Below are positions 1 through 64,000 of a DNA stretch of 64,000 nucleotides, one piece after another. Both the position numbers and the translations under genes were made by a program. Source of the DNA: Curtobacterium sp. MR_MD2014 (GTDB lineage Bacteria; Actinomycetota; Actinomycetes; Actinomycetales; Microbacteriaceae); assembly GCF_000772085.1 (NCBI RefSeq), contig NZ_CP009755.1, positions 1,550,001-1,614,000 of the forward strand, written 5' to 3'. The stretch's first letter is position 1. Every line of letters starts with the position of its first letter. Under the pieces are notes generated by a model. It was given only the letters and a program-made list of their open reading frames with translations, searched no databases and was not told the DNA's origin.

Positions 1-702
1 GGCGTGGACCATCGTGTCGAACTTGTAGTTGATCTCCTGCTGGCCGCCGGTGCCCACCTCGTGGTGCGAGCGCTCGAGCTCGAAGCCCGCCTCGATCAGC
101 TTGAGCGTGATGTCGTCGCGCAGGTCGGCCGTCTTGTCGACGGGGGAGACCGGGAAGTACCCGCCCTTGTAGGGGGTCTTGTTGGCGAGGTTGCCGCCCT
201 CTTCCTCGCGGCCGGTGTTCCAGGCGCCCTCTTCCGAGTCGACCGAGTAGAACGACTTGTTCTGGGTCACCGAGTAGCGGACGTCGTCGAAGATGTAGAA
301 CTCGGCCTCGGGCGCGAAGAACGCGGTGTCCGCGATGCCCGTCGATGCGAGGTACTTCTCGGCCTTCTTCGCCACCTGGCGCGGGTCGCGGCCGTAGATC
401 TCGCCGTTCCGCGGGTTGTAGATGTCGAAGATCATGATCAGCGTGCGCTCGGCGCGGAACTGGTCGATGTACGCCGTCGTCACGTCCGGGATGAGCTGCA
501 TGTCCGACTCGTGGATCGACGCGAAGCCGCGGATCGAGGAGCCGTCGAAGAGCTGTCCGACCGAGAAGAAGTCCTCGTCGACCGTCGACGCCGGGATGTT
601 GAAGTGCTGCTGGACACCGGGCAGGTCCGTGAAGCGGATGTCGAGGAACTTGACGTCCGTGTCCTTGATGAAGGCGAGCACCTCGGAGGAATCGGTGAAC
701 AT
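1..702 (-). CDS. glnA: Glutamine synthetase type I, 5' part (cut by window start)
   Basis: ATP-dependent ligation of ammonium to glutamate, the main ammonium assimilation step in the cytoplasm. Only the first 234 codons are inside the window. The protein begins MFTDSSEVLAFIKD, carries the N-terminal beta-grasp region with FNIPASTVDE and FDGSSIRGF, then FAPEAEFYIFD and the start of the catalytic domain with GTGGQQEINYKFD near the cut. The ATG has an AGGAGA ribosome site about 8 bases upstream. A near-perfect GlnR-type operator lies 77 bases upstream (779-816), so expression is probably nitrogen controlled together with amt in this window. The adenylylation-site tyrosine lies outside the visible part. 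Family assignment is secure. Confidence 0.96.
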   Translation of the reverse strand, partial: MFTDSSEVLAFIKDTDVKFLDIRFTDLPGVQQHFNIPASTVDEDFFSVGQLFDGSSIRGFASIHESDMQLIPDVTTAYIDQFRAERTLIMIFDIYNPRNGEIYGRDPRQVAKKAEKYLASTGIADTAFFAPEAEFYIFDDVRYSVTQNKSFYSVDSEEGAWNTGREEEGGNLANKTPYKGGYFPVSPVDKTADLRDDITLKLIEAGFELERSHHEVGTGGQQEINYKFDTMVHA

Positions 703-778
703 GTGTGTCGATCTCCTGGGGGGTAGGTGATGTCGGAGGTGCCGCGGGTGCACCCTCCGACGAGGCTATTGACACCGG

Positions 779-816
779 GTTTCCCGGACATGACTGCATT
801 GTTTCGTGCGTGTTAC
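779..816 (-). promoter_or_regulatory. GlnR-type operator upstream of glnA
   Basis: Read on the minus strand the site is GTAAC, 6 bases, GAAAC, 6 bases, GTCAT, 6 bases, GAAAC. This matches 19 of 20 defined positions of the actinobacterial GlnR consensus (GTnAC-n6-GAAAC repeated twice) with exact spacing. GlnR is the OmpR-like global nitrogen regulator of Streptomyces and mycobacteria. A second site lies before amt at 44703. The regulator gene itself is not in the window. Confidence 0.75.
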
Positions 817-831
817 GGGCACGGAGTCGCC

Positions 832-837
832 TACCCT
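832..837 (+). promoter_or_regulatory. -10 box TACCCT, leaderless start of RDD gene
   Basis: TACCCT ends 6 bases before the ATG at 844, the spacing expected if transcription begins at the start codon. The GGAG at 839-842 is too close to the ATG to act as a ribosome site. No good -35 was found. Confidence 0.55.
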
Positions 838-843
838 TGGAGC

Positions 844-1314
844 ATGGCCCGCAGCACCACCCCGCCCTCGGCGTCGTCCGCACACCCCGGTGGGGAGCAC
901 CCGGACGGGTGGCCGGGCAAGGACCTCGGGCTCCCCGAGGACGGGCCGCGCAGCGTCGGCCGCATCGGTCGCCGGGTCGTCGGGCTGCTCATCGACGGCA
1001 TCCTGGCCGACCTCGTGGCGTACGTCACCGGCGTGTGGTCGCCGCTCGAGGGATCCGGCGACATCGCGCACACGTGGATCCAGCTCGCGATCTTCGCGGT
1101 GCTGCAGGTCCTGTTCATCTGCACGCTCTCGGGCTCCTTCGGTCACGTGTGCGTCGGCCTGCGGGTCGTCCCGATCCGCGGCGGCTACGTCGGGGTGTGG
1201 CGACCGGTCGTCCGTACCGTGCTGCTCTGCCTGGTCGTCCCGGCGCTCATCATCGACCGTGACAGCCGTGGTGCGCACGACCGCATCGCGGGGACGGTGC
1301 TCGTCCGGCGCTGA
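844..1314 (+). CDS. RDD family membrane protein
   Basis: A 156-residue membrane protein of the RDD family, whose role is unknown in most bacteria. The motif GRRVVGLLIDGILADLVAY carries the Arg and Asp residues that name the family, followed by two further hydrophobic segments (IQLAIFAVLQVLFICTL and VVRTVLLCLVVPALI) and the usual terminal RDSRGAHDRIAGTVLVRR. The ATG at 844 was chosen over longer upstream starts because homology begins after it and a -10 box lies 6 bases before it. It is divergent from glnA, the same arrangement of neighbours as Rv2219A beside glnA1 in Mycobacterium tuberculosis, although there the genes are co-oriented. A 40-bp repeat array follows it. Confidence 0.85.
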   Translation: MARSTTPPSASSAHPGGEHPDGWPGKDLGLPEDGPRSVGRIGRRVVGLLIDGILADLVAYVTGVWSPLEGSGDIAHTWIQLAIFAVLQVLFICTLSGSFGHVCVGLRVVPIRGGYVGVWRPVVRTVLLCLVVPALIIDRDSRGAHDRIAGTVLVRR

Positions 1315-1362
1315 CCGGCGCGGCCGGACGCGCGCGGAGCCGGTGGCGTGCGAACGACGCGC

Positions 1363-1541
1363 AACGACATCGTCGACGTCGTACGACAGCGGCGGTGTCG
1401 TTCTGCCCGCGGGTCCGGCGGGTACGGGCGGAGCGACGAGATCGTTGTCGCACGACAGCGGCGGTGTCGTTCAGCCCGCGGTCGCCCGGCGGCGGGGGGA
1501 GAACGACGAGATCGCTGTCGTACGACAGCGGCGGTGTCGTT
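1363..1541. repeat. Array of three 40-bp nested palindromes (copies A-C)
   Basis: Copies lie at 1363-1402, 1432-1471 and 1502-1541, starting 69 and 70 bases apart. Each has the core GTCGTACGACAGCGG (copy B has GTCGC). In copy C the centre GCTGTCGTACGACAGC is a perfect 16-bp palindrome flanked by AACGAC and GTCGTT, so the 40-mer can form a nested hairpin. The 29-30 base spacers are only loosely alike. It fills most of the 361-base gap between the convergent RDD and DUF4191 genes. Further copies lie at 51173 and 59414. No open frame is evident here. Confidence 0.85.
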
Positions 1542-1620
1542 CTGCCTGTCAGCACCACCGGCAAGCTCGGCGCTCCGACGAGACCACAGTCACGAGGAGC
1601 ACGCGCCTCGCACGCAGCGA

Positions 1621-1648
1621 CGCCCCCGACCTGGCACGGTCGGGGGCG
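1621..1648. terminator. Hairpin terminator after DUF4191
   Basis: CGCCCCCGACC and GGTCGGGGGCG form an 11-bp perfect stem around a 6-base loop, between the repeat array and the 3' end of the minus-strand gene. There is no clear U-tract, as is usual in this GC range. Confidence 0.7.
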
Positions 1649-1675
1649 TCGTCGCTCGGAGCGCGGGGGAGACGA

Positions 1676-2389
1676 TCAGCGCGGACGCCCGGCGCGCGCA
1701 CGCATCGGGTCCATGCCCTTGGGGATCGCGGCCGCCGGGCTGTGCGTGAGGGAGTCCAGACGGTTCGCGACCGCCAGGACCTCGTTGCGGTTGAGCGCCT
1801 TCTTGTACTTGTTCATCGCCCGCGGGAGCTTGTGCAGCGTCACGCCGTCCTCGTCGTCGTCGACGTGGACCACGTGCACGGGGACGTTCGGGACGATCCG
1901 CTGGACCTTGCGGCGCTCCTCGTCCACCTGGCGCTTGAGGTTGCCCCGCTGCCCCTCGGTGATGAGGACCACACCCGGGGTGCCGACCGCGCGGTAGACG
2001 GCGGCCTGGGACCGGCCGTGCACGGCGACGGGCATCTCGCTCGATCGCCACTGGCGGCGGAGCGAGTTCGAGAGCACGGCGCCGACGGCGCCCGGCTGCC
2101 CGGCGATCTGCGAGTAGGCGGCACGCTCCGCCAGCCGACCGAGGACGATGAGGAAGAGCAGCACACCGAGCAGCACGCCGGCCACGATCCACAGCGTGAT
2201 CGCGAGCCAGTTCTGGCCCGGCAGGAGCAGCGCGAGCAGGACACCCGCGACGACGGGGCCGACGAACGCCAGCAGGAACCACCAGACGGACTTCGGGTCG
2301 GCCCGACGGGTCATGGTGAAGACCTGGTACATCTGCTTGAGACGACCCGGCTCCTTCGCCGTCGTTGCTTGGGGAGTGCTGCGTGCCAT
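1676..2389 (-). CDS. DUF4191 family membrane protein
   Basis: A 237-residue protein of unknown function, conserved in actinobacteria next to glnA (Rv2219 in M. tuberculosis). It starts MARSTPQ, has a basic juxtamembrane stretch GRLKQMYQVFTMTRR, two adjacent hydrophobic helices (about residues 37-57 and 62-84, the second in LAITLWIVAGVLLGVLLFLIV), then a soluble C-terminal domain with AVYRAVGTPGVVLITEG and RRKVQRIVPNVPVHVVHV. The ATG at 2389 is supported by a TATCCT -10 box 6 bases upstream, so the mRNA is probably leaderless. In mycobacteria lipA lies directly upstream; here there is an unrelated divergent gene instead. Confidence 0.85.
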   Translation of the reverse strand: MARSTPQATTAKEPGRLKQMYQVFTMTRRADPKSVWWFLLAFVGPVVAGVLLALLLPGQNWLAITLWIVAGVLLGVLLFLIVLGRLAERAAYSQIAGQPGAVGAVLSNSLRRQWRSSEMPVAVHGRSQAAVYRAVGTPGVVLITEGQRGNLKRQVDEERRKVQRIVPNVPVHVVHVDDDEDGVTLHKLPRAMNKYKKALNRNEVLAVANRLDSLTHSPAAAIPKGMDPMRARAGRPR

Positions 2390-2395
2390 GCGACC

Positions 2396-2401
2396 AGGAT
2401 A
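2396..2401 (-). promoter_or_regulatory. -10 box TATCCT, leaderless start of DUF4191 gene
   Basis: On the minus strand TATCCT is followed by 6 bases (GGTCGC) and the ATG at 2389. No ribosome binding site precedes the start. Confidence 0.55.
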
Positions 2402-2516
2402 CGGCCTCGACCATCGCTCGCAGACCGCTGGTGCCCAGGCTGTGGGCGAACGTCGCCGTCCACAGGTACCGCACGCCGGCCGGGGGGCCCGTCCGGCGTC
2501 CGTGAAGCTCGTCACC

Positions 2517-3455
2517 ATGACGACGACAGCGGGCAGCAGACGGTGGTGCGGTGCACAGGACCCCGCCGACTTCTCGGGGTGGGTCGCCGACCGCGCCGCC
2601 GGCGCCGGCCCGCACCTCGTTCCGGTGACCCGGGTCGGCAGGTGCCCGCAGGGCCACCTCGCCGCCGAGGTCCTCGACCCGTCGACCCGCGCGCTCGAGG
2701 ACGCACTGGAGGCACTCGGGACGCCGACCGAGGGCGTGGCGGTCACCCTGACGGTGCCCCTGCTCGAACTCGCTGCGCGGGCACGATCGGGTGCGGTCGT
2801 GCTCGGCGCCGTCCCCTTCGGCGCCGTGCGCGTCGACGAAGCGGGAGCAATCGTCGTCGAAGACCGTCCTCCCGGGGCGTCGGTCGCCTGCACGACACGC
2901 ACGTCGGCCGATCCCGGTGCGGACGCCCGGGCGACGGCTCCTGCCACCAGAGCCCTGTCCCGGTCGACGCCGGTCGCTCGGGCCGAGGCAGCGGCAGCCT
3001 CCTCGCGGGTCGCGTGCACGCCGCCGGCGCACCCGCTCCCGTCTCCCCGTGACCTCGACGGCGCCCGCCAGCTCGTGACCGCCGCCCGTTCCGTGTGGGA
3101 CCGTGTCGACGCGCGGTCTCCCGCCCGCAGCACGCTCGACCCGGTCCTCGACGCCGCGCGGGACGGGGACGCTCGGACGATCTCGGACGCGCTCGACATC
3201 GTCGTCGGAGTCGCGCCACCCCGACCCGTGCGCTGGAGCAGACCGGGCCTGGCCTTCCCCGACGAGGAGCCCGTCGGCGTCGGGCGTCTGCCGGACGACA
3301 CCACGGACGCGATCGGCTCGGTCGCCCGGGTGGTGCGTGACCTGGTCGAGCGGGGGATCCCCCTGGGACGGGAGCGCCGAGTGCCGGTCCGGCACGTCCT
3401 CGTCGGCACGGTGGTCGCGGGTGGTCTCGTGACCGCAGCGACCGGTCTGCGCTGA
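2517..3455 (+). CDS. Protein of unknown function with C-terminal hydrophobic segment
   Basis: I do not recognise this 312-residue protein. Codon use fits a real gene and no other frame in the interval looks better. Visible parts are an N-terminal region with RCPQGHLAAEVL, a middle section LLELAARARSGAVVLGAVPFGAVRVDEAG, a low-complexity Ala/Arg/Thr linker (about 125-175), a helical region around LDPVLDAARDGDARTISDALDIVVG, and a last hydrophobic segment HVLVGTVVAGGLVTAATGL that could anchor it in the membrane. The start is uncertain: an in-frame GTG at 2502 is equally possible and neither has a good ribosome site. It occupies, in opposite orientation, the place where mycobacteria have lipB and lipA. 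Confidence 0.6.
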   Translation: MTTTAGSRRWCGAQDPADFSGWVADRAAGAGPHLVPVTRVGRCPQGHLAAEVLDPSTRALEDALEALGTPTEGVAVTLTVPLLELAARARSGAVVLGAVPFGAVRVDEAGAIVVEDRPPGASVACTTRTSADPGADARATAPATRALSRSTPVARAEAAAASSRVACTPPAHPLPSPRDLDGARQLVTAARSVWDRVDARSPARSTLDPVLDAARDGDARTISDALDIVVGVAPPRPVRWSRPGLAFPDEEPVGVGRLPDDTTDAIGSVARVVRDLVERGIPLGRERRVPVRHVLVGTVVAGGLVTAATGLR

Positions 3456-3541
3456 CCGTGCCCCGCGTCCGCGGCCGCAGGATCGCCGGACCGCCCCGGC
3501 CCGCGACGCACCGGGCCGGCTCCGCCGCTCCCGGTGGAACG

Positions 3542-3582
3542 CCGGACGGCCCCGGTCCCACCAGGGGACCGGGGCCGTCCGG
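3542..3582. terminator. Bidirectional hairpin between convergent genes
   Basis: A perfect 18-bp stem (3542-3559 with 3565-3582, beginning CCGGACGGCC) and a 5-base loop lie between the convergent unknown gene and sucB. Confidence 0.8.
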
Positions 3583-3601
3583 TGCGGATCGGAGCGACGA
3601 C

Positions 3602-5098
3602 TCAGTAGCCGAGGTTCGGGCCGAAGTTGCCCTCCTCGAGGCGGTTCTTCACCGCGACGAGGTACCGCGACGCGTCGGCGCCGTCGATGATCCGGTGGTC
3701 GTACGACAGTGCGAGGTAGACGAACGAACGGACGGCGATCGCCTCCTGCCCGTCGACCTTCACGACCGCCGGACGCTTGGTGACGATGCCCGTGCCGAGG
3801 ATCGCGGACTGCGGCAGGAACACCACGGGGGTGTCGAACAGCGCGCCGCGCGAACCGGTGTTGGTCAGCGTGAAGGTGCCACCTGCGAGCTCGTCCGGCT
3901 TGAGCTGGTTGTTGCGCGTGCGCTCGGCCAGGTCCGCGATCGCCTTCGAGAAGTCGGCGAGCGAGAGCCCCGACGCGTCCTTGATCACCGGGGTGAGCAG
4001 GCCGCGCTCGGTGTCCACCGCGATCGACACGTTCTCGTGGTCCGGGTAGACGATCTCGTCGCCCTCGACCGTGGAGTTGATCTTCGGGTGGGCCTTGAGC
4101 GCCTCGGACGCCGCGAGGGCGAAGAACGGCATGAAGCTGAGCTTCGAACCGGTCTTCTCGAGGAACTCGGCCTTGTTCGCGTCGCGGAACTGCGCGACCT
4201 TCGTGACGTCGACCTCGACGACGCTGGTGAGCTGTGCGGTCGAGGTCATCGACTGCACGGCGCGCTCGGCGACCACCTTGCGGAGGCGCGTCATCTTCTC
4301 GCGCGTGCCGCGGAGCGGCGAGGTCTCGGCCACGAACGGGCCGGACGCCGCGGCGGCCGGAGCCGACGAACCGGCGGACGACGCCTTCGCGGCGGCGGCG
4401 AGCACGTCCTCCTTGCGGATGCGGCCACCGACCCCGGAGCCGGAGACCGTCGACAGGTCGACGCCCTGCTCGTTGGCGAGCTTGCGCACCAGCGGGGTGA
4501 CGTAGCCGGAGGCCGACGCGTCCTGGTTCGGGTTCGGCACCGATGCCGACGCGGTCGAGCCGGATGCGGCCGGCGCCGGAGCAGCGGCCGGAGCCGGAGC
4601 TGCGGCGGGCGCGGGGACCGCTGCCGGCACGGCGGCGGGCGGCGGGACCGGAGCGGCCTGCGGGACGGGCGGAGCCGACGGTGCCTGCGGGGCGGCGGGC
4701 TGCGTCTGGCCACCGGGCGCCGGCTCGGCCTGCTGCGGCTCCGGAGCCTTCTGCTCCTCGCCCTGCTCGGTGCTCGGAGCCGTCTCGGGCTCGCTCTCCT
4801 CGGCGGCTGCGGCGTCCTGGTCCGCACCCTGGTCGTCCGACGAACCGGAGTCCGATCCGGACCCGTCGCCGATCTTCACCAGCGCGGTGCCGACCTCGAC
4901 GGTCTCGTCCTCCTGGACGAGGATCTCCTCGACGACGCCGGCGATCGGCGACGGGATCTCGGTGTCGACCTTGTCGGTCGAGACCTCGAGCAGCGGCTCG
5001 TCGACCTCGACGCGGTCACCGACGTTCTTCAGCCATCGGGTGACCGTGCCCTCGGTGACGCTCTCGCCGAGCGCCGGGAGGTTGACGGATTCGCTCAT
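3602..5098 (-). CDS. sucB: Dihydrolipoamide acyltransferase (E2 of 2-oxoacid dehydrogenase)
   Basis: Core acyltransferase of the pyruvate and/or 2-oxoglutarate dehydrogenase complex, passing the acyl group from lipoamide to CoA. The 498 residues hold one lipoyl domain (1-77, lipoylated Lys43 in STDKVD), a long Ala/Pro/Glu linker (about 78-198), an E3-binding domain (199-236, TPLVRKLANEQGVDL) and the catalytic domain (about 265-498) with the DHRIIDG motif at 467-473. Many actinobacterial E2 proteins have two or three lipoyl domains; this one has one. The ATG has AGGAG about 9 bases upstream. It follows lpdA by 73 bases on the same strand. In actinobacteria such an E2 annotated sucB often serves the pyruvate complex, so the substrate is not settled. 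Confidence 0.93.
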   Translation of the reverse strand: MSESVNLPALGESVTEGTVTRWLKNVGDRVEVDEPLLEVSTDKVDTEIPSPIAGVVEEILVQEDETVEVGTALVKIGDGSGSDSGSSDDQGADQDAAAAEESEPETAPSTEQGEEQKAPEPQQAEPAPGGQTQPAAPQAPSAPPVPQAAPVPPPAAVPAAVPAPAAAPAPAAAPAPAASGSTASASVPNPNQDASASGYVTPLVRKLANEQGVDLSTVSGSGVGGRIRKEDVLAAAAKASSAGSSAPAAAASGPFVAETSPLRGTREKMTRLRKVVAERAVQSMTSTAQLTSVVEVDVTKVAQFRDANKAEFLEKTGSKLSFMPFFALAASEALKAHPKINSTVEGDEIVYPDHENVSIAVDTERGLLTPVIKDASGLSLADFSKAIADLAERTRNNQLKPDELAGGTFTLTNTGSRGALFDTPVVFLPQSAILGTGIVTKRPAVVKVDGQEAIAVRSFVYLALSYDHRIIDGADASRYLVAVKNRLEEGNFGPNLGY

Positions 5099-5171
5099 CG
5101 GGTGGGCTCCTGTTCGCGGGTTGCTGTGGTGGTGGTTGTCATTGTCTCGGTGTGCACGGTGGACGTGGTCG

Positions 5172-6545
5172 TCACAGCGCGTGCAGCGGCTTGCCCGCGA
5201 GGTGGAGGAAGGCCTCGCCCAGGGCCTCGTTCTGCGTCGGGTGGGCGTGGACGAGCGGTGCGACGTCCTCCGGGTGCGCCTCCCAGTTCACCGCGAGCTG
5301 GGCCTCACCGATGAGCTCGCCGACGCGCGCGCCGATCATCGAGACACCGACGACCGGACCGTCGACGACCCGGACGACCTTGACGGCGCCGGAGGTCCCG
5401 ATGATGTGGCTGCGGCCGTTGCCCGCGAGGTTGTACTCGTAGAAGTCGACCTTGTCCTTGCCGTACTCCTCCTCGGCCTTGGCCTGGGAGAGTCCGACCG
5501 AGGCGACCTCGGGGTCGGAGTAGGTCACCTTCGGGATGTTCGTGTCGGAGATGACGACGGGCTTCAGGCCCGCGATCTCCTCGGCCACGAAGATCCCCTG
5601 CTGGAAGCCGCGGTGCGCGAGCTGCAGGCCGGGGACGATGTCGCCGACGGCGTAGACGTTCGGCAGGTTGGTGGCGAGGCGCTCGTCGGTCGTGACGAAC
5701 CCGCGGTCCATCGCGACGCCGACCTCGTCGAAGCCCATGTTCTGCGTGAGCGGGCCACGGCCGACCGCGACGAGGAGCACGTCGCCCTCGTAGGTCTTGC
5801 CGTCCTCGAGCGTCACGACGACGCCGTTCTCGTGCTGGTCGACGTGGTCGAAGCGCACGCCGAGCGAGAACTCGATGCCGCGCTTGCGGAAGGCGCGCTC
5901 GAGCTGCTTGGACATCGACTCGTCCTCGGCGGGGATGAGGTGGGGCAGGCCCTCGACGATCGTGACGTCGGCGCCGAACGACTTCCACACGCTGGCGAAC
6001 TCGACGCCGATGACGCCACCACCGAGGATGACGACCTTGTTCGGGACGTAGTCCATCTTGAGCGCGGTCTCGGACGTGATCACGCGACCGCCGATCTCGA
6101 GGCCCGGCAGGGACTTCGAGTACGAACCCGTGGCGAGCACGACGTTCTTGCCGGTGACGGTCTGGTCGCCGACCTGCACGGTGTTCTGCGAGGTCAGACG
6201 GCCCCAGCCCTCGACGACGGTGATGCCGCGCGCCTTGACCAGGCCCTGCAGGCCCTTGTACTTCGAGTTGATGACGCCCTGCTGGTAGTCGATGACCTTC
6301 GGCACCTCGACACCCGCGAACTCGGCGATGACGCCGTACTTCTCCGCGTCGCGGGTGGCGTCGGCGACCTCGGCGGCGTGCAGCAGCGCCTTGGTCGGGA
6401 TGCAGCCGCGGTGCAGGCAGGTCCCCCCGAGCTTGTCTCCCTCGATGAGCGCGACGCTCATGCCGAGCTCGGCGGCCCGGAGCGCAGCGGCGTAGCCACC
6501 ACTGCCGCCACCGAGGACCACGACGTCGTAAGTCTGTTCCGTCAC
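5172..6545 (-). CDS. lpdA: Dihydrolipoyl dehydrogenase (E3)
   Basis: FAD-dependent E3 subunit that reoxidises dihydrolipoamide with NAD+. The 457-residue protein has the FAD-binding LGGGSGG (11-17), the redox-active pair Cys43 and Cys48 in GGTCLHRGC, a NAD-binding ILGGGVIGVEFAS segment and the C-terminal HPTQNE catalytic His-Glu pair. A longer frame could start at TTG 6554, but GGGAG lies 9 bases before the GTG at 6545 and directly against the TTG, so GTG 6545 was chosen. It precedes sucB with no terminator between, so E3 and E2 are probably co-transcribed. Confidence 0.95.
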   Translation of the reverse strand: MTEQTYDVVVLGGGSGGYAAALRAAELGMSVALIEGDKLGGTCLHRGCIPTKALLHAAEVADATRDAEKYGVIAEFAGVEVPKVIDYQQGVINSKYKGLQGLVKARGITVVEGWGRLTSQNTVQVGDQTVTGKNVVLATGSYSKSLPGLEIGGRVITSETALKMDYVPNKVVILGGGVIGVEFASVWKSFGADVTIVEGLPHLIPAEDESMSKQLERAFRKRGIEFSLGVRFDHVDQHENGVVVTLEDGKTYEGDVLLVAVGRGPLTQNMGFDEVGVAMDRGFVTTDERLATNLPNVYAVGDIVPGLQLAHRGFQQGIFVAEEIAGLKPVVISDTNIPKVTYSDPEVASVGLSQAKAEEEYGKDKVDFYEYNLAGNGRSHIIGTSGAVKVVRVVDGPVVGVSMIGARVGELIGEAQLAVNWEAHPEDVAPLVHAHPTQNEALGEAFLHLAGKPLHAL

Positions 6546-6698
6546 CTGGTGCAACTCCCTCGTGCGTGTCGGGATCCCGGTCGGACCCCACTGGACACCG
6601 CGGCGGCGGCGTCCGACGGTCGGACCGCATGGTTCCGGTCCCGTCCCGCTGGTTCCGGCGGACGCGCGTCGGTGCGCAGCCCGCCGGACACCAACCTA

Positions 6699-8180
6699 CT
6701 ACCTGGACTGGAGCTCTTCTGCGAGCCCGATGAGCGTCCGGACCATGACGCCGGTCGCGCCCTTGCCGAGCCAGCCGTACCCGCCGCCCTTGTGCTCCGA
6801 GGGGCCCGCGATGTCGAGGTGCGCCCACGGCACGCCGTCGCCCACGAACCGCTCGAGGAACTTGCCGGCGAGGAGCATCCCACCGGCCGGGTTGCCCACG
6901 GTCGCGTTGACCATGTCGGCGACGTCGCTGGCGAGTCGCGCGTCGAGCTCCTCGGGCAGGGGCATCGGCCAGATCGGCTCGGCGACGGCGTCGGCGACCG
7001 CGCGGACCCGTGCGACCAGGTCGTCGCTGCCCATCAGGCCGGTGGTCCGGTCGCCGAGGGCGACGACCTGTGCGCCGGTGAGCGTCGCGACGTCGACGAG
7101 GGCGTCGGGCTGCTCGAGCGAGGCGGCGACCATGCCGTCGCCGAGGACGAGTCGGCCCTCGGCGTCGGTGTTCGTGACCTCGACGGTCTTCCCGTTCTTC
7201 AGGGTGAGCACGTCGCCGGGGCGCGTCGCGGAGCCGGACGGCATGTTCTCGGCGAGGCACAGCCAGGCGGTGACCTTCGTGTCGAGGCCGAGGCGCGCGG
7301 CGGCGATCGTCGCGGCGAGCACGGTGGCGGCGCCGGTCATGTCGGTCTTCATGCCGAGCATCGACGCGGCGGGCTTCAGCGAGAGGCCGCCGGAGTCGAA
7401 GGTGATGCCCTTGCCGACCAGTGCGAGGTGCTTGGACGCCGACGACGGCTCGTAGCGGACGACGACCAGGCGCGGGGGACGCTCGGAGCCGCGGCCGACC
7501 CCGAGGATGCCCCCGAAGCCCTGCTCCTCGAGCTGCTGCTCGTCGAGGACCTCGACGGTGAGGGGGAGGCCCTCGGCCTGCGCGACGGCGACGTCGGCGA
7601 CGTCCGCCGGGCCGAGGTCGCCGGCGGCGGTGTTCACGAGGTCACGGACGAGTGCTGCCGCGTCGGCGACGATCGCGGGCCGGACGGTGGCGTCGGCGGC
7701 GGTGTCGGCCGGCGCGACGACCGCGATGCGCTGGTCGCCCCGGGCCGGAGCCGTCGTACCGGTGCCCTTGTGCCGGGTGAAGGCGTAGGAGCCGAGCGCC
7801 GCACCCTCGAGCGCGGCGTCGACGAGCTCGGCCGAGTCGGTCGGCAGCGCCAGCGCGATCGACGCCGCCTGGGGGAGCTGGCGGACCGCGCTGCCGGCGG
7901 CCGCGCGGACGGACGCCGCGTCGACCGTGGCACCGAGGCCGACGAGTGCGATCCCGGCCGCGGCGACGCCGGTACCGGGGAGGCGGACCAGCTGGTCCTT
8001 CGCACCCGTCACACCGACGGAGCCCAGGTCGAGGTCGGCGAGCGCGTCCAGGGCGCCGGCAGCGCTCTGAGCGATCGTGGGGGCACCGCCGTCGGTGCCC
8101 GAGCGGACGCCGAGCACGAGGACGTCGGCGTCGACGTCGGAGGGGGTCGAGGTGGTGGTGGAGAGCGTCGGTCGGACCAT
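6699..8180 (-). CDS. pepA: Leucyl aminopeptidase, M17 family
   Basis: Cytosolic two-metal aminopeptidase that removes N-terminal residues from peptides. The 493-residue length is typical. The catalytic C-terminal domain shows VGKGITFDSGG (255-265), KTDM (278-281) and the family signature NTDAEGRL (337-344), which supply the metal ligands and catalytic residues. The N-terminal half is the poorly conserved regulatory domain. The ATG has no ribosome site but a TAGGCT -10 box 6 bases upstream, so a leaderless start is likely. It is divergent from a PAC2 family gene and upstream of lpdA by 153 bases. Confidence 0.94.
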   Translation of the reverse strand: MVRPTLSTTTSTPSDVDADVLVLGVRSGTDGGAPTIAQSAAGALDALADLDLGSVGVTGAKDQLVRLPGTGVAAAGIALVGLGATVDAASVRAAAGSAVRQLPQAASIALALPTDSAELVDAALEGAALGSYAFTRHKGTGTTAPARGDQRIAVVAPADTAADATVRPAIVADAAALVRDLVNTAAGDLGPADVADVAVAQAEGLPLTVEVLDEQQLEEQGFGGILGVGRGSERPPRLVVVRYEPSSASKHLALVGKGITFDSGGLSLKPAASMLGMKTDMTGAATVLAATIAAARLGLDTKVTAWLCLAENMPSGSATRPGDVLTLKNGKTVEVTNTDAEGRLVLGDGMVAASLEQPDALVDVATLTGAQVVALGDRTTGLMGSDDLVARVRAVADAVAEPIWPMPLPEELDARLASDVADMVNATVGNPAGGMLLAGKFLERFVGDGVPWAHLDIAGPSEHKGGGYGWLGKGATGVMVRTLIGLAEELQSR

Positions 8181-8186
8181 GCGCCC

Positions 8187-8192
8187 AGCCTA
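8187..8192 (-). promoter_or_regulatory. -10 box TAGGCT, leaderless start of pepA
   Basis: On the minus strand TAGGCT is followed by 6 bases and the pepA ATG. Confidence 0.55.
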
Positions 8193-8252
8193 GCCAGCAC
8201 GTGTTCGCCGAGAGCGTCGGGCCGACGCAGGGGTCGGGTCGGGGGTGCCGCC

Positions 8253-8258
8253 TAGCAT
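8253..8258 (+). promoter_or_regulatory. -10 box TAGCAT, leaderless start of PAC2 gene
   Basis: TAGCAT ends 7 bases before the GTG at 8266. The ATG inside GCATGG overlaps the -10 itself, which argues against it as the start. Confidence 0.55.
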
Positions 8259-8265
8259 GGGGACG

Positions 8266-9189
8266 GTGAACCACCCCGAGGACCTGTACTCCGCTCCCGA
8301 CGGCGCGCCGACCGTCCCGGCCGGGCTGCACCTGGTCGCGGGCCTGACCGGCTTCGTCGACGCGGGGTCCGCCGTCGCGCAGGTGGCCACGTCGATCCTC
8401 GACGGACTCGACCACGAGCTCGTCGCGGAGTTCGACCCGGACGTCCTGCTCGACTGGCGCGCCCGCCGGCCGGTCATCACCTTCGAGCACGACCACATCA
8501 CGGCCGTCGAACCGCCGCGCCTGGCGCTGCACCTGGTGCGCGACGAGCTCGGGCAGCCGTTCCTGTTCCTCACCGGGTACGAGCCGGACTTCCAGTGGAA
8601 CCGGTTCGTCGACGCCGTCACCGGCCTCGCCGACCGCCTGCAGGTCGCGGACACGACGTGGGTCCAGTCCATCCCCATGCCCGTCCCCCACACCCGTCCG
8701 ATCAGTCTGACGGTGTCGGGGACCCGCGCGGACCTGGTCGAGCAGCTGAGCGTGTGGAAGCCGGAGACGCAGGCGCCCGCGAACGTCCTGCACCTGGTCG
8801 AGCACCGGCTGACGCAGCTGGGTGCATCGGTCACCGGGCTCGTCCTGCTGGTCCCGCACTACCTCGGCGACACCGAGTTCCCCGACGCGGCGGTCACCGC
8901 ACTGTCGAGCATCGCGGCGGCCACCGGTCTGATCTTCCCGACCGACGCGCTGCGTGCGTCCGACCGCGAGTTCCGCACACGCGTCGAGGAGCAGGTCGCG
9001 GGCAACCCCGAGCTCCAGCGCCTGGTCGGTGTGCTCGAGGAACGGCACGACACCTACATGGAGGGCAACCCGGTCGCGTCGCCCCTGACGAACGAGGACG
9101 GCGAGGTCCCGACCGCCGACGCGATCGCGGCCGAGCTCGAGCGCTTCCTGGCCGACCGGCGGTCCGACGGCGACGCGTCGACCGACTGA
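8266..9189 (+). CDS. PAC2 family protein (proteasome-assembly-chaperone-like fold)
   Basis: A 307-residue actinobacterial PAC2 protein. The family resembles eukaryotic proteasome assembly chaperone 2, but its bacterial role is unclear. Recognisable blocks are GLTGFVDAG near the N-terminus, FDPDVLLDWRARRPVITFEHDHI, FLTGYEPDFQWNRFV, and VPHYLGDTEFPDAAVTAL in the second half. The C-terminal 30 residues are acidic and probably disordered. The GTG at 8266 was chosen because of the -10 box 7 bases upstream. It is divergent from pepA and followed by an MFS transporter with its own promoter. Confidence 0.85.
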   Translation: MNHPEDLYSAPDGAPTVPAGLHLVAGLTGFVDAGSAVAQVATSILDGLDHELVAEFDPDVLLDWRARRPVITFEHDHITAVEPPRLALHLVRDELGQPFLFLTGYEPDFQWNRFVDAVTGLADRLQVADTTWVQSIPMPVPHTRPISLTVSGTRADLVEQLSVWKPETQAPANVLHLVEHRLTQLGASVTGLVLLVPHYLGDTEFPDAAVTALSSIAAATGLIFPTDALRASDREFRTRVEEQVAGNPELQRLVGVLEERHDTYMEGNPVASPLTNEDGEVPTADAIAAELERFLADRRSDGDASTD

Positions 9190-9290
9190 CGGGGAGCGGG
9201 CTGCGCCGCTCGCGGCCTGGAGGCTCCTCCACGGCCCGCACCGCGCCTCCCGTCCTCCACAGCGAGTGTCGGGCGCGGGCCGCGCGTCGG

Positions 9291-9296
9291 TAGCCT
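9291..9296 (+). promoter_or_regulatory. -10 box TAGCCT, leaderless start of MFS gene
   Basis: TAGCCT ends 6 bases before the GTG at 9303. No ribosome binding sequence is present. Confidence 0.55.
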
Positions 9297-9302
9297 TGTC
9301 GG

Positions 9303-10628
9303 GTGAACTCCCGCCGTGCCTTCCTCGTCTGGGGCGTCGCGGTGCTCGCCTACGTCCTCGCCGTGGTGCAGCGGTCGTCGCTCGGGGTCTCCGGCGTCGA
9401 CGCGCAGGACCGCTTCGCGGTCTCGGCCGCGGTCCTGTCCACGCTCGCCGTCGTGCAGATCGCCGTCTACGCCGGGCTGCAGATCCCGGTGGGGATCGCG
9501 CTCGACCGGGTGGGGCCGCGCAGGCTCGTGCTGCTGGGCGCCGCGCTGCTCGTGGTCGGCCAGGTCGTCGTCGCGTTCTCGCCGACGATCGGCCCGGCCA
9601 TCGCGGGCCGGGTGCTCGTCGGGGCCGGCGACGCGATGACCTTCATCTCGGTGATCCGTCTCGTCCCGATGTGGTTCACGGGCCGCATCCTGCCGCAGAT
9701 CTCCCAGTGGACGGGCAACCTCGGTCAGGTCGGACAGGTCCTGTCGGCCTTCCCGTTCGCCGTGCTCCTGCACACCGCCGGGTGGACCCCGGCGTTCGGG
9801 GTCGCCGCGGCCGCGAGCCTGGTCGGTCTCGTGCTGGCGGTCGTCTTCGTCCGCAACGGCCCCGTCGCGGTGCGGACCGACACGATCCCACTGCCCCTGC
9901 CGCACTCGTGGCGCGGCGCCTTCCACACCTTCGGGCACGCGCTGCGGCGGCCGGGCACGCAGCTCGGCTTCTGGTCCCACTACGTCACGCAGTCGTCCGG
10001 CACGGTCTTCTCGTTGCTGTGGGGCGTCCCGATGCTGCGCGGCCTCGGGTACAGCCCGTCCGAGGCGGCCGGCTTCCTCACCGTCGTCGTCGTCACCGGC
10101 TTCGTCGTGGGACCGGTGCTCGGCGTGCTCTGCGCCCGGTTCCCGCTCCGGCGGTCGAACCTGGTGCTCGGCATCGTCCTGGCGCTCGGGGTGGTGTGGA
10201 CGGCGGTGCTGCTCTGGCCCGGGCACCCGCCGACGTGGCTGCTCGTCCTGCTCGTGGTCGCGATGGGGGTCGGCGGCCCGGGATCCCTCATCGGTTTCGA
10301 CTTCGCGCGCAGCTTCAACCCGGTCGGGTCGCTCGGCTCGGCGAACGGCGTCGTGAACGTCGGCGGGTTCCTGGCGGCCTTCGTCATGATGTTCCTCATC
10401 GGGACGCTGCTCGACGTCGTGTCGGGCGCGACGGGGCGCACGGTGTTCGCCTGGGACAACTTCCGCATCGCGCTCACCGTCCAGTACGTGGTGGTCGGGT
10501 TCGGCGTCGTGATGCTGCTGCTCGCGCGCCGACGGACCCGGCGGCAGATGCACGCGCAGGACGGAATACGGGTGGGGCCGCTCTGGGTTGCACTGGTTGC
10601 GCGCCTGCGGAAGCAGGCCGTGCAATAA
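9303..10628 (+). CDS. Major facilitator superfamily transporter
   Basis: A 441-residue inner-membrane transporter with about twelve hydrophobic segments. The first loop between helices 2 and 3 carries GIALDRVGPRR, the MFS motif A, and GRVLVGAGDAMTFISVIRLV fits helix 4. The second half repeats the pattern (GVLCARFPLRRSN). The substrate cannot be told from the sequence. The GTG start is leaderless by the -10 spacing. It sits between the PAC2 gene and the principal sigma factor. Confidence 0.88.
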   Translation: MNSRRAFLVWGVAVLAYVLAVVQRSSLGVSGVDAQDRFAVSAAVLSTLAVVQIAVYAGLQIPVGIALDRVGPRRLVLLGAALLVVGQVVVAFSPTIGPAIAGRVLVGAGDAMTFISVIRLVPMWFTGRILPQISQWTGNLGQVGQVLSAFPFAVLLHTAGWTPAFGVAAAASLVGLVLAVVFVRNGPVAVRTDTIPLPLPHSWRGAFHTFGHALRRPGTQLGFWSHYVTQSSGTVFSLLWGVPMLRGLGYSPSEAAGFLTVVVVTGFVVGPVLGVLCARFPLRRSNLVLGIVLALGVVWTAVLLWPGHPPTWLLVLLVVAMGVGGPGSLIGFDFARSFNPVGSLGSANGVVNVGGFLAAFVMMFLIGTLLDVVSGATGRTVFAWDNFRIALTVQYVVVGFGVVMLLLARRRTRRQMHAQDGIRVGPLWVALVARLRKQAVQ

Positions 10629-10820
10629 TGGAGGACGGACCCGTTCGGGCCCCTCACGACCGCGTCGCCTCGCTGCGCCGCGGGGGTCGGGGGACTTGAC
10701 ATGGGTCCTCATGCTGCCCGGAACGGTAGGACCTGACGACGCGGGGGACTGCGGCCCAGGCCCTGGGCGGCGAGGGAAGCCACGACCCCACGAACGTGGC
10801 ACGACGAGAGAGGTGATCGC
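10629..10820. other. Leader region of the sigma factor gene
   Basis: This 192-base gap must hold the sigA promoter. TTGACA at 10696-10701 is a perfect -35, but no convincing -10 follows at 16-18 bases (TAGGAC at 10727 is 25 bases away). The sequence is rich in short G/C inverted repeats. The ribosome site GAGAGAGGTG lies just before the ATG. No open frame was found. Confidence 0.4.
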
Positions 10821-12113
<1,293 letters not shown>

Positions 12114-12117
12114 GCCG

Positions 12118-13377
12118 ATGCGCTTCCTCATCCCGATCCTGGTCGGGCGGGTCCTCCGCGCCCTCGCACGTGCGCGGGGCGGCGGGTCCGCCTACCCGGG
12201 CTACATCGTCCTCAAGCTGGTGCCGGACTTCCTCCAGCACGTGACGAAGCAGTTCCCGAACGGCGTCGTCTTCGTGCTCGGCTCCAACGGCAAGTCGACG
12301 ACGACGCACATGATCTCGGACATCGTCCGGGCACACGGCCTCCGCGTCTTCACGAACCCGTCCGGTGCGAACCTGCCGCAGGGCATCGCCTCGGCGCTGT
12401 TGTCCGAGGTGTCGCTGACCGGCAGGCTCAAGGCGGACATCGGCATCCTCGAGGTGGACGAGGCCTTCGCGGTCGAGCTCGCCGGCATCCTGTCCCCGTC
12501 GACGGTGACGATGCTCAACGTGCAGGTCGACCAGCTCTACCGGTTCTTCGAGACCGAGCGCGTCGCGACGATGATGCTCGACACGGCGGCGTTGTCCACG
12601 GGGAACGTCATCACGAACCGGGACGACCAGTTCCTCGACGCGTACGCGGGCCGCTCGGGCCAGCGCGTGCTCCGCTTCGGCGCGAGCGCCGAGGTCGTCG
12701 CTGCGGCCCCGAACGGGCTGCAGAACGCCGACGACTTCGACCGGACCGCCGGCGAGCCGAACCCTGCCGAGTCCGAGGTCGTCGCCAACACCGGCGACGG
12801 AGCGACGATCCGGTTCGACGGCACCGACATCCCCGTCCGGCTGCCGGCACGGGGCCTGCACTACGCGGTGGACGCGGCGGCCGCGACCGCGACCGCGAGC
12901 GCCGCACTGGGTGCGCAGTTCCGGGCCGACGCCGTCACGAGGGCCTTCGGCACGATGAAGCCCGCGTACGGGCGAGGCGAACGGCTGCCGATCGCTGGCG
13001 AGTCCGCCGAGTTCACGATGTTCAAGAACGCGGCGAGCCTGCAGCTCAACCTCGACGCCCTGCCGGACCGCCCGGAGCAGGTCCTCATGGCGATCGACGA
13101 GGGCACCCCGGACATCTCCTGGATCTACGACATCGACTTCTCGAAGCTCGACCACGTGGACGTCGTGTCCGGGGACAAGGCGTGGCAGATCGCCATCGCG
13201 CTCGAGCACGCCGGTGTCCGCATCGGTCGTGTCGAGCCCGACGTCGAGGCTGCCATCCGGCACATGGAGCAGCTCGGCTCGACGACGTCGGGGACGAAGA
13301 ACTTCATCGTCAACTACGAGATCATGATGATCGCCCGCAAGGCCCTCGGCCACGGCGACATGGAGAAGACCGCATGA
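12118..13377 (+). CDS. murT: MurT-like Mur ligase family protein
   Basis: Family role: MurT activates the alpha-carboxyl of D-Glu in the lipid II stem peptide with ATP, and the partner GatD supplies ammonia to make D-isoglutamine. The 419 residues show a P-loop GSNGKSTT (55-62), the Mur central domain, and the C-terminal DUF1727 domain with the conserved Asp332 in PDISW. Unlike Staphylococcus or Streptococcus MurT it contains no cysteine, so the Cys4 zinc ribbon is absent. It overlaps gatD by 4 bases (ATGA) and follows sigA by 4 bases. In Microbacteriaceae the D-Glu alpha-carboxyl carries the cross-bridge amino acid, so the true acceptor may not be ammonia. The family call is firm, the reaction open. 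Confidence 0.88.
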   Translation: MRFLIPILVGRVLRALARARGGGSAYPGYIVLKLVPDFLQHVTKQFPNGVVFVLGSNGKSTTTHMISDIVRAHGLRVFTNPSGANLPQGIASALLSEVSLTGRLKADIGILEVDEAFAVELAGILSPSTVTMLNVQVDQLYRFFETERVATMMLDTAALSTGNVITNRDDQFLDAYAGRSGQRVLRFGASAEVVAAAPNGLQNADDFDRTAGEPNPAESEVVANTGDGATIRFDGTDIPVRLPARGLHYAVDAAAATATASAALGAQFRADAVTRAFGTMKPAYGRGERLPIAGESAEFTMFKNAASLQLNLDALPDRPEQVLMAIDEGTPDISWIYDIDFSKLDHVDVVSGDKAWQIAIALEHAGVRIGRVEPDVEAAIRHMEQLGSTTSGTKNFIVNYEIMMIARKALGHGDMEKTA

Positions 13378-14147
13378 CGGCCGACCGGCTGACCATCCTG
13401 CACGTCTACCCGCGTCAGATGGGGGTCTCGGGCGACCGCGGCAACGTCGTGGCCCTCACCCGCCGTGCCGAGGCCGCCGGCATCGCCACGGAGGTCGTCA
13501 CGTACGCGCCGGGCGACCAGCTCCCTGCTGCGGCCGACGTCGTCGTCGTGGGCAACGGGCCGCTCAGCGCCATGCGCTCGCTCGGGGCCGACGTCACGCG
13601 TGTCGGGGCGTCCCTCCGCGAGTTCGCCGCTGCCGGCGTGCCCGTCGTGGCCGTCGGCGGGGGCTTCGACCTCGCGACCAACGAGGTCGTCCCCACCGAG
13701 GGATCACCCGTCGCGGGCTTCGGCGTGTTCGACGCGCGGGCCGTCCGCGGTGCCGAGCGTCGGGTGAACTACTTCGTGCTCGACACGCGGTACCCCCTGC
13801 TGCCCGGCGCACCGAAGCGTCTCGCCGGCTTCGAGGACCACGCGACCCGGATCGAACTGGCTCCGGGCGTCGAGCCCTTCGCCGACGTCGTGTCCGGTGG
13901 CGGCAACCAGGCCGGGTCCGCCGTCGAGGGGGCGATCACGGGTTCGTCCTTCGGCACGCACACCCAGGGGCCGATCCTGCCGCTCAACCCGCAGCTGACC
14001 GATGCGGTGCTCGCTGCGGCGACCAAGCGCCTCGGGCGCGAGTACGCGCCGGACCCGGAGCGGACGGCGACCGTCGACCGGTACGCGCGCGAAGCGCGCG
14101 CGACCGTCGACCGCTACGTCGACAAGGCCTTCAAGCGGATCGCCTAG
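13374..14147 (+). CDS. gatD: GatD-like protein lacking glutaminase residues
   Basis: A 257-residue class I glutamine amidotransferase-like protein, partner of MurT. It keeps the GatD layout: LTILHVYPRQMGVSGDRGN at the start, a DVVVVGNGPLS strand, the FGVFDARAV segment and GTHTQGPILPLNP near residue 200. The nucleophile elbow, TICGGYQ in S. aureus GatD, is here VAVGGGF, so the catalytic Cys is Gly95 (GGC, 13656-13658). The catalytic His of TYLHGP is Gln198. The protein has no cysteine at all, so it cannot act as a Cys glutaminase. It is co-translated with murT. It may be a structural subunit of a ligase using another amine. The rest of the fold is intact, which argues against simple decay. Confidence 0.85.
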   Translation: MTADRLTILHVYPRQMGVSGDRGNVVALTRRAEAAGIATEVVTYAPGDQLPAAADVVVVGNGPLSAMRSLGADVTRVGASLREFAAAGVPVVAVGGGFDLATNEVVPTEGSPVAGFGVFDARAVRGAERRVNYFVLDTRYPLLPGAPKRLAGFEDHATRIELAPGVEPFADVVSGGGNQAGSAVEGAITGSSFGTHTQGPILPLNPQLTDAVLAAATKRLGREYAPDPERTATVDRYAREARATVDRYVDKAFKRIA

Positions 14148-14170
14148 TCGACCTGGCGGTCGTCACGACG

Positions 14171-14216
14171 ACGAACGGGAGGCGCGGTGCCAGCTGGCAC
14201 CGCGCCTCCCGTTCGT
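14171..14216. terminator. 46-bp perfect palindrome, GGGAGGC family
   Basis: The two 23-base halves, beginning ACGAACGGGAGGCGC and ending GCGCCTCCCGTTCGT, pair completely without a loop. It separates gatD from a convergent small gene. It is one of at least seven such hairpins sharing GGGAGGC and GCCTCCC arms. Confidence 0.8.
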
Positions 14217-14230
14217 CCGTCTGGTGACGA

Positions 14231-14455
14231 CTACTTCGACTCGTGGAGTCGGCTGCTCTCGTCGTGCCACTCGAGCGCGGTGGCTGCGAGCTTCTCCTTG
14301 AACTCGGCGCCGTGGTGGGCGCAGAAGTAGAGCTCGCCGCTGGCCATGGTGGCGCGGATGTACGCCTGCGCTCCGCAGCTGTCGCAGCGGTCAGCGGCGG
14401 TGAGCTGGTGGCTGCTGGCTTCGTCGATGGAGAGGTCCTGCACGGTCTGGGTCAT
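14231..14455 (-). CDS. Small Cys/His-rich protein (DUF7455-like)
   Basis: A 74-residue protein common in high-GC actinobacteria, beginning MTQTVQDLS. It has DRCDSCGAQAYIR followed by ELYFCAHHGAEF, so two CxxC-like and CxHH groups could bind one zinc ion. Many homologues have the same DRCDxCGAQA signature. No function is established. It lies between the murT-gatD terminator and the parE promoter and is transcribed toward gatD. Confidence 0.8.
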   Translation of the reverse strand: MTQTVQDLSIDEASSHQLTAADRCDSCGAQAYIRATMASGELYFCAHHGAEFKEKLAATALEWHDESSRLHESK

Positions 14456-14620
14456 TGCTGTGCTCCTCACGGATCGCAGGTGGTGCGGGTGGACCACCAT
14501 TTGAACACGTGGTGGCTGGGAGCCGTGCATCCCGGACCGCCTGTTTCGCTGAGCGCGGAGCGGTTGTCCCCAGTCCGAGCCGCGCCGCTGTCCGGCGGTC
14601 TGGCTGTCGGTGCCCCTCGG

Positions 14621-14626
14621 TACCAT
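14621..14626 (+). promoter_or_regulatory. -10 box TACCAT, leaderless start of parE
   Basis: TACCAT is followed by 6 bases (CGGGAT) and the GTG at 14633. Protein homology begins at that GTG. Confidence 0.6.
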
Positions 14627-14632
14627 CGGGAT

Positions 14633-16750
14633 GTGAGCTCCGACTACTCTGCACGACACCTCTCCGTCCTCGAAGGGCTCGAGGCGGTTCGGAAGCGTCC
14701 GGGCATGTACATCGGCTCGACGGACTCGCGCGGGCTCATGCACTGCCTGTGGGAGATCATCGACAACTCCGTCGACGAAGCGCTCGCGGGTCACGGCGAC
14801 GAGATCGGGGTCGTGCTGCACGCCGACGGCTCCGTCGAGGTCCGCGACACCGCCCGCGGCATCCCTGTGGACGTGGAACCGAAGACCGGCCTGACCGGGG
14901 TCGAGGTCGTGTTCACGAAGCTGCACGCCGGCGGCAAGTTCGGGTCCGGATCGTACGCGGCCTCCGGTGGCCTGCACGGCGTGGGTGCCTCGGTCGTGAA
15001 CGCGCTGTCGGAGCGCCTCGACGTCGAGGTCGACCGCGGTGGCAAGACCTACGCGATGTCCTTCCACCGGGGCGAGCCCGGCACCTTCGCCGGTGACGGG
15101 CCGGATGCGCCCTTCACCCCGTTCACCTCGGGCAGTGAGCTCCGTGTCGTCGGCAAGGTGAAGAAGGGGGTCACCGGGTCCCGCATCCGGTACTGGGCGG
15201 ACCGACAGATCTTCACCACGGACGCCCGTTTCAGCACGGGCGACCTGGTCAACCGCGCCCGCCAGACCGCCTTCCTGGTGCCCGGGCTCGGCATCACGAT
15301 CACCGACGAACGGGCCGCGTCCATCGAGGCTGCCGCCCAGCGTGCCGAGGCGACCGGGACGACGGTCGCGCCCGGTCCGGTCATCGAGCGCTTCCGGTAC
15401 GAGGGCGGCATCAGCGAGTTCGTCGAGCACCTGGCGGTCGACTCCGCGGTCACCGACGTCTGGCGCATCCAGGGCACCGGGACCTTCACGGAGACCGTTC
15501 CGATGCTCGACGACAAGGGCCACATGGTGTCCACCTCGGTCGAGCGGACCTGCGAGGTCGACATCGCGATGCGGTGGGGCAGCGGGTACGAGACCGTCGA
15601 GCGGAGCTTCGTCAACATCATCGCGACGCCGAAGGGCGGCACGCACCTGACCGGCTTCGAGTCGGGCGTCGTCAAGGCCGTGCGCACGCAGGTCGAGGCG
15701 AACGCCCGCAAGCTCAAGGTCGGGCAGGACAAGCTCGAGAAGGACGACGTGCTCGCAGGCCTCACCGCCGTGCTGACCGTCCGCCTGCCCGAGCCGCAGT
15801 TCGAGGGGCAGACGAAGGAGGTCCTCGGCACCCCCGCGGTCCGGAAGATCGTCGACCAGGTCGTGGCGAAGCAGCTCACCGACGTCCTCACCTCGACACA
15901 GCGCACCGAGAAGGCGCAGGCCGCGACCCTGCTCGAGAAGGTCGTCGCCGAGATGAAGACCCGCATCTCGGCGCGGGCGCACAAGGAGACGCAGCGGCGC
16001 AAGAACGCGCTGGAGAACTCCTCGTTGCCGACCAAGCTCGCCGACTGCCGCAAGCAGGACGCCGAGGGTACGGAGCTCTTCATCGTCGAGGGCGACTCCG
16101 CGCTCGGCACCGCCAAGCTCGCCCGCAACAGCGAGTACCAGGCGCTGCTGCCCATCCGCGGCAAGATCCTCAACGTGCAGAAGGCCTCGGTGTCGGACAT
16201 GCTGTCCAACACCGAGTGCGCCTCGATCATCCAGGTCATCGGCGCCGGCTCCGGCCGCTCGTTCGAGATCGACCAGGCCCGCTACGGCAAGATCATCATC
16301 ATGTCGGACGCCGACGTCGACGGTGCCCACATCCGCACGCTCCTGCTGACGCTGTTCTTCCGGTACATGCGGCCGATGATCGAGCAGGGCCGGGTGTTCG
16401 CCGCCGTGCCGCCGCTGCACCGGGTCGTCGTGGTGAACCGCGGCAAGCCGAACGACACGCTCTACACCTACTCCGAGGCCGAGCTGCAGGCGGTGCTGAA
16501 GAAGCTCGCGAAGCAGGGCAAGAAGTACCAGGAGCCGATCCAGCGGTACAAGGGCCTGGGGGAGATGGACGCCGACCAGCTCGCCGAGACGACGATGGAC
16601 CGGGCGCACCGCACGCTCCGTCGGGTGAACGTGACCGATGCCGAGAGCGCCGCGAAGGTGTTCGAGCTGCTGATGGGCAACGACGTCGCGCCGCGCAAGG
16701 AGTTCATCCTGGCCGGCGAGGGCCTCGACCGCGACCGCATCGACGCGTAG
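14633..16750 (+). CDS. parE: DNA topoisomerase IV subunit B
   Basis: ATPase subunit of a type IIA topoisomerase, probably topoisomerase IV that decatenates daughter chromosomes. The 705 residues show the GHKL fold: EGLEAVRKRPGMYIGS, the ATP-binding EIIDNSVDEALAG, DTARGIPVDV and GGLHGVGASVVNALS. The TOPRIM domain follows with FIVEGDSALGTAK and the metal-binding IIMSDADVDGAHI. The C-terminal block EMDADQLAETTMD is complete. It is not next to its partner in one operon: parC is convergent with it across a 526-base repeat-rich gap. That partner lacks a GyrA box, which supports ParE over GyrB. Confidence 0.9.
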   Translation: MSSDYSARHLSVLEGLEAVRKRPGMYIGSTDSRGLMHCLWEIIDNSVDEALAGHGDEIGVVLHADGSVEVRDTARGIPVDVEPKTGLTGVEVVFTKLHAGGKFGSGSYAASGGLHGVGASVVNALSERLDVEVDRGGKTYAMSFHRGEPGTFAGDGPDAPFTPFTSGSELRVVGKVKKGVTGSRIRYWADRQIFTTDARFSTGDLVNRARQTAFLVPGLGITITDERAASIEAAAQRAEATGTTVAPGPVIERFRYEGGISEFVEHLAVDSAVTDVWRIQGTGTFTETVPMLDDKGHMVSTSVERTCEVDIAMRWGSGYETVERSFVNIIATPKGGTHLTGFESGVVKAVRTQVEANARKLKVGQDKLEKDDVLAGLTAVLTVRLPEPQFEGQTKEVLGTPAVRKIVDQVVAKQLTDVLTSTQRTEKAQAATLLEKVVAEMKTRISARAHKETQRRKNALENSSLPTKLADCRKQDAEGTELFIVEGDSALGTAKLARNSEYQALLPIRGKILNVQKASVSDMLSNTECASIIQVIGAGSGRSFEIDQARYGKIIIMSDADVDGAHIRTLLLTLFFRYMRPMIEQGRVFAAVPPLHRVVVVNRGKPNDTLYTYSEAELQAVLKKLAKQGKKYQEPIQRYKGLGEMDADQLAETTMDRAHRTLRRVNVTDAESAAKVFELLMGNDVAPRKEFILAGEGLDRDRIDA

Positions 16751-16794
16751 GGGCGGCGGCCCGGCGGCGACGCGGAGCGCGGCGCCCAGCGGCA

Positions 16795-16902
16795 GCGCGA
16801 AGCGGCGCTCAGCGGCGGCGCACCGCCGCAGCGCGAAGTGGCGCTCAGCGGCGGCGCACGGCCGCAGCGCGAAGCGGCGCCTGGCGGCGGCGCACGGCCC
16901 GA
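16795..16902. repeat. Three tandem 36-bp repeats after parE
   Basis: Units at 16795-16830, 16831-16866 and 16867-16902 all begin GCGCGAAG and contain GGCGGCGCAC. They differ at a few positions, and a partial unit precedes them. They lie 45 bases beyond the parE stop. The sequence is non-coding by position and lacks unique spacers, so it is not CRISPR. Confidence 0.85.
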
Positions 16903-16943
16903 GACTCGCGCTGGCCGACGGTTCTCGCCCTCTGCTGTCTGGC

Positions 16944-17072
16944 CGAGACACCGCCGGCCGGACGAGACGCCGTCGTCGTGCCGAGACGCCGCCGGATCCG
17001 GCGGCGTCTCGCGAACTCGGCCCCGTCTCGTGGATCCCACGGCGTCTCGCGGCATCCCGGGCGTCTCGAGGG
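16944..17072. repeat. Cluster of GAGACGCC boxes in inverted array between parE and parC
   Basis: Three boxes in one orientation (CGAGACACC, CGAGACGCC, CGAGACGCC) are followed by four in the other (GGCGTCTCG, CCCGTCTCG, GGCGTCTCG, GGCGTCTCG). The middle pair forms a perfect 30-bp palindrome at 16982-17011. The array could bind a protein or form a large cruciform. A degenerate GGGAGGC hairpin (about 17087-17125) follows. The rest of the 16751-17276 gap shows nothing coding. Confidence 0.75.
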
Positions 17073-17276
17073 ACCAGCTGGCGGGCGGGAGGCGACGCGC
17101 TGACTGCCACCGCGCCTCCCGGCCGACGGGTCGACCCTGCGGGCGCGTGACACGCCGCGTGCTGACGTTCCGGTCGCACGACACGTCGGCACCAGCGGCA
17201 CGGGACGGCAAGTCGTGCGACCAGGGCGGGAACACGGCGGCCGCACACTCGCGCGCAGCGGCGGGCGGGACCCCGC

Positions 17277-19763
<2,487 letters not shown>

Positions 19764-19788
19764 GGGACCTTTCTGGGAGGATCGTGGG

Positions 19789-20955
19789 GTGCCCCCCAGC
19801 GTACCGAGCGCCCCAGACACCACCGCGAACCTCGCCGACGTGCTGCCGAGTTGCCTCGTCGCGCTCGGCGCCGCCGACAACACGTGGTTGCGCACCACCG
19901 GCCGGGAGGCACGGATCACCCTCCGTCCTGCCCGCTCGGTCGTCGTCGTGCTGGTCGACGGCCTCGGGTCGTCCGCCCTGTCGGCCCGCGCCGGGCACGC
20001 CCGCTGGCTCACCGCCGCCACCGGCGGCGGCACCCTCAAGCGCCTGCGCAGCGGGTTCCCGACGACGACCGCCGCGGCGCTCAGCACCCTGACGACCGGC
20101 CGCTCGCCCGGCACGCACGGCGTGGTCGGCTACAGCGGGTGGGAGCCCGAGGGCGAGCGGGTGGTCAACCTGCTGTCCGGCTGGGACTCCGAGGTGCCGA
20201 CGGGCTGGCTGCTCGCCGACACCGTCTTCACCGAGGCCAGCGCGCTCGGCATCGAGCCCGTGGTGGTCGGTCCGGCCCGCTACGAGTCCTCGGGGATGAC
20301 CGCGAACGTGCTCGGCGGTGCCCGGTACACCGCAGCCGACAGCATCGCGCAGCGGGTCGACGCCGCACTGGCGGCGACGGCGTCCGGCCGATCGCTCGTC
20401 TACCTCTACGTGCCGGAGCTCGACTCGATCGGGCACAAGCACGGGTGGGAGTCCGACCGCTGGACCGCGGCGCTCGAGTCACTCGACGGCGAGCTCGCCC
20501 GGCTCGCGACCCGCGGCGCCGCCGACGTGGGCATCCTCGTGACGGCCGACCACGGCGTGCTCGACGTGCCGGCCGAGGCGAACATCGCGATGGACCCCGC
20601 GCTCCTCGTGGACGTCGTGGGGATCGCCGGGGACCCCCGCTGCCGACAGCTGGCCGTGCGCCCCGGTACCGACGTCCCGGCGCTGGTCGAGGCCTGGCGC
20701 ACCCGCTACGGCAAGAAGGCGTACGTCGCCAGCCGCGACGAGGCCGTGGCCGCCGGGTGGTTCGGTGCCGTGGACGACCGCGTGCTCCCGCGCATCGGGG
20801 ACGTCGTCGTGGTCGCGAGGGGGTCGTGGGCCTTCAACGACGACCGCGACCTCGACCCGCGCAAGGAGCCGAAGCGGATGATCGGGCAGCACGGTGCCAT
20901 GACGGACGACGAGGTCTTCGTGCCCCTGCGGCTGGCGGGCGCCTTCGCGGGCTGA
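19789..20955 (+). CDS. Type I phosphodiesterase / nucleotide pyrophosphatase family protein
   Basis: A 388-residue member of the alkaline phosphatase superfamily. It has the metal-binding [13 protein letters not shown], the nucleophile Thr in [12 protein letters not shown], the substrate-side [26 protein letters not shown] and [13 protein letters not shown]. These supply the two-metal site of the PF01663 group. There is no signal peptide, so it is probably cytosolic. The GTG at 19789 was chosen because GGAGG lies 7 bases upstream. It is divergent from parC. The natural substrate is unknown. Confidence 0.87.
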
Positions 20956-20972
20956 CCCGGGCGGGAACGCGA

Positions 20973-21007
20973 GCAGCCCCGCGACGCGACGAGCGTGGCG
21001 GGGCTGC
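20973..21007. terminator. Hairpin between convergent phosphodiesterase and sepH
   Basis: GCAGCCCCGC and GCGGGGCTGC form a perfect 10-bp stem around a 15-base loop. Confidence 0.7.
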
Positions 21008-21049
21008 ACCGGGCCTCCAGGCCGGACGGACCGGACCGAGGAGGCTGGA

Positions 21050-22063
21050 TCAGGCGGGGTCCTCCGGGCGGGTGCCGAAGACGATCTCGTCCCAGCTCGG
21101 CATCGACCGGCGGTTGCGCTTCTTGCGCTCGGAGCGGCCGTCGGTCTCGGGAGCCGATGCCGGACGGTCGTCACGCTCGGGGGCGGAGGCCGGCGAGTCC
21201 CAGCCCTGGAGGGGGACGTCCACGACGCTGATGGAGGTCCCGCGGGGCTCGTCCTGCTGTTCGGTGAAGGATGCCGCCTCGCGCTCACCGCGCCGACGGC
21301 GGAGTGCCTCGAGCAGGTCGGCGGTCTCGTTGCCGGGCGAGCGTTCCTCGACGGGCGCGGCCCCGATGCGGGGGAGCGGCGCACGGAGCGGACGCTCCTG
21401 GGCCTCGGGGGCCGGCGCGTCCTCGGCCTGCTCGACGCGGAAGGCACCGGAGTCGAAGCGCGTGCCGTCGGCGTCGTGGTGGTCGTTCTCCACCGCACGC
21501 AGGCGCGGAGCGATGCCCTCGTCGTCGGTGTCGGAGAGACGGTGGGCGTCGCCGTTGTCGGGCGTGAGCGTCGACGTCTTGGGGTCGAAGGACCACTGCG
21601 CGTCGTGCTCGACCTCGGACGCGGTGTAGCGGACCCGGACCTGCCACCCCTGCTCGGCGTTCTTCCACGACGCCCACGCGACGCCGGTCGCGTCGCCGGC
21701 CTCGAGCTTGGCCTCGATGGCCTCGCCGAAGGTGTCGGGCGCCTCGGCGTCGGTCGGGGTGACCGGGACACGTCGTGCGGCGTCGAGGACGAAGGAGCGC
21801 TCGGCGAGCACCGGACCCTCGAACCGCCGGACGTACTCGACGTCGACGTCGAGCGCCGCTGCGACGTCGGCCGCGTCGGCGCCACCACGGATGCGGGCCT
21901 GCACGTCCTTCGGCGACACGCGCTTCTGGGGGCCGGCGTCGGGGTTGGCCTGGCGGACCTGGCTCGTCAGCGACGCGGTGACCGGCAACCGGTACTCGGT
22001 GCCGCCGTCGGTCGCGAGCAGGAGTGCCCCGGACTCGACTCCGATGACTCTCACGTCTTGCAT
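21050..22063 (-). CDS. sepH: Septation protein SepH (DUF3071)
   Basis: SepH is an actinobacterial cell-division protein that binds FtsZ and stimulates its assembly in Streptomyces and mycobacteria. The 337 residues begin MQDVRVIGVESGALLLATDGG. The conserved N-terminal domain contains SPKDVQARIRGGADAADVAAALDV, a helix-turn-helix-like element needed for FtsZ binding in Streptomyces. The C-terminal half is acidic and Pro/Arg-rich, ending in RRSMPSWDEIVFG, the short conserved tail of the family. The ATG has GGAGG 7 bases upstream. It is divergent from a DUF4193 gene. Confidence 0.9.
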   Translation of the reverse strand: MQDVRVIGVESGALLLATDGGTEYRLPVTASLTSQVRQANPDAGPQKRVSPKDVQARIRGGADAADVAAALDVDVEYVRRFEGPVLAERSFVLDAARRVPVTPTDAEAPDTFGEAIEAKLEAGDATGVAWASWKNAEQGWQVRVRYTASEVEHDAQWSFDPKTSTLTPDNGDAHRLSDTDDEGIAPRLRAVENDHHDADGTRFDSGAFRVEQAEDAPAPEAQERPLRAPLPRIGAAPVEERSPGNETADLLEALRRRRGEREAASFTEQQDEPRGTSISVVDVPLQGWDSPASAPERDDRPASAPETDGRSERKKRNRRSMPSWDEIVFGTRPEDPA

Positions 22064-22372
22064 GGTTGCGCCTCCCGAGCGTTGCGTACGGTCGTGCTCG
22101 TACCCCAGGAGTATGCAGCGGTGCATCCCCGTTGCCGCGGAGGCGCACGGGCGTGCCGCGGACTCCCGCTCGCCCGCGGACGGTCCTCGTCCGCTGCCGG
22201 CCCCGCGCACCGTCCTCGTCCGCTCCCGGCCGCCGGGAATGTCCGACCACCACGGTGGGTTGCACGGCCTGACGATCCCGCACGGCGTTCGGTTTGCGCT
22301 CTCGCGGGTCGTGGTGCAAACTGTCGCCGCCGATCACCGGCGACGACCTCTCGACACGAGAAACGGATGGGC
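22064..22372. other. Divergent sepH/DUF4193 intergenic region
   Basis: This 309-base gap has no gene. It contains a near-perfect direct repeat of CCGTCCTCGTCCGCT about 28 bases apart (near 22185 and 22213). The candidate DUF4193 promoter lies at 22295-22323. Confidence 0.5.
22295..22323 (+). promoter_or_regulatory. Candidate promoter of DUF4193 gene
   Basis: TTGCGC and CAAACT are 17 bases apart, giving a 49-base leader to the ATG at 22373. The match to the consensus is moderate. Confidence 0.4.
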
Positions 22373-22672
22373 ATGGCCACCGATTACGACGCCCCCAGGA
22401 AGACCGACGAATCCTCTGACTCGGAGTCGATCGAGGCCCTCAAGGAGCGCGTTCCCGACAAGATGTCGGGGGTCGTCGACGATGATTCGGACAACCCCGG
22501 CAGCTTCGAGCTCGCTGGACAGGACCTCAGCGACGTCGACCTCGACGTCGTCGTGCTGCCGCCGCAGGTGGACGAGTTCACCTGCGTCGAGTGCTTCCTC
22601 GTGAAGCACCGTTCGCAGCTCGACCACGAGTCGAAGCTCGGCCCCGTGTGCGCGGAGTGCGCGGCGCTCTGA
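22373..22672 (+). CDS. DUF4193 small acidic zinc-ribbon-like protein
   Basis: A 99-residue actinobacterial protein of unknown function beginning MATDYDAPRKTD. The first 60 residues are acidic. The last 30 hold FTCVECFLVKHRSQL and GPVCAECAAL, two CxxC pairs that could bind zinc. The neighbourhood (sepH, DUF3093, dut, DUF3710) is the usual one for this family. An ATG two codons earlier (22367) is also possible. Confidence 0.88.
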   Translation: MATDYDAPRKTDESSDSESIEALKERVPDKMSGVVDDDSDNPGSFELAGQDLSDVDLDVVVLPPQVDEFTCVECFLVKHRSQLDHESKLGPVCAECAAL

Positions 22673-22689
22673 GTCGCAGCTCCACCGGG

Positions 22690-22722
22690 ACGGCCCGTCA
22701 CCCTTCGTGGGTGGCGGGCCGT
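22690..22722 (+). terminator. Terminator of DUF4193 gene
   Basis: ACGGCCCGTCACCC pairs with GGGTGGCGGGCCGT (one G-T pair) around TTCGT, 17 bases after the stop codon. Confidence 0.75.
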
Positions 22723-22747
22723 TCCGCGTTGCGGCGCGGGGCGGGAG

Positions 22748-22842
22748 CGGGCGTGCCCGGCGGGGGCGGGCGTGCCTGGCGGAAGCGGGCGTACCTGGGG
22801 GGATCGGGCGTACCTGGGGGGATCGGGCGTACCTGGTCTTCC
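22748..22842. repeat. Five tandem 19-bp repeats
   Basis: Units start at 22748, 22767, 22786, 22805 and 22824. Each begins CGGGCGTRCCYGG; the third and fourth are identical and the last is partial. They lie between the convergent DUF4193 and DUF3093 genes. The last unit is one arm of the next hairpin. Confidence 0.85.
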
Positions 22843-22862
22843 GGAACGACCAGGTGTGCCCG
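22824..22862. terminator. Hairpin between DUF4193 and DUF3093 genes
   Basis: CGGGCGTACCTGGTC and GACCAGGTGTGCCCG form a 15-bp stem with one mismatch or wobble around a 9-base loop. The left arm is the fifth tandem repeat unit. Confidence 0.6.
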
Positions 22863-22946
22863 GAGGCGCTTCCTCCTGCACCCGTTGTGGGAAGGAACGG
22901 GCGGGGCGGGGGCGGCGCGAGCCTCCCGGCCCGCGCGCCCGGAGCG

Positions 22947-23372
22947 TCAGGAGCGCAGGGCGTCGACCACGGCCTGCGGGTTGCGCGCGCTGACCAGCCA
23001 GTAGGGCGTCGGGTCCGCCGGGTCCGTCACCTCGACGCGCACGACCCCGCGCACGTACCCGCGGAAGAGCGTCCACGCGCGGGCGTCGAGCGCCGGACCG
23101 CGCTGGGTCGTGGCCTCGGCGCCGGTGTGTGCGGTGGCCTCGCCGACGAGCGTCCGCGGCAGGTGTGCACGGCCGGCGCGGAACTCGGTGTCGGTGACCT
23201 CGATCGTCGGGGCGAGCGCCCAGAGCAGCACGACCACGCCGAGGTACATGCCGATCGCCACGAGGACGCCGGCCAGGACGCTGATCGGCAGGAACACGAG
23301 CAGGCTCGCGGGGATGACGAGCGCCGTCGCCAGGTAGAGGGCGGGCGGGGCCCAGAGTCGTTCGCGGTACAC
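22947..23372 (-). CDS. DUF3093 membrane protein
   Basis: A 141-residue actinobacterial protein of unknown function, usually adjacent to dut. It begins MYRERLWAPPALYL, followed by two hydrophobic helices (TALVIPASLLVFLPISV and GVLVAIGMYLGVVVLLWAL), then a soluble domain with EVTDTEFRAGRAHLPRTLVG. An upstream GTG (23378) is in frame, but GGAGG sits 7 bases before the GTG at 23372 and almost touches the upstream one. The C-terminus ends near VVDALRS. It is divergent from dut. Confidence 0.83.
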   Translation of the reverse strand: MYRERLWAPPALYLATALVIPASLLVFLPISVLAGVLVAIGMYLGVVVLLWALAPTIEVTDTEFRAGRAHLPRTLVGEATAHTGAEATTQRGPALDARAWTLFRGYVRGVVRVEVTDPADPTPYWLVSARNPQAVVDALRS

Positions 23373-23443
23373 GGTCACCCCTCCATCCCACCACGAGTCG
23401 GGGCAGGTCACGGAACGGTCACGGAACGACCACGCTCGTGCAC

Positions 23444-23449
23444 TACCCT
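23444..23449 (+). promoter_or_regulatory. -10 box TACCCT, leaderless start of dut
   Basis: TACCCT ends 6 bases before the GTG at 23456. No ribosome site precedes it. Confidence 0.55.
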
Positions 23450-23455
23450 CGTCTC

Positions 23456-23950
23456 GTGACCGAACCAGTCGACGTGCTCTGGACCGGGGAGAACGCCCCC
23501 GTCCACGCCCACCCCGGTGATGCCGGAGCCGACCTCGTCTCGACCGAGGCCTTCGTGCTGCAGCCGGGGGAGCGCCGTCTCGTCGGCACCGGGCTCCGGA
23601 TCGCACTGCCGGACGGCCACGTCGCCTTCGTGGTGCCCCGGAGCGGCCTCGCGGCGAAGCACGGCATCACGATCGTGAACGCCCCCGGCACCGTCGACTC
23701 CGGCTACCGGGGCGAGGTCAGGGTCGCCCTGCTCAACACCGATGCGTCCGAGCCGTACGAGGTGCACGTGGGGGACCGCATCGCGCAGGTGGTCGTCATG
23801 CCGGTGCCGCGGGTCACCTACACCCGCGTCGAGGAGCTGCCGGACAGTGTCCGCGGCGAGGGCGGCTTCGGCTCCTCGGGCTACGGTGACCACCGCAGCG
23901 GCGCACTGTACGGTGCCGCCGACGACTTCCAGGAAGGAACGGGCGCATGA
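23456..23950 (+). CDS. dut: Deoxyuridine 5'-triphosphate nucleotidohydrolase (dUTPase)
   Basis: Hydrolyses dUTP to dUMP, keeping uracil out of DNA and feeding dTMP synthesis. The 164-residue trimeric-type enzyme shows all five motifs: HPGDAGADL (1), VPRSGLAAKHG (2), NAPGTVDSGYRGEV (3), VGDRIAQVVV (4) and the Gly-rich tail GEGGFGSSG (5). The Asp in motif 3 that activates water is present. The GTG start is leaderless. The stop overlaps the ATG of the DUF3710 gene (ATGA), so the two are coupled. Confidence 0.95.
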   Translation: MTEPVDVLWTGENAPVHAHPGDAGADLVSTEAFVLQPGERRLVGTGLRIALPDGHVAFVVPRSGLAAKHGITIVNAPGTVDSGYRGEVRVALLNTDASEPYEVHVGDRIAQVVVMPVPRVTYTRVEELPDSVRGEGGFGSSGYGDHRSGALYGAADDFQEGTGA

Positions 23951-24669
23951 AGTTCGGTCGACGCAAGCGTGACGAGGTCGAGGTGGCGGACGCCGTCGCC
24001 GACGACGCCGTGATCGCGGGGACGACGCCGGAGGTCGACATCGCGACCGATGCCGACGCCGACCTCGACGAGGTGGACGCGGTCGCACCGACCGACAAGT
24101 CGGCTCCGGCCGACCGTGCCGACAACGGCCCGCACGACGAGACCGAGGCGAACCTGGTCCGCCCGTACGTCGACCTGGGCGGCGTGAAGGTCCTCCCGCG
24201 TGAGGGCCTGCACCTGCGCCTCGAGGTCGAGGAGGGTTCGCAGCGCGTCGTCGCGGTCGGGCTCGACTACGACGAGTCCACGCTCCAGGTCCAGCCCTTC
24301 GCCGCGCCCCGGTCCACCGGGCTGTGGCACGAGATCCGCGCGCAGATCGCCGACCAGATCGAGCGGCAGGGCGGCCGCGTGGACGAGGTCGACGGCCCCT
24401 TCGGTCCCGAGCTCCGCGCCCTCGTGCCGGTCGTCGTCGACGGCTCCGGCGCGACCGACGGTGCACGCGCCGCACGCTTCGTCGGTGTCGACGGCCCCCG
24501 CTGGTTCCTGCGCGGCGTGATCGCCGGCAAGGCCGCGGAACAGCCGGACGACGCCGCGGAGATCGAGGAGCTCTTCCGCAGCGTGGTCGTCGTGCGTGGC
24601 ACGACGCCGATGCCGCCGCGCGACCTCATCCCGCTGCACATGCCCAAGTCGACGCAGACCGCCGTCTGA
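23947..24669 (+). CDS. DUF3710 protein
   Basis: A 240-residue actinobacterial protein with no known function, nearly always downstream of dut. The N-terminal 55 residues are acidic and low in complexity (MKFGRRKRDEVEVADAV). The conserved part shows RPYVDLGGVKVLPREGLHLRLEVEE, STGLWHEIRAQIADQI, FGPELRALVPV and GVDGPRWFLRGVI. There are no membrane segments. It overlaps dut by 4 bases and precedes the DUF3159 gene by 44 bases. Confidence 0.88.
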   Translation: MKFGRRKRDEVEVADAVADDAVIAGTTPEVDIATDADADLDEVDAVAPTDKSAPADRADNGPHDETEANLVRPYVDLGGVKVLPREGLHLRLEVEEGSQRVVAVGLDYDESTLQVQPFAAPRSTGLWHEIRAQIADQIERQGGRVDEVDGPFGPELRALVPVVVDGSGATDGARAARFVGVDGPRWFLRGVIAGKAAEQPDDAAEIEELFRSVVVVRGTTPMPPRDLIPLHMPKSTQTAV

Positions 24670-24713
24670 CGACCGTCCGCGACGAACGACCCACGACACG
24701 GCCTGGAGGCACG

Positions 24714-25625
24714 GTGCCGGACCACGACGAGACCCCCCGTCCCGCGGACGCGAGCGACCAGGGCGCGGCTCCGGTCGACGGGACGGCCGCGGGTGCGGTG
24801 CCGGCCGGCCCGGTCGCGGGCCCGCCGACGCCCGGTGCGGGCGCGGGTCCGACCGCGTCCGGACCGGCTGGACGGACGGCCCCGGCCCGGACGGCTGGTG
24901 ACGACTCCGTGGACGAGGACGCCGTGCCGTCGTTCTCAGCGCAGTTCCGCGCGGCGGTGCAGAACGCCGGCATCGCCCGGGTCGCGCCGGGCGAGGCGCC
25001 CTCCGGCCGTGCGCTGCTCGGTGCGGTCGGCGGCGTGCGCGGGCTCGCCGAGTCGGTGCTGCCCGGTTTCGCGTTCCTCGTCGTCTACGCGATCACGAAG
25101 GAGCTCGTGCCGAGCGTCGTGATCCCGGTGCTCGTCGGGCTCGTGTTCGTGGTGGTCCGTCTGGCGCAGCGGCAGTCGCTCGTGATGTCCTTCGCGGGCA
25201 TCGCCGGCGTGGTCGTCTCGGCGGTCCTGGCGCTGGTCACCGGCCGGGCCGAGACGAACTTCATCCCCGGCATCGTCATCAACTCGGTGTGGCTCGTCGG
25301 GCTGCTCGTCACCCTGGCGATCCGGTGGCCGCTGATCGGCGTCGTGGTCGGCTTCCTGCTCCCGCCGGACGAGGACGGCTCCCACGTCGACTGGCGTGCC
25401 GACCCCACCAAGCGCCGGGTGCTCACGGTGGCGACGTGGATCTGGGTCGGGCTCTTCGCGCTCCGGCTGGCCGTCGAGGTACCGCTGTACCTGACCGCGC
25501 AGGTCGAGCTCCTCGCCGCGGTGAAGCTCGTGCTCGGCGTCCCGCTCTACGCGGCCGTGCTGTGGGTCACGTGGTTGCTCGTCCGCACGGTGTTCGTGCG
25601 TCGGGAGGACACCGCCGCGGTGTAG
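24714..25625 (+). CDS. DUF3159 membrane protein
   Basis: A 303-residue protein with a Pro/Ala/Gly-rich N-terminal 75 residues and about six hydrophobic helices after LLGAVGGVRGLAESVLPGFAF. The family (DUF3159) is conserved after DUF3710 in actinobacteria and has no assigned role. Charged loops include RLAQRQSL and PPDEDGSHVDWRADPTKRR. The GTG at 24714 was chosen because GGAGG lies 4-5 bases upstream in a gap where no better start exists. Aconitase follows after 128 bases with its own control region. Confidence 0.83.
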   Translation: MPDHDETPRPADASDQGAAPVDGTAAGAVPAGPVAGPPTPGAGAGPTASGPAGRTAPARTAGDDSVDEDAVPSFSAQFRAAVQNAGIARVAPGEAPSGRALLGAVGGVRGLAESVLPGFAFLVVYAITKELVPSVVIPVLVGLVFVVVRLAQRQSLVMSFAGIAGVVVSAVLALVTGRAETNFIPGIVINSVWLVGLLVTLAIRWPLIGVVVGFLLPPDEDGSHVDWRADPTKRRVLTVATWIWVGLFALRLAVEVPLYLTAQVELLAAVKLVLGVPLYAAVLWVTWLLVRTVFVRREDTAAV

Positions 25626-25628
25626 AGT

Positions 25629-25646
25629 TGTCTCGACATCGAGACA
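25629..25646. promoter_or_regulatory. Candidate operator palindrome upstream of aconitase
   Basis: TGTCTCGA-CA-TCGAGACA is a perfect 8+2+8 palindrome, 108 bases before the acn GTG and 3 bases after the DUF3159 stop. Such a symmetric site suits a dimeric repressor of the MarR or TetR type. The regulator is unknown. Confidence 0.5.
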
Positions 25647-25753
25647 GTTTCCCGGGGGCGCGCCAGCACCGTCGGGATTAGGTTTGCCTTGCTGGTGGGA
25701 CGTTCCGACGCCCGCGATGATGAGGGCACACCGATCAGTAGGGAGGCGGCACA

Positions 25754-28591
<2,838 letters not shown>

Positions 28592-28612
28592 TCCCTTCCA
28601 CGAAACGCAACC

Positions 28613-28656
28613 AAGGCGGTTCCGCGCAGCGTCACAGCGCTGTGCGGGACCGCCTT
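28613..28656 (+). terminator. Terminator of acnA
   Basis: AAGGCGGTTCCGC pairs with GCGGGACCGCCTT around an inner CAGCG/CGCTG stem. It begins 22 bases after the acn stop. Confidence 0.75.
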
Positions 28657-28682
28657 CGTTGCGCTCTGCGGAGTGCGACCGG

Positions 28683-28728
28683 ACGGACGGGAGGCGCGTG
28701 GCGGGGCCGCCACGCGCCTCCCGTCCGT
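28683..28728. terminator. GGGAGGC-family hairpin between acnA and dxs
   Basis: A perfect 22-bp stem (28683-28704 with 28707-28728, left arm ACGGACGGGAGGCGCGTGG) has a 2-base loop. It is almost identical to the hairpin at 41994. Here it is a second hairpin between two same-strand genes. Confidence 0.75.
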
Positions 28729-28744
28729 GTCCCGGTCGCGCGGA

Positions 28745-28773
28745 TAGTGTGGGGACCTGCCCCACGAAAGGAG
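28745..28773 (+). promoter_or_regulatory. -10 box and ribosome site of dxs
   Basis: TAGTGT at 28745-28750 is a -10 box, and AAAGGAG at 28767-28773 lies 5 bases before the GTG at 28779. Unlike many neighbours, dxs has a short untranslated leader. Confidence 0.5.
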
Positions 28774-28778
28774 CGCCC

Positions 28779-30713
28779 GTGAGCCTGCTGAGCAGCATCA
28801 CGTCGCCGCGCGACCTCAGGCGTCTGTCCGACGCACAGATGACGGAGCTCGCCGCCGAGATCCGACGGTTCCTCGTCGCCGAGGTCGCGAAGACCGGCGG
28901 GCACCTCGGACCGAACCTCGGGGTCGTCGAGCTGACGCTCGCGATGCACCGCGTGTTCGACTCGCCGCACGACCCGTTCGTCTTCGACACGGGGCACCAG
29001 TCGTACGTGCACAAGCTCGTCACCGGGCGCCAGGACTTCTCGAAGCTGCGCGAGCGCGGCGGGCTGGCCGGCTACCCGCAGCGGAGCGAGTCGGAGCACG
29101 ACATCGTCGAGTCCTCGCACGCGTCCTCGTCGCTGTCCTGGGCTGACGGGATCTCCCGCGCCTTCCGGCAGACCGGGCAGGACGACCGCACCGTGGTCGC
29201 CGTCGTCGGGGACGGCGCGCTCACGGGCGGGATGACGTGGGAGGCGCTCAACAACATCTCGGACAGCAACGACCGCCGCCTGGTGATCGTGGTCAACGAC
29301 AACGGTCGGTCCTACGCGCCGACGATCGGGGGCATGGCGCGCTTCCTCAGCTCGGTCCGCACCCGCCGTGAGTACCGGGCGCTGTTCGAGAAGTCGCAGG
29401 CCGTCGCCTCGCGGTTCGGTGCGCCGGGTCGTGCGTTCTACCGGGGGGTCCGTGGCGGACTCCACGGGTTCCTGGCGCGGTTCACCAACAACGAGGCGCT
29501 CTACTCGAACCTCGACATCAAGTACATCGGGCCGGTCAACGGTCATGACCAGCGGGCCGTCGAGGCGGCGCTCCGGCAGGCGAAGGCCTACGGTGCGCCG
29601 ACCATCGTGCACGCCATCACGGAGAAGGGCCACGGCTTCGAGCCGGCGCTCCGCGACCAGGCGGACCAGTTCCACGCCGTCGGGCACATCGACCCCGAGA
29701 CGGGGGAGTCGCTCGACGTGTCGTCCGGGCCCTCGTGGACGTCGGTGTTCGCCTCGGAGCTGGCGTCGGTCGGTGCGGCCGACGAGCGGATCGTCGCGAT
29801 CACCGCGGCCATGCTGCGACCGACCGGGCTCCACCGCTTCCAGGAGCAGCACCCCGACCGGGTGATCGACGTCGGCATCGCGGAGCAGCACGCCGTGACG
29901 ACCGCGGCGGGGCTCGCCTACGGCGGGCTGCACCCCGTCGTGGCGCTCTACGCGACCTTCCTCAACCGGGCGTTCGACCAGGTGCTCATGGACGTGGCGC
30001 TCCATCGTGCCGGCGTGACGTTCGTCCTCGACCGCGCGGGCATCACCGGGCCGGACGGGCCGTCGCACCACGGGATGTGGGACCTCGCGCTGCTGCAGGT
30101 CGTCCCCGGGATCCGCATCGCCGCACCGCGCGATGCCGCGACGCTGCGCGAGGAGTTCCGCGAGGCCGTCGCCGTGGACGACGCCCCGACGGTGCTGCGC
30201 TGGTCGAAGGGATCCGTCGGACCGGACGTCCCGGCGATCCGTCGGCTGCACGACGGCGTGGACGTCCTGCGGGACCCGTCCGAGGGGCAGGAACCCGACG
30301 TCCTGTTCGTCGCCGTCGGCTCGATGGTGCCGGTCGCCCTCGAAGCCGCCGGGCTGCTCGGATCGCAGGGCATCGGCGTCACGGTCGTCGACCCCCGGTG
30401 GGTCGTGCCGATCCCGACCTCGCTCATCGACCTCTCGCGCGACCACCGGCTCGTCATCACGATCGAGGACGGCGTCCGCGTCGGTGGAGTCGGGACCCGG
30501 CTGCGGCAGGACCTGCGTGCCGCCGGGGTCGACACCGGGGTGAACGAGCTCGGGCTGCCGGACGAGTTCATCGACCACGCCTCGCGGTCGCAGATCCTGT
30601 CGGACGTGGGGCTCACGGCGCAGGCGATCGCGCGGGACGTCATCGACCAGGTGGTCGGCACGAAGCTGCCCCAGGCGAAGCCGGCGCGGACTCGGGAGTC
30701 GGCCGACCACTGA
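28779..30713 (+). CDS. dxs: 1-deoxy-D-xylulose-5-phosphate synthase
   Basis: Thiamine-diphosphate enzyme joining pyruvate and glyceraldehyde 3-phosphate, the first step of the MEP isoprenoid pathway. The 644 residues show TGGHLGPNLGVVELTLA, FDTGHQSYVHKL, the ThDP/Mg motif VVGDGALTGGMTWEALNN, and in the Pyr domain the catalytic Glu region DVGIAEQHAVTTAAGLA and DRAGITGPDGPSHHGMWDL. The length matches the family. The GTG is fixed by AAAGGAG upstream. It is convergent with the beta-oxidation genes across a 58-base hairpin. Confidence 0.96.
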   Translation: MSLLSSITSPRDLRRLSDAQMTELAAEIRRFLVAEVAKTGGHLGPNLGVVELTLAMHRVFDSPHDPFVFDTGHQSYVHKLVTGRQDFSKLRERGGLAGYPQRSESEHDIVESSHASSSLSWADGISRAFRQTGQDDRTVVAVVGDGALTGGMTWEALNNISDSNDRRLVIVVNDNGRSYAPTIGGMARFLSSVRTRREYRALFEKSQAVASRFGAPGRAFYRGVRGGLHGFLARFTNNEALYSNLDIKYIGPVNGHDQRAVEAALRQAKAYGAPTIVHAITEKGHGFEPALRDQADQFHAVGHIDPETGESLDVSSGPSWTSVFASELASVGAADERIVAITAAMLRPTGLHRFQEQHPDRVIDVGIAEQHAVTTAAGLAYGGLHPVVALYATFLNRAFDQVLMDVALHRAGVTFVLDRAGITGPDGPSHHGMWDLALLQVVPGIRIAAPRDAATLREEFREAVAVDDAPTVLRWSKGSVGPDVPAIRRLHDGVDVLRDPSEGQEPDVLFVAVGSMVPVALEAAGLLGSQGIGVTVVDPRWVVPIPTSLIDLSRDHRLVITIEDGVRVGGVGTRLRQDLRAAGVDTGVNELGLPDEFIDHASRSQILSDVGLTAQAIARDVIDQVVGTKLPQAKPARTRESADH

Positions 30714-30823
30714 GGTTGGTGCGGCGTCGGTCGGCGCGGCACCGGCGCGAGTCGCGGCACCGTTCGGCGTGCCGGCGCGTGGTTCGGTGCCGGCCTGCCG
30801 GCGCGTGGTTCGGCGTGCCACAG

Positions 30824-30881
30824 CACAACCGGAAGCACCTCGCGCCACGGGTTCCCGTGGCGCGAGGTGCTTCCGGTTGTG
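30824..30881. terminator. 58-base hairpin with 28-bp perfect stem
   Basis: The arms 30824-30851 and 30854-30881 (left arm starts CACAACCGGAAGCACCTCG) pair completely around a 2-base loop. It ends 18 bases before the stop of the convergent fadB-like gene and probably terminates both transcripts. Just upstream, GGCGCGTGGTTCGG occurs twice (about 30775 and 30801). Confidence 0.8.
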
Positions 30882-30899
30882 CGGAGTGGTTCGAGTCGG

Positions 30900-33038
30900 C
30901 TAGCGCGAGGCGGGGCCGACGATCGCCGGGGTGTGGAACGTGCCGCCGAAGACGCGCTCCGAGGCGCCGGAGCGGTCGAGGTAGGGGCTGATGCCACCGG
31001 CCTGGAACGGGTAGCCGGCGCCGAGGATCAGACCGAGGTCGATCTCCTCGACGTGCTCGACGACGTGGTCCTCGAGCATGCGGTGCACCTCGTCCGCCAG
31101 GGCGTCCTCGAACCGCTGCTGCATCGTCGCCGCGTCGACCGGCTTCGCGTCCTTCTTCGACGGTGCGACGAGCTTCACGGCGGCGGGGTCGTACCCGGTG
31201 GCGGTGCCCTTCTTGTCGCGGGTCAGGATCGTGCCGTGCTCCGCGATCCGCTTCAGGCCGTCACCGGGGTAGAAGCGCTCCGGCCACGCCGCGTGGTGCG
31301 AGTCGAGCACGTGCGCACCGACGGGCAGGCCGACGAGCTCGAGCAGCTCGAACGGCGACATCGGCAGGCCGAGCGGCGCAGCACCCTCGGCGACGATCTC
31401 GAAGGGCGTGCCCTCCTCGACGCCGCGCATCGCCTCGCCGAGCACCCGAGCGAGCACGCGGTTGACGACGAAGCCCGGCTGGTCGGCGGTGATGATCGCG
31501 GTCTTCTTCAGGGTCTTCGCGACCGTGAGTGCGGTGACGAGCGCTTCGTCCGAGGTCTCGTCGGCCCGCACCACCTCGAGCAGCGGCATCACGGCCACCG
31601 GGTTGAAGAAGTGGAAGCCGACGAGGCGCTCCGGGTGCTCGAGCACCGACGCCATCTCGTCGACCGACAACGACGAGGTGTTCGTCGCCAGGATCGCGTC
31701 GGGCGCGATGACCTGCTCGATCTTCCGGAAGACGTCCTGCTTGACCGACATCTCCTCGAAGACGGCCTCGATCACCCAGTCGGCGTCGGCGAACGCGTCG
31801 TACGACACCGACCCGCTGACGAGCGCCGTGATGCGGTTCGCGTCGTCGGGGGAGATGCGGCCCTTCTCGCGGAGCTTCTCGACCTCACCGGCGATGCGCG
31901 CGACCCCGGCGTCCACACGGGCCTGGTCGACGTCGGTGATGACGACCGGGACGCCGAGACGGCGGGCGAACAGCAGCGCGAACTGCGACGCCATCAGCCC
32001 GGCGCCGAGGACGCCGACCTTCGTGATCTTCTTCGCCTCGACGCCCTCGGGAGCGCCGACGGGCTTCTTCGCGCGCTTCTGCACGAGGTCGAACGCGTAC
32101 ATCGACGCGGCGAACTGGTCACCGGCGAGCAGGTCGGCGAGGGCGTCGTCCTCGTCGGCGAACCGGTCGTCGAGCGAGCCCGACTTCGCTGCGGCGACGA
32201 GGTCGAGCGCACGGAAGGGCGACTTCGGGACGGTTCCGATCTTCGAGGCCACCTGCTGTCGCGCCACCTTGACCACGGTGCCCCAGGCGGCCTTCTCGAG
32301 CATGCCGGGCTCGTTCGCGCGCTTGACCTTCGTGCGGCCGCTGACGACCCCGTCGGCCCACGCGACCGCGGACGGCAGGAAGGTCACGGAGGGGATGAGC
32401 GCGTCGCCGATGCCGAGCTCGACGGCGGCCTTGCCGTCCATGAGCCGGTTGTTCTTGAGCGGGTTCTCCACGATGACGCGGAGCGCCTTCTCGGGACCGA
32501 TCAGGCGGGGGAGCAGCGTGGCCCCACCCCAGCCGGGGATGATGCCGAGGAAGACCTCGGGCAGCCCGATGCCCTGCGCCGCCGAGGAGAACACGCGGTA
32601 GGTGCAGTGCAGGGCGATCTCGAGCCCACCACCGAGCGCGATGCCGTTCACGAAGGCGAACGACGGCACACCGAGGTCGGAGAGCTTGCGGAGCGTCGCG
32701 TGTCCCAGGGCGCCGAGCTCGTGGGCGACCTCGCGCGAGGGGAGCGCTGCCGCCTGCGACAGGTCGGCGCCGGCGGCGAAGCAGTACTCCTTGCCGGTGA
32801 TCGCGACCGCCTGGATGCTCCCGGCGGAGGCCGCTGCGCGCAGCGTGTCGAGCACGTCGGACAGCTCGCGCATGGTGCGCGGGCCGAGGGTCGACGGGCG
32901 CTTGTAGTCCTTGCCGTTGTCGAGCGTGACGAGGGCGAGCGTGCCACCGGACGGCAGCGGCACGTGCTTGACGTACGAGTGGGTGACGACCTCGTCGGCG
33001 CTGAGCTCGGTCAGCTGGTCGATCGGGGTGGTGGTCAT
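30900..33038 (-). CDS. fadB: 3-hydroxyacyl-CoA dehydrogenase / enoyl-CoA hydratase (FadB/FadJ-like)
   Basis: Bifunctional beta-oxidation enzyme: hydration of enoyl-CoA, then NAD-dependent oxidation of 3-hydroxyacyl-CoA. The 712 residues begin with a crotonase domain (about 1-300; oxyanion segments AGADLSQ and GIALGGGLEIALHC, and GLPEVFLGIIPGWGG). The Rossmann dehydrogenase follows (about 325 on: VGVLGAGLMASQFALLFARR, TNTSSLSVDEMA, HFFNPVAVMPLLEVV with the catalytic His). The C-terminal domain has QPGFVVNRVLARVL. The usual GxGxxG is GAGLMA. It starts 2 bases after the thiolase stop, so the pair is co-translated. Confidence 0.94.
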   Translation of the reverse strand: MTTTPIDQLTELSADEVVTHSYVKHVPLPSGGTLALVTLDNGKDYKRPSTLGPRTMRELSDVLDTLRAAASAGSIQAVAITGKEYCFAAGADLSQAAALPSREVAHELGALGHATLRKLSDLGVPSFAFVNGIALGGGLEIALHCTYRVFSSAAQGIGLPEVFLGIIPGWGGATLLPRLIGPEKALRVIVENPLKNNRLMDGKAAVELGIGDALIPSVTFLPSAVAWADGVVSGRTKVKRANEPGMLEKAAWGTVVKVARQQVASKIGTVPKSPFRALDLVAAAKSGSLDDRFADEDDALADLLAGDQFAASMYAFDLVQKRAKKPVGAPEGVEAKKITKVGVLGAGLMASQFALLFARRLGVPVVITDVDQARVDAGVARIAGEVEKLREKGRISPDDANRITALVSGSVSYDAFADADWVIEAVFEEMSVKQDVFRKIEQVIAPDAILATNTSSLSVDEMASVLEHPERLVGFHFFNPVAVMPLLEVVRADETSDEALVTALTVAKTLKKTAIITADQPGFVVNRVLARVLGEAMRGVEEGTPFEIVAEGAAPLGLPMSPFELLELVGLPVGAHVLDSHHAAWPERFYPGDGLKRIAEHGTILTRDKKGTATGYDPAAVKLVAPSKKDAKPVDAATMQQRFEDALADEVHRMLEDHVVEHVEEIDLGLILGAGYPFQAGGISPYLDRSGASERVFGGTFHTPAIVGPASR

Positions 33039-33040
33039 CG

Positions 33041-34252
33041 TCAGGCCGCCTTCCGTGCCGCGCTCTTGCTGAAGTTCGGGTTCTCCCAGATGACGGTGCC
33101 GCCCTGGCCGAGGCCGATGCACATCGTCGTGATGCCGTACCGGACGTCCGGCCGCTCGGCGAACTGGGCCGCGAGCTGGTTCATGAGCCGGACGCCGCTC
33201 GACGCGAGCGGGTGCCCGACGGCGATCGCGCCGCCCCAGGCATTGACGTTCGCGGAGTCCTGGGCGATGCCGTAGTTGTCGAGGAAGGCGAGCACCTGGA
33301 CGGCGAACGCCTCGTTGATCTCGAAGAGGCCGATGTCGTCGATCGTCAGCCCCGCCTTGCGCAGCGCCTTGTCGGTCGCGGGGACGGGTCCGACGCCCAT
33401 CACCTCCGGCTCGACGCCCGCGAAGGCGAACGAGACCATGCGCATCTTCGTCGGCAGGCCGTGCTGCTTCGCGCCGTCCTCGGAGGCGAGGAGGCTCATG
33501 GTGGCACCGTCGTTGAGACCGGCCGCGTTGCCGGCGGTGACCCGTCCGTGGGGCCGGAACGGTGTGCGCAGCGCAGCCAGGGCCTCCAGGGTGGTGCCGG
33601 GACGCGGCGGCTCGTCCGCCGTGACGATGTCCCAGCCCTCGCCGGTGTTCACCTCGACCGGGACCACGTCGGGCTGCAGCTTGCCGGCAGCCCACGCGGC
33701 GGCGTAGCGCTGCTGCGACTGGACCGCGAAGGCGTCCGTGCGGTCCTTCGTGATGGCGGGGAAGCGGTCGTGCAGTCGCTCGGCGGTGCTGCCCATGACC
33801 AGCGCGTCGGTCGCGACCATGCGCTCCGCGACGAAGCGCGGGTTCACGTCGGCGCCGAAGCCCATCGGGTGGCGGCCCATGTGCTCGACGCCGCCGGCGA
33901 TGGCGACGTCGGCGGCGCCGAAGGCGATCGCGCCGGCGAGCGTGGTGACGCTCGTCATGGCACCGGCGCACATGCGGTCGATGGCGTAGCCCGGGACCGA
34001 CTTCGGCAGCCCGGCGAGCATGCCGACCGTGCGGCCGAGGGTCAGGCCCTGGTCGCCCTGCTGGGTGGTGGCGGCCACGGCGACGTCGTCGACCGCCGCG
34101 CCGTCGAGCTGGCTGTTCCGGTCGAGCAGACCGCGCATCGCGTGGACCGCGAGGTCGTCGGCGCGGGTCTTCCAGAACACCCCCTTCTCACCGGCTCGTC
34201 CGAACGGTGTGCGCACACCGTCCACGAACACGACGTCTGCTGCTCTGGCCAA
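33041..34252 (-). CDS. fadA: Acetyl-CoA C-acyltransferase (thiolase)
   Basis: Thiolytic cleavage of 3-ketoacyl-CoA, the last beta-oxidation step. The 403 residues carry the nucleophile Cys in IDRMCAGAMTS (about residue 94), NEAFAVQVLAF, the catalytic His in GGAIAVGHPLASSG and the second Cys in TTMCIGLGQGG. The start is TTG at 34252 with GGAGG 6 bases upstream; no ATG or GTG fits the N-terminus ARAADVVFVDGVRTPFG. It forms an operon with the downstream fadB-like gene. A hairpin separates it from RNase D. Confidence 0.94.
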   Translation of the reverse strand: MARAADVVFVDGVRTPFGRAGEKGVFWKTRADDLAVHAMRGLLDRNSQLDGAAVDDVAVAATTQQGDQGLTLGRTVGMLAGLPKSVPGYAIDRMCAGAMTSVTTLAGAIAFGAADVAIAGGVEHMGRHPMGFGADVNPRFVAERMVATDALVMGSTAERLHDRFPAITKDRTDAFAVQSQQRYAAAWAAGKLQPDVVPVEVNTGEGWDIVTADEPPRPGTTLEALAALRTPFRPHGRVTAGNAAGLNDGATMSLLASEDGAKQHGLPTKMRMVSFAFAGVEPEVMGVGPVPATDKALRKAGLTIDDIGLFEINEAFAVQVLAFLDNYGIAQDSANVNAWGGAIAVGHPLASSGVRLMNQLAAQFAERPDVRYGITTMCIGLGQGGTVIWENPNFSKSAARKAA

Positions 34253-34280
34253 TCCGGGCCTCCAGATCCTCTTCGATCGA

Positions 34281-34303
34281 GTCGGGGCACGTTCCGCCCC
34301 GAC
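34281..34303 (-). terminator. Hairpin between RNase D and thiolase genes
   Basis: GTCGGGGC and GCCCCGAC form an 8-bp stem with a 7-base loop, downstream of the RNase D stop on its strand. Confidence 0.55.
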
Positions 34304-34378
34304 CGGCCGGGCCGAGCCCGGCGACGGTACCGACGCTATGCCCGCCGCCTGGGCGAGCGCATGCCGGTTGGGGTGTTC

Positions 34379-35650
34379 CTACGAGCCGGTGTTGCTCTCG
34401 GCAGCAGGCTGCTGTGCGGCGTCGACAAAGGCGTGCGCGATGATCGACGCCGTCTCCTCGACCTGCCACGGGCGGGCGTCGTGCCCGGCAAGGGCGGCTC
34501 CGACGGTCTCGGTCGCGATCGGTGTCGGCGGTTCCCAGGACACCACCCGGAGGGTCTCCGGGGTGAGCAGGTTCTCGACGGGGACGTCGAGCTCCTCGGC
34601 ACGCGCGACGACGGCGGCGCGAGCGGCCTTGTAGCGGCGGTCGGCCTCGGGGTTGCGGTCCGCCCACGCGCGGGGCGGCGGGAGCGTGGCCTCGCCGGTG
34701 CCGCGGAGCTTCGGCAGGTCCTCGGTCGTGCGCCCCTCCTCGACGGCGGCCCACCAGCGGTCGAGTTCCGACCGGCTCGCTCGGCCGGTGAAGGCCTTCA
34801 CGGCACCCAGCTCGGCCTTCGAGGTCGGGTTCGCCGCCGCTGCGGCGACGATGGCCGAGTCGGGCACGATGCGACCCGGGGCGGTGTCGACCTGGCGGGC
34901 GTAGGCGTCGCGTGCGGTCCAGAGCGACCGGGCGATCGCGAGGGCCCGGGCGCCGCGGAGCGCGTGCATGCCGGACAGGCGACGCCACGGCTCGGCCTTC
35001 GGGGGCTTCGGGGCGCGGGTCAGGACGGCGGCGAACTCCTCGGCGGCGATCCGCGACTTGCCGGCGGCGTCGAGCACCGCGGCGAGGGCGTCGCGTAGGT
35101 CGGGGAGCAGCTCGACGTCGAGCGCGGCGTAGACGAGCCAGGCCTGGGGGAGCGGACGCGTCGACCAGTCGGCGGCGGAGTGGGCCTTGGCGAGCGTGAT
35201 GCCGAGGAGCTGCTCGACCACCGCGCCGAGACCGACACGGGGGAACCCGGCGATGCGGGCACCGAGCTCGGTGTCGAAGATGCGGGTCGGGACGAGGCCG
35301 ACCTCCTGCAGGCAGGGCAGGTCCTGCGAGGCGGCGTGGAACAGCCACTCCTCGTCGACGATCGCGGCCTGCAGTTCCGCGAAGTCACCGATCGCGATCG
35401 GGTCGAACAGGAAGGCGCCCGCACCGCGGCGGAAGACCTGGATGAGGTAGGCGCGCTGCGAGTACCGGTAGCCGCTCGCACGCTCCGCGTCGACCGCGAC
35501 CGGGCCGTGTCCGGCGGCGATCGCGTCGACCGCCTGCAGGTACTCGTCGCGGTCCTCGATCACGCGCACGGTGGCGTGCGCGTCCTCGAACGCGGGGTCG
35601 GCCGAGGCGCCCGACACGGCGTCGCGGGCCTGGCTGGCGGGGTCGGTCAC
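34379..35650 (-). CDS. rnd: Ribonuclease D family 3'-5' exonuclease with HRDC domain
   Basis: Probable 3'-5' exoribonuclease in stable RNA processing. The 423 residues contain a DEDD exonuclease domain (about 25-205). Exo I is VAVDAERASGYRYSQRAYLIQ, Exo II lies near LFHAASQDLPCLQEVGL, and Exo III is VYAALDVELLPDL. An HRDC domain (about 245-320, with LWTARDAYARQVDTAPGRIVPD) and a basic C-terminal part follow. The GTG overlaps the DUF3000 stop (GTGA), with GGAGG 8 bases upstream. DUF3000 followed by RNase D is a conserved actinobacterial pair. Confidence 0.92.
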   Translation of the reverse strand: MTDPASQARDAVSGASADPAFEDAHATVRVIEDRDEYLQAVDAIAAGHGPVAVDAERASGYRYSQRAYLIQVFRRGAGAFLFDPIAIGDFAELQAAIVDEEWLFHAASQDLPCLQEVGLVPTRIFDTELGARIAGFPRVGLGAVVEQLLGITLAKAHSAADWSTRPLPQAWLVYAALDVELLPDLRDALAAVLDAAGKSRIAAEEFAAVLTRAPKPPKAEPWRRLSGMHALRGARALAIARSLWTARDAYARQVDTAPGRIVPDSAIVAAAAANPTSKAELGAVKAFTGRASRSELDRWWAAVEEGRTTEDLPKLRGTGEATLPPPRAWADRNPEADRRYKAARAAVVARAEELDVPVENLLTPETLRVVSWEPPTPIATETVGAALAGHDARPWQVEETASIIAHAFVDAAQQPAAESNTGS

Positions 35651-36228
35651 TTCGTGGTCCTCCTCGGAGCCAGCAGGGTCACGCCGTCGGACGCCGGAGG
35701 GAGCCCCGCGAGCATCGCGACGATCTCCTCCCAGGCCTCGACGTGCGCGGTCAGGTCCTCGTCGCGGGGCGTCCACGAGGCCCGGAGCTCGAGCTGTGCG
35801 CCGTCGCCCTGGGCCGCGAGGTCGCCGTAGCCGCGCGAGATGATCTTGGTCGCCGTGCCCGACGCCCGGTCGTACGTCGCACCGTGGGCAGCGAGCGCGT
35901 CGACGAGCCAGCTCCACGTCACGTCGGCGACGAACTCGTCGACGCCGATCTCCGGTTCGAGCGGTGCCTGGGCGAAGGTCACGACGCGGAACGCGCCGCC
36001 CCAGCCCTCCGGTTCTGCGGGGTCGTACAGGGCGATGAAGCGGCCGGTCCCGAGGTCGGAGTCGATGCCGTGCACGGCGCCCGACACGTCCGCCGCGAGG
36101 GCGATCGAGTGCGGTGCGATGCGTGACGGCGAGGGGATCTCGGTGACGGTCGTCTCGGTGCGGGTCCGGCCCGGTGCGACGAACGCGCGCAGGCGTTCGA
36201 AGGCCTCGGGCTCTCGGGATTCGGACAC
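35647..36228 (-). CDS. DUF3000 protein
   Basis: A 193-residue actinobacterial protein of unknown function, usually directly upstream of the HRDC ribonuclease. Conserved blocks are SRIAPHSIALAADV, GTGRFIALYDPAEPEGWGG, FVADVTWSWLVDAL and ELRASWTP. There is no membrane segment or known catalytic motif. The GTG start at 36228 has no ribosome site but a TAGTCT -10 box 6 bases upstream, so it is probably leaderless. It is translationally coupled to the ribonuclease by a 4-base overlap. Confidence 0.88.
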   Translation of the reverse strand: MSESREPEAFERLRAFVAPGRTRTETTVTEIPSPSRIAPHSIALAADVSGAVHGIDSDLGTGRFIALYDPAEPEGWGGAFRVVTFAQAPLEPEIGVDEFVADVTWSWLVDALAAHGATYDRASGTATKIISRGYGDLAAQGDGAQLELRASWTPRDEDLTAHVEAWEEIVAMLAGLPPASDGVTLLAPRRTTK

Positions 36229-36234
36229 GCTTGC

Positions 36235-36244
36235 AGACTAGGCT
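36235..36244. promoter_or_regulatory. Overlapping divergent -10 boxes
   Basis: AGACTAGGCT holds the minus-strand -10 TAGTCT (36240-36235, DUF3000) and the plus-strand -10 TAGGCT (36239-36244, hydrolase), sharing two bases. Each lies 6-7 bases from its start codon, and only 23 bases separate the two starts. The two promoters cannot be melted independently. Confidence 0.6.
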
Positions 36245-36251
36245 CCGGACC

Positions 36252-37475
36252 ATGTCCCGATCAGCGCGACCCGCCGAGGACGTGACCCAGGAGACCGCAC
36301 GATCGGCCGGGGTCGTCGCGCTCGGCGCGGGCATCGCGGCCGCTGCGGTCACCACCGCGGTCATCGGCGGCTTCGTCGCCGCCGTCGCCCGAGCGGTCGT
36401 CACGCCCGACCGGAAGCGCGTCGAGCGTGTCCCGATCCACGCGGTCGACACCGGTCGGATGACCGTGACGCTCGAACGGACCGCCGACACCGAGCTGCAG
36501 GGGCGCTACAGCCTGTGGTTCGGCGGCGGTACCGGGCACCTGCGCGTCGGTGAGGTGCTCGGCACCACCGACACCACGGTCACGCGTCGCATCATCGCGA
36601 TCGACGCCGGCGACCCGACCGCGGCTCGGCGCGGGCGCTGGGGCGGGTGGTTCTACCTCACGCCAGGCGAGCTCGACGTGCCCGTCGAGGACGTCGACAT
36701 CCCGACACCGAACGGCGCCGCGCCGGCGTGGGTCGTCCGCGCCGACGACCCCGACGCGCCCTGGGCCGTGCTCGTGCACGGTCGCGGGGTCACCCGCGCC
36801 GAGACCATCCGCGCCGTCCCGGTCTTCCGCGCCGCCGGCTACTCGGTCGTCCTCGCCTCGTGGCGGAACGACGGCGTCGCCCCGCGCAGCGAGGACGGAC
36901 GCTACGGCCTCGGCAGCACCGAGTGGGAGGACGTCGACGGCGTGCTCCGCTGGCTCACCGCGCAGCAGGCCCGGAGCGTCGTGCTCATGGGATGGTCGAT
37001 GGGCGGTGCGGTCGTCCTGCAGACCCTCGTGCGGTCGCGGTTCGCCGGGCTCGTCGACGGGATCGTGCTCGAGTCGCCGGTCGTCGACTGGCACGCGGTG
37101 CTCGAGTCGCAGAGCCGTGTCCTGAAGCTCCCGCGCCCGGTGCGCAAGGTCGCCCAGCGCATCCTCCGGACGCCCGTGCTGCACCACGTCGCCGGGCTGC
37201 ACCACCCGGTGGACCTCCGGGAACTCGACATGGTCGCCCGAGCTGACGAGCTCGACGTGCCGATCCTCATCCTGCACAGCGACGACGACGGGTTCGTGCC
37301 GTCATCGGCGTCGCACGAACTGGCGCGGGTCCGGCCGGACATCGTCCGGCTCGAGGTGCAGACGACCGCGCGGCACACGAAGCTCTGGAACCACGACGCC
37401 GACTGGTTCGACGCACGGATCCTCGCGTGGCTCACCGAGGTGGTGCAACCGACGGACGCGACGAGCGCGCGGTAG
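36252..37475 (+). CDS. Alpha/beta hydrolase, membrane-anchored
   Basis: A 407-residue protein with an N-terminal hydrophobic stretch (about 18-45, VVALGAGIAAAAVTTAVIGGFVAAV) that probably anchors it. The hydrolase domain begins after PAWVVRADDP. It shows VLVHGRGVTRAE (oxyanion strand), the nucleophile elbow GWSMGG, the acid in LILHSDDDGFVP and the catalytic His in TARHTKLWN. The first 150 residues form an additional beta-rich domain (RYSLWFGGGTGHLRVGEV). Substrate unknown; peptidase- or esterase-like activity is possible. The ATG start is leaderless. Confidence 0.85.
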   Translation: MSRSARPAEDVTQETARSAGVVALGAGIAAAAVTTAVIGGFVAAVARAVVTPDRKRVERVPIHAVDTGRMTVTLERTADTELQGRYSLWFGGGTGHLRVGEVLGTTDTTVTRRIIAIDAGDPTAARRGRWGGWFYLTPGELDVPVEDVDIPTPNGAAPAWVVRADDPDAPWAVLVHGRGVTRAETIRAVPVFRAAGYSVVLASWRNDGVAPRSEDGRYGLGSTEWEDVDGVLRWLTAQQARSVVLMGWSMGGAVVLQTLVRSRFAGLVDGIVLESPVVDWHAVLESQSRVLKLPRPVRKVAQRILRTPVLHHVAGLHHPVDLRELDMVARADELDVPILILHSDDDGFVPSSASHELARVRPDIVRLEVQTTARHTKLWNHDADWFDARILAWLTEVVQPTDATSAR

Positions 37476-37494
37476 ACGCGAACGATCGTCGGAC

Positions 37495-37528
37495 GGGAGG
37501 CACGGTGCCAGCTGGCACCGTGCCTCCC
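37495..37528. terminator. GGGAGGC-family palindrome
   Basis: A perfect 34-bp palindrome, GGGAGGCACGGTGCCAG and its complement, ends 13 bases before the broken gene on the other strand and 19 bases after the hydrolase stop. Confidence 0.75.
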
Positions 37529-37540
37529 GGCCGTCCTGGG

Positions 37541-38250
37541 TCAGGGTCGGTCGTCGTCCTGGTCGTGCGGCAGACGTCGCGCGATCGTCGTCGCGAGGAC
37601 CGCGGCGCGGTCCGGTGTGAACGCGACGGTCGCGACCACTCCGGGAGCGTCGAGAGCGCAGAAGGGGAGGTCGTCAGCGTCGAAGCGTGCCACTGCGGCG
37701 ACGAAGGACTCGAGGTCGAGGACCGTGAACCCCCGCTCGGCGGGCAGACCGTACTTGGTCGCGAACGTCTCCGCGGTCGTTCGAGCGCCCTGCTCGACGA
37801 GTCTGATGCGGTCGTCGGGCGCGAGGAGTCGGACGAGTTCGAGGGCCCGGTCCGCGCCGGGTGCCGCGGTCGCGGCGAGCAGCGTCGCGAGTTCAGCGGC
37901 GCTGATGGTCTCGACCCCGGCGGTACGGTCGGTGACCGTAGCGGACAGGAACGCGCCGTCCGACGCCCGGAGCAGGACCGTGAGGACCTCGTCGCCGAGG
38001 TCGACCTACCGGACCAGCACCGGGTCGTGCCCGAGCTCGTCGAGGGGCGTCACGAGGGCATCGTCGCGGGGCGTCCCCGCTCGTCTGCTCCGGCGGAGTG
38101 CGCGGGCGATCGCGGCGGCAGGGGCGTCGTACCCGAGCACGTCCGCGTCGTCCGGCACGGCGTCCAGGATCTCGTGGGCTCGGGTGGGACGTCGAGGCGT
38201 CTGGGGAGGGTCAGGCGGAGCAGTGGCACGCTCGTGCCGGAGGTCGTCAC
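37541..38250 (-). pseudogene. Broken gene of unknown function in immunity-like cluster
   Basis: On the minus strand the frame ending at 37541 reads well over 200 codons. It includes ILDAVPDDADVLGYDAP, ALVTPLDELGHDPVLVR, then after an in-frame TAG (38006-38008) VDLGDEVLTVLLRASDG and FATKYGLPAERGFTVLDLES. The likely start is the GTG at 38250 with GGAGG 6 bases upstream, but it is in a different frame, so a frameshift before about 38160 is also needed. A single TAC-to-TAG change would explain the stop. Two lesions argue for a decayed gene rather than programmed read-through. The product is not recognised. It is the last gene of the minus-strand run from 41909. Confidence 0.65.
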
Positions 38251-38309
38251 GTCATGCCTCCACGAGGATGCGGGGAGCAGCCGGAGCGTGTCGGCTGTGG
38301 CCGTGCCGA

Positions 38310-39527
38310 CTACCGGACACCGTGACCTCCGTCGCCCTCGTCCGCGGCGCGGATGAGCTGGTCCGGCCGGGGGAGTTCGGCCGGCATCTCCGTCGTGAAC
38401 CACGGGAGCTCGAAGGAGTCGATCCGGCCGTCGAGCATCCACACGAGGACTTCACCCGCGAGCGGTGCCTCGTCCGTGCGGTAGGCCAGCGATCCCGGCA
38501 GACGACCGTCGGGCAAGTCGGCTCGGGGTGTCTCCGCGAGCACGACGTCCCAGATCCTCGGAGCTGTCTCCTGGACGGCTCGCACCGCCTCGGCCTGCTG
38601 TCGGAGTTCCGCCGCTCCCGGCGCGGGGAGCGTGTCGAGGAACGCGAGCAGGAGCGACTGGACGCGGTACGCGGCGAGGTCAGCGTCTCGAGTGCCGATC
38701 GAGGGTACCGCGACCTCCGGACCGAACAGCCGCTCGAACGCTTCCGAGACGCCGATGACCGAGGGATCCAGGACCACGGAGGCCTCGCCGCTGTGGAAGA
38801 AGTCGATGCGGAGGACCGCCCGGGCCGGGTCAGCCGCGGCGCCGAACGGGACGCCGAAGAACTCGCCGTCGATCAGCTGGTCGTTGTCACGGACGAGCGT
38901 CAGCATCTCGTCGTGTGAGAACCACAGGCCAGGTGGCGGTGCTGCTCTGAGACGACGGTCCCACTCGTGCACGTTCACCGTCGATCCCGAGCGCACGACG
39001 ATGTCGAGATCGGTGACGAGCCACCGGAGCGGTGGGACGGTCAGCGATGTGAAGACGTCGTGGAACGCGGGGAGCAGGTGTTCGTCCGACGGCCGTGTCC
39101 GGAAGGACAGAAGGCCGCTTTCGGTCTCTGGGTGGTGAAGCCAGATGGCAGGGCCCCCGCCCGGCATGATGATGATCCTGGTCGGGGGCGTCTCCGGTCC
39201 GATGTAGTGCCACGACTCGAACTCGGGGTGCGGTCCGGCGGTCAGACGCGAGCCGTCGGAGAACGTCATCGACAGCGTCGAGCCCGTGGCGTGCGCCTCG
39301 GTGACCACGAGCGTGTGCAGGCGGAGAGCCGGCACCAGCCCCGACTTGTCGCCCTCCGGATCGATCATCGTTGCGGTGTCCGGTGACCCACCAAGGGAGA
39401 ACGGACACTCGAGGATGACGGTGGCGCCGTTCGAGAGCAGGAGTCGGAGCGCGTGGTCGACCCAGATGGCGTCGATCGTCTCTCCGACGAGGAGCAGGGG
39501 GACGTCCTCGATGGCCAGTTCGCTCAT
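38310..39527 (-). CDS. DUF6188-like protein, possible immunity-type protein
   Basis: A 405-residue protein without signal or membrane segments. The N-terminal part resembles DUF6188 (LLLVGETIDAIWVDHALRL, GATVILECPFSL, GGGPAIWLHHPE). The rest is not recognised but ends in GEVLVWMLDGRIDSFELPWF, a tail seen in small immunity-like proteins of actinobacteria. The ATG overlaps the preceding stop (ATGA), so it is coupled to the upstream gene. The link to toxin immunity rests on the neighbours, not on a known activity. Confidence 0.65.
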   Translation of the reverse strand: MSELAIEDVPLLLVGETIDAIWVDHALRLLLSNGATVILECPFSLGGSPDTATMIDPEGDKSGLVPALRLHTLVVTEAHATGSTLSMTFSDGSRLTAGPHPEFESWHYIGPETPPTRIIIMPGGGPAIWLHHPETESGLLSFRTRPSDEHLLPAFHDVFTSLTVPPLRWLVTDLDIVVRSGSTVNVHEWDRRLRAAPPPGLWFSHDEMLTLVRDNDQLIDGEFFGVPFGAAADPARAVLRIDFFHSGEASVVLDPSVIGVSEAFERLFGPEVAVPSIGTRDADLAAYRVQSLLLAFLDTLPAPGAAELRQQAEAVRAVQETAPRIWDVVLAETPRADLPDGRLPGSLAYRTDEAPLAGEVLVWMLDGRIDSFELPWFTTEMPAELPRPDQLIRAADEGDGGHGVR

Positions 39528-39928
39528 CGTTCGCTCTTCCGCGGGCGGTCCGGATTCGTGCGTGCTCGCTCAGAAGGTTGAGCGGCCAGCTCGTGCATCC
39601 GCGCGTCCGCCTCAGTCTTGTAGATCTCACCCCAGGCGATGCTCGCAGGCGAGTCATGGGCAGGCTGGTCGACGTCAGGCAGACAGATCTGCACGAAGTG
39701 CGGGAAGGCGGGGAACGTCCAGAGGTCTTCGTCCTCGAACCGACTCCACAGCAACAACTCGCTGATGCCGAGCGGGTGACCGAGCTCCTGACCGTGGACG
39801 GGTGGATCGCAGCTGACCATCAGCGCATGACGACCGTTCGGGAGCTCGACCGGTCGTTCGACCTCGCACCGGAAGACGGACGAGAACCGCAGGCTGTCCA
39901 TGGACGAGAGGAAGAACACTTCTTGCAT
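39524..39928 (-). CDS. Small protein of unknown function
   Basis: I do not recognise this 134-residue protein. It begins MQEVFFLSSMDSLRFSS, has aromatic-rich segments (SELLLWSRFEDEDLWTFPAF and FPHFVQICLPDVD) and ends in a basic tail. CGGAG lies 7 bases before the ATG. It overlaps the next gene by 4 bases and lies 33 bases after the second Imm26-like gene, so all probably share a transcript. Its base composition is lower in G+C than the core genes. Confidence 0.65.
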   Translation of the reverse strand: MQEVFFLSSMDSLRFSSVFRCEVERPVELPNGRHALMVSCDPPVHGQELGHPLGISELLLWSRFEDEDLWTFPAFPHFVQICLPDVDQPAHDSPASIAWGEIYKTEADARMHELAAQPSERARTNPDRPRKSER

Positions 39929-39961
39929 GTCAGAACTCCGGTCTGATGCTGAGATACACGA

Positions 39962-40456
39962 TCAATCGAACAGCTTCGCCGACGCTATCCCCGGTCGGTG
40001 CCGAACTTCTTCGAAAGCCGGAAGCCAGCGACGGATGCCGTGATGTGCCTGGATGGCTTTCTCCAAGATCAGCGGCGAGTCGATCGCGCGACGGGGAATC
40101 TCCTTCGACTCGGATTCTGTCGCATGCCGAACCTCGGAGCCGCTGAAATTCGTGATCTTGACGCCATCGAGTTCGGCAGCCCCGTAGGTGAAGGCAGGCA
40201 GATACCGCTCAGAGTCGGCGGCAGCGTGTCCGATCATCTCCCACATTCCTGGTCGAAATCGGGAGTCGAAGATCAGCCGGGAAAACAGCGGTTCCGACCC
40301 CGTCAGATCGTCGAGTCTGAGCGACGGGTCCTCGTCAGTTCCGAAGATTCGGTCGAGGATGATGACGTAGAGAGCAGATATGTACTCGCTTACGACCTGG
40401 CCGGCCGAGCGGCGCTGGTCGTCGACGGGAATCGTGAACACGTCGCCGATGGACAC
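39962..40456 (-). CDS. Imm26-like immunity protein, copy 2
   Basis: A 164-residue protein resembling the Imm26 immunity family: an N-terminal VSIGDVFTIPVDDQRRSAGQVV and the later FRPGMWEMIGHAAADSERYLPAF. It is a diverged paralogue of the gene at 40584 (compare FRPGMWEVVTQAQTDNRRYLP). The GTG at 40456 was chosen because AGGAG lies about 10 bases upstream and the family N-terminus starts there. The longer in-frame extension is the tail of another copy. The G+C content is visibly lower than that of core genes. A function against a co-encoded or foreign toxin is inference. Confidence 0.6.
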   Translation of the reverse strand: MSIGDVFTIPVDDQRRSAGQVVSEYISALYVIILDRIFGTDEDPSLRLDDLTGSEPLFSRLIFDSRFRPGMWEMIGHAAADSERYLPAFTYGAAELDGVKITNFSGSEVRHATESESKEIPRRAIDSPLILEKAIQAHHGIRRWLPAFEEVRHRPGIASAKLFD

Positions 40457-40480
40457 GTCGGAGACGCTCCTCGCATTGTT

Positions 40481-40552
40481 CAACATCAAGCGACCGATGC
40501 TGTGGTGAGCCTCGAAAGCCCTCTCCAGTACCATTGGCGAGGCGATCGCGAG
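40481..40552 (-). pseudogene. Remnant C-terminus of a third Imm26-like copy
   Basis: The minus-strand translation LAIASPMVLERAFEAHHSIG matches the C-terminal stretch of copy 2 (RAIDSPLILEKAIQAHHG) and weakly that of copy 1 (TRSPMLIEKFLMMAAG). It lies upstream of the true start of copy 2, so it is most simply the 3' scar of a deleted copy. Confidence 0.6.
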
Positions 40553-40583
40553 ACGTTGACGCTGGCCCCGGTACAAGCCGAAC

Positions 40584-41105
40584 TCAGTCCGGGAAGAGTT
40601 CCGACGATGATGGCATCGGCACCCAGCGCACCTTCTCGAGAGCGGGATTTCTGGGTGCCACACCGGCAGCCATCATCAGGAACTTCTCGATGAGCATGGG
40701 CGATCGCGTCGTTCTCGGAGGGATGGTAGCGGCTTCTTCGGCGGTCGCCGCGCGGGTCCTCGTCTCATCGAAGCTCGTAAGTCGGACGCCCCCGGTTTCT
40801 GGCAGCCCCCAGGTGGAAGCGGGCAGATACCGCCGATTGTCGGTCTGCGCCTGGGTGACCACTTCCCACATTCCCGGCCGGAATCGCGCGTCGTGGGTCC
40901 AACTGGCCACGATCGGCGGGTGCATCAGCGCGGCGAGCGCATCGGGGATCGCGACCGGATGCCGAACGAGGTGGTCGAAGACAACGACGAAGACCGCACC
41001 CTCGCCGACATGCAGAACTTGACCGACATAGGCGCGATCGTCGTCAATCTTCACACTGAAGACGTCGCTGACCCTGACCTCCAGGACGTCCTTCGAAGCA
41101 CTCAA
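40584..41105 (-). CDS. Imm26-like immunity protein, copy 1
   Basis: A 173-residue paralogue of the protein at 39962. It has VRVSDVFSVKIDDDRAYVGQVL at the N-terminus, AVFVVVFDHL, FRPGMWEVVTQAQTDNRRYLP, and a C-terminal SPMLIEKFLMM. The start is TTG at 41105, with AGGAGG about 9 bases upstream; no ATG or GTG is available. It lies 69 bases downstream of a WXG-like gene, the usual place for an immunity gene behind a secreted toxin, but no toxin domain is present between them. Confidence 0.6.
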   Translation of the reverse strand: MSASKDVLEVRVSDVFSVKIDDDRAYVGQVLHVGEGAVFVVVFDHLVRHPVAIPDALAALMHPPIVASWTHDARFRPGMWEVVTQAQTDNRRYLPASTWGLPETGGVRLTSFDETRTRAATAEEAATIPPRTTRSPMLIEKFLMMAAGVAPRNPALEKVRWVPMPSSSELFPD

Positions 41106-41174
41106 TACGGATCCCCTCCTGCTGCTTGGTAGCGCGCCTCGCGCATCTGGTGTCGTTTGTTCTCGAGCAACCCA

Positions 41175-41909
41175 TCAGGATTGCCCTTGTTGGTCGGACC
41201 GCCGAGACGCCCACGAGGCGTCGTGTCCGTTGTCCGTGAGCCAGTCCTGCACCGCCGTCACGAGGGACTGTGCGTGCAGCGTGCCCCAGCACGTGTTGCA
41301 CCCCGACTCGTAGTCGGCCAGGGCGTTGCGGAACGACGACACCGCGCCGGACAGGGAGTCGTCGGCACCACGGGTGCTCGAGGCGAACGATCGGAGATCG
41401 GCCGGCACCGCCGACGACGTGCCCCCGCTGCCGCCACCGCCCGCCGGGATCGTGCGACTGCGGACCGAGACCGCATCGGCCTGGAGCTGGGGCTCCGGCT
41501 CGGGTTCCGGGGGCTTCGGGTCGTCCTCGGCGCCGAACCACGTCGACACCTCGTGCGCGGCACCGACGAAGAAGTTCTCCTCGCGCTCGCGCTTCCGTGC
41601 CTCCCACGCCTTGGCGTCGGCCCGTCGTCGGTCCTCCTGCTTCGCCGCCTCGCGCAGCTCGTCGACGAAGCCGACCAGGGACGACAGCGCGTCCGAGAGC
41701 TTGCTCGCGCTGCGGGAGGCGATGCCGGCGTTGTCGGCGAACACCTGCGAGAAGTACCCGCGGAACTCGCGTCCCGCGCTCGTCACCGCAGCGGCACGCG
41801 TCGCAGTCTGTCCGTTGATCGCGGACGCCAGGTTGCGCGCCGCGGTCGTCAGTGCGTCGGCGTCGCCGTACGAGTACCCCGTTGGATCGTTGCCGTGGAC
41901 CTTCGCCAT
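41175..41909 (-). CDS. WXG/LXG-like helical protein, possible type VII secretion substrate without toxin domain
   Basis: A 244-residue helical protein starting MAKVHGNDPTGYSYGDADAL. The first 95 residues form two long helices (SKLSDALSSLVGFVDELREAAKQ) as in WXG100/LXG modules. A Pro/Glu linker (about 120-135) and a Gly/Ser stretch lead to a second helical part (LRSFASSTRGADDSLSGAVSSFRNAL). The ATG at 41909 has GGGGGGAGA 6 bases upstream. The protein ends after a short basic tail with no recognisable toxin domain, and immunity-like genes follow directly. It could be a chaperone-like partner or the leftover N-terminus of a polymorphic toxin. Confidence 0.6.
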   Translation of the reverse strand: MAKVHGNDPTGYSYGDADALTTAARNLASAINGQTATRAAAVTSAGREFRGYFSQVFADNAGIASRSASKLSDALSSLVGFVDELREAAKQEDRRRADAKAWEARKREREENFFVGAAHEVSTWFGAEDDPKPPEPEPEPQLQADAVSVRSRTIPAGGGGSGGTSSAVPADLRSFASSTRGADDSLSGAVSSFRNALADYESGCNTCWGTLHAQSLVTAVQDWLTDNGHDASWASRRSDQQGQS

Positions 41910-41993
41910 GTCGTCTCCCCCCGATGACACCTCGATCTTGGCACGGGAGGAGCGCGGATGACCATCGGAAGAAATGTCGTACGCGACCATCGA

Positions 41994-42039
41994 ACGGACG
42001 GGAGGCGCGTGGCGGACCCGCCACGCGCCTCCCGTCCGT
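41994..42039. terminator. GGGAGGC-family hairpin after sufE
   Basis: A perfect 22-bp stem (41994-42015 with 42018-42039) with a 2-base loop has the same arms as the hairpin at 28683. It is downstream of sufE on the minus strand and upstream of the WXG-like gene. Confidence 0.75.
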
Positions 42040-42053
42040 CGGTCAGCTCGGTC

Positions 42054-42503
42054 TCAGGCGGCGACGGCCGCCTGCACCTGCCGCTGCACCCGACCGAGCA
42101 TGCCCACCATGCCCCGGATCCGCAGCGGGCTGACCGCCTCGGTGAGCCCGAGCGTCAGCGGGTAGTCCACCGGAACCGCCAGGACCTCGGGTGCGGACAA
42201 CCCGGACAGTCCCTGCGCCAGGATCGACGCGAAGCCACGGGTGGTCGGTGCCTCACGGGGCGCCGCCGCGTGCATCCGGACCACGTCCGGCGCATCACCT
42301 TCGGCACCCACGGTGACGGTGATGAAGACGGGGGACTGGCACTCCTCGACCCGCTCGAGCTCGTCCTCGTGCCCCTGCAGCCGCTCGGGCAGCGCGGGGA
42401 GCTCGTCGGAGAACTCGAGGAGCAGCTGGAGGCGGTCCTGCTGCGAGAGTTCGAGGAAGTCGTCGCGGATCTCGGCGAGGGGACGGGGGAGTTCGGTGCT
42501 CAT
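42054..42503 (-). CDS. sufE: SufE family protein
   Basis: A 149-residue SufE-like protein, a family that accepts sulfur from a cysteine desulfurase for Fe-S cluster assembly. It starts [25 protein letters not shown] and carries [20 protein letters not shown], where the conserved acceptor Cys lies in EECQSP, and [17 protein letters not shown]. Its ATG overlaps the stop of the sulfurtransferase gene (ATGA). Pairing with a rhodanese-type enzyme is common in actinobacteria and suggests sulfur delivery from that enzyme. Confidence 0.88.
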
Positions 42504-43411
42504 CGGGTGGGAACGGTACCCGGCTCGGTGCCCGTGGCGATCGGGACGCGCACGGCGCTGCCCCACTCGGTCCACGAACCGTCGTAGTTGCGGACGTTGT
42601 CGTAGCCGAGCAGGTGCTGCAGCACGAACCAGGTGTGGCTCGAGCGCTCGCCGATGCGGCAGTAGGCGATGACCTCGTCGGCGCCCCCGATGCCGGCGCC
42701 GTCGCGGTAGACGGCGTCCAGTTCCTGCCGGCTCTTGAACGTGCCGTCGGGAGCGGCCGCGGTGGCCCAGGGGATGTTCACGGCGGTCGGGACGTGTCCG
42801 GCGCGCAGGGCGCCCTCCTCCGGGTAGTCCGGGGCCGTGGTGCGCTCGCCGGAGTACTCGGGGGCGCTGCGCACGTCGATGAGCGGCTTGCCGAGGTGCT
42901 CGAGCACGTCCTCCTTGAAGGCGCGGACCTGTTCGTCGCGGCGCTCCACGACGGGGTACTCGACCGGGGTGACCTCGGTACGGTCGGTCGTGACCGCGCG
43001 GTCCTCGGCGATCCACTTCGCCCGGCCACCGTCGAGCAGCCGGACGTCCTCGTGGCCGAACAGCGTGAACACCCAGAGGGCGTACGCGGCCCACCAGTTG
43101 TTCTTGTCGCCGTAGATGACGACGGTGGTGTCGCGGCCGATGCCCTTGCCGCCGACGAGCCGGGCGAAGGCCTCGCCGTCGATGTAGTCGCGCTGGACGG
43201 GGTCGTTGAGGTCGGTGTGCCAGTCGATCTTCACCGCGCCGGGGACGTGGCCCGTCTCGTAGAGCAGGACGTCCTCGTCGGACTCGACGACCACGAGGTC
43301 GGGGGACCCGGCACCGGCGTCGAGCTGCTCCTGGAGCCACTCGGTCGACACCAGGCGCTCGGGGTGGGCGTAGGCGGCGAACTTCTCGGACGGGTCGACC
43401 GGTGCGGTCAT
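42500..43411 (-). CDS. sseA: Thiosulfate/3-mercaptopyruvate sulfurtransferase
   Basis: A 303-residue two-domain rhodanese. The N-terminal domain is inactive ([25 protein letters not shown]). The C-terminal domain holds the active Cys in [23 protein letters not shown] is the loop of the actinobacterial SseA/CysA2 group. [11 protein letters not shown] precedes it. The ATG at 43411 has GGAGG 8 bases upstream. It is coupled to sufE and divergent from zapE. Confidence 0.92.
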
Positions 43412-43554
43412 CGGGGGTACCTCCAGGCTGCGGGACGAGCGGGGCGGGCGAGGCATAGGATCGGTCCTCGGTGCCCGCGGGCAACGGTACGCGGACGTAC
43501 CGACCGCCACCTGCAACGTGACACCGCACGACATGCTTCCCGGAGGGGCCACAC

Positions 43555-44553
43555 TTGCCTGCACACCTCGTCGACCGTGATCCGCAGGTGACGCCGCAGC
43601 AGATGGCCGCCGCGCTCGTCCCGCCGCCGCAGTTCGCCGACGCGTCGTTCGCCAGCTACCGGCCGGACCCCGAGTACCCGTCGCAGGCGGCGGTGCGCGA
43701 CGCGGTCGAGGCCTTCGTCGCGACGCGGCCGGAGCCAGCGCGGCGCGGACTGTTCGGCCGCCGCCGCGAGCCGGTCCAGCCGGCGCGCTCCGGCGTGTAC
43801 CTCGACGGCGGGTTCGGTGTCGGCAAGACGCACCTGCTCGCCGCGGCCTACCACGCGGAGCCGTCGCGGAAGACGTTCGGTACGTTCATCGAGTACACCG
43901 CGCTCGTCGGCGCGCTCGGGTTCCAGGGCACGGTCGACCTGCTCCGTGGGACGTCCCTGGTGTGCATCGACGAGTTCGAGCTCGACGACCCGGGCGACAC
44001 GATGGTGATGACCCGACTCATCAAGGAGCTGTCCGAGTCGGGCACGCGTTTCGCGGCGACGTCGAACACCCCGCCCGGTGCGCTTGGCGAGGGCCGGTTC
44101 GCCGCGCAGGACTTCCTGCGCGAGATCCAGGCGATGTCCGACCGGTTCGAGACGATGCGGATCGACGGGCTCGACTACCGCCGTCGGGCCGTGGACGAGT
44201 CGGCGCGGGTGGTCGGGGACGTCGTCGGTGCACTGCCCGGTGGTGCGACGACGCTCGACGACTTCCGTGCGGTCGTGGACCACCTGGCGACCGTGCACCC
44301 GTCGAAGTACGTCGCGCTGGTGGACGGGCTCGACGCCGTCGGGCTGACCGACGTGCAGGCGTTCACCGACCAGACGGACGCACTGCGCTGGGTGGCGCTC
44401 GTCGACCGCCTCTACGACGCGCAGGTGCGGATCGTCGCGTCCGGTACGCCGCTCGACCAGGTGTACCCGCAGGCGATGCTCGACGGCGGCTACCGCAAGA
44501 AGTACCTGCGGGCCGCGTCGCGCGTGGTCGCGCTGTCCCGCGCGGCCGACTGA
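43555..44553 (+). CDS. zapE: AFG1/ZapE family ATPase
   Basis: A 332-residue P-loop ATPase. ZapE acts at the division ring in E. coli, and Afg1 homologues assist mitochondrial protein quality control. It has Walker [14 protein letters not shown] (about 86-98), Walker [16 protein letters not shown], a sensor-like FAATSNTPP, and the family block [19 protein letters not shown]. The start is TTG at 43555, with GGAGGGG 6 bases upstream. It is divergent from the sulfurtransferase, an arrangement seen in related actinobacteria. Confidence 0.9.
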
Positions 44554-44560
44554 GCCACCG

Positions 44561-44606
44561 TCGGACGGGAGGCCCGTGGCGACACCGCCACGGGCCTCCC
44601 GTCCGA
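44561..44606. terminator. GGGAGGC-family hairpin after zapE
   Basis: A perfect 21-bp stem (TCGGACGGGAGGCCCGTGG on the left arm) has a 4-base loop and begins 7 bases after the zapE stop. Confidence 0.8.
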
Positions 44607-44702
44607 CGCGCGCGTCCGTCCGGCCCTCGCGGCGTCCCGTCAGCGGTGTCGGACCCGTCATCCGGTGTCCGGAAACACACCGTTCACACGGGAGCCCCAC
44701 GC

Positions 44703-44740
44703 GTTACACCCGCGAAACACATCGTGCTCCCTCGCGAAAC
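44703..44740 (+). promoter_or_regulatory. GlnR-type operator upstream of amt
   Basis: GTTAC, 6 bases, GAAAC, 6 bases, TGCTC, 6 bases, GAAAC. Three of the four boxes match the GlnR consensus and all spacings are exact; the third box is degenerate. Another GGAAAC lies at about 44671. The site is 72 bases before the amt ATG. Confidence 0.65.
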
Positions 44741-44812
44741 GTCGCCTCGCCAGACTCGTCAGCACCCGAGGGCGGTCCCGAGAGCCGCACTGCAATCGCG
44801 AGAGGTGAACAG

Positions 44813-46087
44813 ATGCTTGATCAGGGCAACACGGCATTCGTGTTGATCATGGCGGCGCTGGTGTTGTTCATGACACCCGGCCTGGCCTTCTTCTACGGCG
44901 GCCTGGTGAAGGCCAAGTCCGTCATCAGCATGATGATGATGTCCTTCGGAGCGATCGCCCTGGTCGGCGTCCTCTGGGTGCTCTACGGCTACGCGATCGC
45001 CTTCGCGAACCACGGCGAGGGCACGAACGTCGCGGGCATCGTCGGGTTCTTCAGCATCGACTGGAACCAGATCGGCCTCGGCCAGGCGTTCGAGGAGGCC
45101 AAGGCCTCGACGATCGACGCCGCGTACCCGTCGATGGCGTTCGTCGGCTTCCAGGCCACGTTCGCGATCATCACCGTCGCCCTGATCTCCGGTGCGATCG
45201 CCGACCGCGCGAAGTTCGGCGCGTGGATGATCTTCGCCGGCGTCTGGGTCACCGTCGTCTACTTCCCGGTCGCCTCCTGGGTCTTCAACCTCACCTCGGG
45301 CATGTTCGCCACGTGGGGCGTCATCGACTTCGCCGGTGGCACCGCGGTGCACATCAACGCCGGCGCCGCGGGTCTCGCCCTGGCGCTCGTGCTCGGCAAG
45401 CGCGTCGGCTTCGCCAAGGGCGCGCACAAGCCGCACAACCCGCCCTTCGTGCTCCTCGGTGCGGCCATCCTCTGGTTCGGCTGGTTCGGCTTCAACGCCG
45501 GCTCGGAGGGCGCCGCTGACGGCATCGCCGCCCTCGCCTGGGTGAACACGCTCGCCGCTCCGGCCGCCGCGATCCTCGGGTGGCTCCTCATCGAGAAGCT
45601 CAAGGACGGCAAGGCCACCTCCGTCGGTGCCGCCTCGGGTGCCGTCGCCGGTCTCGTCGCGATCACCCCGGCCTGCGCCGCGCTCACCCCGGGCTGGGGC
45701 ATCCTGCTCGGCTTCCTCGCCGGTGTGGTCTGCTGCTTCGCGATCGACCTCAAGTACAAGCTCGGCTTCGACGACTCGCTCGACGTCGTGGGCGTCCACC
45801 TCGTCGGCGGCATCTTCGGCACGCTCTACCTCGGCTTCTTCGCCGACGACACCGGTCTCATCTACTCGGGCTCCTTCGAGCAGCTCGGCAAGCAGGCCGT
45901 CGCCGCCGCAGCCGTCCTGGTCTACTCGTTCGTCCTGGCCTTCGTGATCGGCTTCGCCATCGAGAAGACGATCGGCTTCCGCGTGAAGACCGAGGACGAG
46001 GTCGCCGGCATCGACACCGCGGTCCACGGTGAAGAGGGCTACGTCCTCTACGAGGAGCGCGACGAGACCCCGGTCTCGGTCCGCTAG
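44813..46087 (+). CDS. amt: Ammonium transporter
   Basis: Trimeric membrane channel for ammonium uptake. The 424 residues give eleven hydrophobic helices, with the family signature DFAGGTAVHINAGAAGLALAL containing the first pore His and DSLDVVGVHLVGGIFGTL with the second. The N-terminus MLDQGNTAFVLIMAALVLFM follows GAGAGGTG. The last 40 residues are cytoplasmic and acidic (KTEDEVAGIDTAVHGEEGY). No glnK or glnD follows; a terminator comes directly after. A GlnR-type operator upstream suggests induction under nitrogen limitation together with glnA. Confidence 0.95.
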   Translation: MLDQGNTAFVLIMAALVLFMTPGLAFFYGGLVKAKSVISMMMMSFGAIALVGVLWVLYGYAIAFANHGEGTNVAGIVGFFSIDWNQIGLGQAFEEAKASTIDAAYPSMAFVGFQATFAIITVALISGAIADRAKFGAWMIFAGVWVTVVYFPVASWVFNLTSGMFATWGVIDFAGGTAVHINAGAAGLALALVLGKRVGFAKGAHKPHNPPFVLLGAAILWFGWFGFNAGSEGAADGIAALAWVNTLAAPAAAILGWLLIEKLKDGKATSVGAASGAVAGLVAITPACAALTPGWGILLGFLAGVVCCFAIDLKYKLGFDDSLDVVGVHLVGGIFGTLYLGFFADDTGLIYSGSFEQLGKQAVAAAAVLVYSFVLAFVIGFAIEKTIGFRVKTEDEVAGIDTAVHGEEGYVLYEERDETPVSVR

Positions 46088-46110
46088 ACACCGCACCACC
46101 CGCACGGATG

Positions 46111-46145
46111 ACGGGCCCCGCGCACACAGCAGGCGCGGGGCCCGT
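46111..46145 (+). terminator. Terminator of amt
   Basis: ACGGGCCCCGCGC and GCGCGGGGCCCGT form a perfect 13-bp stem with a 9-base loop, 23 bases after the stop. Confidence 0.85.
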
Positions 46146-46168
46146 CGTCGTGTGCGGTGCCGGTCACA

Positions 46169-46272
46169 GTGGTCGCGACCACGGCGCGTGGCGCCTGCCA
46201 CGGACGGGAGGCGCGGTGCGGGGCGGACCCGCACCGCGCCTCCCGTCCGGTGGTCGCGACCACGGCGCGTGG
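46169..46272. repeat. 23-bp direct repeat flanking a palindrome
   Basis: GTGGTCGCGACCACGGCGC is the start of an identical 23-base sequence at 46169-46191 and 46250-46272. Each copy contains the palindrome GTGGTCGCGACCAC. The two copies bracket the GGGAGGC hairpin at 46201-46249. Confidence 0.85.
46201..46249. terminator. GGGAGGC-family hairpin between amt and aldo/keto reductase
   Basis: A perfect 22-bp stem (CGGACGGGAGGCGCGGTGC on the left arm) has a 5-base loop. It probably serves the minus-strand reductase, since amt already has its own terminator. Confidence 0.75.
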
Positions 46273-46289
46273 TGCGCCGCGCTGTCAGG

Positions 46290-47261
46290 TCACCAGGCGT
46301 AGTCCTCCGGCGAGGTGTCGTGGCCCGGGAAGATCTCGTCGAGCCGGTCGAGGGCGCGCTGGTCGAGTCGGATGTCGACGGCGCGCACCGCGGACTCCCA
46401 CTGCTCCATCGTGCGCGGGCCGGTGATCGGCGCCGTCACACCGGGCTGGTGCAGCAGCCACGCCAGGGCCAGCTCGCCCGGGGTGTGACCGAGCTCCTTC
46501 GCGAGCGACTCGTAGGCGGTGAGCTGGTCGCGGTGTCCCTCGACGTACTCCGCGCTGCGGCCGGACAGGCGCCGGGAGCCGTTCTCGGTCTTCTCGATGA
46601 CCCCGCCGAGCAGTCCGCCCTGCAACGGCGACCACGGGATGACCCCGAGGCCGTACTCACGGGCGGCGGGCAGGACCTCGCGCTCGACGTCGCGCACGAC
46701 GAGGTTGTAGATCGACTGCTCGCTCACCAGGCCGAGGCTGCCCCGGCGTACGGCTGCCTCCTGCGCCTGCGCGATGTGCCACCCGGCGAAGTTCGACGAG
46801 CCGACGTAGAGCACCTTGCCCTGCTGCACGGCGACGTCGATCGCCTGCCAGATCTCGTCCCACGGGGTCGCCCGGTCGACGTGGTGGAACTGGTACAGGT
46901 CGACGTGGTCGGTCTGCAGCCGACGGAGGCTCGCGTCGAGCGACTGCCGGATGTTCAGCGCGCTCAGCTTGCCGCCGTTCGGCCAGTCGGTCATCTCGCC
47001 GTACACCTTCGTCGCGAGCACGGTCTTCTCGCGTCGACCGCCGCCCTTCGCGAACCAACGGCCGATGATCTCCTCGGTGGCACCCTTGCCCACCGAGCCG
47101 CCGTAGCCGTTGGCGGTGTCGAAGAAGTTCACGCCGAGTTCGTGCGCCCGGTCCATGATCGCGTGCGAGTCGTCCTCGCTGGTCTCCGGTCCGAAGTTCA
47201 TCGTGCCGAGCACCGCTCGTGACACCGACAGCCCTGTCCGTCCGAGGTGTGTGTAGTCCAT
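46290..47261 (-). CDS. Aldo/keto reductase
   Basis: A 323-residue NADPH-dependent oxidoreductase of the AKR superfamily, YajO/YhdN-like. The catalytic tetrad is visible as Asp48 and Tyr53 in FDTANGYG, Lys85 in ATKVYG and His126 in LYQFHHVD. IPWSPLQGGLLGG and the C-terminal PGVTAPITGPRTMEQ fit the cofactor-binding end. The ATG has GGAGG only one base upstream and a TAGACC -10-like box 6 bases upstream, so a leaderless start is possible. The substrate is unknown. Confidence 0.9.
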   Translation of the reverse strand: MDYTHLGRTGLSVSRAVLGTMNFGPETSEDDSHAIMDRAHELGVNFFDTANGYGGSVGKGATEEIIGRWFAKGGGRREKTVLATKVYGEMTDWPNGGKLSALNIRQSLDASLRRLQTDHVDLYQFHHVDRATPWDEIWQAIDVAVQQGKVLYVGSSNFAGWHIAQAQEAAVRRGSLGLVSEQSIYNLVVRDVEREVLPAAREYGLGVIPWSPLQGGLLGGVIEKTENGSRRLSGRSAEYVEGHRDQLTAYESLAKELGHTPGELALAWLLHQPGVTAPITGPRTMEQWESAVRAVDIRLDQRALDRLDEIFPGHDTSPEDYAW

Positions 47262-47390
47262 GCCTCCGGTCTACGCGGGTGCGGGTGTGCGAACCAGGCC
47301 CTGCGGGTGCCGGTCATGCGCCCGGCGTAGAACGGGACGAACCGTCCTCCACGGAGTGCGGCCGACGGACCCCACACGGAAGGACGCACC

Positions 47391-47783
47391 ATGCCCGCGA
47401 AGGACGAGATCCCCAGCACCCTGCAGCGGTCGCCGGAGCACGCGCAGGACATCTTCGCCGAGACGCTCGAATCGGCGAACGAGACGTACGGTCCGGGAGA
47501 GCGCGCACACCGCACCGCCTACGCCGCCGTCAAGCACGAGTACGAGAAGGTCGGCGACCACTGGGAGGAGAAGGACTCCTCCGGTCCGTCGGACTCCGGC
47601 GCGGAGGGCACGCGCGGCTCCGGGGAGACCCAGGGCGGCGTCGACGCGAACGCCTCGAAGGCGCACCTGATGGAGGTCGCGAAGCGCCTCGACGTCAGCG
47701 GCCGCTCGACGATGGACAAGGACGAACTCGTCCAGGCGATCAAGCGGGCGAACGGCCGAGCGACGGCAGCGGCGCGGCGGTGA
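47391..47783 (+). CDS. ChaB domain protein with Rho-N/SAP-like C-terminus
   Basis: A 130-residue protein. The first 65 residues match ChaB (PAKDEIPSTLQRSPEHAQDIF, then AYAAVKHEYEKVGDHW). After a Gly/Ser linker the last 45 residues look like a Rho N-terminal or SAP-type helix pair (LMEVAKRLDVSGRSTMDKDELVQAIKRANG), which binds nucleic acid in other proteins. ChaB was named from a cation transport locus in E. coli, but its role is unclear. The ATG has GGAAGGA upstream. It is divergent from the aldo/keto reductase. Confidence 0.82.
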   Translation: MPAKDEIPSTLQRSPEHAQDIFAETLESANETYGPGERAHRTAYAAVKHEYEKVGDHWEEKDSSGPSDSGAEGTRGSGETQGGVDANASKAHLMEVAKRLDVSGRSTMDKDELVQAIKRANGRATAAARR

Positions 47784-47907
47784 CCGGGCCGGCCACGGCT
47801 GCGTGGGGGTGACCGCGCCGGCGACGGCCGCGGTTGCGCGGCGTCCGGACCGGCTGTCGACTCGTTCGTGCATGCTCCGCCCGGCATGTGCCGTGCACCG
47901 AGGGGAG

Positions 47908-47913
47908 TAGCGT
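47908..47913 (+). promoter_or_regulatory. -10 box TAGCGT, leaderless start of KAS III gene
   Basis: TAGCGT is followed by 7 bases and the GTG at 47921. Confidence 0.5.
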
Positions 47914-47920
47914 GCCGCGG

Positions 47921-48889
47921 GTGAACACGCCAGCACTCCGTGGCAGCCGGATCCTCGGCTTCGGCCACCACCAACCCGACCGGGTCCTCACCAACGACGA
48001 ACTGTCGACGATGGTCGACACGAACGACGAGTGGATCACCACCCGCACCGGCATCAGGACCCGCCGGATCGCGGGCCCCGACGACAGCGTCGTGTCGATG
48101 GCGATCGAGGCCGGCCGGATGGCCATCGCCGACGCCGGCCTCGAGCCCTCCGACATCGGGCTCGTGATCGTCGCCTCGACCACGCACCGCGAGCGGTCGC
48201 CGTACACGGCCGGACGGGTCGCCGCGGCGCTCGGGATGGCGAACGGTCCGGCACCCATCGACATCAACACGGCGTGCAGCGGCTTCGAGTACGCGATGGC
48301 CCTCGCCGACCAGTCGATCCGCGTCGGCGCCTCGGACACCGCCCTCGTGATCGGGTCCGAGACCCTTTCCAGCATCGCCGACTGGACGGACCGCTCGACC
48401 TGCGTGCTCGTCGGCGACGGTGCCGGAGCCGTGGTGATCGGTGCTGCCGACACCGCGGAGATCGGACCCGTGTCGTGGGGGAGCGTGCCGCACCTCAACG
48501 AGGCCGTGCTGGTCACGCGCGACCCCGAGTACTTCACGCAGCAGGGTCGGTCGATCTACCGGTGGGCGATCACGGAGGCCGAGGGACACGCCCGCGCGGT
48601 CGTCGACGCAGCCGGAGTGACGCTCGACGACATCGGCGTCCTCGCCTTCCACCAGGCGAACCTCCGCATCATCGAGCCCCTGGCCGAGGCACTCGGCGGC
48701 GGGGACAAGTACGTCGTGCGGGACGTGGTCGAGTCCGGCAACACCTCGGCCGCGAGCGTGCCGCTCGGGCTGTCGAAGGCGTGGCACCGCGGGGAGCTGC
48801 CGGAGGACACCCTGGCGCTGCTGTTCGGCTTCGGCGGGGGCTTCGCGCACGCCGGGCAGGTGGTGCGGACGCCGAAGCGGCGCTCGTGA
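47921..48889 (+). CDS. 3-oxoacyl-ACP synthase III family protein
   Basis: A 322-residue ketoacyl-ACP synthase III (FabH-like) that condenses an acyl-CoA with malonyl-ACP. The catalytic triad is Cys119 in INTACSGF, His244 in AFHQANLRI and Asn274 in SGNTSAASVP. It begins ILGFGHHQPDRVLTNDEL, and WITTRTGIRTRRI is typical. It stands alone, away from other fatty-acid synthesis genes, so it may be the main FabH or a paralogue for a specialised product. The GTG start is leaderless. A GGGAGGC hairpin lies downstream. Confidence 0.88.
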   Translation: MNTPALRGSRILGFGHHQPDRVLTNDELSTMVDTNDEWITTRTGIRTRRIAGPDDSVVSMAIEAGRMAIADAGLEPSDIGLVIVASTTHRERSPYTAGRVAAALGMANGPAPIDINTACSGFEYAMALADQSIRVGASDTALVIGSETLSSIADWTDRSTCVLVGDGAGAVVIGAADTAEIGPVSWGSVPHLNEAVLVTRDPEYFTQQGRSIYRWAITEAEGHARAVVDAAGVTLDDIGVLAFHQANLRIIEPLAEALGGGDKYVVRDVVESGNTSAASVPLGLSKAWHRGELPEDTLALLFGFGGGFAHAGQVVRTPKRRS

Positions 48890-49019
48890 CCCGGTGACGC
48901 GCTGACCGAGGCGGCCCGTCGACGGGCGTCATCAGTCGACGGACGCCGGACGTCGGGCATCGGCAGTTGTTGGACGGAGCCTGTCGACGGCGCTGACCGT
49001 CGACGGACGCGGACTGCGC

Positions 49020-49065
49020 ACGGACGGGAGGCGCGGTGCACGCTGGCACCGCGCCTCCCGTCCGT
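49020..49065. terminator. GGGAGGC-family hairpin after KAS III gene
   Basis: A perfect 20-bp stem (ACGGACGGGAGGCGCGGTGC) has a 6-base loop, between two convergent genes. The 130 bases before it hold several copies of GTCGACGG and no gene. Confidence 0.8.
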
Positions 49066-49078
49066 CAGCCGTGCGACG

Positions 49079-50044
49079 TCAGCCGCGCTCGCCGCGCCCG
49101 TCGGGTACCTCGCGGTCGTGCTGGGGGTCACGGTGCGGCGTGTCCGCCCAGAGGTCCTCGTCGTCTCGCTCCTTCCGGCGCCACGGCAGCGCTCGACGTT
49201 CCTTCTCGTCCGTTCGTCCGTCGCCGGCCGCTCGGTCCTTCGCCCCACGGCCGCGCTCCTTCGTCGGCTTCGTCGGCCTCGTCTCGAGGACGACGGGGAA
49301 GTGCCGCGGTGGCAGTCCGAAGCCCTCGCGGGACGCCTGGACGACCTTCTTGCCGAGTGCGTGGTTGCCCAGGCCGCCGACGGCCGCGCCGATGCCGAAC
49401 GGCAGCGCACGGCCGAGGACCGAGGCGCCCTGCCGCGCTGCGAAGCGCTTGATGAACTGGTCGCGGACCTTGCCACCGATGCCGCTCACCACCTGCTTCG
49501 GCAGGGAGGCGGTCACCATCTCGCCCCAGAACGCCGAGCGTGCCTGGCCCCCGGTGGCCTGACCGGCGAGCTGCTTGACGAGTTGCGTCCCCGGAGCGCC
49601 GAGGATGAGGGCCATCACGAGGGTGCGCGAGCGTTCCGGGTCCTCGAGGGCGATGCCGTGCACCTCGGTCACCGACTGCGCGAAGAGTGCCGTGGCCTCG
49701 AGGAAGCCGACCGTCTCGGCACCGCTGAGGCCGAGCGCCGCTGCCATGCCGACCCCGGGGATCACCGCACTCGCTCCCACGGCAGCGCCGCCCGTGGTCA
49801 CCGCCGTGAGGTACTGCCGCTCGAGGATCTGGATGACCTCGGCGGGGCTCGCATCCGGGTGGCGACGCCGCACGGCGTTGACGTGCGCGACCACCACGGG
49901 ACGCTGCACGGCGATGACGCGGTCGAGCATCTTGGTCCACCCCGTGGGGTTCTCGGGTGTGGGGGTGCGGTCGTCGCGGGTGTCGGACTGGACCGGGGCG
50001 GGCGGCATCGGCACGATCGCCCCGTCGTTGTGCTGTCGGGCCAT
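49079..50044 (-). CDS. EcsC-like protein of unknown function
   Basis: A 321-residue protein. The middle (about 75-230) is small-residue-rich and partly hydrophobic (AVTTGGAAVGASAVIPGVGMAAALGLSGAETVGFLEATALFAQ), followed by LILGAPGTQLVKQLAGQ and ALPFGIGAAVGGLGNHALGKKVV, the pattern of EcsC-family proteins. Both ends are charged and probably disordered; the last 70 residues are Lys/Arg/Asp/Glu-rich. The ATG has a TACGTT -10 box 7 bases upstream, so it is probably leaderless. Function unknown; membrane association is inferred. Confidence 0.72.
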   Translation of the reverse strand: MARQHNDGAIVPMPPAPVQSDTRDDRTPTPENPTGWTKMLDRVIAVQRPVVVAHVNAVRRRHPDASPAEVIQILERQYLTAVTTGGAAVGASAVIPGVGMAAALGLSGAETVGFLEATALFAQSVTEVHGIALEDPERSRTLVMALILGAPGTQLVKQLAGQATGGQARSAFWGEMVTASLPKQVVSGIGGKVRDQFIKRFAARQGASVLGRALPFGIGAAVGGLGNHALGKKVVQASREGFGLPPRHFPVVLETRPTKPTKERGRGAKDRAAGDGRTDEKERRALPWRRKERDDEDLWADTPHRDPQHDREVPDGRGERG

Positions 50045-50051
50045 GACGCAG

Positions 50052-50057
50052 AACGTA
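50052..50057 (-). promoter_or_regulatory. -10 box TACGTT, leaderless start of EcsC-like gene
   Basis: On the minus strand TACGTT is followed by 7 bases and the ATG at 50044. Confidence 0.5.
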
Positions 50058-50128
50058 CGCCGACGCGGTGGGAGCTCCGCACTCGCAGCATGCCGCGCGC
50101 GCCGGCTCGGTGGTCGTGCAGGTCGCCG

Positions 50129-51067
50129 TCACCGGCACGGCACACCCGCTCGGAGGAGCTTCGCGCGCAAGCGCTCGGGTTCCATCAGGTCGGCCCAGAC
50201 GACCCGGACGACCGTGCGGACCTCGGGGAACGACCGGATGAAGTCCTCGCGCTGCTTCTCCTGCCAGTGTGCGGCGGCGGCGTCCGCACCGTCGCCGTAC
50301 TTCGCCCGCCCGTCGACCTCGACGACGACGCCCTGGTCCGGGAACCAGAAGTCGACGACTGCCGTCCGGTCTCCCGCGCGGCTGAAGACGTGCTGCTGGA
50401 CGGGCTCCGGCGTCCCGAGCAGTCGGAAGCGCACCCGGCACACCGACTCCGCCGGGGAGTCGGACAGCGCCGACCCCATCCCGAGCGCCGCCGCCGCCTT
50501 GTCGCGCGCAGTGGCGGACGCCCCTGCTGTCTCCGAGAGCATCGACGAGAGCACCCGACGGCCGTGCAACGCGGCGTCGATGATCGGGAGCGCTGTGCAG
50601 AGCGGTTCGGTCGCGGCGATGTCCAGCAGGACGTCGACGAGCGGTTCGACGGCGACGCCAGCGAACATCGACGGGCTGTACGGCGGAGTGCCGTCCCACT
50701 TTCCGCGAGGAGCACGCGCGACCAGCGGCCGAAGCCGCTGGTAGGTCGTGGTCTCCGCGCGAGAACGCCGTGGATCCCGCAGTTCCACGCGGTCCGGTGG
50801 GGCACCGACGAGGGGGAGCCCGTACGCGAGTGCAGCGCTGCGATGTGCCAGCAGTCTCGGGGGCTGGATGCGGTGTGCGGTGGCGCGCACCAGCAAGAGG
50901 TGGTGTTCCTCTGGCAGGAGGTCGGTGATCGCTGCTGGATCGACCAGGACACCGGGCCGGATAGGCCGGAGCTCGCCGCGCTGTGCTCGACGTTGCAGTG
51001 CGCGGCGCTCTGCGGAGGGGAAGCGACTCGTCCGGATCAGCGGGACGGCGAGGACTCGTTCGTGCAT
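50129..51067 (-). CDS. AbiEi/DUF559-like protein with PD-(D/E)XK nuclease-like domain
   Basis: A 312-residue protein. The N-terminal 60 residues resemble the winged-helix domain of AbiEi-type antitoxins (RRALQRRAQRGELRPIRPGVLV). The C-terminal part has TAVVDFWFPDQGVVVEVDGRAKY, with the Asp, Glu and Lys of a Vsr/DUF559 nuclease fold, then KQREDFIRSFPEVRTVVRVVWADL. Many Microbacteriaceae carry several copies of this architecture as single genes with no toxin partner. No AbiEii gene is adjacent. Whether it cuts DNA is unknown. It precedes a 40-bp repeat array on its 5' side. Confidence 0.75.
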   Translation of the reverse strand: MHERVLAVPLIRTSRFPSAERRALQRRAQRGELRPIRPGVLVDPAAITDLLPEEHHLLLVRATAHRIQPPRLLAHRSAALAYGLPLVGAPPDRVELRDPRRSRAETTTYQRLRPLVARAPRGKWDGTPPYSPSMFAGVAVEPLVDVLLDIAATEPLCTALPIIDAALHGRRVLSSMLSETAGASATARDKAAAALGMGSALSDSPAESVCRVRFRLLGTPEPVQQHVFSRAGDRTAVVDFWFPDQGVVVEVDGRAKYGDGADAAAAHWQEKQREDFIRSFPEVRTVVRVVWADLMEPERLRAKLLRAGVPCR

Positions 51068-51172
51068 GTCCGTAAGCGTCGCGCCGTGGACCGGCGAGAC
51101 CGGCGGGGGAGAGCTGAACTGGGGATGGTGAGCCGGACCTCCCGGCTGTGGAGGAGTGACGGTGGCGAGGAG

Positions 51173-51284
51173 TGCGACAACGTTGATGTCGTACGACAGC
51201 GGATCTGTCGTGTCAGCCGCGAGGGGCCGCGGTCTCGCGAGAAGTACGACGAATCCGTTGTCGTACGACAGCGGGTGAGTCGTA
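51173..51284. repeat. Two 40-bp nested palindromes (copies D-E)
   Basis: Copies at 51173-51212 and 51245-51284 start 72 bases apart. Both contain GTCGTACGACAGCGG; copy E also has flanking TACGAC and GTCGTA, and a partial GTCGTACGACAGCG follows it. They lie in the gap between fliW and the DUF559-like gene. No coding sequence is evident in 51068-51345. Confidence 0.85.
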
Positions 51285-51345
51285 CGACAGCGCCAGCCAG
51301 CGAGCCCCGCTCCCCGCGCCCGCAGCGTGCGCCAGGGCCGCCGCG

Positions 51346-51714
51346 CTACCGCCGCGCGAGCTGCGCACGCAGCGGCAGGTCCTGGTCCTCGAGGATGAAC
51401 TGGGCGCCGACGGCCGTGCGCGCGTGCACGACGACCGGGGCGAGCAGGTTCACCGTCGTGCCGGACGCCCCCGGGTTGGCGACCACGAGGAGCATCGCGT
51501 CGGCGGGGTCGGTCAGGCCGATCAGGGCCGCCTGCTCGTCGGTGAGCTCGGGCGCGTAGTCGGGCAGGTGCACCGCGGCGTCGAGCAGGAACAGCCGCGC
51601 GTCGTCGCCGTGCAGGGCGAAGAGCCCCTCGGCACCTTCGACGGGCTCCAGGGTGAACACGGGTGCCGGCGACAGCCCGAACGGGGGCGTGGGGAAGGTC
51701 AGGTCGATGCTCAT
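51346..51714 (-). CDS. fliW: Flagellar assembly factor FliW
   Basis: A 122-residue FliW. In Bacillus, FliW binds flagellin and the RNA-binding protein CsrA, relieving CsrA repression of flagellin translation. Family segments are FTLEPVEGAEGLFALHGDDARLFLLDA and DPADAMLLVVANPG. The C-terminus is VGAQFILEDQDLPLRAQL. Its ATG overlaps the flgL stop (ATGA), so it is the last gene of the flgN-flgK-flgL-fliW operon. No csrA gene follows, unlike in many FliW operons. Confidence 0.88.
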   Translation of the reverse strand: MSIDLTFPTPPFGLSPAPVFTLEPVEGAEGLFALHGDDARLFLLDAAVHLPDYAPELTDEQAALIGLTDPADAMLLVVANPGASGTTVNLLAPVVVHARTAVGAQFILEDQDLPLRAQLARR

Positions 51715-52592
51715 CGGAGGTAGTCCATCAGGGTCGGCTGCAGGACCTTCGCGGTGACGGCGAGGGCTGCCTGGTAGGTGGTCTGCTGCACCTGCAGGTC
51801 GAGGACCGCACCGGCGAGGTCGAGGTCCTCGATGCCGGCGCGACGGGTCTCCAGCGCGACGGACGAGGTCTTCAGCGCGTCCTGCGCCCCCAGTGCCGCC
51901 GCGTGCCGCACACCCACGTCGGCCTGCGCCGCACGGAGGGTGCCGAACGCCGCGTCGACGTCGTTGAGCTTCGGGTTCACGTTCACACCGTTCTGCAGGT
52001 CGGCGACGATGCCGTCGATCACCGCGAAGGCCGACGTCGCGCCGGAGCCGAACGCCGCGGCCCCCGGGGTGTCGACCCGCACGGTCTGGGCGTCGCCGAC
52101 GCGTCGGGACACCGCGGTGGTCGCAGCGGCGAAGCCGTCGGCGCTCGTGTAGGCGGTCGCCTCGGTCGAGGAGCCGGCGAAGACCGACCGCGTGCCGTAG
52201 GTCGTGTTGGCGGCGGACTCGAGGTCGGCCTTGAGCGCCCGGAACTGCGTGATGAACGCGTCGCGGGCGGTGTCGTCCATCACACCGGAGTTCGCGGCCT
52301 GCACAGTCAGGTCCCGCACCGTCGTCAGCACCGCGTGGGCGCCGGACAGGGCGCTGTCGGTCGTCGCGAGCCAGCCCACCGCGTCGTTCGCGTTGCGCGT
52401 GTACTGCGCGGCGGCGGCCTGCTCCTTCCGCACCTGCATCGACGAGCCGGTGCCGACCGGGTCGTCCGACGGCTTCGCGATCGCCTGCAGCGTGGTGGCG
52501 CGCTGCGTGGCGTCGGCGACGCGGGCGGCGTTCGCCTGCAGCCGCTCCGTCGCGGCAGTGATCGACATCTGGGTGGTCACACGGGTGATCAC
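51711..52592 (-). CDS. flgL: Flagellar hook-filament junction protein FlgL
   Basis: Second junction protein between hook and filament, exported by the flagellar type III system. The 293 residues have flagellin-like coiled ends: RVTTQMSITAATERLQANAARVADATQRATT at the start and LETRRAGIEDLDLAGAVLDLQVQQTTYQAAL at the end. A short variable middle contains FAGSSTEATAY. The GTG at 52592 follows GGGAGAGG by 6 bases and lies 2 bases after the flgK stop. Confidence 0.92.
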   Translation of the reverse strand: MITRVTTQMSITAATERLQANAARVADATQRATTLQAIAKPSDDPVGTGSSMQVRKEQAAAAQYTRNANDAVGWLATTDSALSGAHAVLTTVRDLTVQAANSGVMDDTARDAFITQFRALKADLESAANTTYGTRSVFAGSSTEATAYTSADGFAAATTAVSRRVGDAQTVRVDTPGAAAFGSGATSAFAVIDGIVADLQNGVNVNPKLNDVDAAFGTLRAAQADVGVRHAAALGAQDALKTSSVALETRRAGIEDLDLAGAVLDLQVQQTTYQAALAVTAKVLQPTLMDYLR

Positions 52593-52594
52593 GG

Positions 52595-54013
52595 TCAGCC
52601 TCTCCCGACGAGTCCGACGCGGTTGATGAGCGTGTCGAGCATCTCGTCGACCGCGGTGAGGACGCGCGCTGCGCCCTGGTAGGCGTGCTGGTAGCTGAGC
52701 AGGTTGACGTTCTCCTCGTCGAGGTCCACGCCGGCGCCGGACTGCTGCTGCGTGCGTGCGCTGGTGAGCGCGAGTCCGGTGAGCGTCGCCTCCGACGAGG
52801 CCGTCCGGGAGGCGCTGCCCACCCCCGCCACGAAGCTCGCCCAGGTGCTGTCCGCACCCCCGGCGACCGTGCCGAGTCGCGAGAGCGTGTCGGCGAACGA
52901 GTCGTCGAGTTGTCCCGCCGCGTTCCGCGTCGCCAGCCCGTCGCCGTCGGTCGGGACGACCGAGAGGCCCTGCGCGGCCGGGGTGCCCGCGGCGAGGGCG
53001 AAGAACGGCGCTCCGGTGGCACCCGAGGGCGTGGTGCCCTTCGCGTGCTCGGTGTTCACGGTCTCGGCGAGTCGGGTCGCGACCCGGTCGTACGCGGCTG
53101 ACGCCTCGGCGATGGCGCCGCCCGTGCCGCCGGCAGCGGGGGCGAGGAGTGCGAGCGCGCCTCCGATCGAGCCGCCGTCGAGCGTCACCGAGCCGGCACT
53201 GCCCGAGGTCCAGCGGAGGGACACGGCAGCGCCGTCGCCCAGACGCGCGCCGCCCTCGAGCGCGACGGTGCGGACGGTGTCGCCCTGCACGAGCGGGTTG
53301 CCGCCGAGGAGGACGTCGATGGTGCCGTCGGTGTTCGTCCGTACCGTGCCACCGGCGAGTCCCGCGATCTGCTGCGTGAGCCGGTCGCGCTGGTCCTGCA
53401 GCTCGTTCGCGCTGCCACCGGCGGCGAGGGCCGACCGGATCTGCACGTTCAGCCCGGCGACCTGCTCCGCCGCGTCGTTGAGCTGGTCGACCTGGGTCGC
53501 GGCCGTCGAACGGACCGTCGTCCACTGCGTGTCGAGCGCCTTCGAGCCGGTGGCGAGGGCGGTCGCGACGGTGGTCGCGGCGGCGATCACGGACGAGGCG
53601 GCGCCCGCGTCGTCGGGGTGCGCGGCGAGGTCGCCCCACGCGGACCAGAAGACGTCGAGCTGTGCCGACAGGCCGTTCTTCCCGGGCTCGTGCAGGCCGT
53701 CCTCGATCGCCGAGAGCCCGGTCGCGCGGGTCTGTGCCCAGGACGACGAGCCGGTCGCCGCCCGGAGGCCGGCGTCGAGCGTCAGGGAGCCGAGGCGTGC
53801 GATGCCGTCGACGGAGACGCCCTGCCCGGCGAGGGCAGCGGTGCCGTGCACGAAGCCGGTCTGCACGGCGGGGACCGACGACTGCGTGACGCGCTGGCGC
53901 GTGTACCCGGCGGTGCCGGCGTTGGCGATGTTCTGCCCGGTGACGTCGATGCCGGCGCGTGCCGCGGTCAGGCCGGAGTAGGCGGTCGCGAGGGATCCGA
54001 AGGTGCTCACCAC
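52595..54013 (-). CDS. flgK: Flagellar hook-associated protein FlgK
   Basis: First hook-filament junction protein. The 472 residues begin STFGSLATAYSGLTAARAGIDVTGQNIANAGTAGYTRQ, the rod/hook N-terminal motif, and end with VNLLSYQHAYQGAARVLTAVDEMLDTLINRVG, the matching C-terminal helix. The middle is Ala/Gly/Thr-rich (about 110-400). Two adjacent GTG codons (54013 and 54010) could start it; the upstream one is given. It lies 4 bases after flgN, which encodes its export chaperone. Confidence 0.93.
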   Translation of the reverse strand: MVSTFGSLATAYSGLTAARAGIDVTGQNIANAGTAGYTRQRVTQSSVPAVQTGFVHGTAALAGQGVSVDGIARLGSLTLDAGLRAATGSSSWAQTRATGLSAIEDGLHEPGKNGLSAQLDVFWSAWGDLAAHPDDAGAASSVIAAATTVATALATGSKALDTQWTTVRSTAATQVDQLNDAAEQVAGLNVQIRSALAAGGSANELQDQRDRLTQQIAGLAGGTVRTNTDGTIDVLLGGNPLVQGDTVRTVALEGGARLGDGAAVSLRWTSGSAGSVTLDGGSIGGALALLAPAAGGTGGAIAEASAAYDRVATRLAETVNTEHAKGTTPSGATGAPFFALAAGTPAAQGLSVVPTDGDGLATRNAAGQLDDSFADTLSRLGTVAGGADSTWASFVAGVGSASRTASSEATLTGLALTSARTQQQSGAGVDLDEENVNLLSYQHAYQGAARVLTAVDEMLDTLINRVGLVGRG

Positions 54014-54017
54014 GGTG

Positions 54018-54503
54018 CTACAGGGTCCCCTCGAACAGGCGTGCGCCGTCGGGACGGGAGCCGGAGCTGCCCGAGGCGTCGTACGTGGACGCGTCGCCGA
54101 CCGAGCCGGCGAGGGTCTCCTCGGTGGCCTGGGCAGCCGTCCGGAGGAAGCGGTCGTTCTCGTCGCGGAGCGCGCCGATGTGCGTCGTCAGCTCGACCAT
54201 CGCGGCGAGGTGCGTCGCGAGGATCTCGCCCCAGGGTCCGTTCGGCGCGGCGGCGACCACGTCGCGCAGGGGAGCGTCGGGGTCGACACCCCACTCCTCG
54301 GCGACGGCGGCACTCGACGCGGCGCGCTCGAGCCCGGTGCTGCGGAGCCGTTCGAGGACCTGCTCGACCTCGCGGCTGGCGTGCGACACCCAGCGGGAGC
54401 GCCCGGCGGCGAGCAGGAGCTGCTCCTCCTCGAGCTTGAACGTGAGCAGTTCGAGCAGTTCGCGCTCGCGCCAGAGGACGGCGGACAGGTCGTTCACGCT
54501 CAT
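54018..54503 (-). CDS. flgN: Flagellar export chaperone FlgN
   Basis: A 161-residue helical protein. FlgN keeps FlgK and FlgL unfolded for export. It starts MSVNDLSAVLWRERELLELLTFKLEEEQLLL, the typical FlgN N-terminus, and the second long helix is HLAAMVELTTHIGALRDENDRFLRTAAQ. The last 25 residues are Ser/Gly-rich. GGAGGAG precedes the ATG. It is the first gene of the leftward flagellar operon; a sigma-28-like promoter lies 75 bases upstream. Confidence 0.85.
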   Translation of the reverse strand: MSVNDLSAVLWRERELLELLTFKLEEEQLLLAAGRSRWVSHASREVEQVLERLRSTGLERAASSAAVAEEWGVDPDAPLRDVVAAAPNGPWGEILATHLAAMVELTTHIGALRDENDRFLRTAAQATEETLAGSVGDASTYDASGSSGSRPDGARLFEGTL

Positions 54504-54995
54504 GGCTCCTCCCGGTTCGGGATCGGTGTCGGCGACCAGCGGGTCGTGCCGGTCCGCCTTCCGGTGGACAGCGGGGACTATCGACGCCGAGCGGTCCGTC
54601 GTAAGCGGACCGCGGCGGTGGACGCGGGCACGAGACGGGCCGGCGCTGCTCGGCGGAGCGGTGCCGCGCCTCCCGGCCGTGCGCTCCCGGGGGACGCACC
54701 GTCACCCAGACCGGGGGACAGAACCGGCGGTTCGTGCCGGTTTGTCCGCCGAAGTGCGGACCCCCGGAACCCCGCGTCCCCCCGCACTGGGGACGTTCAC
54801 AGCCTGCACCGGTCACTTCCCAGCCGATACATTCGAAGCGCACCGCGGGGGACACTCCCGCACCGCGTCGCAGGGGCGCGGGTGCACCGCCCGGAGGGAA
54901 CCGGGTGGTTCTTCGTCGACCGCACCGGCCTCCCGAGGGCCGGTGTCCGTCGCGCCCACGGACGGGTCAGTCAGCACGTCGACCAGGGGAAGCCA
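54504..54995. other. Divergent flgN/fliA control region
   Basis: This 492-base gap has no gene. It holds the leftward promoter candidate at 54578-54604, half of a GGGAGGC palindrome (CCGCGCCTCCCGG near 54663), an inverted repeat at 54716-54747 (GGACAGAACCGGC with GCCGGTTTGTCC), a GTCCCC/GGGGAC hairpin at about 54776-54794, and GCCGATAC at 54823-54830. That last sequence matches a sigma-28 -10 box but lacks a TAA-type -35 at the right distance. AGGGGA before 54996 is the fliA ribosome site. Confidence 0.55.
54578..54604 (-). promoter_or_regulatory. Sigma-28-like promoter of flgNKL-fliW
   Basis: On the minus strand TTAC, exactly 15 bases, GTCGATAG. The flagellar sigma consensus is TAAA-n15-GCCGATAA, so the -10 matches at 6 of 8 positions and the spacing is exact, while the -35 is weaker. 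Confidence 0.45.
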
Positions 54996-55811
54996 ATGGA
55001 CCGGAACGCACGCAACGCGATGATCGTGGAGCACCTGCCGCTCGTCGGCTACATCGTGTCGGACGTCCGTGCGCGGGCCACCCACCTCGACCGAGACGAC
55101 CTGGCTGCCGTGGGCTCGCTCGCACTCGTCGCCGCCGCCGAGGCCTTCGACCCGGAGCTCGGCGTGCCCTTCGGCGCCTACGCCCGCACCCGGATCACCG
55201 GTGCGCTCGCCGACGACATGCGCTCGTCCGACTGGGCGTCGCGCGGCACCCGGAAGCGCATCCGCGAGACCCTCGCGACGCAGGAGGCACTGTCCGCCCG
55301 GCTCGGTCGCTCGGTCGGCGTGCAGGAGATCGCCGACGCGATGGGCGTCGACCGCCAGACGGCCGCCGATGCCATGTCCGACGCCGCCCGGACGGTCGGC
55401 ACGATCGACGAGACCGTGCACGACGTCATCGCGTCCGAGGACCCGCTTCCCGGTGAGGACCTGCTCGAGGCCGAGAAGCGCCGCTACCTGCGCGCCGCCG
55501 TCGCCGCCCTGCCCGAGCGCATGCGGTACGTCGTCGAGAACGTCTACTTCGGCGACCGCTCGGTCACCGAGGTCGCGGCCGAGCTCGGGATCACGCACTC
55601 CGCGGTGTCGCAGCAGCGGTCCGAGGCGATGCGGCTGCTGCGGGACGGGCTCGCCGAGCACTACGGCGACGGCACCGCGGTCGAGCCGGTGTCGCGCACG
55701 ACCGCCGCGCGGCGCAGTGCGTACCTGGCGCGGGTCGCGGCGAACGCCGCCGCCGGGGTCGCCCGCGCCGTGCAGGACGCGTCGGCGCCGACGGTCGTCG
55801 CAGCCAGCTGA
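54996..55811 (+). CDS. fliA: Flagellar sigma factor, FliA/WhiG-like
   Basis: Alternative sigma-70 factor expected to transcribe late flagellar genes. The 271 residues have region 2 (EHLPLVGYIVSDVRARATHLDRDDL to FGAYARTRITGALADDMRSSDWASR), region 3 (LSARLGRSVGVQEIADAMGVD) and a region 4 helix-turn-helix (SVTEVAAELGITHSAVSQQRSEAMRLL). LRSSDW/MRSSDW is typical of FliA. The C-terminal 45 residues are an Ala-rich extension. AGGGGA precedes the ATG. It sits directly before flagellin, whose promoter matches the FliA consensus. No flgM is visible in the window. Confidence 0.87.
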   Translation: MDRNARNAMIVEHLPLVGYIVSDVRARATHLDRDDLAAVGSLALVAAAEAFDPELGVPFGAYARTRITGALADDMRSSDWASRGTRKRIRETLATQEALSARLGRSVGVQEIADAMGVDRQTAADAMSDAARTVGTIDETVHDVIASEDPLPGEDLLEAEKRRYLRAAVAALPERMRYVVENVYFGDRSVTEVAAELGITHSAVSQQRSEAMRLLRDGLAEHYGDGTAVEPVSRTTAARRSAYLARVAANAAAGVARAVQDASAPTVVAAS

Positions 55812-55815
55812 TCTT

Positions 55816-55837
55816 CGGCGAGGAGATTTCCTCGCCG
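55816..55837 (+). terminator. Hairpin after fliA
   Basis: CGGCGAGGA and TCCTCGCCG form a perfect 9-bp stem with loop GATT, 4 bases after the fliA stop and just before the flagellin promoter. Confidence 0.65.
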
Positions 55838-55842
55838 ACACC

Positions 55843-55869
55843 TAACGACCTCGGCGAACCTGCCGAGAG
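55843..55869 (+). promoter_or_regulatory. Sigma-28 promoter of flagellin
   Basis: TAAC, exactly 15 bases, GCCGAGAG. This closely fits TAAA-n15-GCCGATAA and lies 63 bases before the flagellin ATG. Its location next to fliA supports the call. Confidence 0.72.
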
Positions 55870-55932
55870 TCACGGATGTCAGCCCATGGACGGGCAGACA
55901 CCACCACCCAAGGATTCACGGAGGAAACCACC

Positions 55933-57078
55933 ATGGGTATGTCCATCAACACCAACCTCTCGGCACTCAACACGTACCGGAACCTCAACGCGACGCAGAA
56001 CGACCTGTCGAAGTCCCTCGAGAAGCTCTCGACGGGTCTCCGCATCAACCGTGCTGCCGACGACGCTGCCGGTCTGACGATCTCCGAGGGACTCAAGTCG
56101 CAGGTCGGTGGCCTCACGGTCGCCGCCCGCAACGCGCAGGACGGCATCTCCGTCGTGCAGACCGCTGAAGGTGGCCTCACCGAGACCCACTCGATCCTCC
56201 AGCGCATGCGCGACCTGGCCGTGCAGGCGGGTAACGACTCGAACAACCCGACGTCGCGTGAAGCCATCAAGACTGAGGTCGGTCAGCTCCAGCAGGAGCT
56301 CAGCCGTATCTCCGACTCGACCAACTTCAACGGCATCAAGCTGCTCGACGGCAAGGCGGGGACTGCTGGCGACGGCAAGCTCACCTTCCAGGTCGGCGCG
56401 AACGGTGACGCGAGCAGCAAGATCACGGTCGACCTGGCGGGCGCGAACATCAGCAAGCTGGCGACGACCCTGAAGGACGGGACGACGACGCAGGCCTTCG
56501 AGTTCGACGACAAGTCGTTCGACGCGACTGCTCCGACGGCCCCGACTGAGCTCAAGCTGTCGAGCGACAAGGGGTCGGCCGTCGACGTGACGGTGGACGA
56601 CGCCACCGACGCCGCCGATTACGTCACGAAGCTCAACACCAAGCTTGCCGACTCGGGCTTCACCGCTACCGCCACCACGGACGCCGCTGGCAAGACCACT
56701 GGCTTCACCCTGACGGCAGCAGACGGAGGCAAGGTCACTGCTGAGGACGTCACGTTGAAGGACGTGACCAGCGGTGCGCTCAAGTTCGGCTCGAACGCCG
56801 AGGCGCAGGACTCCATCAAGGCGCTCGACGTCGCGATCGCGTCGGTTTCGTCGGCTCGTTCGGAGCTCGGTGCGGTCCAGAACCGCTTCGACCACGCCAT
56901 CAACGTGACGAACGTGGCCAAGGAGAACCTGACCGCTGCTGGTTCGCGCATCACCGACGTCGACATGGCGCAGGAGATGGTCAAGTACACCCGCGACAAC
57001 ATCCTGAGCCAGGCCGGCACCTCGATGCTCGCGCAGGCGAACCAGAGCACGCAGGGCGTGCTCTCGCTCCTCCGCTAG
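55933..57078 (+). CDS. fliC: Flagellin
   Basis: Structural subunit of the flagellar filament. The 381 residues have the conserved N-terminal coil (MGMSINTNLSALNTYRNLNATQNDLSKSLEKLSTGLRINRAADDAAGL), the LQRMRDLAVQAGNDSNN segment and the C-terminal coil (ALDVAIASVSSARSELGAVQNRFDHAINV, NILSQAGTSMLAQANQSTQGVLSLLR). The central variable part (about 165-290) is Thr/Ala/Asp-rich and moderately short. GGAGG lies 8 bases before the ATG. A FliA-type promoter precedes it and a long hairpin follows. Codon use is more restricted toward frequent codons than in neighbours, as expected for an abundant protein. Confidence 0.97.
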   Translation: MGMSINTNLSALNTYRNLNATQNDLSKSLEKLSTGLRINRAADDAAGLTISEGLKSQVGGLTVAARNAQDGISVVQTAEGGLTETHSILQRMRDLAVQAGNDSNNPTSREAIKTEVGQLQQELSRISDSTNFNGIKLLDGKAGTAGDGKLTFQVGANGDASSKITVDLAGANISKLATTLKDGTTTQAFEFDDKSFDATAPTAPTELKLSSDKGSAVDVTVDDATDAADYVTKLNTKLADSGFTATATTDAAGKTTGFTLTAADGGKVTAEDVTLKDVTSGALKFGSNAEAQDSIKALDVAIASVSSARSELGAVQNRFDHAINVTNVAKENLTAAGSRITDVDMAQEMVKYTRDNILSQAGTSMLAQANQSTQGVLSLLR

Positions 57079-57085
57079 CACCACC

Positions 57086-57130
57086 GACGCCGTCGTCCGG
57101 AGGATTTGGAGTCCTCCGGACGGCGGCGTC
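57086..57130 (+). terminator. Terminator of flagellin
   Basis: GACGCCGTCGTCCGGAGGA pairs with TCCTCCGGACGGCGGCGTC (one G-T pair) around TTTGGAG, 8 bases after the stop. Confidence 0.85.
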
Positions 57131-57170
57131 ACCACACCCACGACCACCCCCGACGACAGGGAGCCCCGCG

Positions 57171-58571
57171 ATGTCGACGTCGTCCGTCTCGGGCAACAGT
57201 CTCGCGATCGACGGTCTGGTCAGCGGTCTCAAGACCTCCGACCTGATCAACTCGCTGATGACCATCGAGCAGGTCCCGCAGACCCTGCTCAAGAACAAGC
57301 TCACCGACACCAACTCGTTCGTCTCCTCGTTGCAGACGATCAACTCGCTCGTGCAGACCCTCGCGACGAAGGCCGGCGACGCCGCCAAGGCCACGTCGCT
57401 CGACGTGTACGCCGCGAAGAGCTCGTCCACCGGCGTGACCGTCGCGACCGACGCCACGGCCTCCGCCGGATCCGTCAGCTTCCAGGTCGGGTCGACGGCG
57501 GCTGCGCACGTCGGCGTCACCGCCGCGATGTCGACCTGGGCGTCCGCAGCCGAGCCGCTCACGCTCGTCGGTGCCGACGGGAAGAAGACCACCGTCACAC
57601 CGGCCTCGGGTTCGCTCGACGACGCGGTCAGCGCCATCAACAAGGCCGGCGCCGGTGTGACCGCGACGAAGGTCGCCGCCGGGACCGACACCGACGGCAC
57701 GAAGCTCTACCGCCTGCAGCTCACCGCGACGAAGACCGGCGCAGCGGCGTCCTTCGCGCTGTACCGCGGCACCTCCGACGACGTGACGGCGGGGACCGCG
57801 ACGAACGTCTTCACCCAGCCCGGCGCGGCGGTCGTCACGCAGGGCAAGGACGCCAGCGTCACACTCTGGGCGGGGACCGCCGCCGCGCAGACGGTCACGA
57901 GCGCCACGAACACGTTCGACGACCTGCTGCCGGGGCTCGACGTCACGGTCACGCAGACCACGACCGACCCGGTGACCGTCACGGTCGCGCAGGACACCAC
58001 GAAGGCCCAGGCCGTCGCGTCCGGACTCGTCGACGCGCTCAACGCGATCACCTCGTACTACGCCACGAACACGGCGGTGACGAGCACCACGAGTCCGACC
58101 ACCGGCACCACGTCGACGAAGGCCGGCGTGCTCACCGGAGACGGCACGACCCGCGACGCGGTGCAGCGCCTCACCACGACGATGTCGACGCCGGTCAACG
58201 GGAAGTCGCCGTCGTCCATCGGCATCGTCATCCAGAAGGACGGTACCTTCAGCTTCGACGCCGCGGTCTTCCAGAAGGCCCTGGCGGACGACCCGCAGGG
58301 CACCCAGGCCATGCTGTCCGGCGTCGCGACGAACGTCGGCGCCGCGGCGACGGCCGCGTCGGACAAGTACACGGGGTCGATCACGACCTCGATCACCGGG
58401 CAGCAGTCGGTCGCGAAGGACCTGACGACGCAGATCGACAACTGGTCGGACCGGCTCACCGCACGACGGGCGACGCTGCAGGCGCAGTACTCCGCCCTCG
58501 AGACCAGCCTCAGCAAGCTCCAGTCCCAGTCGGCGTGGCTCTCCAGCCAGCTGGCGTCGACGTCGAAGTGA
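57171..58571 (+). CDS. fliD: Flagellar filament cap protein FliD
   Basis: Hook-associated protein 2, which caps the filament and inserts flagellin. The 466 residues show the N-terminal FliD domain (AIDGLVSGLKTSDLINSLMTIEQVPQTLLKNKLTDTNS), LQTINSLVQTL, a variable Thr-rich middle, and the C-terminal FliD domain (IDNWSDRLTARRATLQAQYSALETSLSKLQSQSAWLSSQL). GGGAG lies 7 bases before the ATG. It is followed by its usual partner fliS. Confidence 0.93.
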   Translation: MSTSSVSGNSLAIDGLVSGLKTSDLINSLMTIEQVPQTLLKNKLTDTNSFVSSLQTINSLVQTLATKAGDAAKATSLDVYAAKSSSTGVTVATDATASAGSVSFQVGSTAAAHVGVTAAMSTWASAAEPLTLVGADGKKTTVTPASGSLDDAVSAINKAGAGVTATKVAAGTDTDGTKLYRLQLTATKTGAAASFALYRGTSDDVTAGTATNVFTQPGAAVVTQGKDASVTLWAGTAAAQTVTSATNTFDDLLPGLDVTVTQTTTDPVTVTVAQDTTKAQAVASGLVDALNAITSYYATNTAVTSTTSPTTGTTSTKAGVLTGDGTTRDAVQRLTTTMSTPVNGKSPSSIGIVIQKDGTFSFDAAVFQKALADDPQGTQAMLSGVATNVGAAATAASDKYTGSITTSITGQQSVAKDLTTQIDNWSDRLTARRATLQAQYSALETSLSKLQSQSAWLSSQLASTSK

Positions 58572-58582
58572 CGGGAACGACC

Positions 58583-59059
58583 ATGAACGCCTTCGACCTG
58601 CAGTCCGCCGCCTTCCGTCAGGCAGCACAGCCCCGCACGGTGACCGACCAGCGCCGAGCGCAGTACACGAACGAGGCCGTGCTCTCGGCGACACCCGCAC
58701 AGCTCGTCACGATGCTCTACGACCGGCTGCTGCTCGACCTGCACCGCGCCGAGGCCGCGCAGACGACGTCGGACTGGGAGGCCGCGCGCGAGCAGCTGCT
58801 GCACGCCCAGGCCATCGTCGGCGAGCTGTCGTCCACGCTCCGCATCGACGTGTGGGACGGCGGCGAGGGGCTCCTCGCGATCTACAACTACGCGTCGACG
58901 TCGTTGATCACCGCGAACGTGCACCGCGACGTGCAGGCGACGCGCGACTGCATCCGGATCCTGGAGCCGCTGCGCCAGTCGTGGCACGAGGCCGCCGCGG
59001 CCCTCCCGACGACCCAGGCGCCGCAGGTCGGCACCGGGGGAGCGCTCGGTGTCGCCTGA
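58583..59059 (+). CDS. fliS: Flagellar export chaperone FliS
   Basis: A 158-residue FliS that binds the flagellin C-terminus before export. It starts MNAFDLQSAAFRQAAQPRT and shows AVLSATPAQLVTMLYDRLLLDLHRAE, the family core, then HAQAIVGELSSTLRID and IYNYASTSLITANVHRD. The last 20 residues are disordered. GGGAACG precedes the ATG, 11 bases after fliD. It overlaps the following small gene by 11 bases. Confidence 0.92.
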   Translation: MNAFDLQSAAFRQAAQPRTVTDQRRAQYTNEAVLSATPAQLVTMLYDRLLLDLHRAEAAQTTSDWEAAREQLLHAQAIVGELSSTLRIDVWDGGEGLLAIYNYASTSLITANVHRDVQATRDCIRILEPLRQSWHEAAAALPTTQAPQVGTGGALGVA

Positions 59060-59390
59060 CCCGCACCCCACCCCCGCCGCTGAGACCGCCGACGGTGCGT
59101 GGGCCGCGGTGCTCGACGCCCTCGAGCACGAGCTGACCACGATCGACGCGACCACGGACGGCACCGCAGCGATCGTCCTCGACGCGACCCCGTGGGTCGT
59201 CCCGACCACGCTCGGACCGGTGCCGCGCGCGCTGGTGGGTCGTGCCTCCCGGCTGCTGGCCGCGCAGCGCGACCGGATGTCGACGCTCGAGACCGAGCGG
59301 CGGCAGACCCTGGAGCACCTCGGCGCGCTCCGTCAGGTCGCGGCGACGGACGAGCCGCGCGGCTCCGTGTACCTGGACGCCTCCGCCTGA
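59049..59390 (+). CDS. Small helical protein after fliS, possible FliT analogue
   Basis: A 113-residue protein with no recognised domain. It has helices WAAVLDALEHELTTIDATTDG and LVGRASRLLAAQRDRMSTLETERRQTLEHLGAL. Position after fliS is where FliT (the FliD export chaperone) is found in other flagellar operons, and the size fits. The similarity is positional only. The GTG at 59049 overlaps the fliS end and has GGGGGAG 6 bases upstream. It contains no cysteine or membrane segment. Confidence 0.6.
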   Translation: MSPDPHPTPAAETADGAWAAVLDALEHELTTIDATTDGTAAIVLDATPWVVPTTLGPVPRALVGRASRLLAAQRDRMSTLETERRQTLEHLGALRQVAATDEPRGSVYLDASA

Positions 59391-59413
59391 GGCGCGCCTG
59401 CTCGAGCGAGCAC

Positions 59414-59525
59414 GACGACAGATGCGTCGTCGCACGACAGCGGTTCCGTCGTGTCGGTCGTGGGCCGTCGCGCACCTCCGGCCGGGACGACAGATGCGTC
59501 GTCGGACGACAGCGGCTTCGTCGCA
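59414..59525. repeat. Two 40-bp nested palindromes (copies F-G)
   Basis: Copies at 59414-59453 and 59486-59525 start 72 bases apart. Both have a left half GACGACAGATGCGTCGTC, itself an inverted repeat, and ACGACAGCGG in the core; the right ends are CGTCGTG and CGTCGCA. They lie 24 bases after the small gene's stop, in the 339-base gap before flgB. The rest of that gap shows only the flgB ribosome site (GAGGGGAC) and no other gene. Confidence 0.8.
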
Positions 59526-59729
59526 CCACAGCGGAGCACGCGACGAGTGTTCAACGAGCCCCGCCGCCGCAGCCAGCCCCCGCCCCCCGTTCGGGGCGAG
59601 CCCTAACGTCCCCAGCGCCGCCGCCGACAGCGCCTCACGAGCACGGATCGCTCACTCGTTCGGCCACGGATCGGCCACCGCCAATCGGCGACGTCGCACG
59701 ACGTCGCACACCGAGGGGACGGGCCACCC

Positions 59730-60074
59730 GTGTTCGATTCCGTGACGAGCGTCGCGCTGCAGAGCGCGCTCGACGGGCTGTCGCTGCGACAGCGCACCAT
59801 CGCGAACAACGTCGCGAACATCAACACGCCGAACTACCACGCCGAGAAGGTGCGCTTCGAGGACGCCCTCGCGCAGTCGATCGTGCACGGTGACGGGCAC
59901 GCGACCGCGACCACCGCGCGCAGCCTCGAGCCGACGAACGAGATCGGCAACAACGTCAACCTCGACCAGGAGACCCTGTCGAACGTGGACACGGTCCTGC
60001 GCTACCAGTTCGCCACCCAGGCGGTCGGCGGCGAGGCGACGGCCCTCCGCGCCGCGATGCGGACGAACTCGTGA
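59730..60074 (+). CDS. flgB: Flagellar basal body rod protein FlgB
   Basis: Proximal rod subunit of the flagellar axis. The 114 residues start VFDSVTSVALQSALDGLSLRQRTIANNVANINTPNYHAEKVRFEDAL, the FlgB signature, and end with a helix containing VDTVLRYQFATQAVGGEATALRAAM. The length is a little shorter than in E. coli (138). The GTG start follows GAGGGGAC. The stop overlaps the flgC GTG (GTGA). It opens the flgB-flgC-fliE-fliF-fliG-fliH operon. Confidence 0.92.
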   Translation: MFDSVTSVALQSALDGLSLRQRTIANNVANINTPNYHAEKVRFEDALAQSIVHGDGHATATTARSLEPTNEIGNNVNLDQETLSNVDTVLRYQFATQAVGGEATALRAAMRTNS

Positions 60075-60466
60075 CGACCTTCGACGCGATCGGCATCGCG
60101 AGCACCGGCATGACCGTGCACCGGAAGTGGCTCGACGCGATCTCGGACAACATCGCCAACGTCAACACGGTCCGCTCGATGGACGACTCCGCGTTCCAGG
60201 CCCGCTACGTCGAGGTCCAGGAGGGCGCCGGCACGTCGGGCGCCTACGTCAAGGGCGCGGCGTTCGGCAGCGCCGCCGGACGCGTGACCTACGACCCGGA
60301 CAACCCGCTCGCGAACGCGGAGGGCTACGTCCGCATGCCGGACATCGACCTCGGCACGCAGATGGCGGACCTCATCATGGCCCAGCGCGGGTACCAGGCG
60401 AACGCCGCCGTGGTCGACCGTGCCAAGACCGCCTACGAGGCGGCACTGCAGATCGGGAAGAACTGA
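60071..60466 (+). CDS. flgC: Flagellar basal body rod protein FlgC
   Basis: Rod subunit with the flagellar hook-basal-body N-terminal motif: FDAIGIASTGMTVHRKWLDAISDNIANVNTVRSMDDSAFQARYVEV. YDPDNPLANAEGYVRMPDIDLGTQMADLIMAQRGYQANAAVVDRAK follows near the C-terminus. The 131-residue length is normal. Its GTG overlaps flgB, and its stop overlaps the fliE ATG (TGATG), so translation is coupled on both sides. Confidence 0.95.
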   Translation: MTTFDAIGIASTGMTVHRKWLDAISDNIANVNTVRSMDDSAFQARYVEVQEGAGTSGAYVKGAAFGSAAGRVTYDPDNPLANAEGYVRMPDIDLGTQMADLIMAQRGYQANAAVVDRAKTAYEAALQIGKN

Positions 60467-60822
60467 TGCCCATCGACGCACTGAACGGTGTGACCACCAA
60501 CGCGATGACCCGTGCGTTCGCCGGCGCCACGGACGCTGCGACCGGTGCCGGAGCGCTCGGCGGTGCCGCGGGCGCCGGCGCGGTCCAGCCGACCACCGGC
60601 GGCGACGGCTTCGCCGCGAGCCTCGGCAACGCGGTCGACGGGCTCCAGCAGCTGCAGAGCGACTCGAAGACCCTGGCGCTCAAGGCCGTCACGGGCAACC
60701 TCGACGACATCCACGACGCCACCATCGCGTCCACCCGTGCCCAGGTCACCCTCGAGCTCGTCACCGCCGTCCGCAACAAGGGCGTCGACGCGTTCAACGA
60801 GATCATGCGGATGCAGGCCTGA
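60466..60822 (+). CDS. fliE: Flagellar hook-basal body protein FliE
   Basis: FliE links the MS ring to the rod. The 118 residues start with an Ala/Gly-rich segment; the conserved part is GFAASLGNAVDGLQQLQSDSKTLALKAVTGNLDDIHDATIASTRAQVTLELVTAVRNKGVDAFNEIMRMQ. This is the FliE domain at full length. The start overlaps flgC, and the stop overlaps the fliF ATG. Confidence 0.93.
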   Translation: MPIDALNGVTTNAMTRAFAGATDAATGAGALGGAAGAGAVQPTTGGDGFAASLGNAVDGLQQLQSDSKTLALKAVTGNLDDIHDATIASTRAQVTLELVTAVRNKGVDAFNEIMRMQA

Positions 60823-62498
60823 TGCCCGCCGCGATGCAGAACACGTGGGGGCGGCTCGTCGCCTACGTGAAGGGCTTCTCCGCCGCGCAGCGCACCATCG
60901 CGCTGATCGGCGTCGCCGCACTCGTGCTCGGTGGGATCGCCCTCGCCAGCTGGCTCGGCAAGGCGTCCTACGCGCCGCTCTTCACCGGACTGGCCGCAGC
61001 CGACGCGAGCTCGATCACCGACCAGCTGACGACCGACGGTGTGCCGTACCAGCTGACCGACGGCGGCGCGACGATCCTCGTTCCGCAGGACAAGGTGTAC
61101 TCGGAGCGGCTCAAGGCGGCGTCGAACAACCTGCCGTCGTCGAACGAGGGCGGCTACTCGCTCCTCGACAAGATGGGCGTGACGAGCTCGGAGTTCCAGC
61201 AGGACGTCACCTACAAGCGGGCGATCGAGGGCGAGCTGGCGAAGACGATCTCGTCGATGGACGGCGTGAAGGCCGCCACCGTGCAGCTCGCCATCCCCGA
61301 GAAGACCGTCTTCGTGTCCGAGGAGAAGGACCCGACGGCGTCGGTGTTCGTCGCGACCGAGAACGGCGCGCAGCTCACCACGGACCAGGTGCAGTCGATC
61401 GTGCACCTGACGAGCGCCGCGGTCGAGGGGATGCAGCCCACCGACGTCTCCGTCGTGGACCAGAAGGGCCAGACCCTCTCCGCGGTCGGTACCGGAGCGA
61501 CCGGCAGCGGCGCCGACCAGGCCGCCGACTACGACGCGGCCACCCGGAAGAAGATCCAGGACCTGCTCGACACCACGCTCGGACCGGGCAACGCGAGCGT
61601 CGTGGTCTCGGCGACGATGAACCAGCAGTCGGGCACCCGGACGTCGGAGAGCTTCGCACAGCCGAAGGGCGGTGCAGTCGCCCTCAACGAGTCCAGCTCG
61701 ACGGAGGAGTACGGCTCCGGGTCCGGTGCGGGCGCCGGTGCGACCGGCGTCCTCGGTCCGGACAACATCGCGGTGCCGAACGGGACCGCCGGCGGCACCA
61801 CCACGAACGGCACGGCCGCCGGTGACGACGGCTACAAGAACGAGTCGGCGACGAAGAACAACGCCGTCGACAAGACCACCGAGACGACGCAGATCCCCGC
61901 CGGTGGTGTCGAGCGGCAGACCATCTCGGTCGCCCTGAACTCGCGCGCCGACTCGGTGCAGAACGCGAACCTGCAGAGCATCAACGACCTGGTGTCCGCC
62001 GCCGCCGGAGCCGACAACGCCCGGGGCGACCAGGTCCGCGTCGCGATGATGGACTTCGACGACTCCGCGGCGAAGGACGCCGCCAAGGCCCTCGAGGAGC
62101 AGCAGCAGGCCGAGCAGCAGCAGGCCATGTGGTCGGCCATCCGCACCGCCGGCATCGTCGTCGCCGTCCTCGCCGCCGCGATCGTGCTCGCGATCGTGCT
62201 GGCCCGCCGTGCCCGCCGTCAGTCGCGCGAGGCCGTCGACGTCGGTGAGCTCGACGCCTTCGCCGGTGAGACGTTCGAACTGCCCCTCGGTACCGACGAC
62301 CTGGCGATCCCGGCCGTCGAGCCGCAGACGGTCGCGCTGCAGACGCTGCCCCACGACGACGCCCCGACCGAGGTGCTGACGACGGACGAGATCAGCGCCG
62401 AGCGTCGCCGGCAGGAGATCTCCGCGCTGGCCGAGCGCGACCCGAAGCGCACCGCCGACCTGCTCCGCGGGCTCCTCGACGACCGGTCGCCGGTGTGA
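60822..62498 (+). CDS. fliF: Flagellar MS-ring protein FliF
   Basis: Inner-membrane ring that nucleates the basal body. The 558 residues have a first membrane helix (about 25-46, IALIGVAALVLGGIALASWLG), the YscJ/FliF domain (YAPLFTGLAAADASSITDQLTTDGVPYQL, ASVFVATENGAQLTTDQVQSIVHL), a Gly/Thr/Ser-rich loop (about 285-350), a second membrane helix (about 440-465) and a cytoplasmic tail. The tail ends in KRTADLLRGLLDDRSP, the FliG-binding part. It is coupled to fliE and overlaps fliG by 4 bases. Confidence 0.95.
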   Translation: MPAAMQNTWGRLVAYVKGFSAAQRTIALIGVAALVLGGIALASWLGKASYAPLFTGLAAADASSITDQLTTDGVPYQLTDGGATILVPQDKVYSERLKAASNNLPSSNEGGYSLLDKMGVTSSEFQQDVTYKRAIEGELAKTISSMDGVKAATVQLAIPEKTVFVSEEKDPTASVFVATENGAQLTTDQVQSIVHLTSAAVEGMQPTDVSVVDQKGQTLSAVGTGATGSGADQAADYDAATRKKIQDLLDTTLGPGNASVVVSATMNQQSGTRTSESFAQPKGGAVALNESSSTEEYGSGSGAGAGATGVLGPDNIAVPNGTAGGTTTNGTAAGDDGYKNESATKNNAVDKTTETTQIPAGGVERQTISVALNSRADSVQNANLQSINDLVSAAAGADNARGDQVRVAMMDFDDSAAKDAAKALEEQQQAEQQQAMWSAIRTAGIVVAVLAAAIVLAIVLARRARRQSREAVDVGELDAFAGETFELPLGTDDLAIPAVEPQTVALQTLPHDDAPTEVLTTDEISAERRRQEISALAERDPKRTADLLRGLLDDRSPV

Positions 62499-63544
62499 GC
62501 GCGCTCGTCCCGGTCCCCGCCGGCGGGGGCACCACCGACCGCGCCCTGACCGGCGCGCAGAAGGTCGCGCTCATCCTCATGCAGATGGAGACCGAGCGCG
62601 CGGCCGAGGTGATGAAGCAGTTCACCGAGCTCGAGGCCGAGGAGATCAGCGCCGAGATCGTCCGGATGCGCCGCGTGGACGACTCCGTCGTGGACCGCAC
62701 GATGAGCGAGTTCCACCGCATCACGCAGCGCGGCCGCGTGCAGAAGCGCGGCGGCAAGGACGCCGCGCTCGGGCTGCTCGAGGCGTCGTTCGGGTCCGAA
62801 CGCGCCGCGGGCGTGATGGACCGGCTGGCCTCGAACCTCGCCGGGCAGTCGTTCGAGTTCCTCGACGACGCCGAACCCGGCCAGGTCGTCAGCCTGCTCG
62901 AGGGCGAGCTGCCCCAGACCATCGCCCTCGTGCTCGCGCACCTGCAGCCCGGGCAGGCGAGCGCGGTGCTCGCCGGGGTCGACGACCGTGTCCGCACCGA
63001 CGTCGCCCAGGCCTTCGCGACGATGGGCACGGCGACCCCCGAGGCCGTCGGGATCGTCGCCGGCGTCCTCCGCCAGCGCGCCGGTGCCGTGGTCTCGCCG
63101 CGCGAGAGCGTCGAGGTCGTCGGCGGCATCGCGCCCCTGGTCGAGATCATCAACCGCTCGGACGTCGCCACCGAGAAGGCCGTGCTCGACGGCCTCGAGG
63201 CGCGCGACCCGGAGCTCGCGGAGGACATCCGCTCGCGGATGCTCACGTTCGAGGACATCGTCAAGCTCGAGTCGCGCGACATCCAGCAGGTGCTCCGCGG
63301 CATCGACTCGAAGCTCCTCGCGACCGCCATGAAGGGTGCGCCGACGCCGGTCGTCGAGACGATCCGCGCGAACGTGTCCGAGCGCAACCGCGAGCTGCTG
63401 GACGACGAGCTGCAGGCCATGGGCCCCGTGCGCGTCTCGCAGGTCGAGGAGGCGCGCGCCGAGGTGGTCCGCTCCGTCCGCGAGCTGGAGGCCGAGGGCA
63501 CGATCACCGTCCACCGCGCCGAGGAGGACGAGCTCGTTGACTGA
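62495..63544 (+). CDS. fliG: Flagellar motor switch protein FliG
   Basis: C-ring rotor protein that contacts the stator. The 349 residues show the N-terminal domain (TGAQKVALILMQMETERAAEVMKQFTELEAEEISAEIVRM), the middle domain with the motif ELPQTIALVLAHLQPGQASAVL (usually EHPQTIA) and the C-terminal torque domain (MLTFEDIVKLESRDIQQVLRGIDSKLLATAMKGA), followed by LDDELQAMGPVRVSQVEEAR. The charged torque helix is recognisable. The GTG overlaps the fliF stop; fliH overlaps its end. Confidence 0.95.
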   Translation: MSALVPVPAGGGTTDRALTGAQKVALILMQMETERAAEVMKQFTELEAEEISAEIVRMRRVDDSVVDRTMSEFHRITQRGRVQKRGGKDAALGLLEASFGSERAAGVMDRLASNLAGQSFEFLDDAEPGQVVSLLEGELPQTIALVLAHLQPGQASAVLAGVDDRVRTDVAQAFATMGTATPEAVGIVAGVLRQRAGAVVSPRESVEVVGGIAPLVEIINRSDVATEKAVLDGLEARDPELAEDIRSRMLTFEDIVKLESRDIQQVLRGIDSKLLATAMKGAPTPVVETIRANVSERNRELLDDELQAMGPVRVSQVEEARAEVVRSVRELEAEGTITVHRAEEDELVD

Positions 63545-64000
63545 CACCACCGTGCAGCGCGTCGCGTTCCCCGTGCTCGGGAGCGCGACGACCCGCGACC
63601 TCGCAGCGGCCGCCGACGTGCGCGGCCACGCCGCGGGCTACGCCGCGGGCCTCCGTGCCGCCCAGGCCGAGACCGCTGCGCTGCACGCCCGGCTCGAGGC
63701 CGAGCACGCAACGCGACTTGCGGCGCTCCAGGCCGAGACCGTCCGCCGTGTCCAGGTGCTCGACGCGGCCACGAACGCGATGCTCTCCCAGGTCGTGCCG
63801 GTGCTGGCCGACGCCGAGGAGTCCCTGGTCGACGCTGCGCTCGACCTGGCCGAGGCCGTCGTCGGACACGTGGTGCGTTCCGGGCGCCAGGACGACGCGA
63901 CCGGCGAGGGCGACGGCCAGGAGGCACGCCCCACCACCGGTGCGGAGGCGACCGTCCGTCGGGCGCTCGCCTCGGTCGACGCCACCGTCGCGGTGGCCGT
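63537..64000 (+). CDS. fliH: Flagellar assembly protein FliH, 5' part (cut by window end)
   Basis: FliH holds the FliI ATPase at the export gate. The frame from TTG 63537 stays open to the window end (154 codons). It contains RGHAAGYAAGLRAAQAETAALHARL, matching the FliH glycine-repeat and coiled-coil start, then AMLSQVVPVLADAEESLVDAALDLAEAVVGHVV. GGAGG lies 9 bases before the TTG, and the start overlaps the fliG stop. The position between fliG and (expected) fliI supports the call. The rest lies outside the window. Confidence 0.8.
   Translation, partial: MTDTTVQRVAFPVLGSATTRDLAAAADVRGHAAGYAAGLRAAQAETAALHARLEAEHATRLAALQAETVRRVQVLDAATNAMLSQVVPVLADAEESLVDAALDLAEAVVGHVVRSGRQDDATGEGDGQEARPTTGAEATVRRALASVDATVAVA

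Follow-up and report, generated by a model that had tools for sequence, protein, structure and literature searches.

The MurT/GatD complex normally adds ammonia to a building block of the bacterial cell wall. It has been described as the lipid II isoglutaminyl synthase, with structures of the Staphylococcus aureus (6gs2, 6h5e), Streptococcus pneumoniae (6fqb) and Streptococcus pyogenes (9sq9) enzymes. In the S. pneumoniae complex, a tyrosine of GatD closes the ammonia passage, an arginine lies beside the gate in MurT, and activity requires Asn85 of MurT (PMC6085368), while Asp349 of S. aureus MurT has been proposed to complete the glutaminase triad (PMC6113224). The C94G variant of S. aureus GatD loses the use of glutamine and keeps an NH3-dependent amidation of lipid II at pH 8.5, for which GatD is still required (Munch et al., PMC3266927). 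Replacement of Asn267 by tyrosine in S. aureus MurT results in a dead enzyme.

Group B peptidoglycan is found in the Microbacteriaceae, with bridges of D-Orn in Curtobacterium, a soil and plant bacterium, and of Gly in Microbacterium, and in lineages elsewhere such as Erysipelothrix and Eubacterium. In Clavibacter, a D-DAB bridge is carried on D-Glu (PMC9603630), and type B walls are reported for Leucobacter (PMC4804768; PMC4511665) and for Rhodoluna, a small-genome member of the Microbacteriaceae (PMC4156110). The enzyme that places the first bridge residue on the α-carboxyl of D-Glu in group B walls was not found in the open-licence literature searched, and among the matches listed there no description was found of a GatD lacking cysteine or of a group B bridge ligase.

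A MurT/GatD pair behind sigA in Curtobacterium

The window, a stretch of 64,000 nucleotides from Curtobacterium sp. MR_MD2014, contains a run of three forward-strand genes, sigA-murT*-gatD*. The first is the open reading frame of the housekeeping sigma factor (10821-12113, +), the C-terminal part of which is 89-95% identical in 30 Microbacteriaceae genomes. The murT* gene (12118-13377, +; 419 residues) starts 5 bases behind sigA and overlaps gatD* (13374-14147, +; 257 residues) by 4 bases. MurT* contains the Mur_ligase_M and MurT_C domains (PF08245 and PF08353) and has the MurT of 6fqb as its best PDB match, and GatD* is a GATase_3 protein with the class I glutaminase fold that lacks the catalytic Cys and His. 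In adjacency and domain content the pair thus corresponds to a MurT/GatD amidotransferase; against the NCBIfam equivalogs of the latter, it scores 66-89 bits where the cut-offs are 400-800, with 89.1 of 800 bits for MurT* and 66.4 of 400 and 77.8 of 450 bits for GatD*. Between gatD* and parE lies another coding stretch (14231-14600, -), which ends in FCAHHGAEFKEKLAATALEWHDESSRLHESK.

The one-contig genome of 3.44 Mb has a single MurT_C match and no second MurT, and its three GATase_3 matches are gatD* and two others that we take from their signatures to be PurQ and PdxT, so the search for a second intact MurT-GatD pair that had been proposed in an earlier note on this DNA found none. Six Mur-ligase genes are present, assigned by place and sequence as MurE, MurF, MurD and MurC in the dcw region (MurC by position only), FolC and MurT*, and by this assignment MurT* is the sole Mur ligase of the genome left without a role.

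Residues lost and retained in GatD* and MurT*

When aligned to the S. aureus and streptococcal GatDs, GatD* has Gly95 (VAVGGGFD; 13656-13658, +) in the position of the nucleophile Cys and Gln198 (THTQGP; 13965-13967, +) in that of the catalytic His, and thereby lacks both glutaminase residues of the amidotransferase. Residue comparison places Ser19 (13428-13430, +) where canonical GatDs have the channel-plug Tyr (Tyr30 in S. pneumoniae), and in MurT* the arginine beside the ammonia gate (Arg135 in S. pneumoniae), characteristic of canonical MurTs, is replaced by Val137 (12526-12528, +). The predicted fold of GatD* is confident and GatD-like. Among the Curtobacterium loci, dN/dS is 0.12-0.18 for murT*, 0.13-0.23 for gatD* and 0.15 for sigA, and both genes of the pair are under purifying selection; with such a ratio and a confident fold, the possibility that gatD* is a decaying gene was rejected. 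The Cys to Gly change is identical to that in the S. aureus C94G mutant, in which the ligase half and the need for GatD survive, but what is a laboratory mutation there is here the natural state of a family, accompanied by further changes and maintained by selection.

In contrast to GatD*, MurT* retains the residues that contact the phosphates of ATP and the acceptor carboxylate. The P-loop GSNGKSTTT (residues 55-63, including Lys59; 12280-12306, +) is evident from sequence and conservation, Asn85 (12370-12372, +) corresponds to the S. pneumoniae residue of the same number, and Glu112, Asp114 and Glu115 (12451-12462, +) are the acids that serve Mg and the acceptor carboxylate (PMC6085368). Together with Arg286, Asn304 and Asp332, the residues Lys59, Asn85, Glu112, Asp114 and Glu115 are conserved in at least 95% of derived and canonical MurTs alike, and at the level of residues MurT* has the P-loop Lys, acceptor acids and hinge Arg of the amino-acid-adding Mur ligases. 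Other positions separate the two kinds. Of 75 derived MurTs, 92-100% have Gln88, Val149, His248, Asp252, Ser307, Asn311 and Lys354, none of which is the majority residue in 37 canonical ones; from this comparison 2 rows of the derived and 14 of the canonical kind had been dropped, along with 22 that were named or near-duplicates. Two of these residues belong to a loop, Ser307-Leu-Gln309-Leu-Asn311 (13036-13050, +), that is conserved in the derived kind and has Gly at position 307 in canonical MurTs, and MurT* also differs from the latter in having three fewer residues before Asp332.

The adenine pocket is altered as well. Tyr249 and Asp252 (12862-12873, +) replace two asparagines that, by counting along the alignment, are Asn264 and Asn267 of S. 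aureus MurT, and the derived MurTs have Tyr at 249 in 91% and Asp at 252 in 97% of cases. Counted in the same manner, the S. aureus Asn267 that does not tolerate tyrosine corresponds to Asp252, and with the pocket changed in this way the use of ATP by MurT* is putative and a different nucleotide may serve instead.

Asp332 (13111-13113, +) aligns with Asp349 of S. aureus MurT. The earlier note had reported this residue and the P-loop as intact, neither protein as having a cysteine, the Gly and Gln replacements in GatD and the 4-base overlap behind sigA, all of which alignment, residue reading (no cysteine in either GatD* or MurT*) and coordinates bear out. It had also called Asp332 catalytic; its counterpart is the proposed triad residue of the glutaminase (PMC6113224), and the survival of Asp332 without the Cys and His therefore needs another reason. 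The missing zinc ribbon of MurT*, which the earlier note had pointed out, is nothing special on wider comparison, as the two CxxC motifs are present in 1 of 98 derived MurTs, 2 of 12 canonical ones of the Microbacteriaceae and 4 of 39 canonical ones outside the family; with most of the actinobacterial MurTs read being without the ribbon, its loss was rejected as a mark of conversion.

Distribution of the cysteine-less GatD

The loss of the nucleophile is a trait of the family. All 91 sigA-linked Microbacteriaceae GatDs that were read lack the Cys, which is more than chance, and have in its position Gly (71), Ala (11), Ser (3), His (2), Thr (1) or Asn (1), the remaining two of the 91, which run off their loci, having been read separately. 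The plug Tyr is absent from the same 91 and present in all 51 Cys-bearing GatDs. The Cys and His are kept in each of the 12 Microbacteriaceae GatDs read that lie away from sigA, and canonical GatDs are found in Lysinibacter and Canibacter; in two draft genomes a derived pair occurs beside a canonical one. The 98 loci of the derived kind in the family include two repeats (L142 of L008 and L145 of L013).

Outside the family, Cys and His are kept in 39 of 42 GatDs read and three pairs are Cys-less, in a sample drawn from 134 genomes with a GatD match (the 23 best and 19 from the rest, low scores preferred). In one outside locus, L241 (549-3213; genome G306), MurT and a Cys-less GatD share a single open frame, and in L243 and L244 (G319 and G381) a Cys-less GatD stands beside a zinc-ribbon MurT, near what by eye resembles a cobU-like gene. 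The sigA-linked MurT/GatD of L227 and L228 (G419 and G421), with the motifs THNAAEVLG and RDSIKRN, are far from the main derived clade and possibly represent a third version.

A CofE-like ligase in place of MurT

MurT, scored on the best four candidates per genome and counted as present at E ≤ 1e-20, was found in 318 of 398 Microbacteriaceae genomes and is absent from 80. A strong match (E < 1e-100) to a CofE-like ligase occurs in 66 of the 80 and in none of the 318, three of which have weak matches, and 14 of the 398 genomes have neither MurT nor a strong CofE; the table behind these counts, of 80 MurT-less genomes and 69 CofE rows, was transcribed by hand. Scoring of all candidates covered 30 genomes, all of them already positive, a repeated search with five candidates found no MurT in 10 of the negative genomes, and the sigA loci of 20 negative genomes have no MurT behind sigA.

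In many MurT-less Microbacterium, a PF01996 (CofE-like) gene takes the place behind sigA and in most cases has a PF14397 ATP-grasp gene close by, and the CofE-like genes that were read are mostly sited there. Among the best 80 of 162 named loci, this place is held by MurT* in 27, by CofE in 53 and by both in none, the presence of one of the two being a matter of design as the loci were retrieved with a query of MurT* and CofE halves, and the ATP-grasp gene is near 50 of the 53 CofE loci. By genome, PF14397 is present in 17 of 19 CofE carriers and weakly in one more, against 1 of 28 with MurT*, 1 of 7 with a canonical MurT and 1 of 6 with neither. Both states occur, as read by eye, within 14 genera, which speaks for repeated exchange. 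Two MurT-less genomes labelled Leucobacter-like, from 78-81% identity to named Leucobacter proteins (g118), have the order sigA, CofE, ATP-grasp, parE, and in a further family genome one gene run (L273, 1107-3902; G440) consists of a CofE-like gene, a Cys-less GatD and a MurT that has the zinc ribbon and the motif EVAEEA. In L269 and L270 (G322 and G411), which have no MurT and no strong CofE, sigA and parE are found without such a ligase between them. The names M. aurantiacum and M. bovistercoris are attached both to MurT* loci (L127, L143) and to CofE-like proteins (P0146, P0148, P0171), pointing to mislabelled strains or to genomes with both.

The CofE-like ligase shares its PF01996 domain with the F420-0:γ-glutamyl ligase CofE. 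It scores 25.6 bits against the F420 CofE equivalog, the cut-off of which is 180.65, and CofD is present in 12 of 19 carriers and missing in 7, on which grounds a part in F420 synthesis was rejected. No solved structure was found for this CofE-like family at E 0.01. The cassette type does not mark Lys versus Orn walls in Microbacterium either, since CofE occurs alike in M. gubbeenense, which has Lys, and in M. radiodurans and M. galbinum, which have D-Orn.

AsnB-CofE fusions outside the family

Among 272 genomes from the same order but not from the Microbacteriaceae, 27 also have a CofE-like match. MurT, which 92 of the 272 have, is missing from all 27 (Fisher 1.5e-5, uncorrected for relatedness), and with this exclusion the two ligases look interchangeable. 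All 27 (loci L262-L265 and L275-L297, families f12, f17 and f6) were read: in 26 the match lies inside a long frame with an AsnB-like part, weak in four, and in one in a shorter frame; in three that were examined, Pfam identifies an Asn-synthetase together with a glutaminase domain. The known wall amidotransferases AsnB/LtsA resemble them in this respect, AsnB being an enzyme that amidates meso-DAP (PMC8554201); in the fusions the AsnB-like part is joined to a CofE-like domain.

The N-terminal glutaminase Cys (MCGI) is kept in 17 of the 27, namely 9 of 17 in f12, 5 of 7 in f17 and 3 of 3 in f6. In the other ten it is not seen: five have Ser or similar (MSGI and others), four are degenerate and in one the region is uncovered, so that the idea of a live glutaminase in all fusions was rejected. 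As 17 fusions keep the Cys and 10 do not, loss of the glutaminase is not tied to group B. AsnB-CofE is a possible undescribed enzyme of D-Glu modification whose own glutaminase would have been lost more than once, and two unrelated ligases thus look, from their sequences, to have lost their glutaminases repeatedly, throughout the Microbacteriaceae and, where the fusion is concerned, in some members of other families as well.

Discussion

MurT*-GatD* differs from the described lipid II isoglutaminyl synthases by the absence of the catalytic Cys and His, the plug Tyr, the gate Arg and the zinc ribbon. A further parallel is the MurT-like protein of pseudomurein archaea (PMC11915815), which is related to MurT and likewise lacks an active GatD beside it, although there GatD is absent and here a dead one is retained. 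The reading that we favour, and consider evenly balanced, is that MurT*-GatD* derives from a lipid II D-Glu amidotransferase and may now be the first-residue ligase of group B cross-bridges. MurT* would activate the α-carboxyl of D-Glu as an acyl phosphate, which an amino acid rather than ammonia would attack to give the first cross-bridge residue, predicted to be D-Orn in Curtobacterium, D-DAB in Clavibacter and Gly in Microbacterium. GatD*, presumably unable to split glutamine, would stay as the scaffold that MurT requires, and in most MurT-less relatives the free-standing CofE-like ligase, usually with the ATP-grasp enzyme, would do the same job. The substrate, amine and product are those that we infer from the lost, retained and newly conserved residues, the purifying selection, the linkage to sigA and the mutual exclusion of the two systems.

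An amino acid is pointed to as the nucleophile by the loss of the glutaminase in two unrelated ligases, and is made more likely by the absence of the plug and gate in MurT*-GatD* and of an ammonia source in both systems. The behaviour of the S. aureus C94G variant, with a live MurT that needs GatD, is what a scaffold GatD would predict. The Clavibacter GatD is Cys-less, and with D-DAB on D-Glu in the same wall this favours a first-residue ligase.

The extent of the correspondence with wall type is limited. The GatDs read from Leucobacter (P0210 and P0243) have intact Cys and His, so the clean boundary between group A and group B along which the earlier note had expected the two residues to disappear was rejected, and the derived pair is not present in all group B walls, CofE being found instead in 66 of 398 genomes and neither in 14. 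The canonical pair of Leucobacter may amidate unbridged stems, or the bridge may be made otherwise; in the Leucobacter-like genome G406, no MurT, GatD or CofE was found within 1.5 kb behind sigA. The conversion to a first-bridge-residue ligase that the earlier note had suggested is consequently upheld in part, by the lack of a second pair, the retained ligase residues and the fit with Clavibacter, and is weakened by Leucobacter, by the CofE genomes and by the three Cys-less pairs among 42 outside the family.

The pair might instead form an amide or peptide bond elsewhere than in the cross-bridge, adding a side substituent to D-Glu or acting on a non-wall substrate, which we regard as somewhat unlikely. 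The Leucobacter pair would suit such a function, as would the glutaminase-dead AsnB-CofE fusions of other families, the altered adenine pocket, the 14 family genomes that manage without either system, and the glycine that some group A walls, such as that of Micrococcus luteus, carry on the α-carboxyl of D-Glu. However, MurT* is the only Mur ligase without an assigned role and its ancestor acts on the same carboxyl, at which the type B walls of the family require a ligase by their established structure. It is improbable that MurT*-GatD* still amidates D-Glu with free cellular ammonia in place of glutamine: the residues of MurT chemistry are unchanged and the C94G complex does use NH3 on lipid II at pH 8.5, but at pH 7.5 the S. 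aureus enzyme used neither ammonia nor NH4Cl (PMC3266927); moreover, neither the plug Tyr nor the gate Arg has been retained, and the α-carboxyl bears the bridge in the group B wall of Clavibacter (PMC9603630). A glutamine-dependent MurT* served by the glutaminase of another protein appears highly improbable. Free glutaminases are encoded in the genome, yet those read as PurQ and PdxT presumably belong to other enzymes, GatD* folds like GatD and would fill the docking face, and the ammonia path has lost its gate and plug residues.

Beyond the first-residue ligase of the Microbacteriaceae, a wider proposal is tentative: in the Actinobacteria, enzymes that amidate D-Glu may repeatedly have been turned into amino-acid ligases by killing the glutaminase, starting from two unrelated enzymes, MurT-GatD and a CofE-like ligase (fused to AsnB in related families, with the Cys lost in some), the two alternating behind sigA in the Microbacteriaceae and making the first bond of group B bridges. 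The intact AsnB-CofE would then be another enzyme that amidates D-Glu, the second and as yet undescribed. Such a history would describe a general route from amidotransferase to peptide ligase, in which the glutaminase is killed and kept as a scaffold. Such genes may be misleadingly named in databases, for instance as "GatD" or "coenzyme F420-0:L-glutamate ligase". For the family, MurT*-GatD* and the CofE-like ligase would be two named candidate genes for the first step of the group B bridge, and if they are interchangeable, Microbacterium strains of the MurT* type and of the CofE type would be predicted to share one wall.
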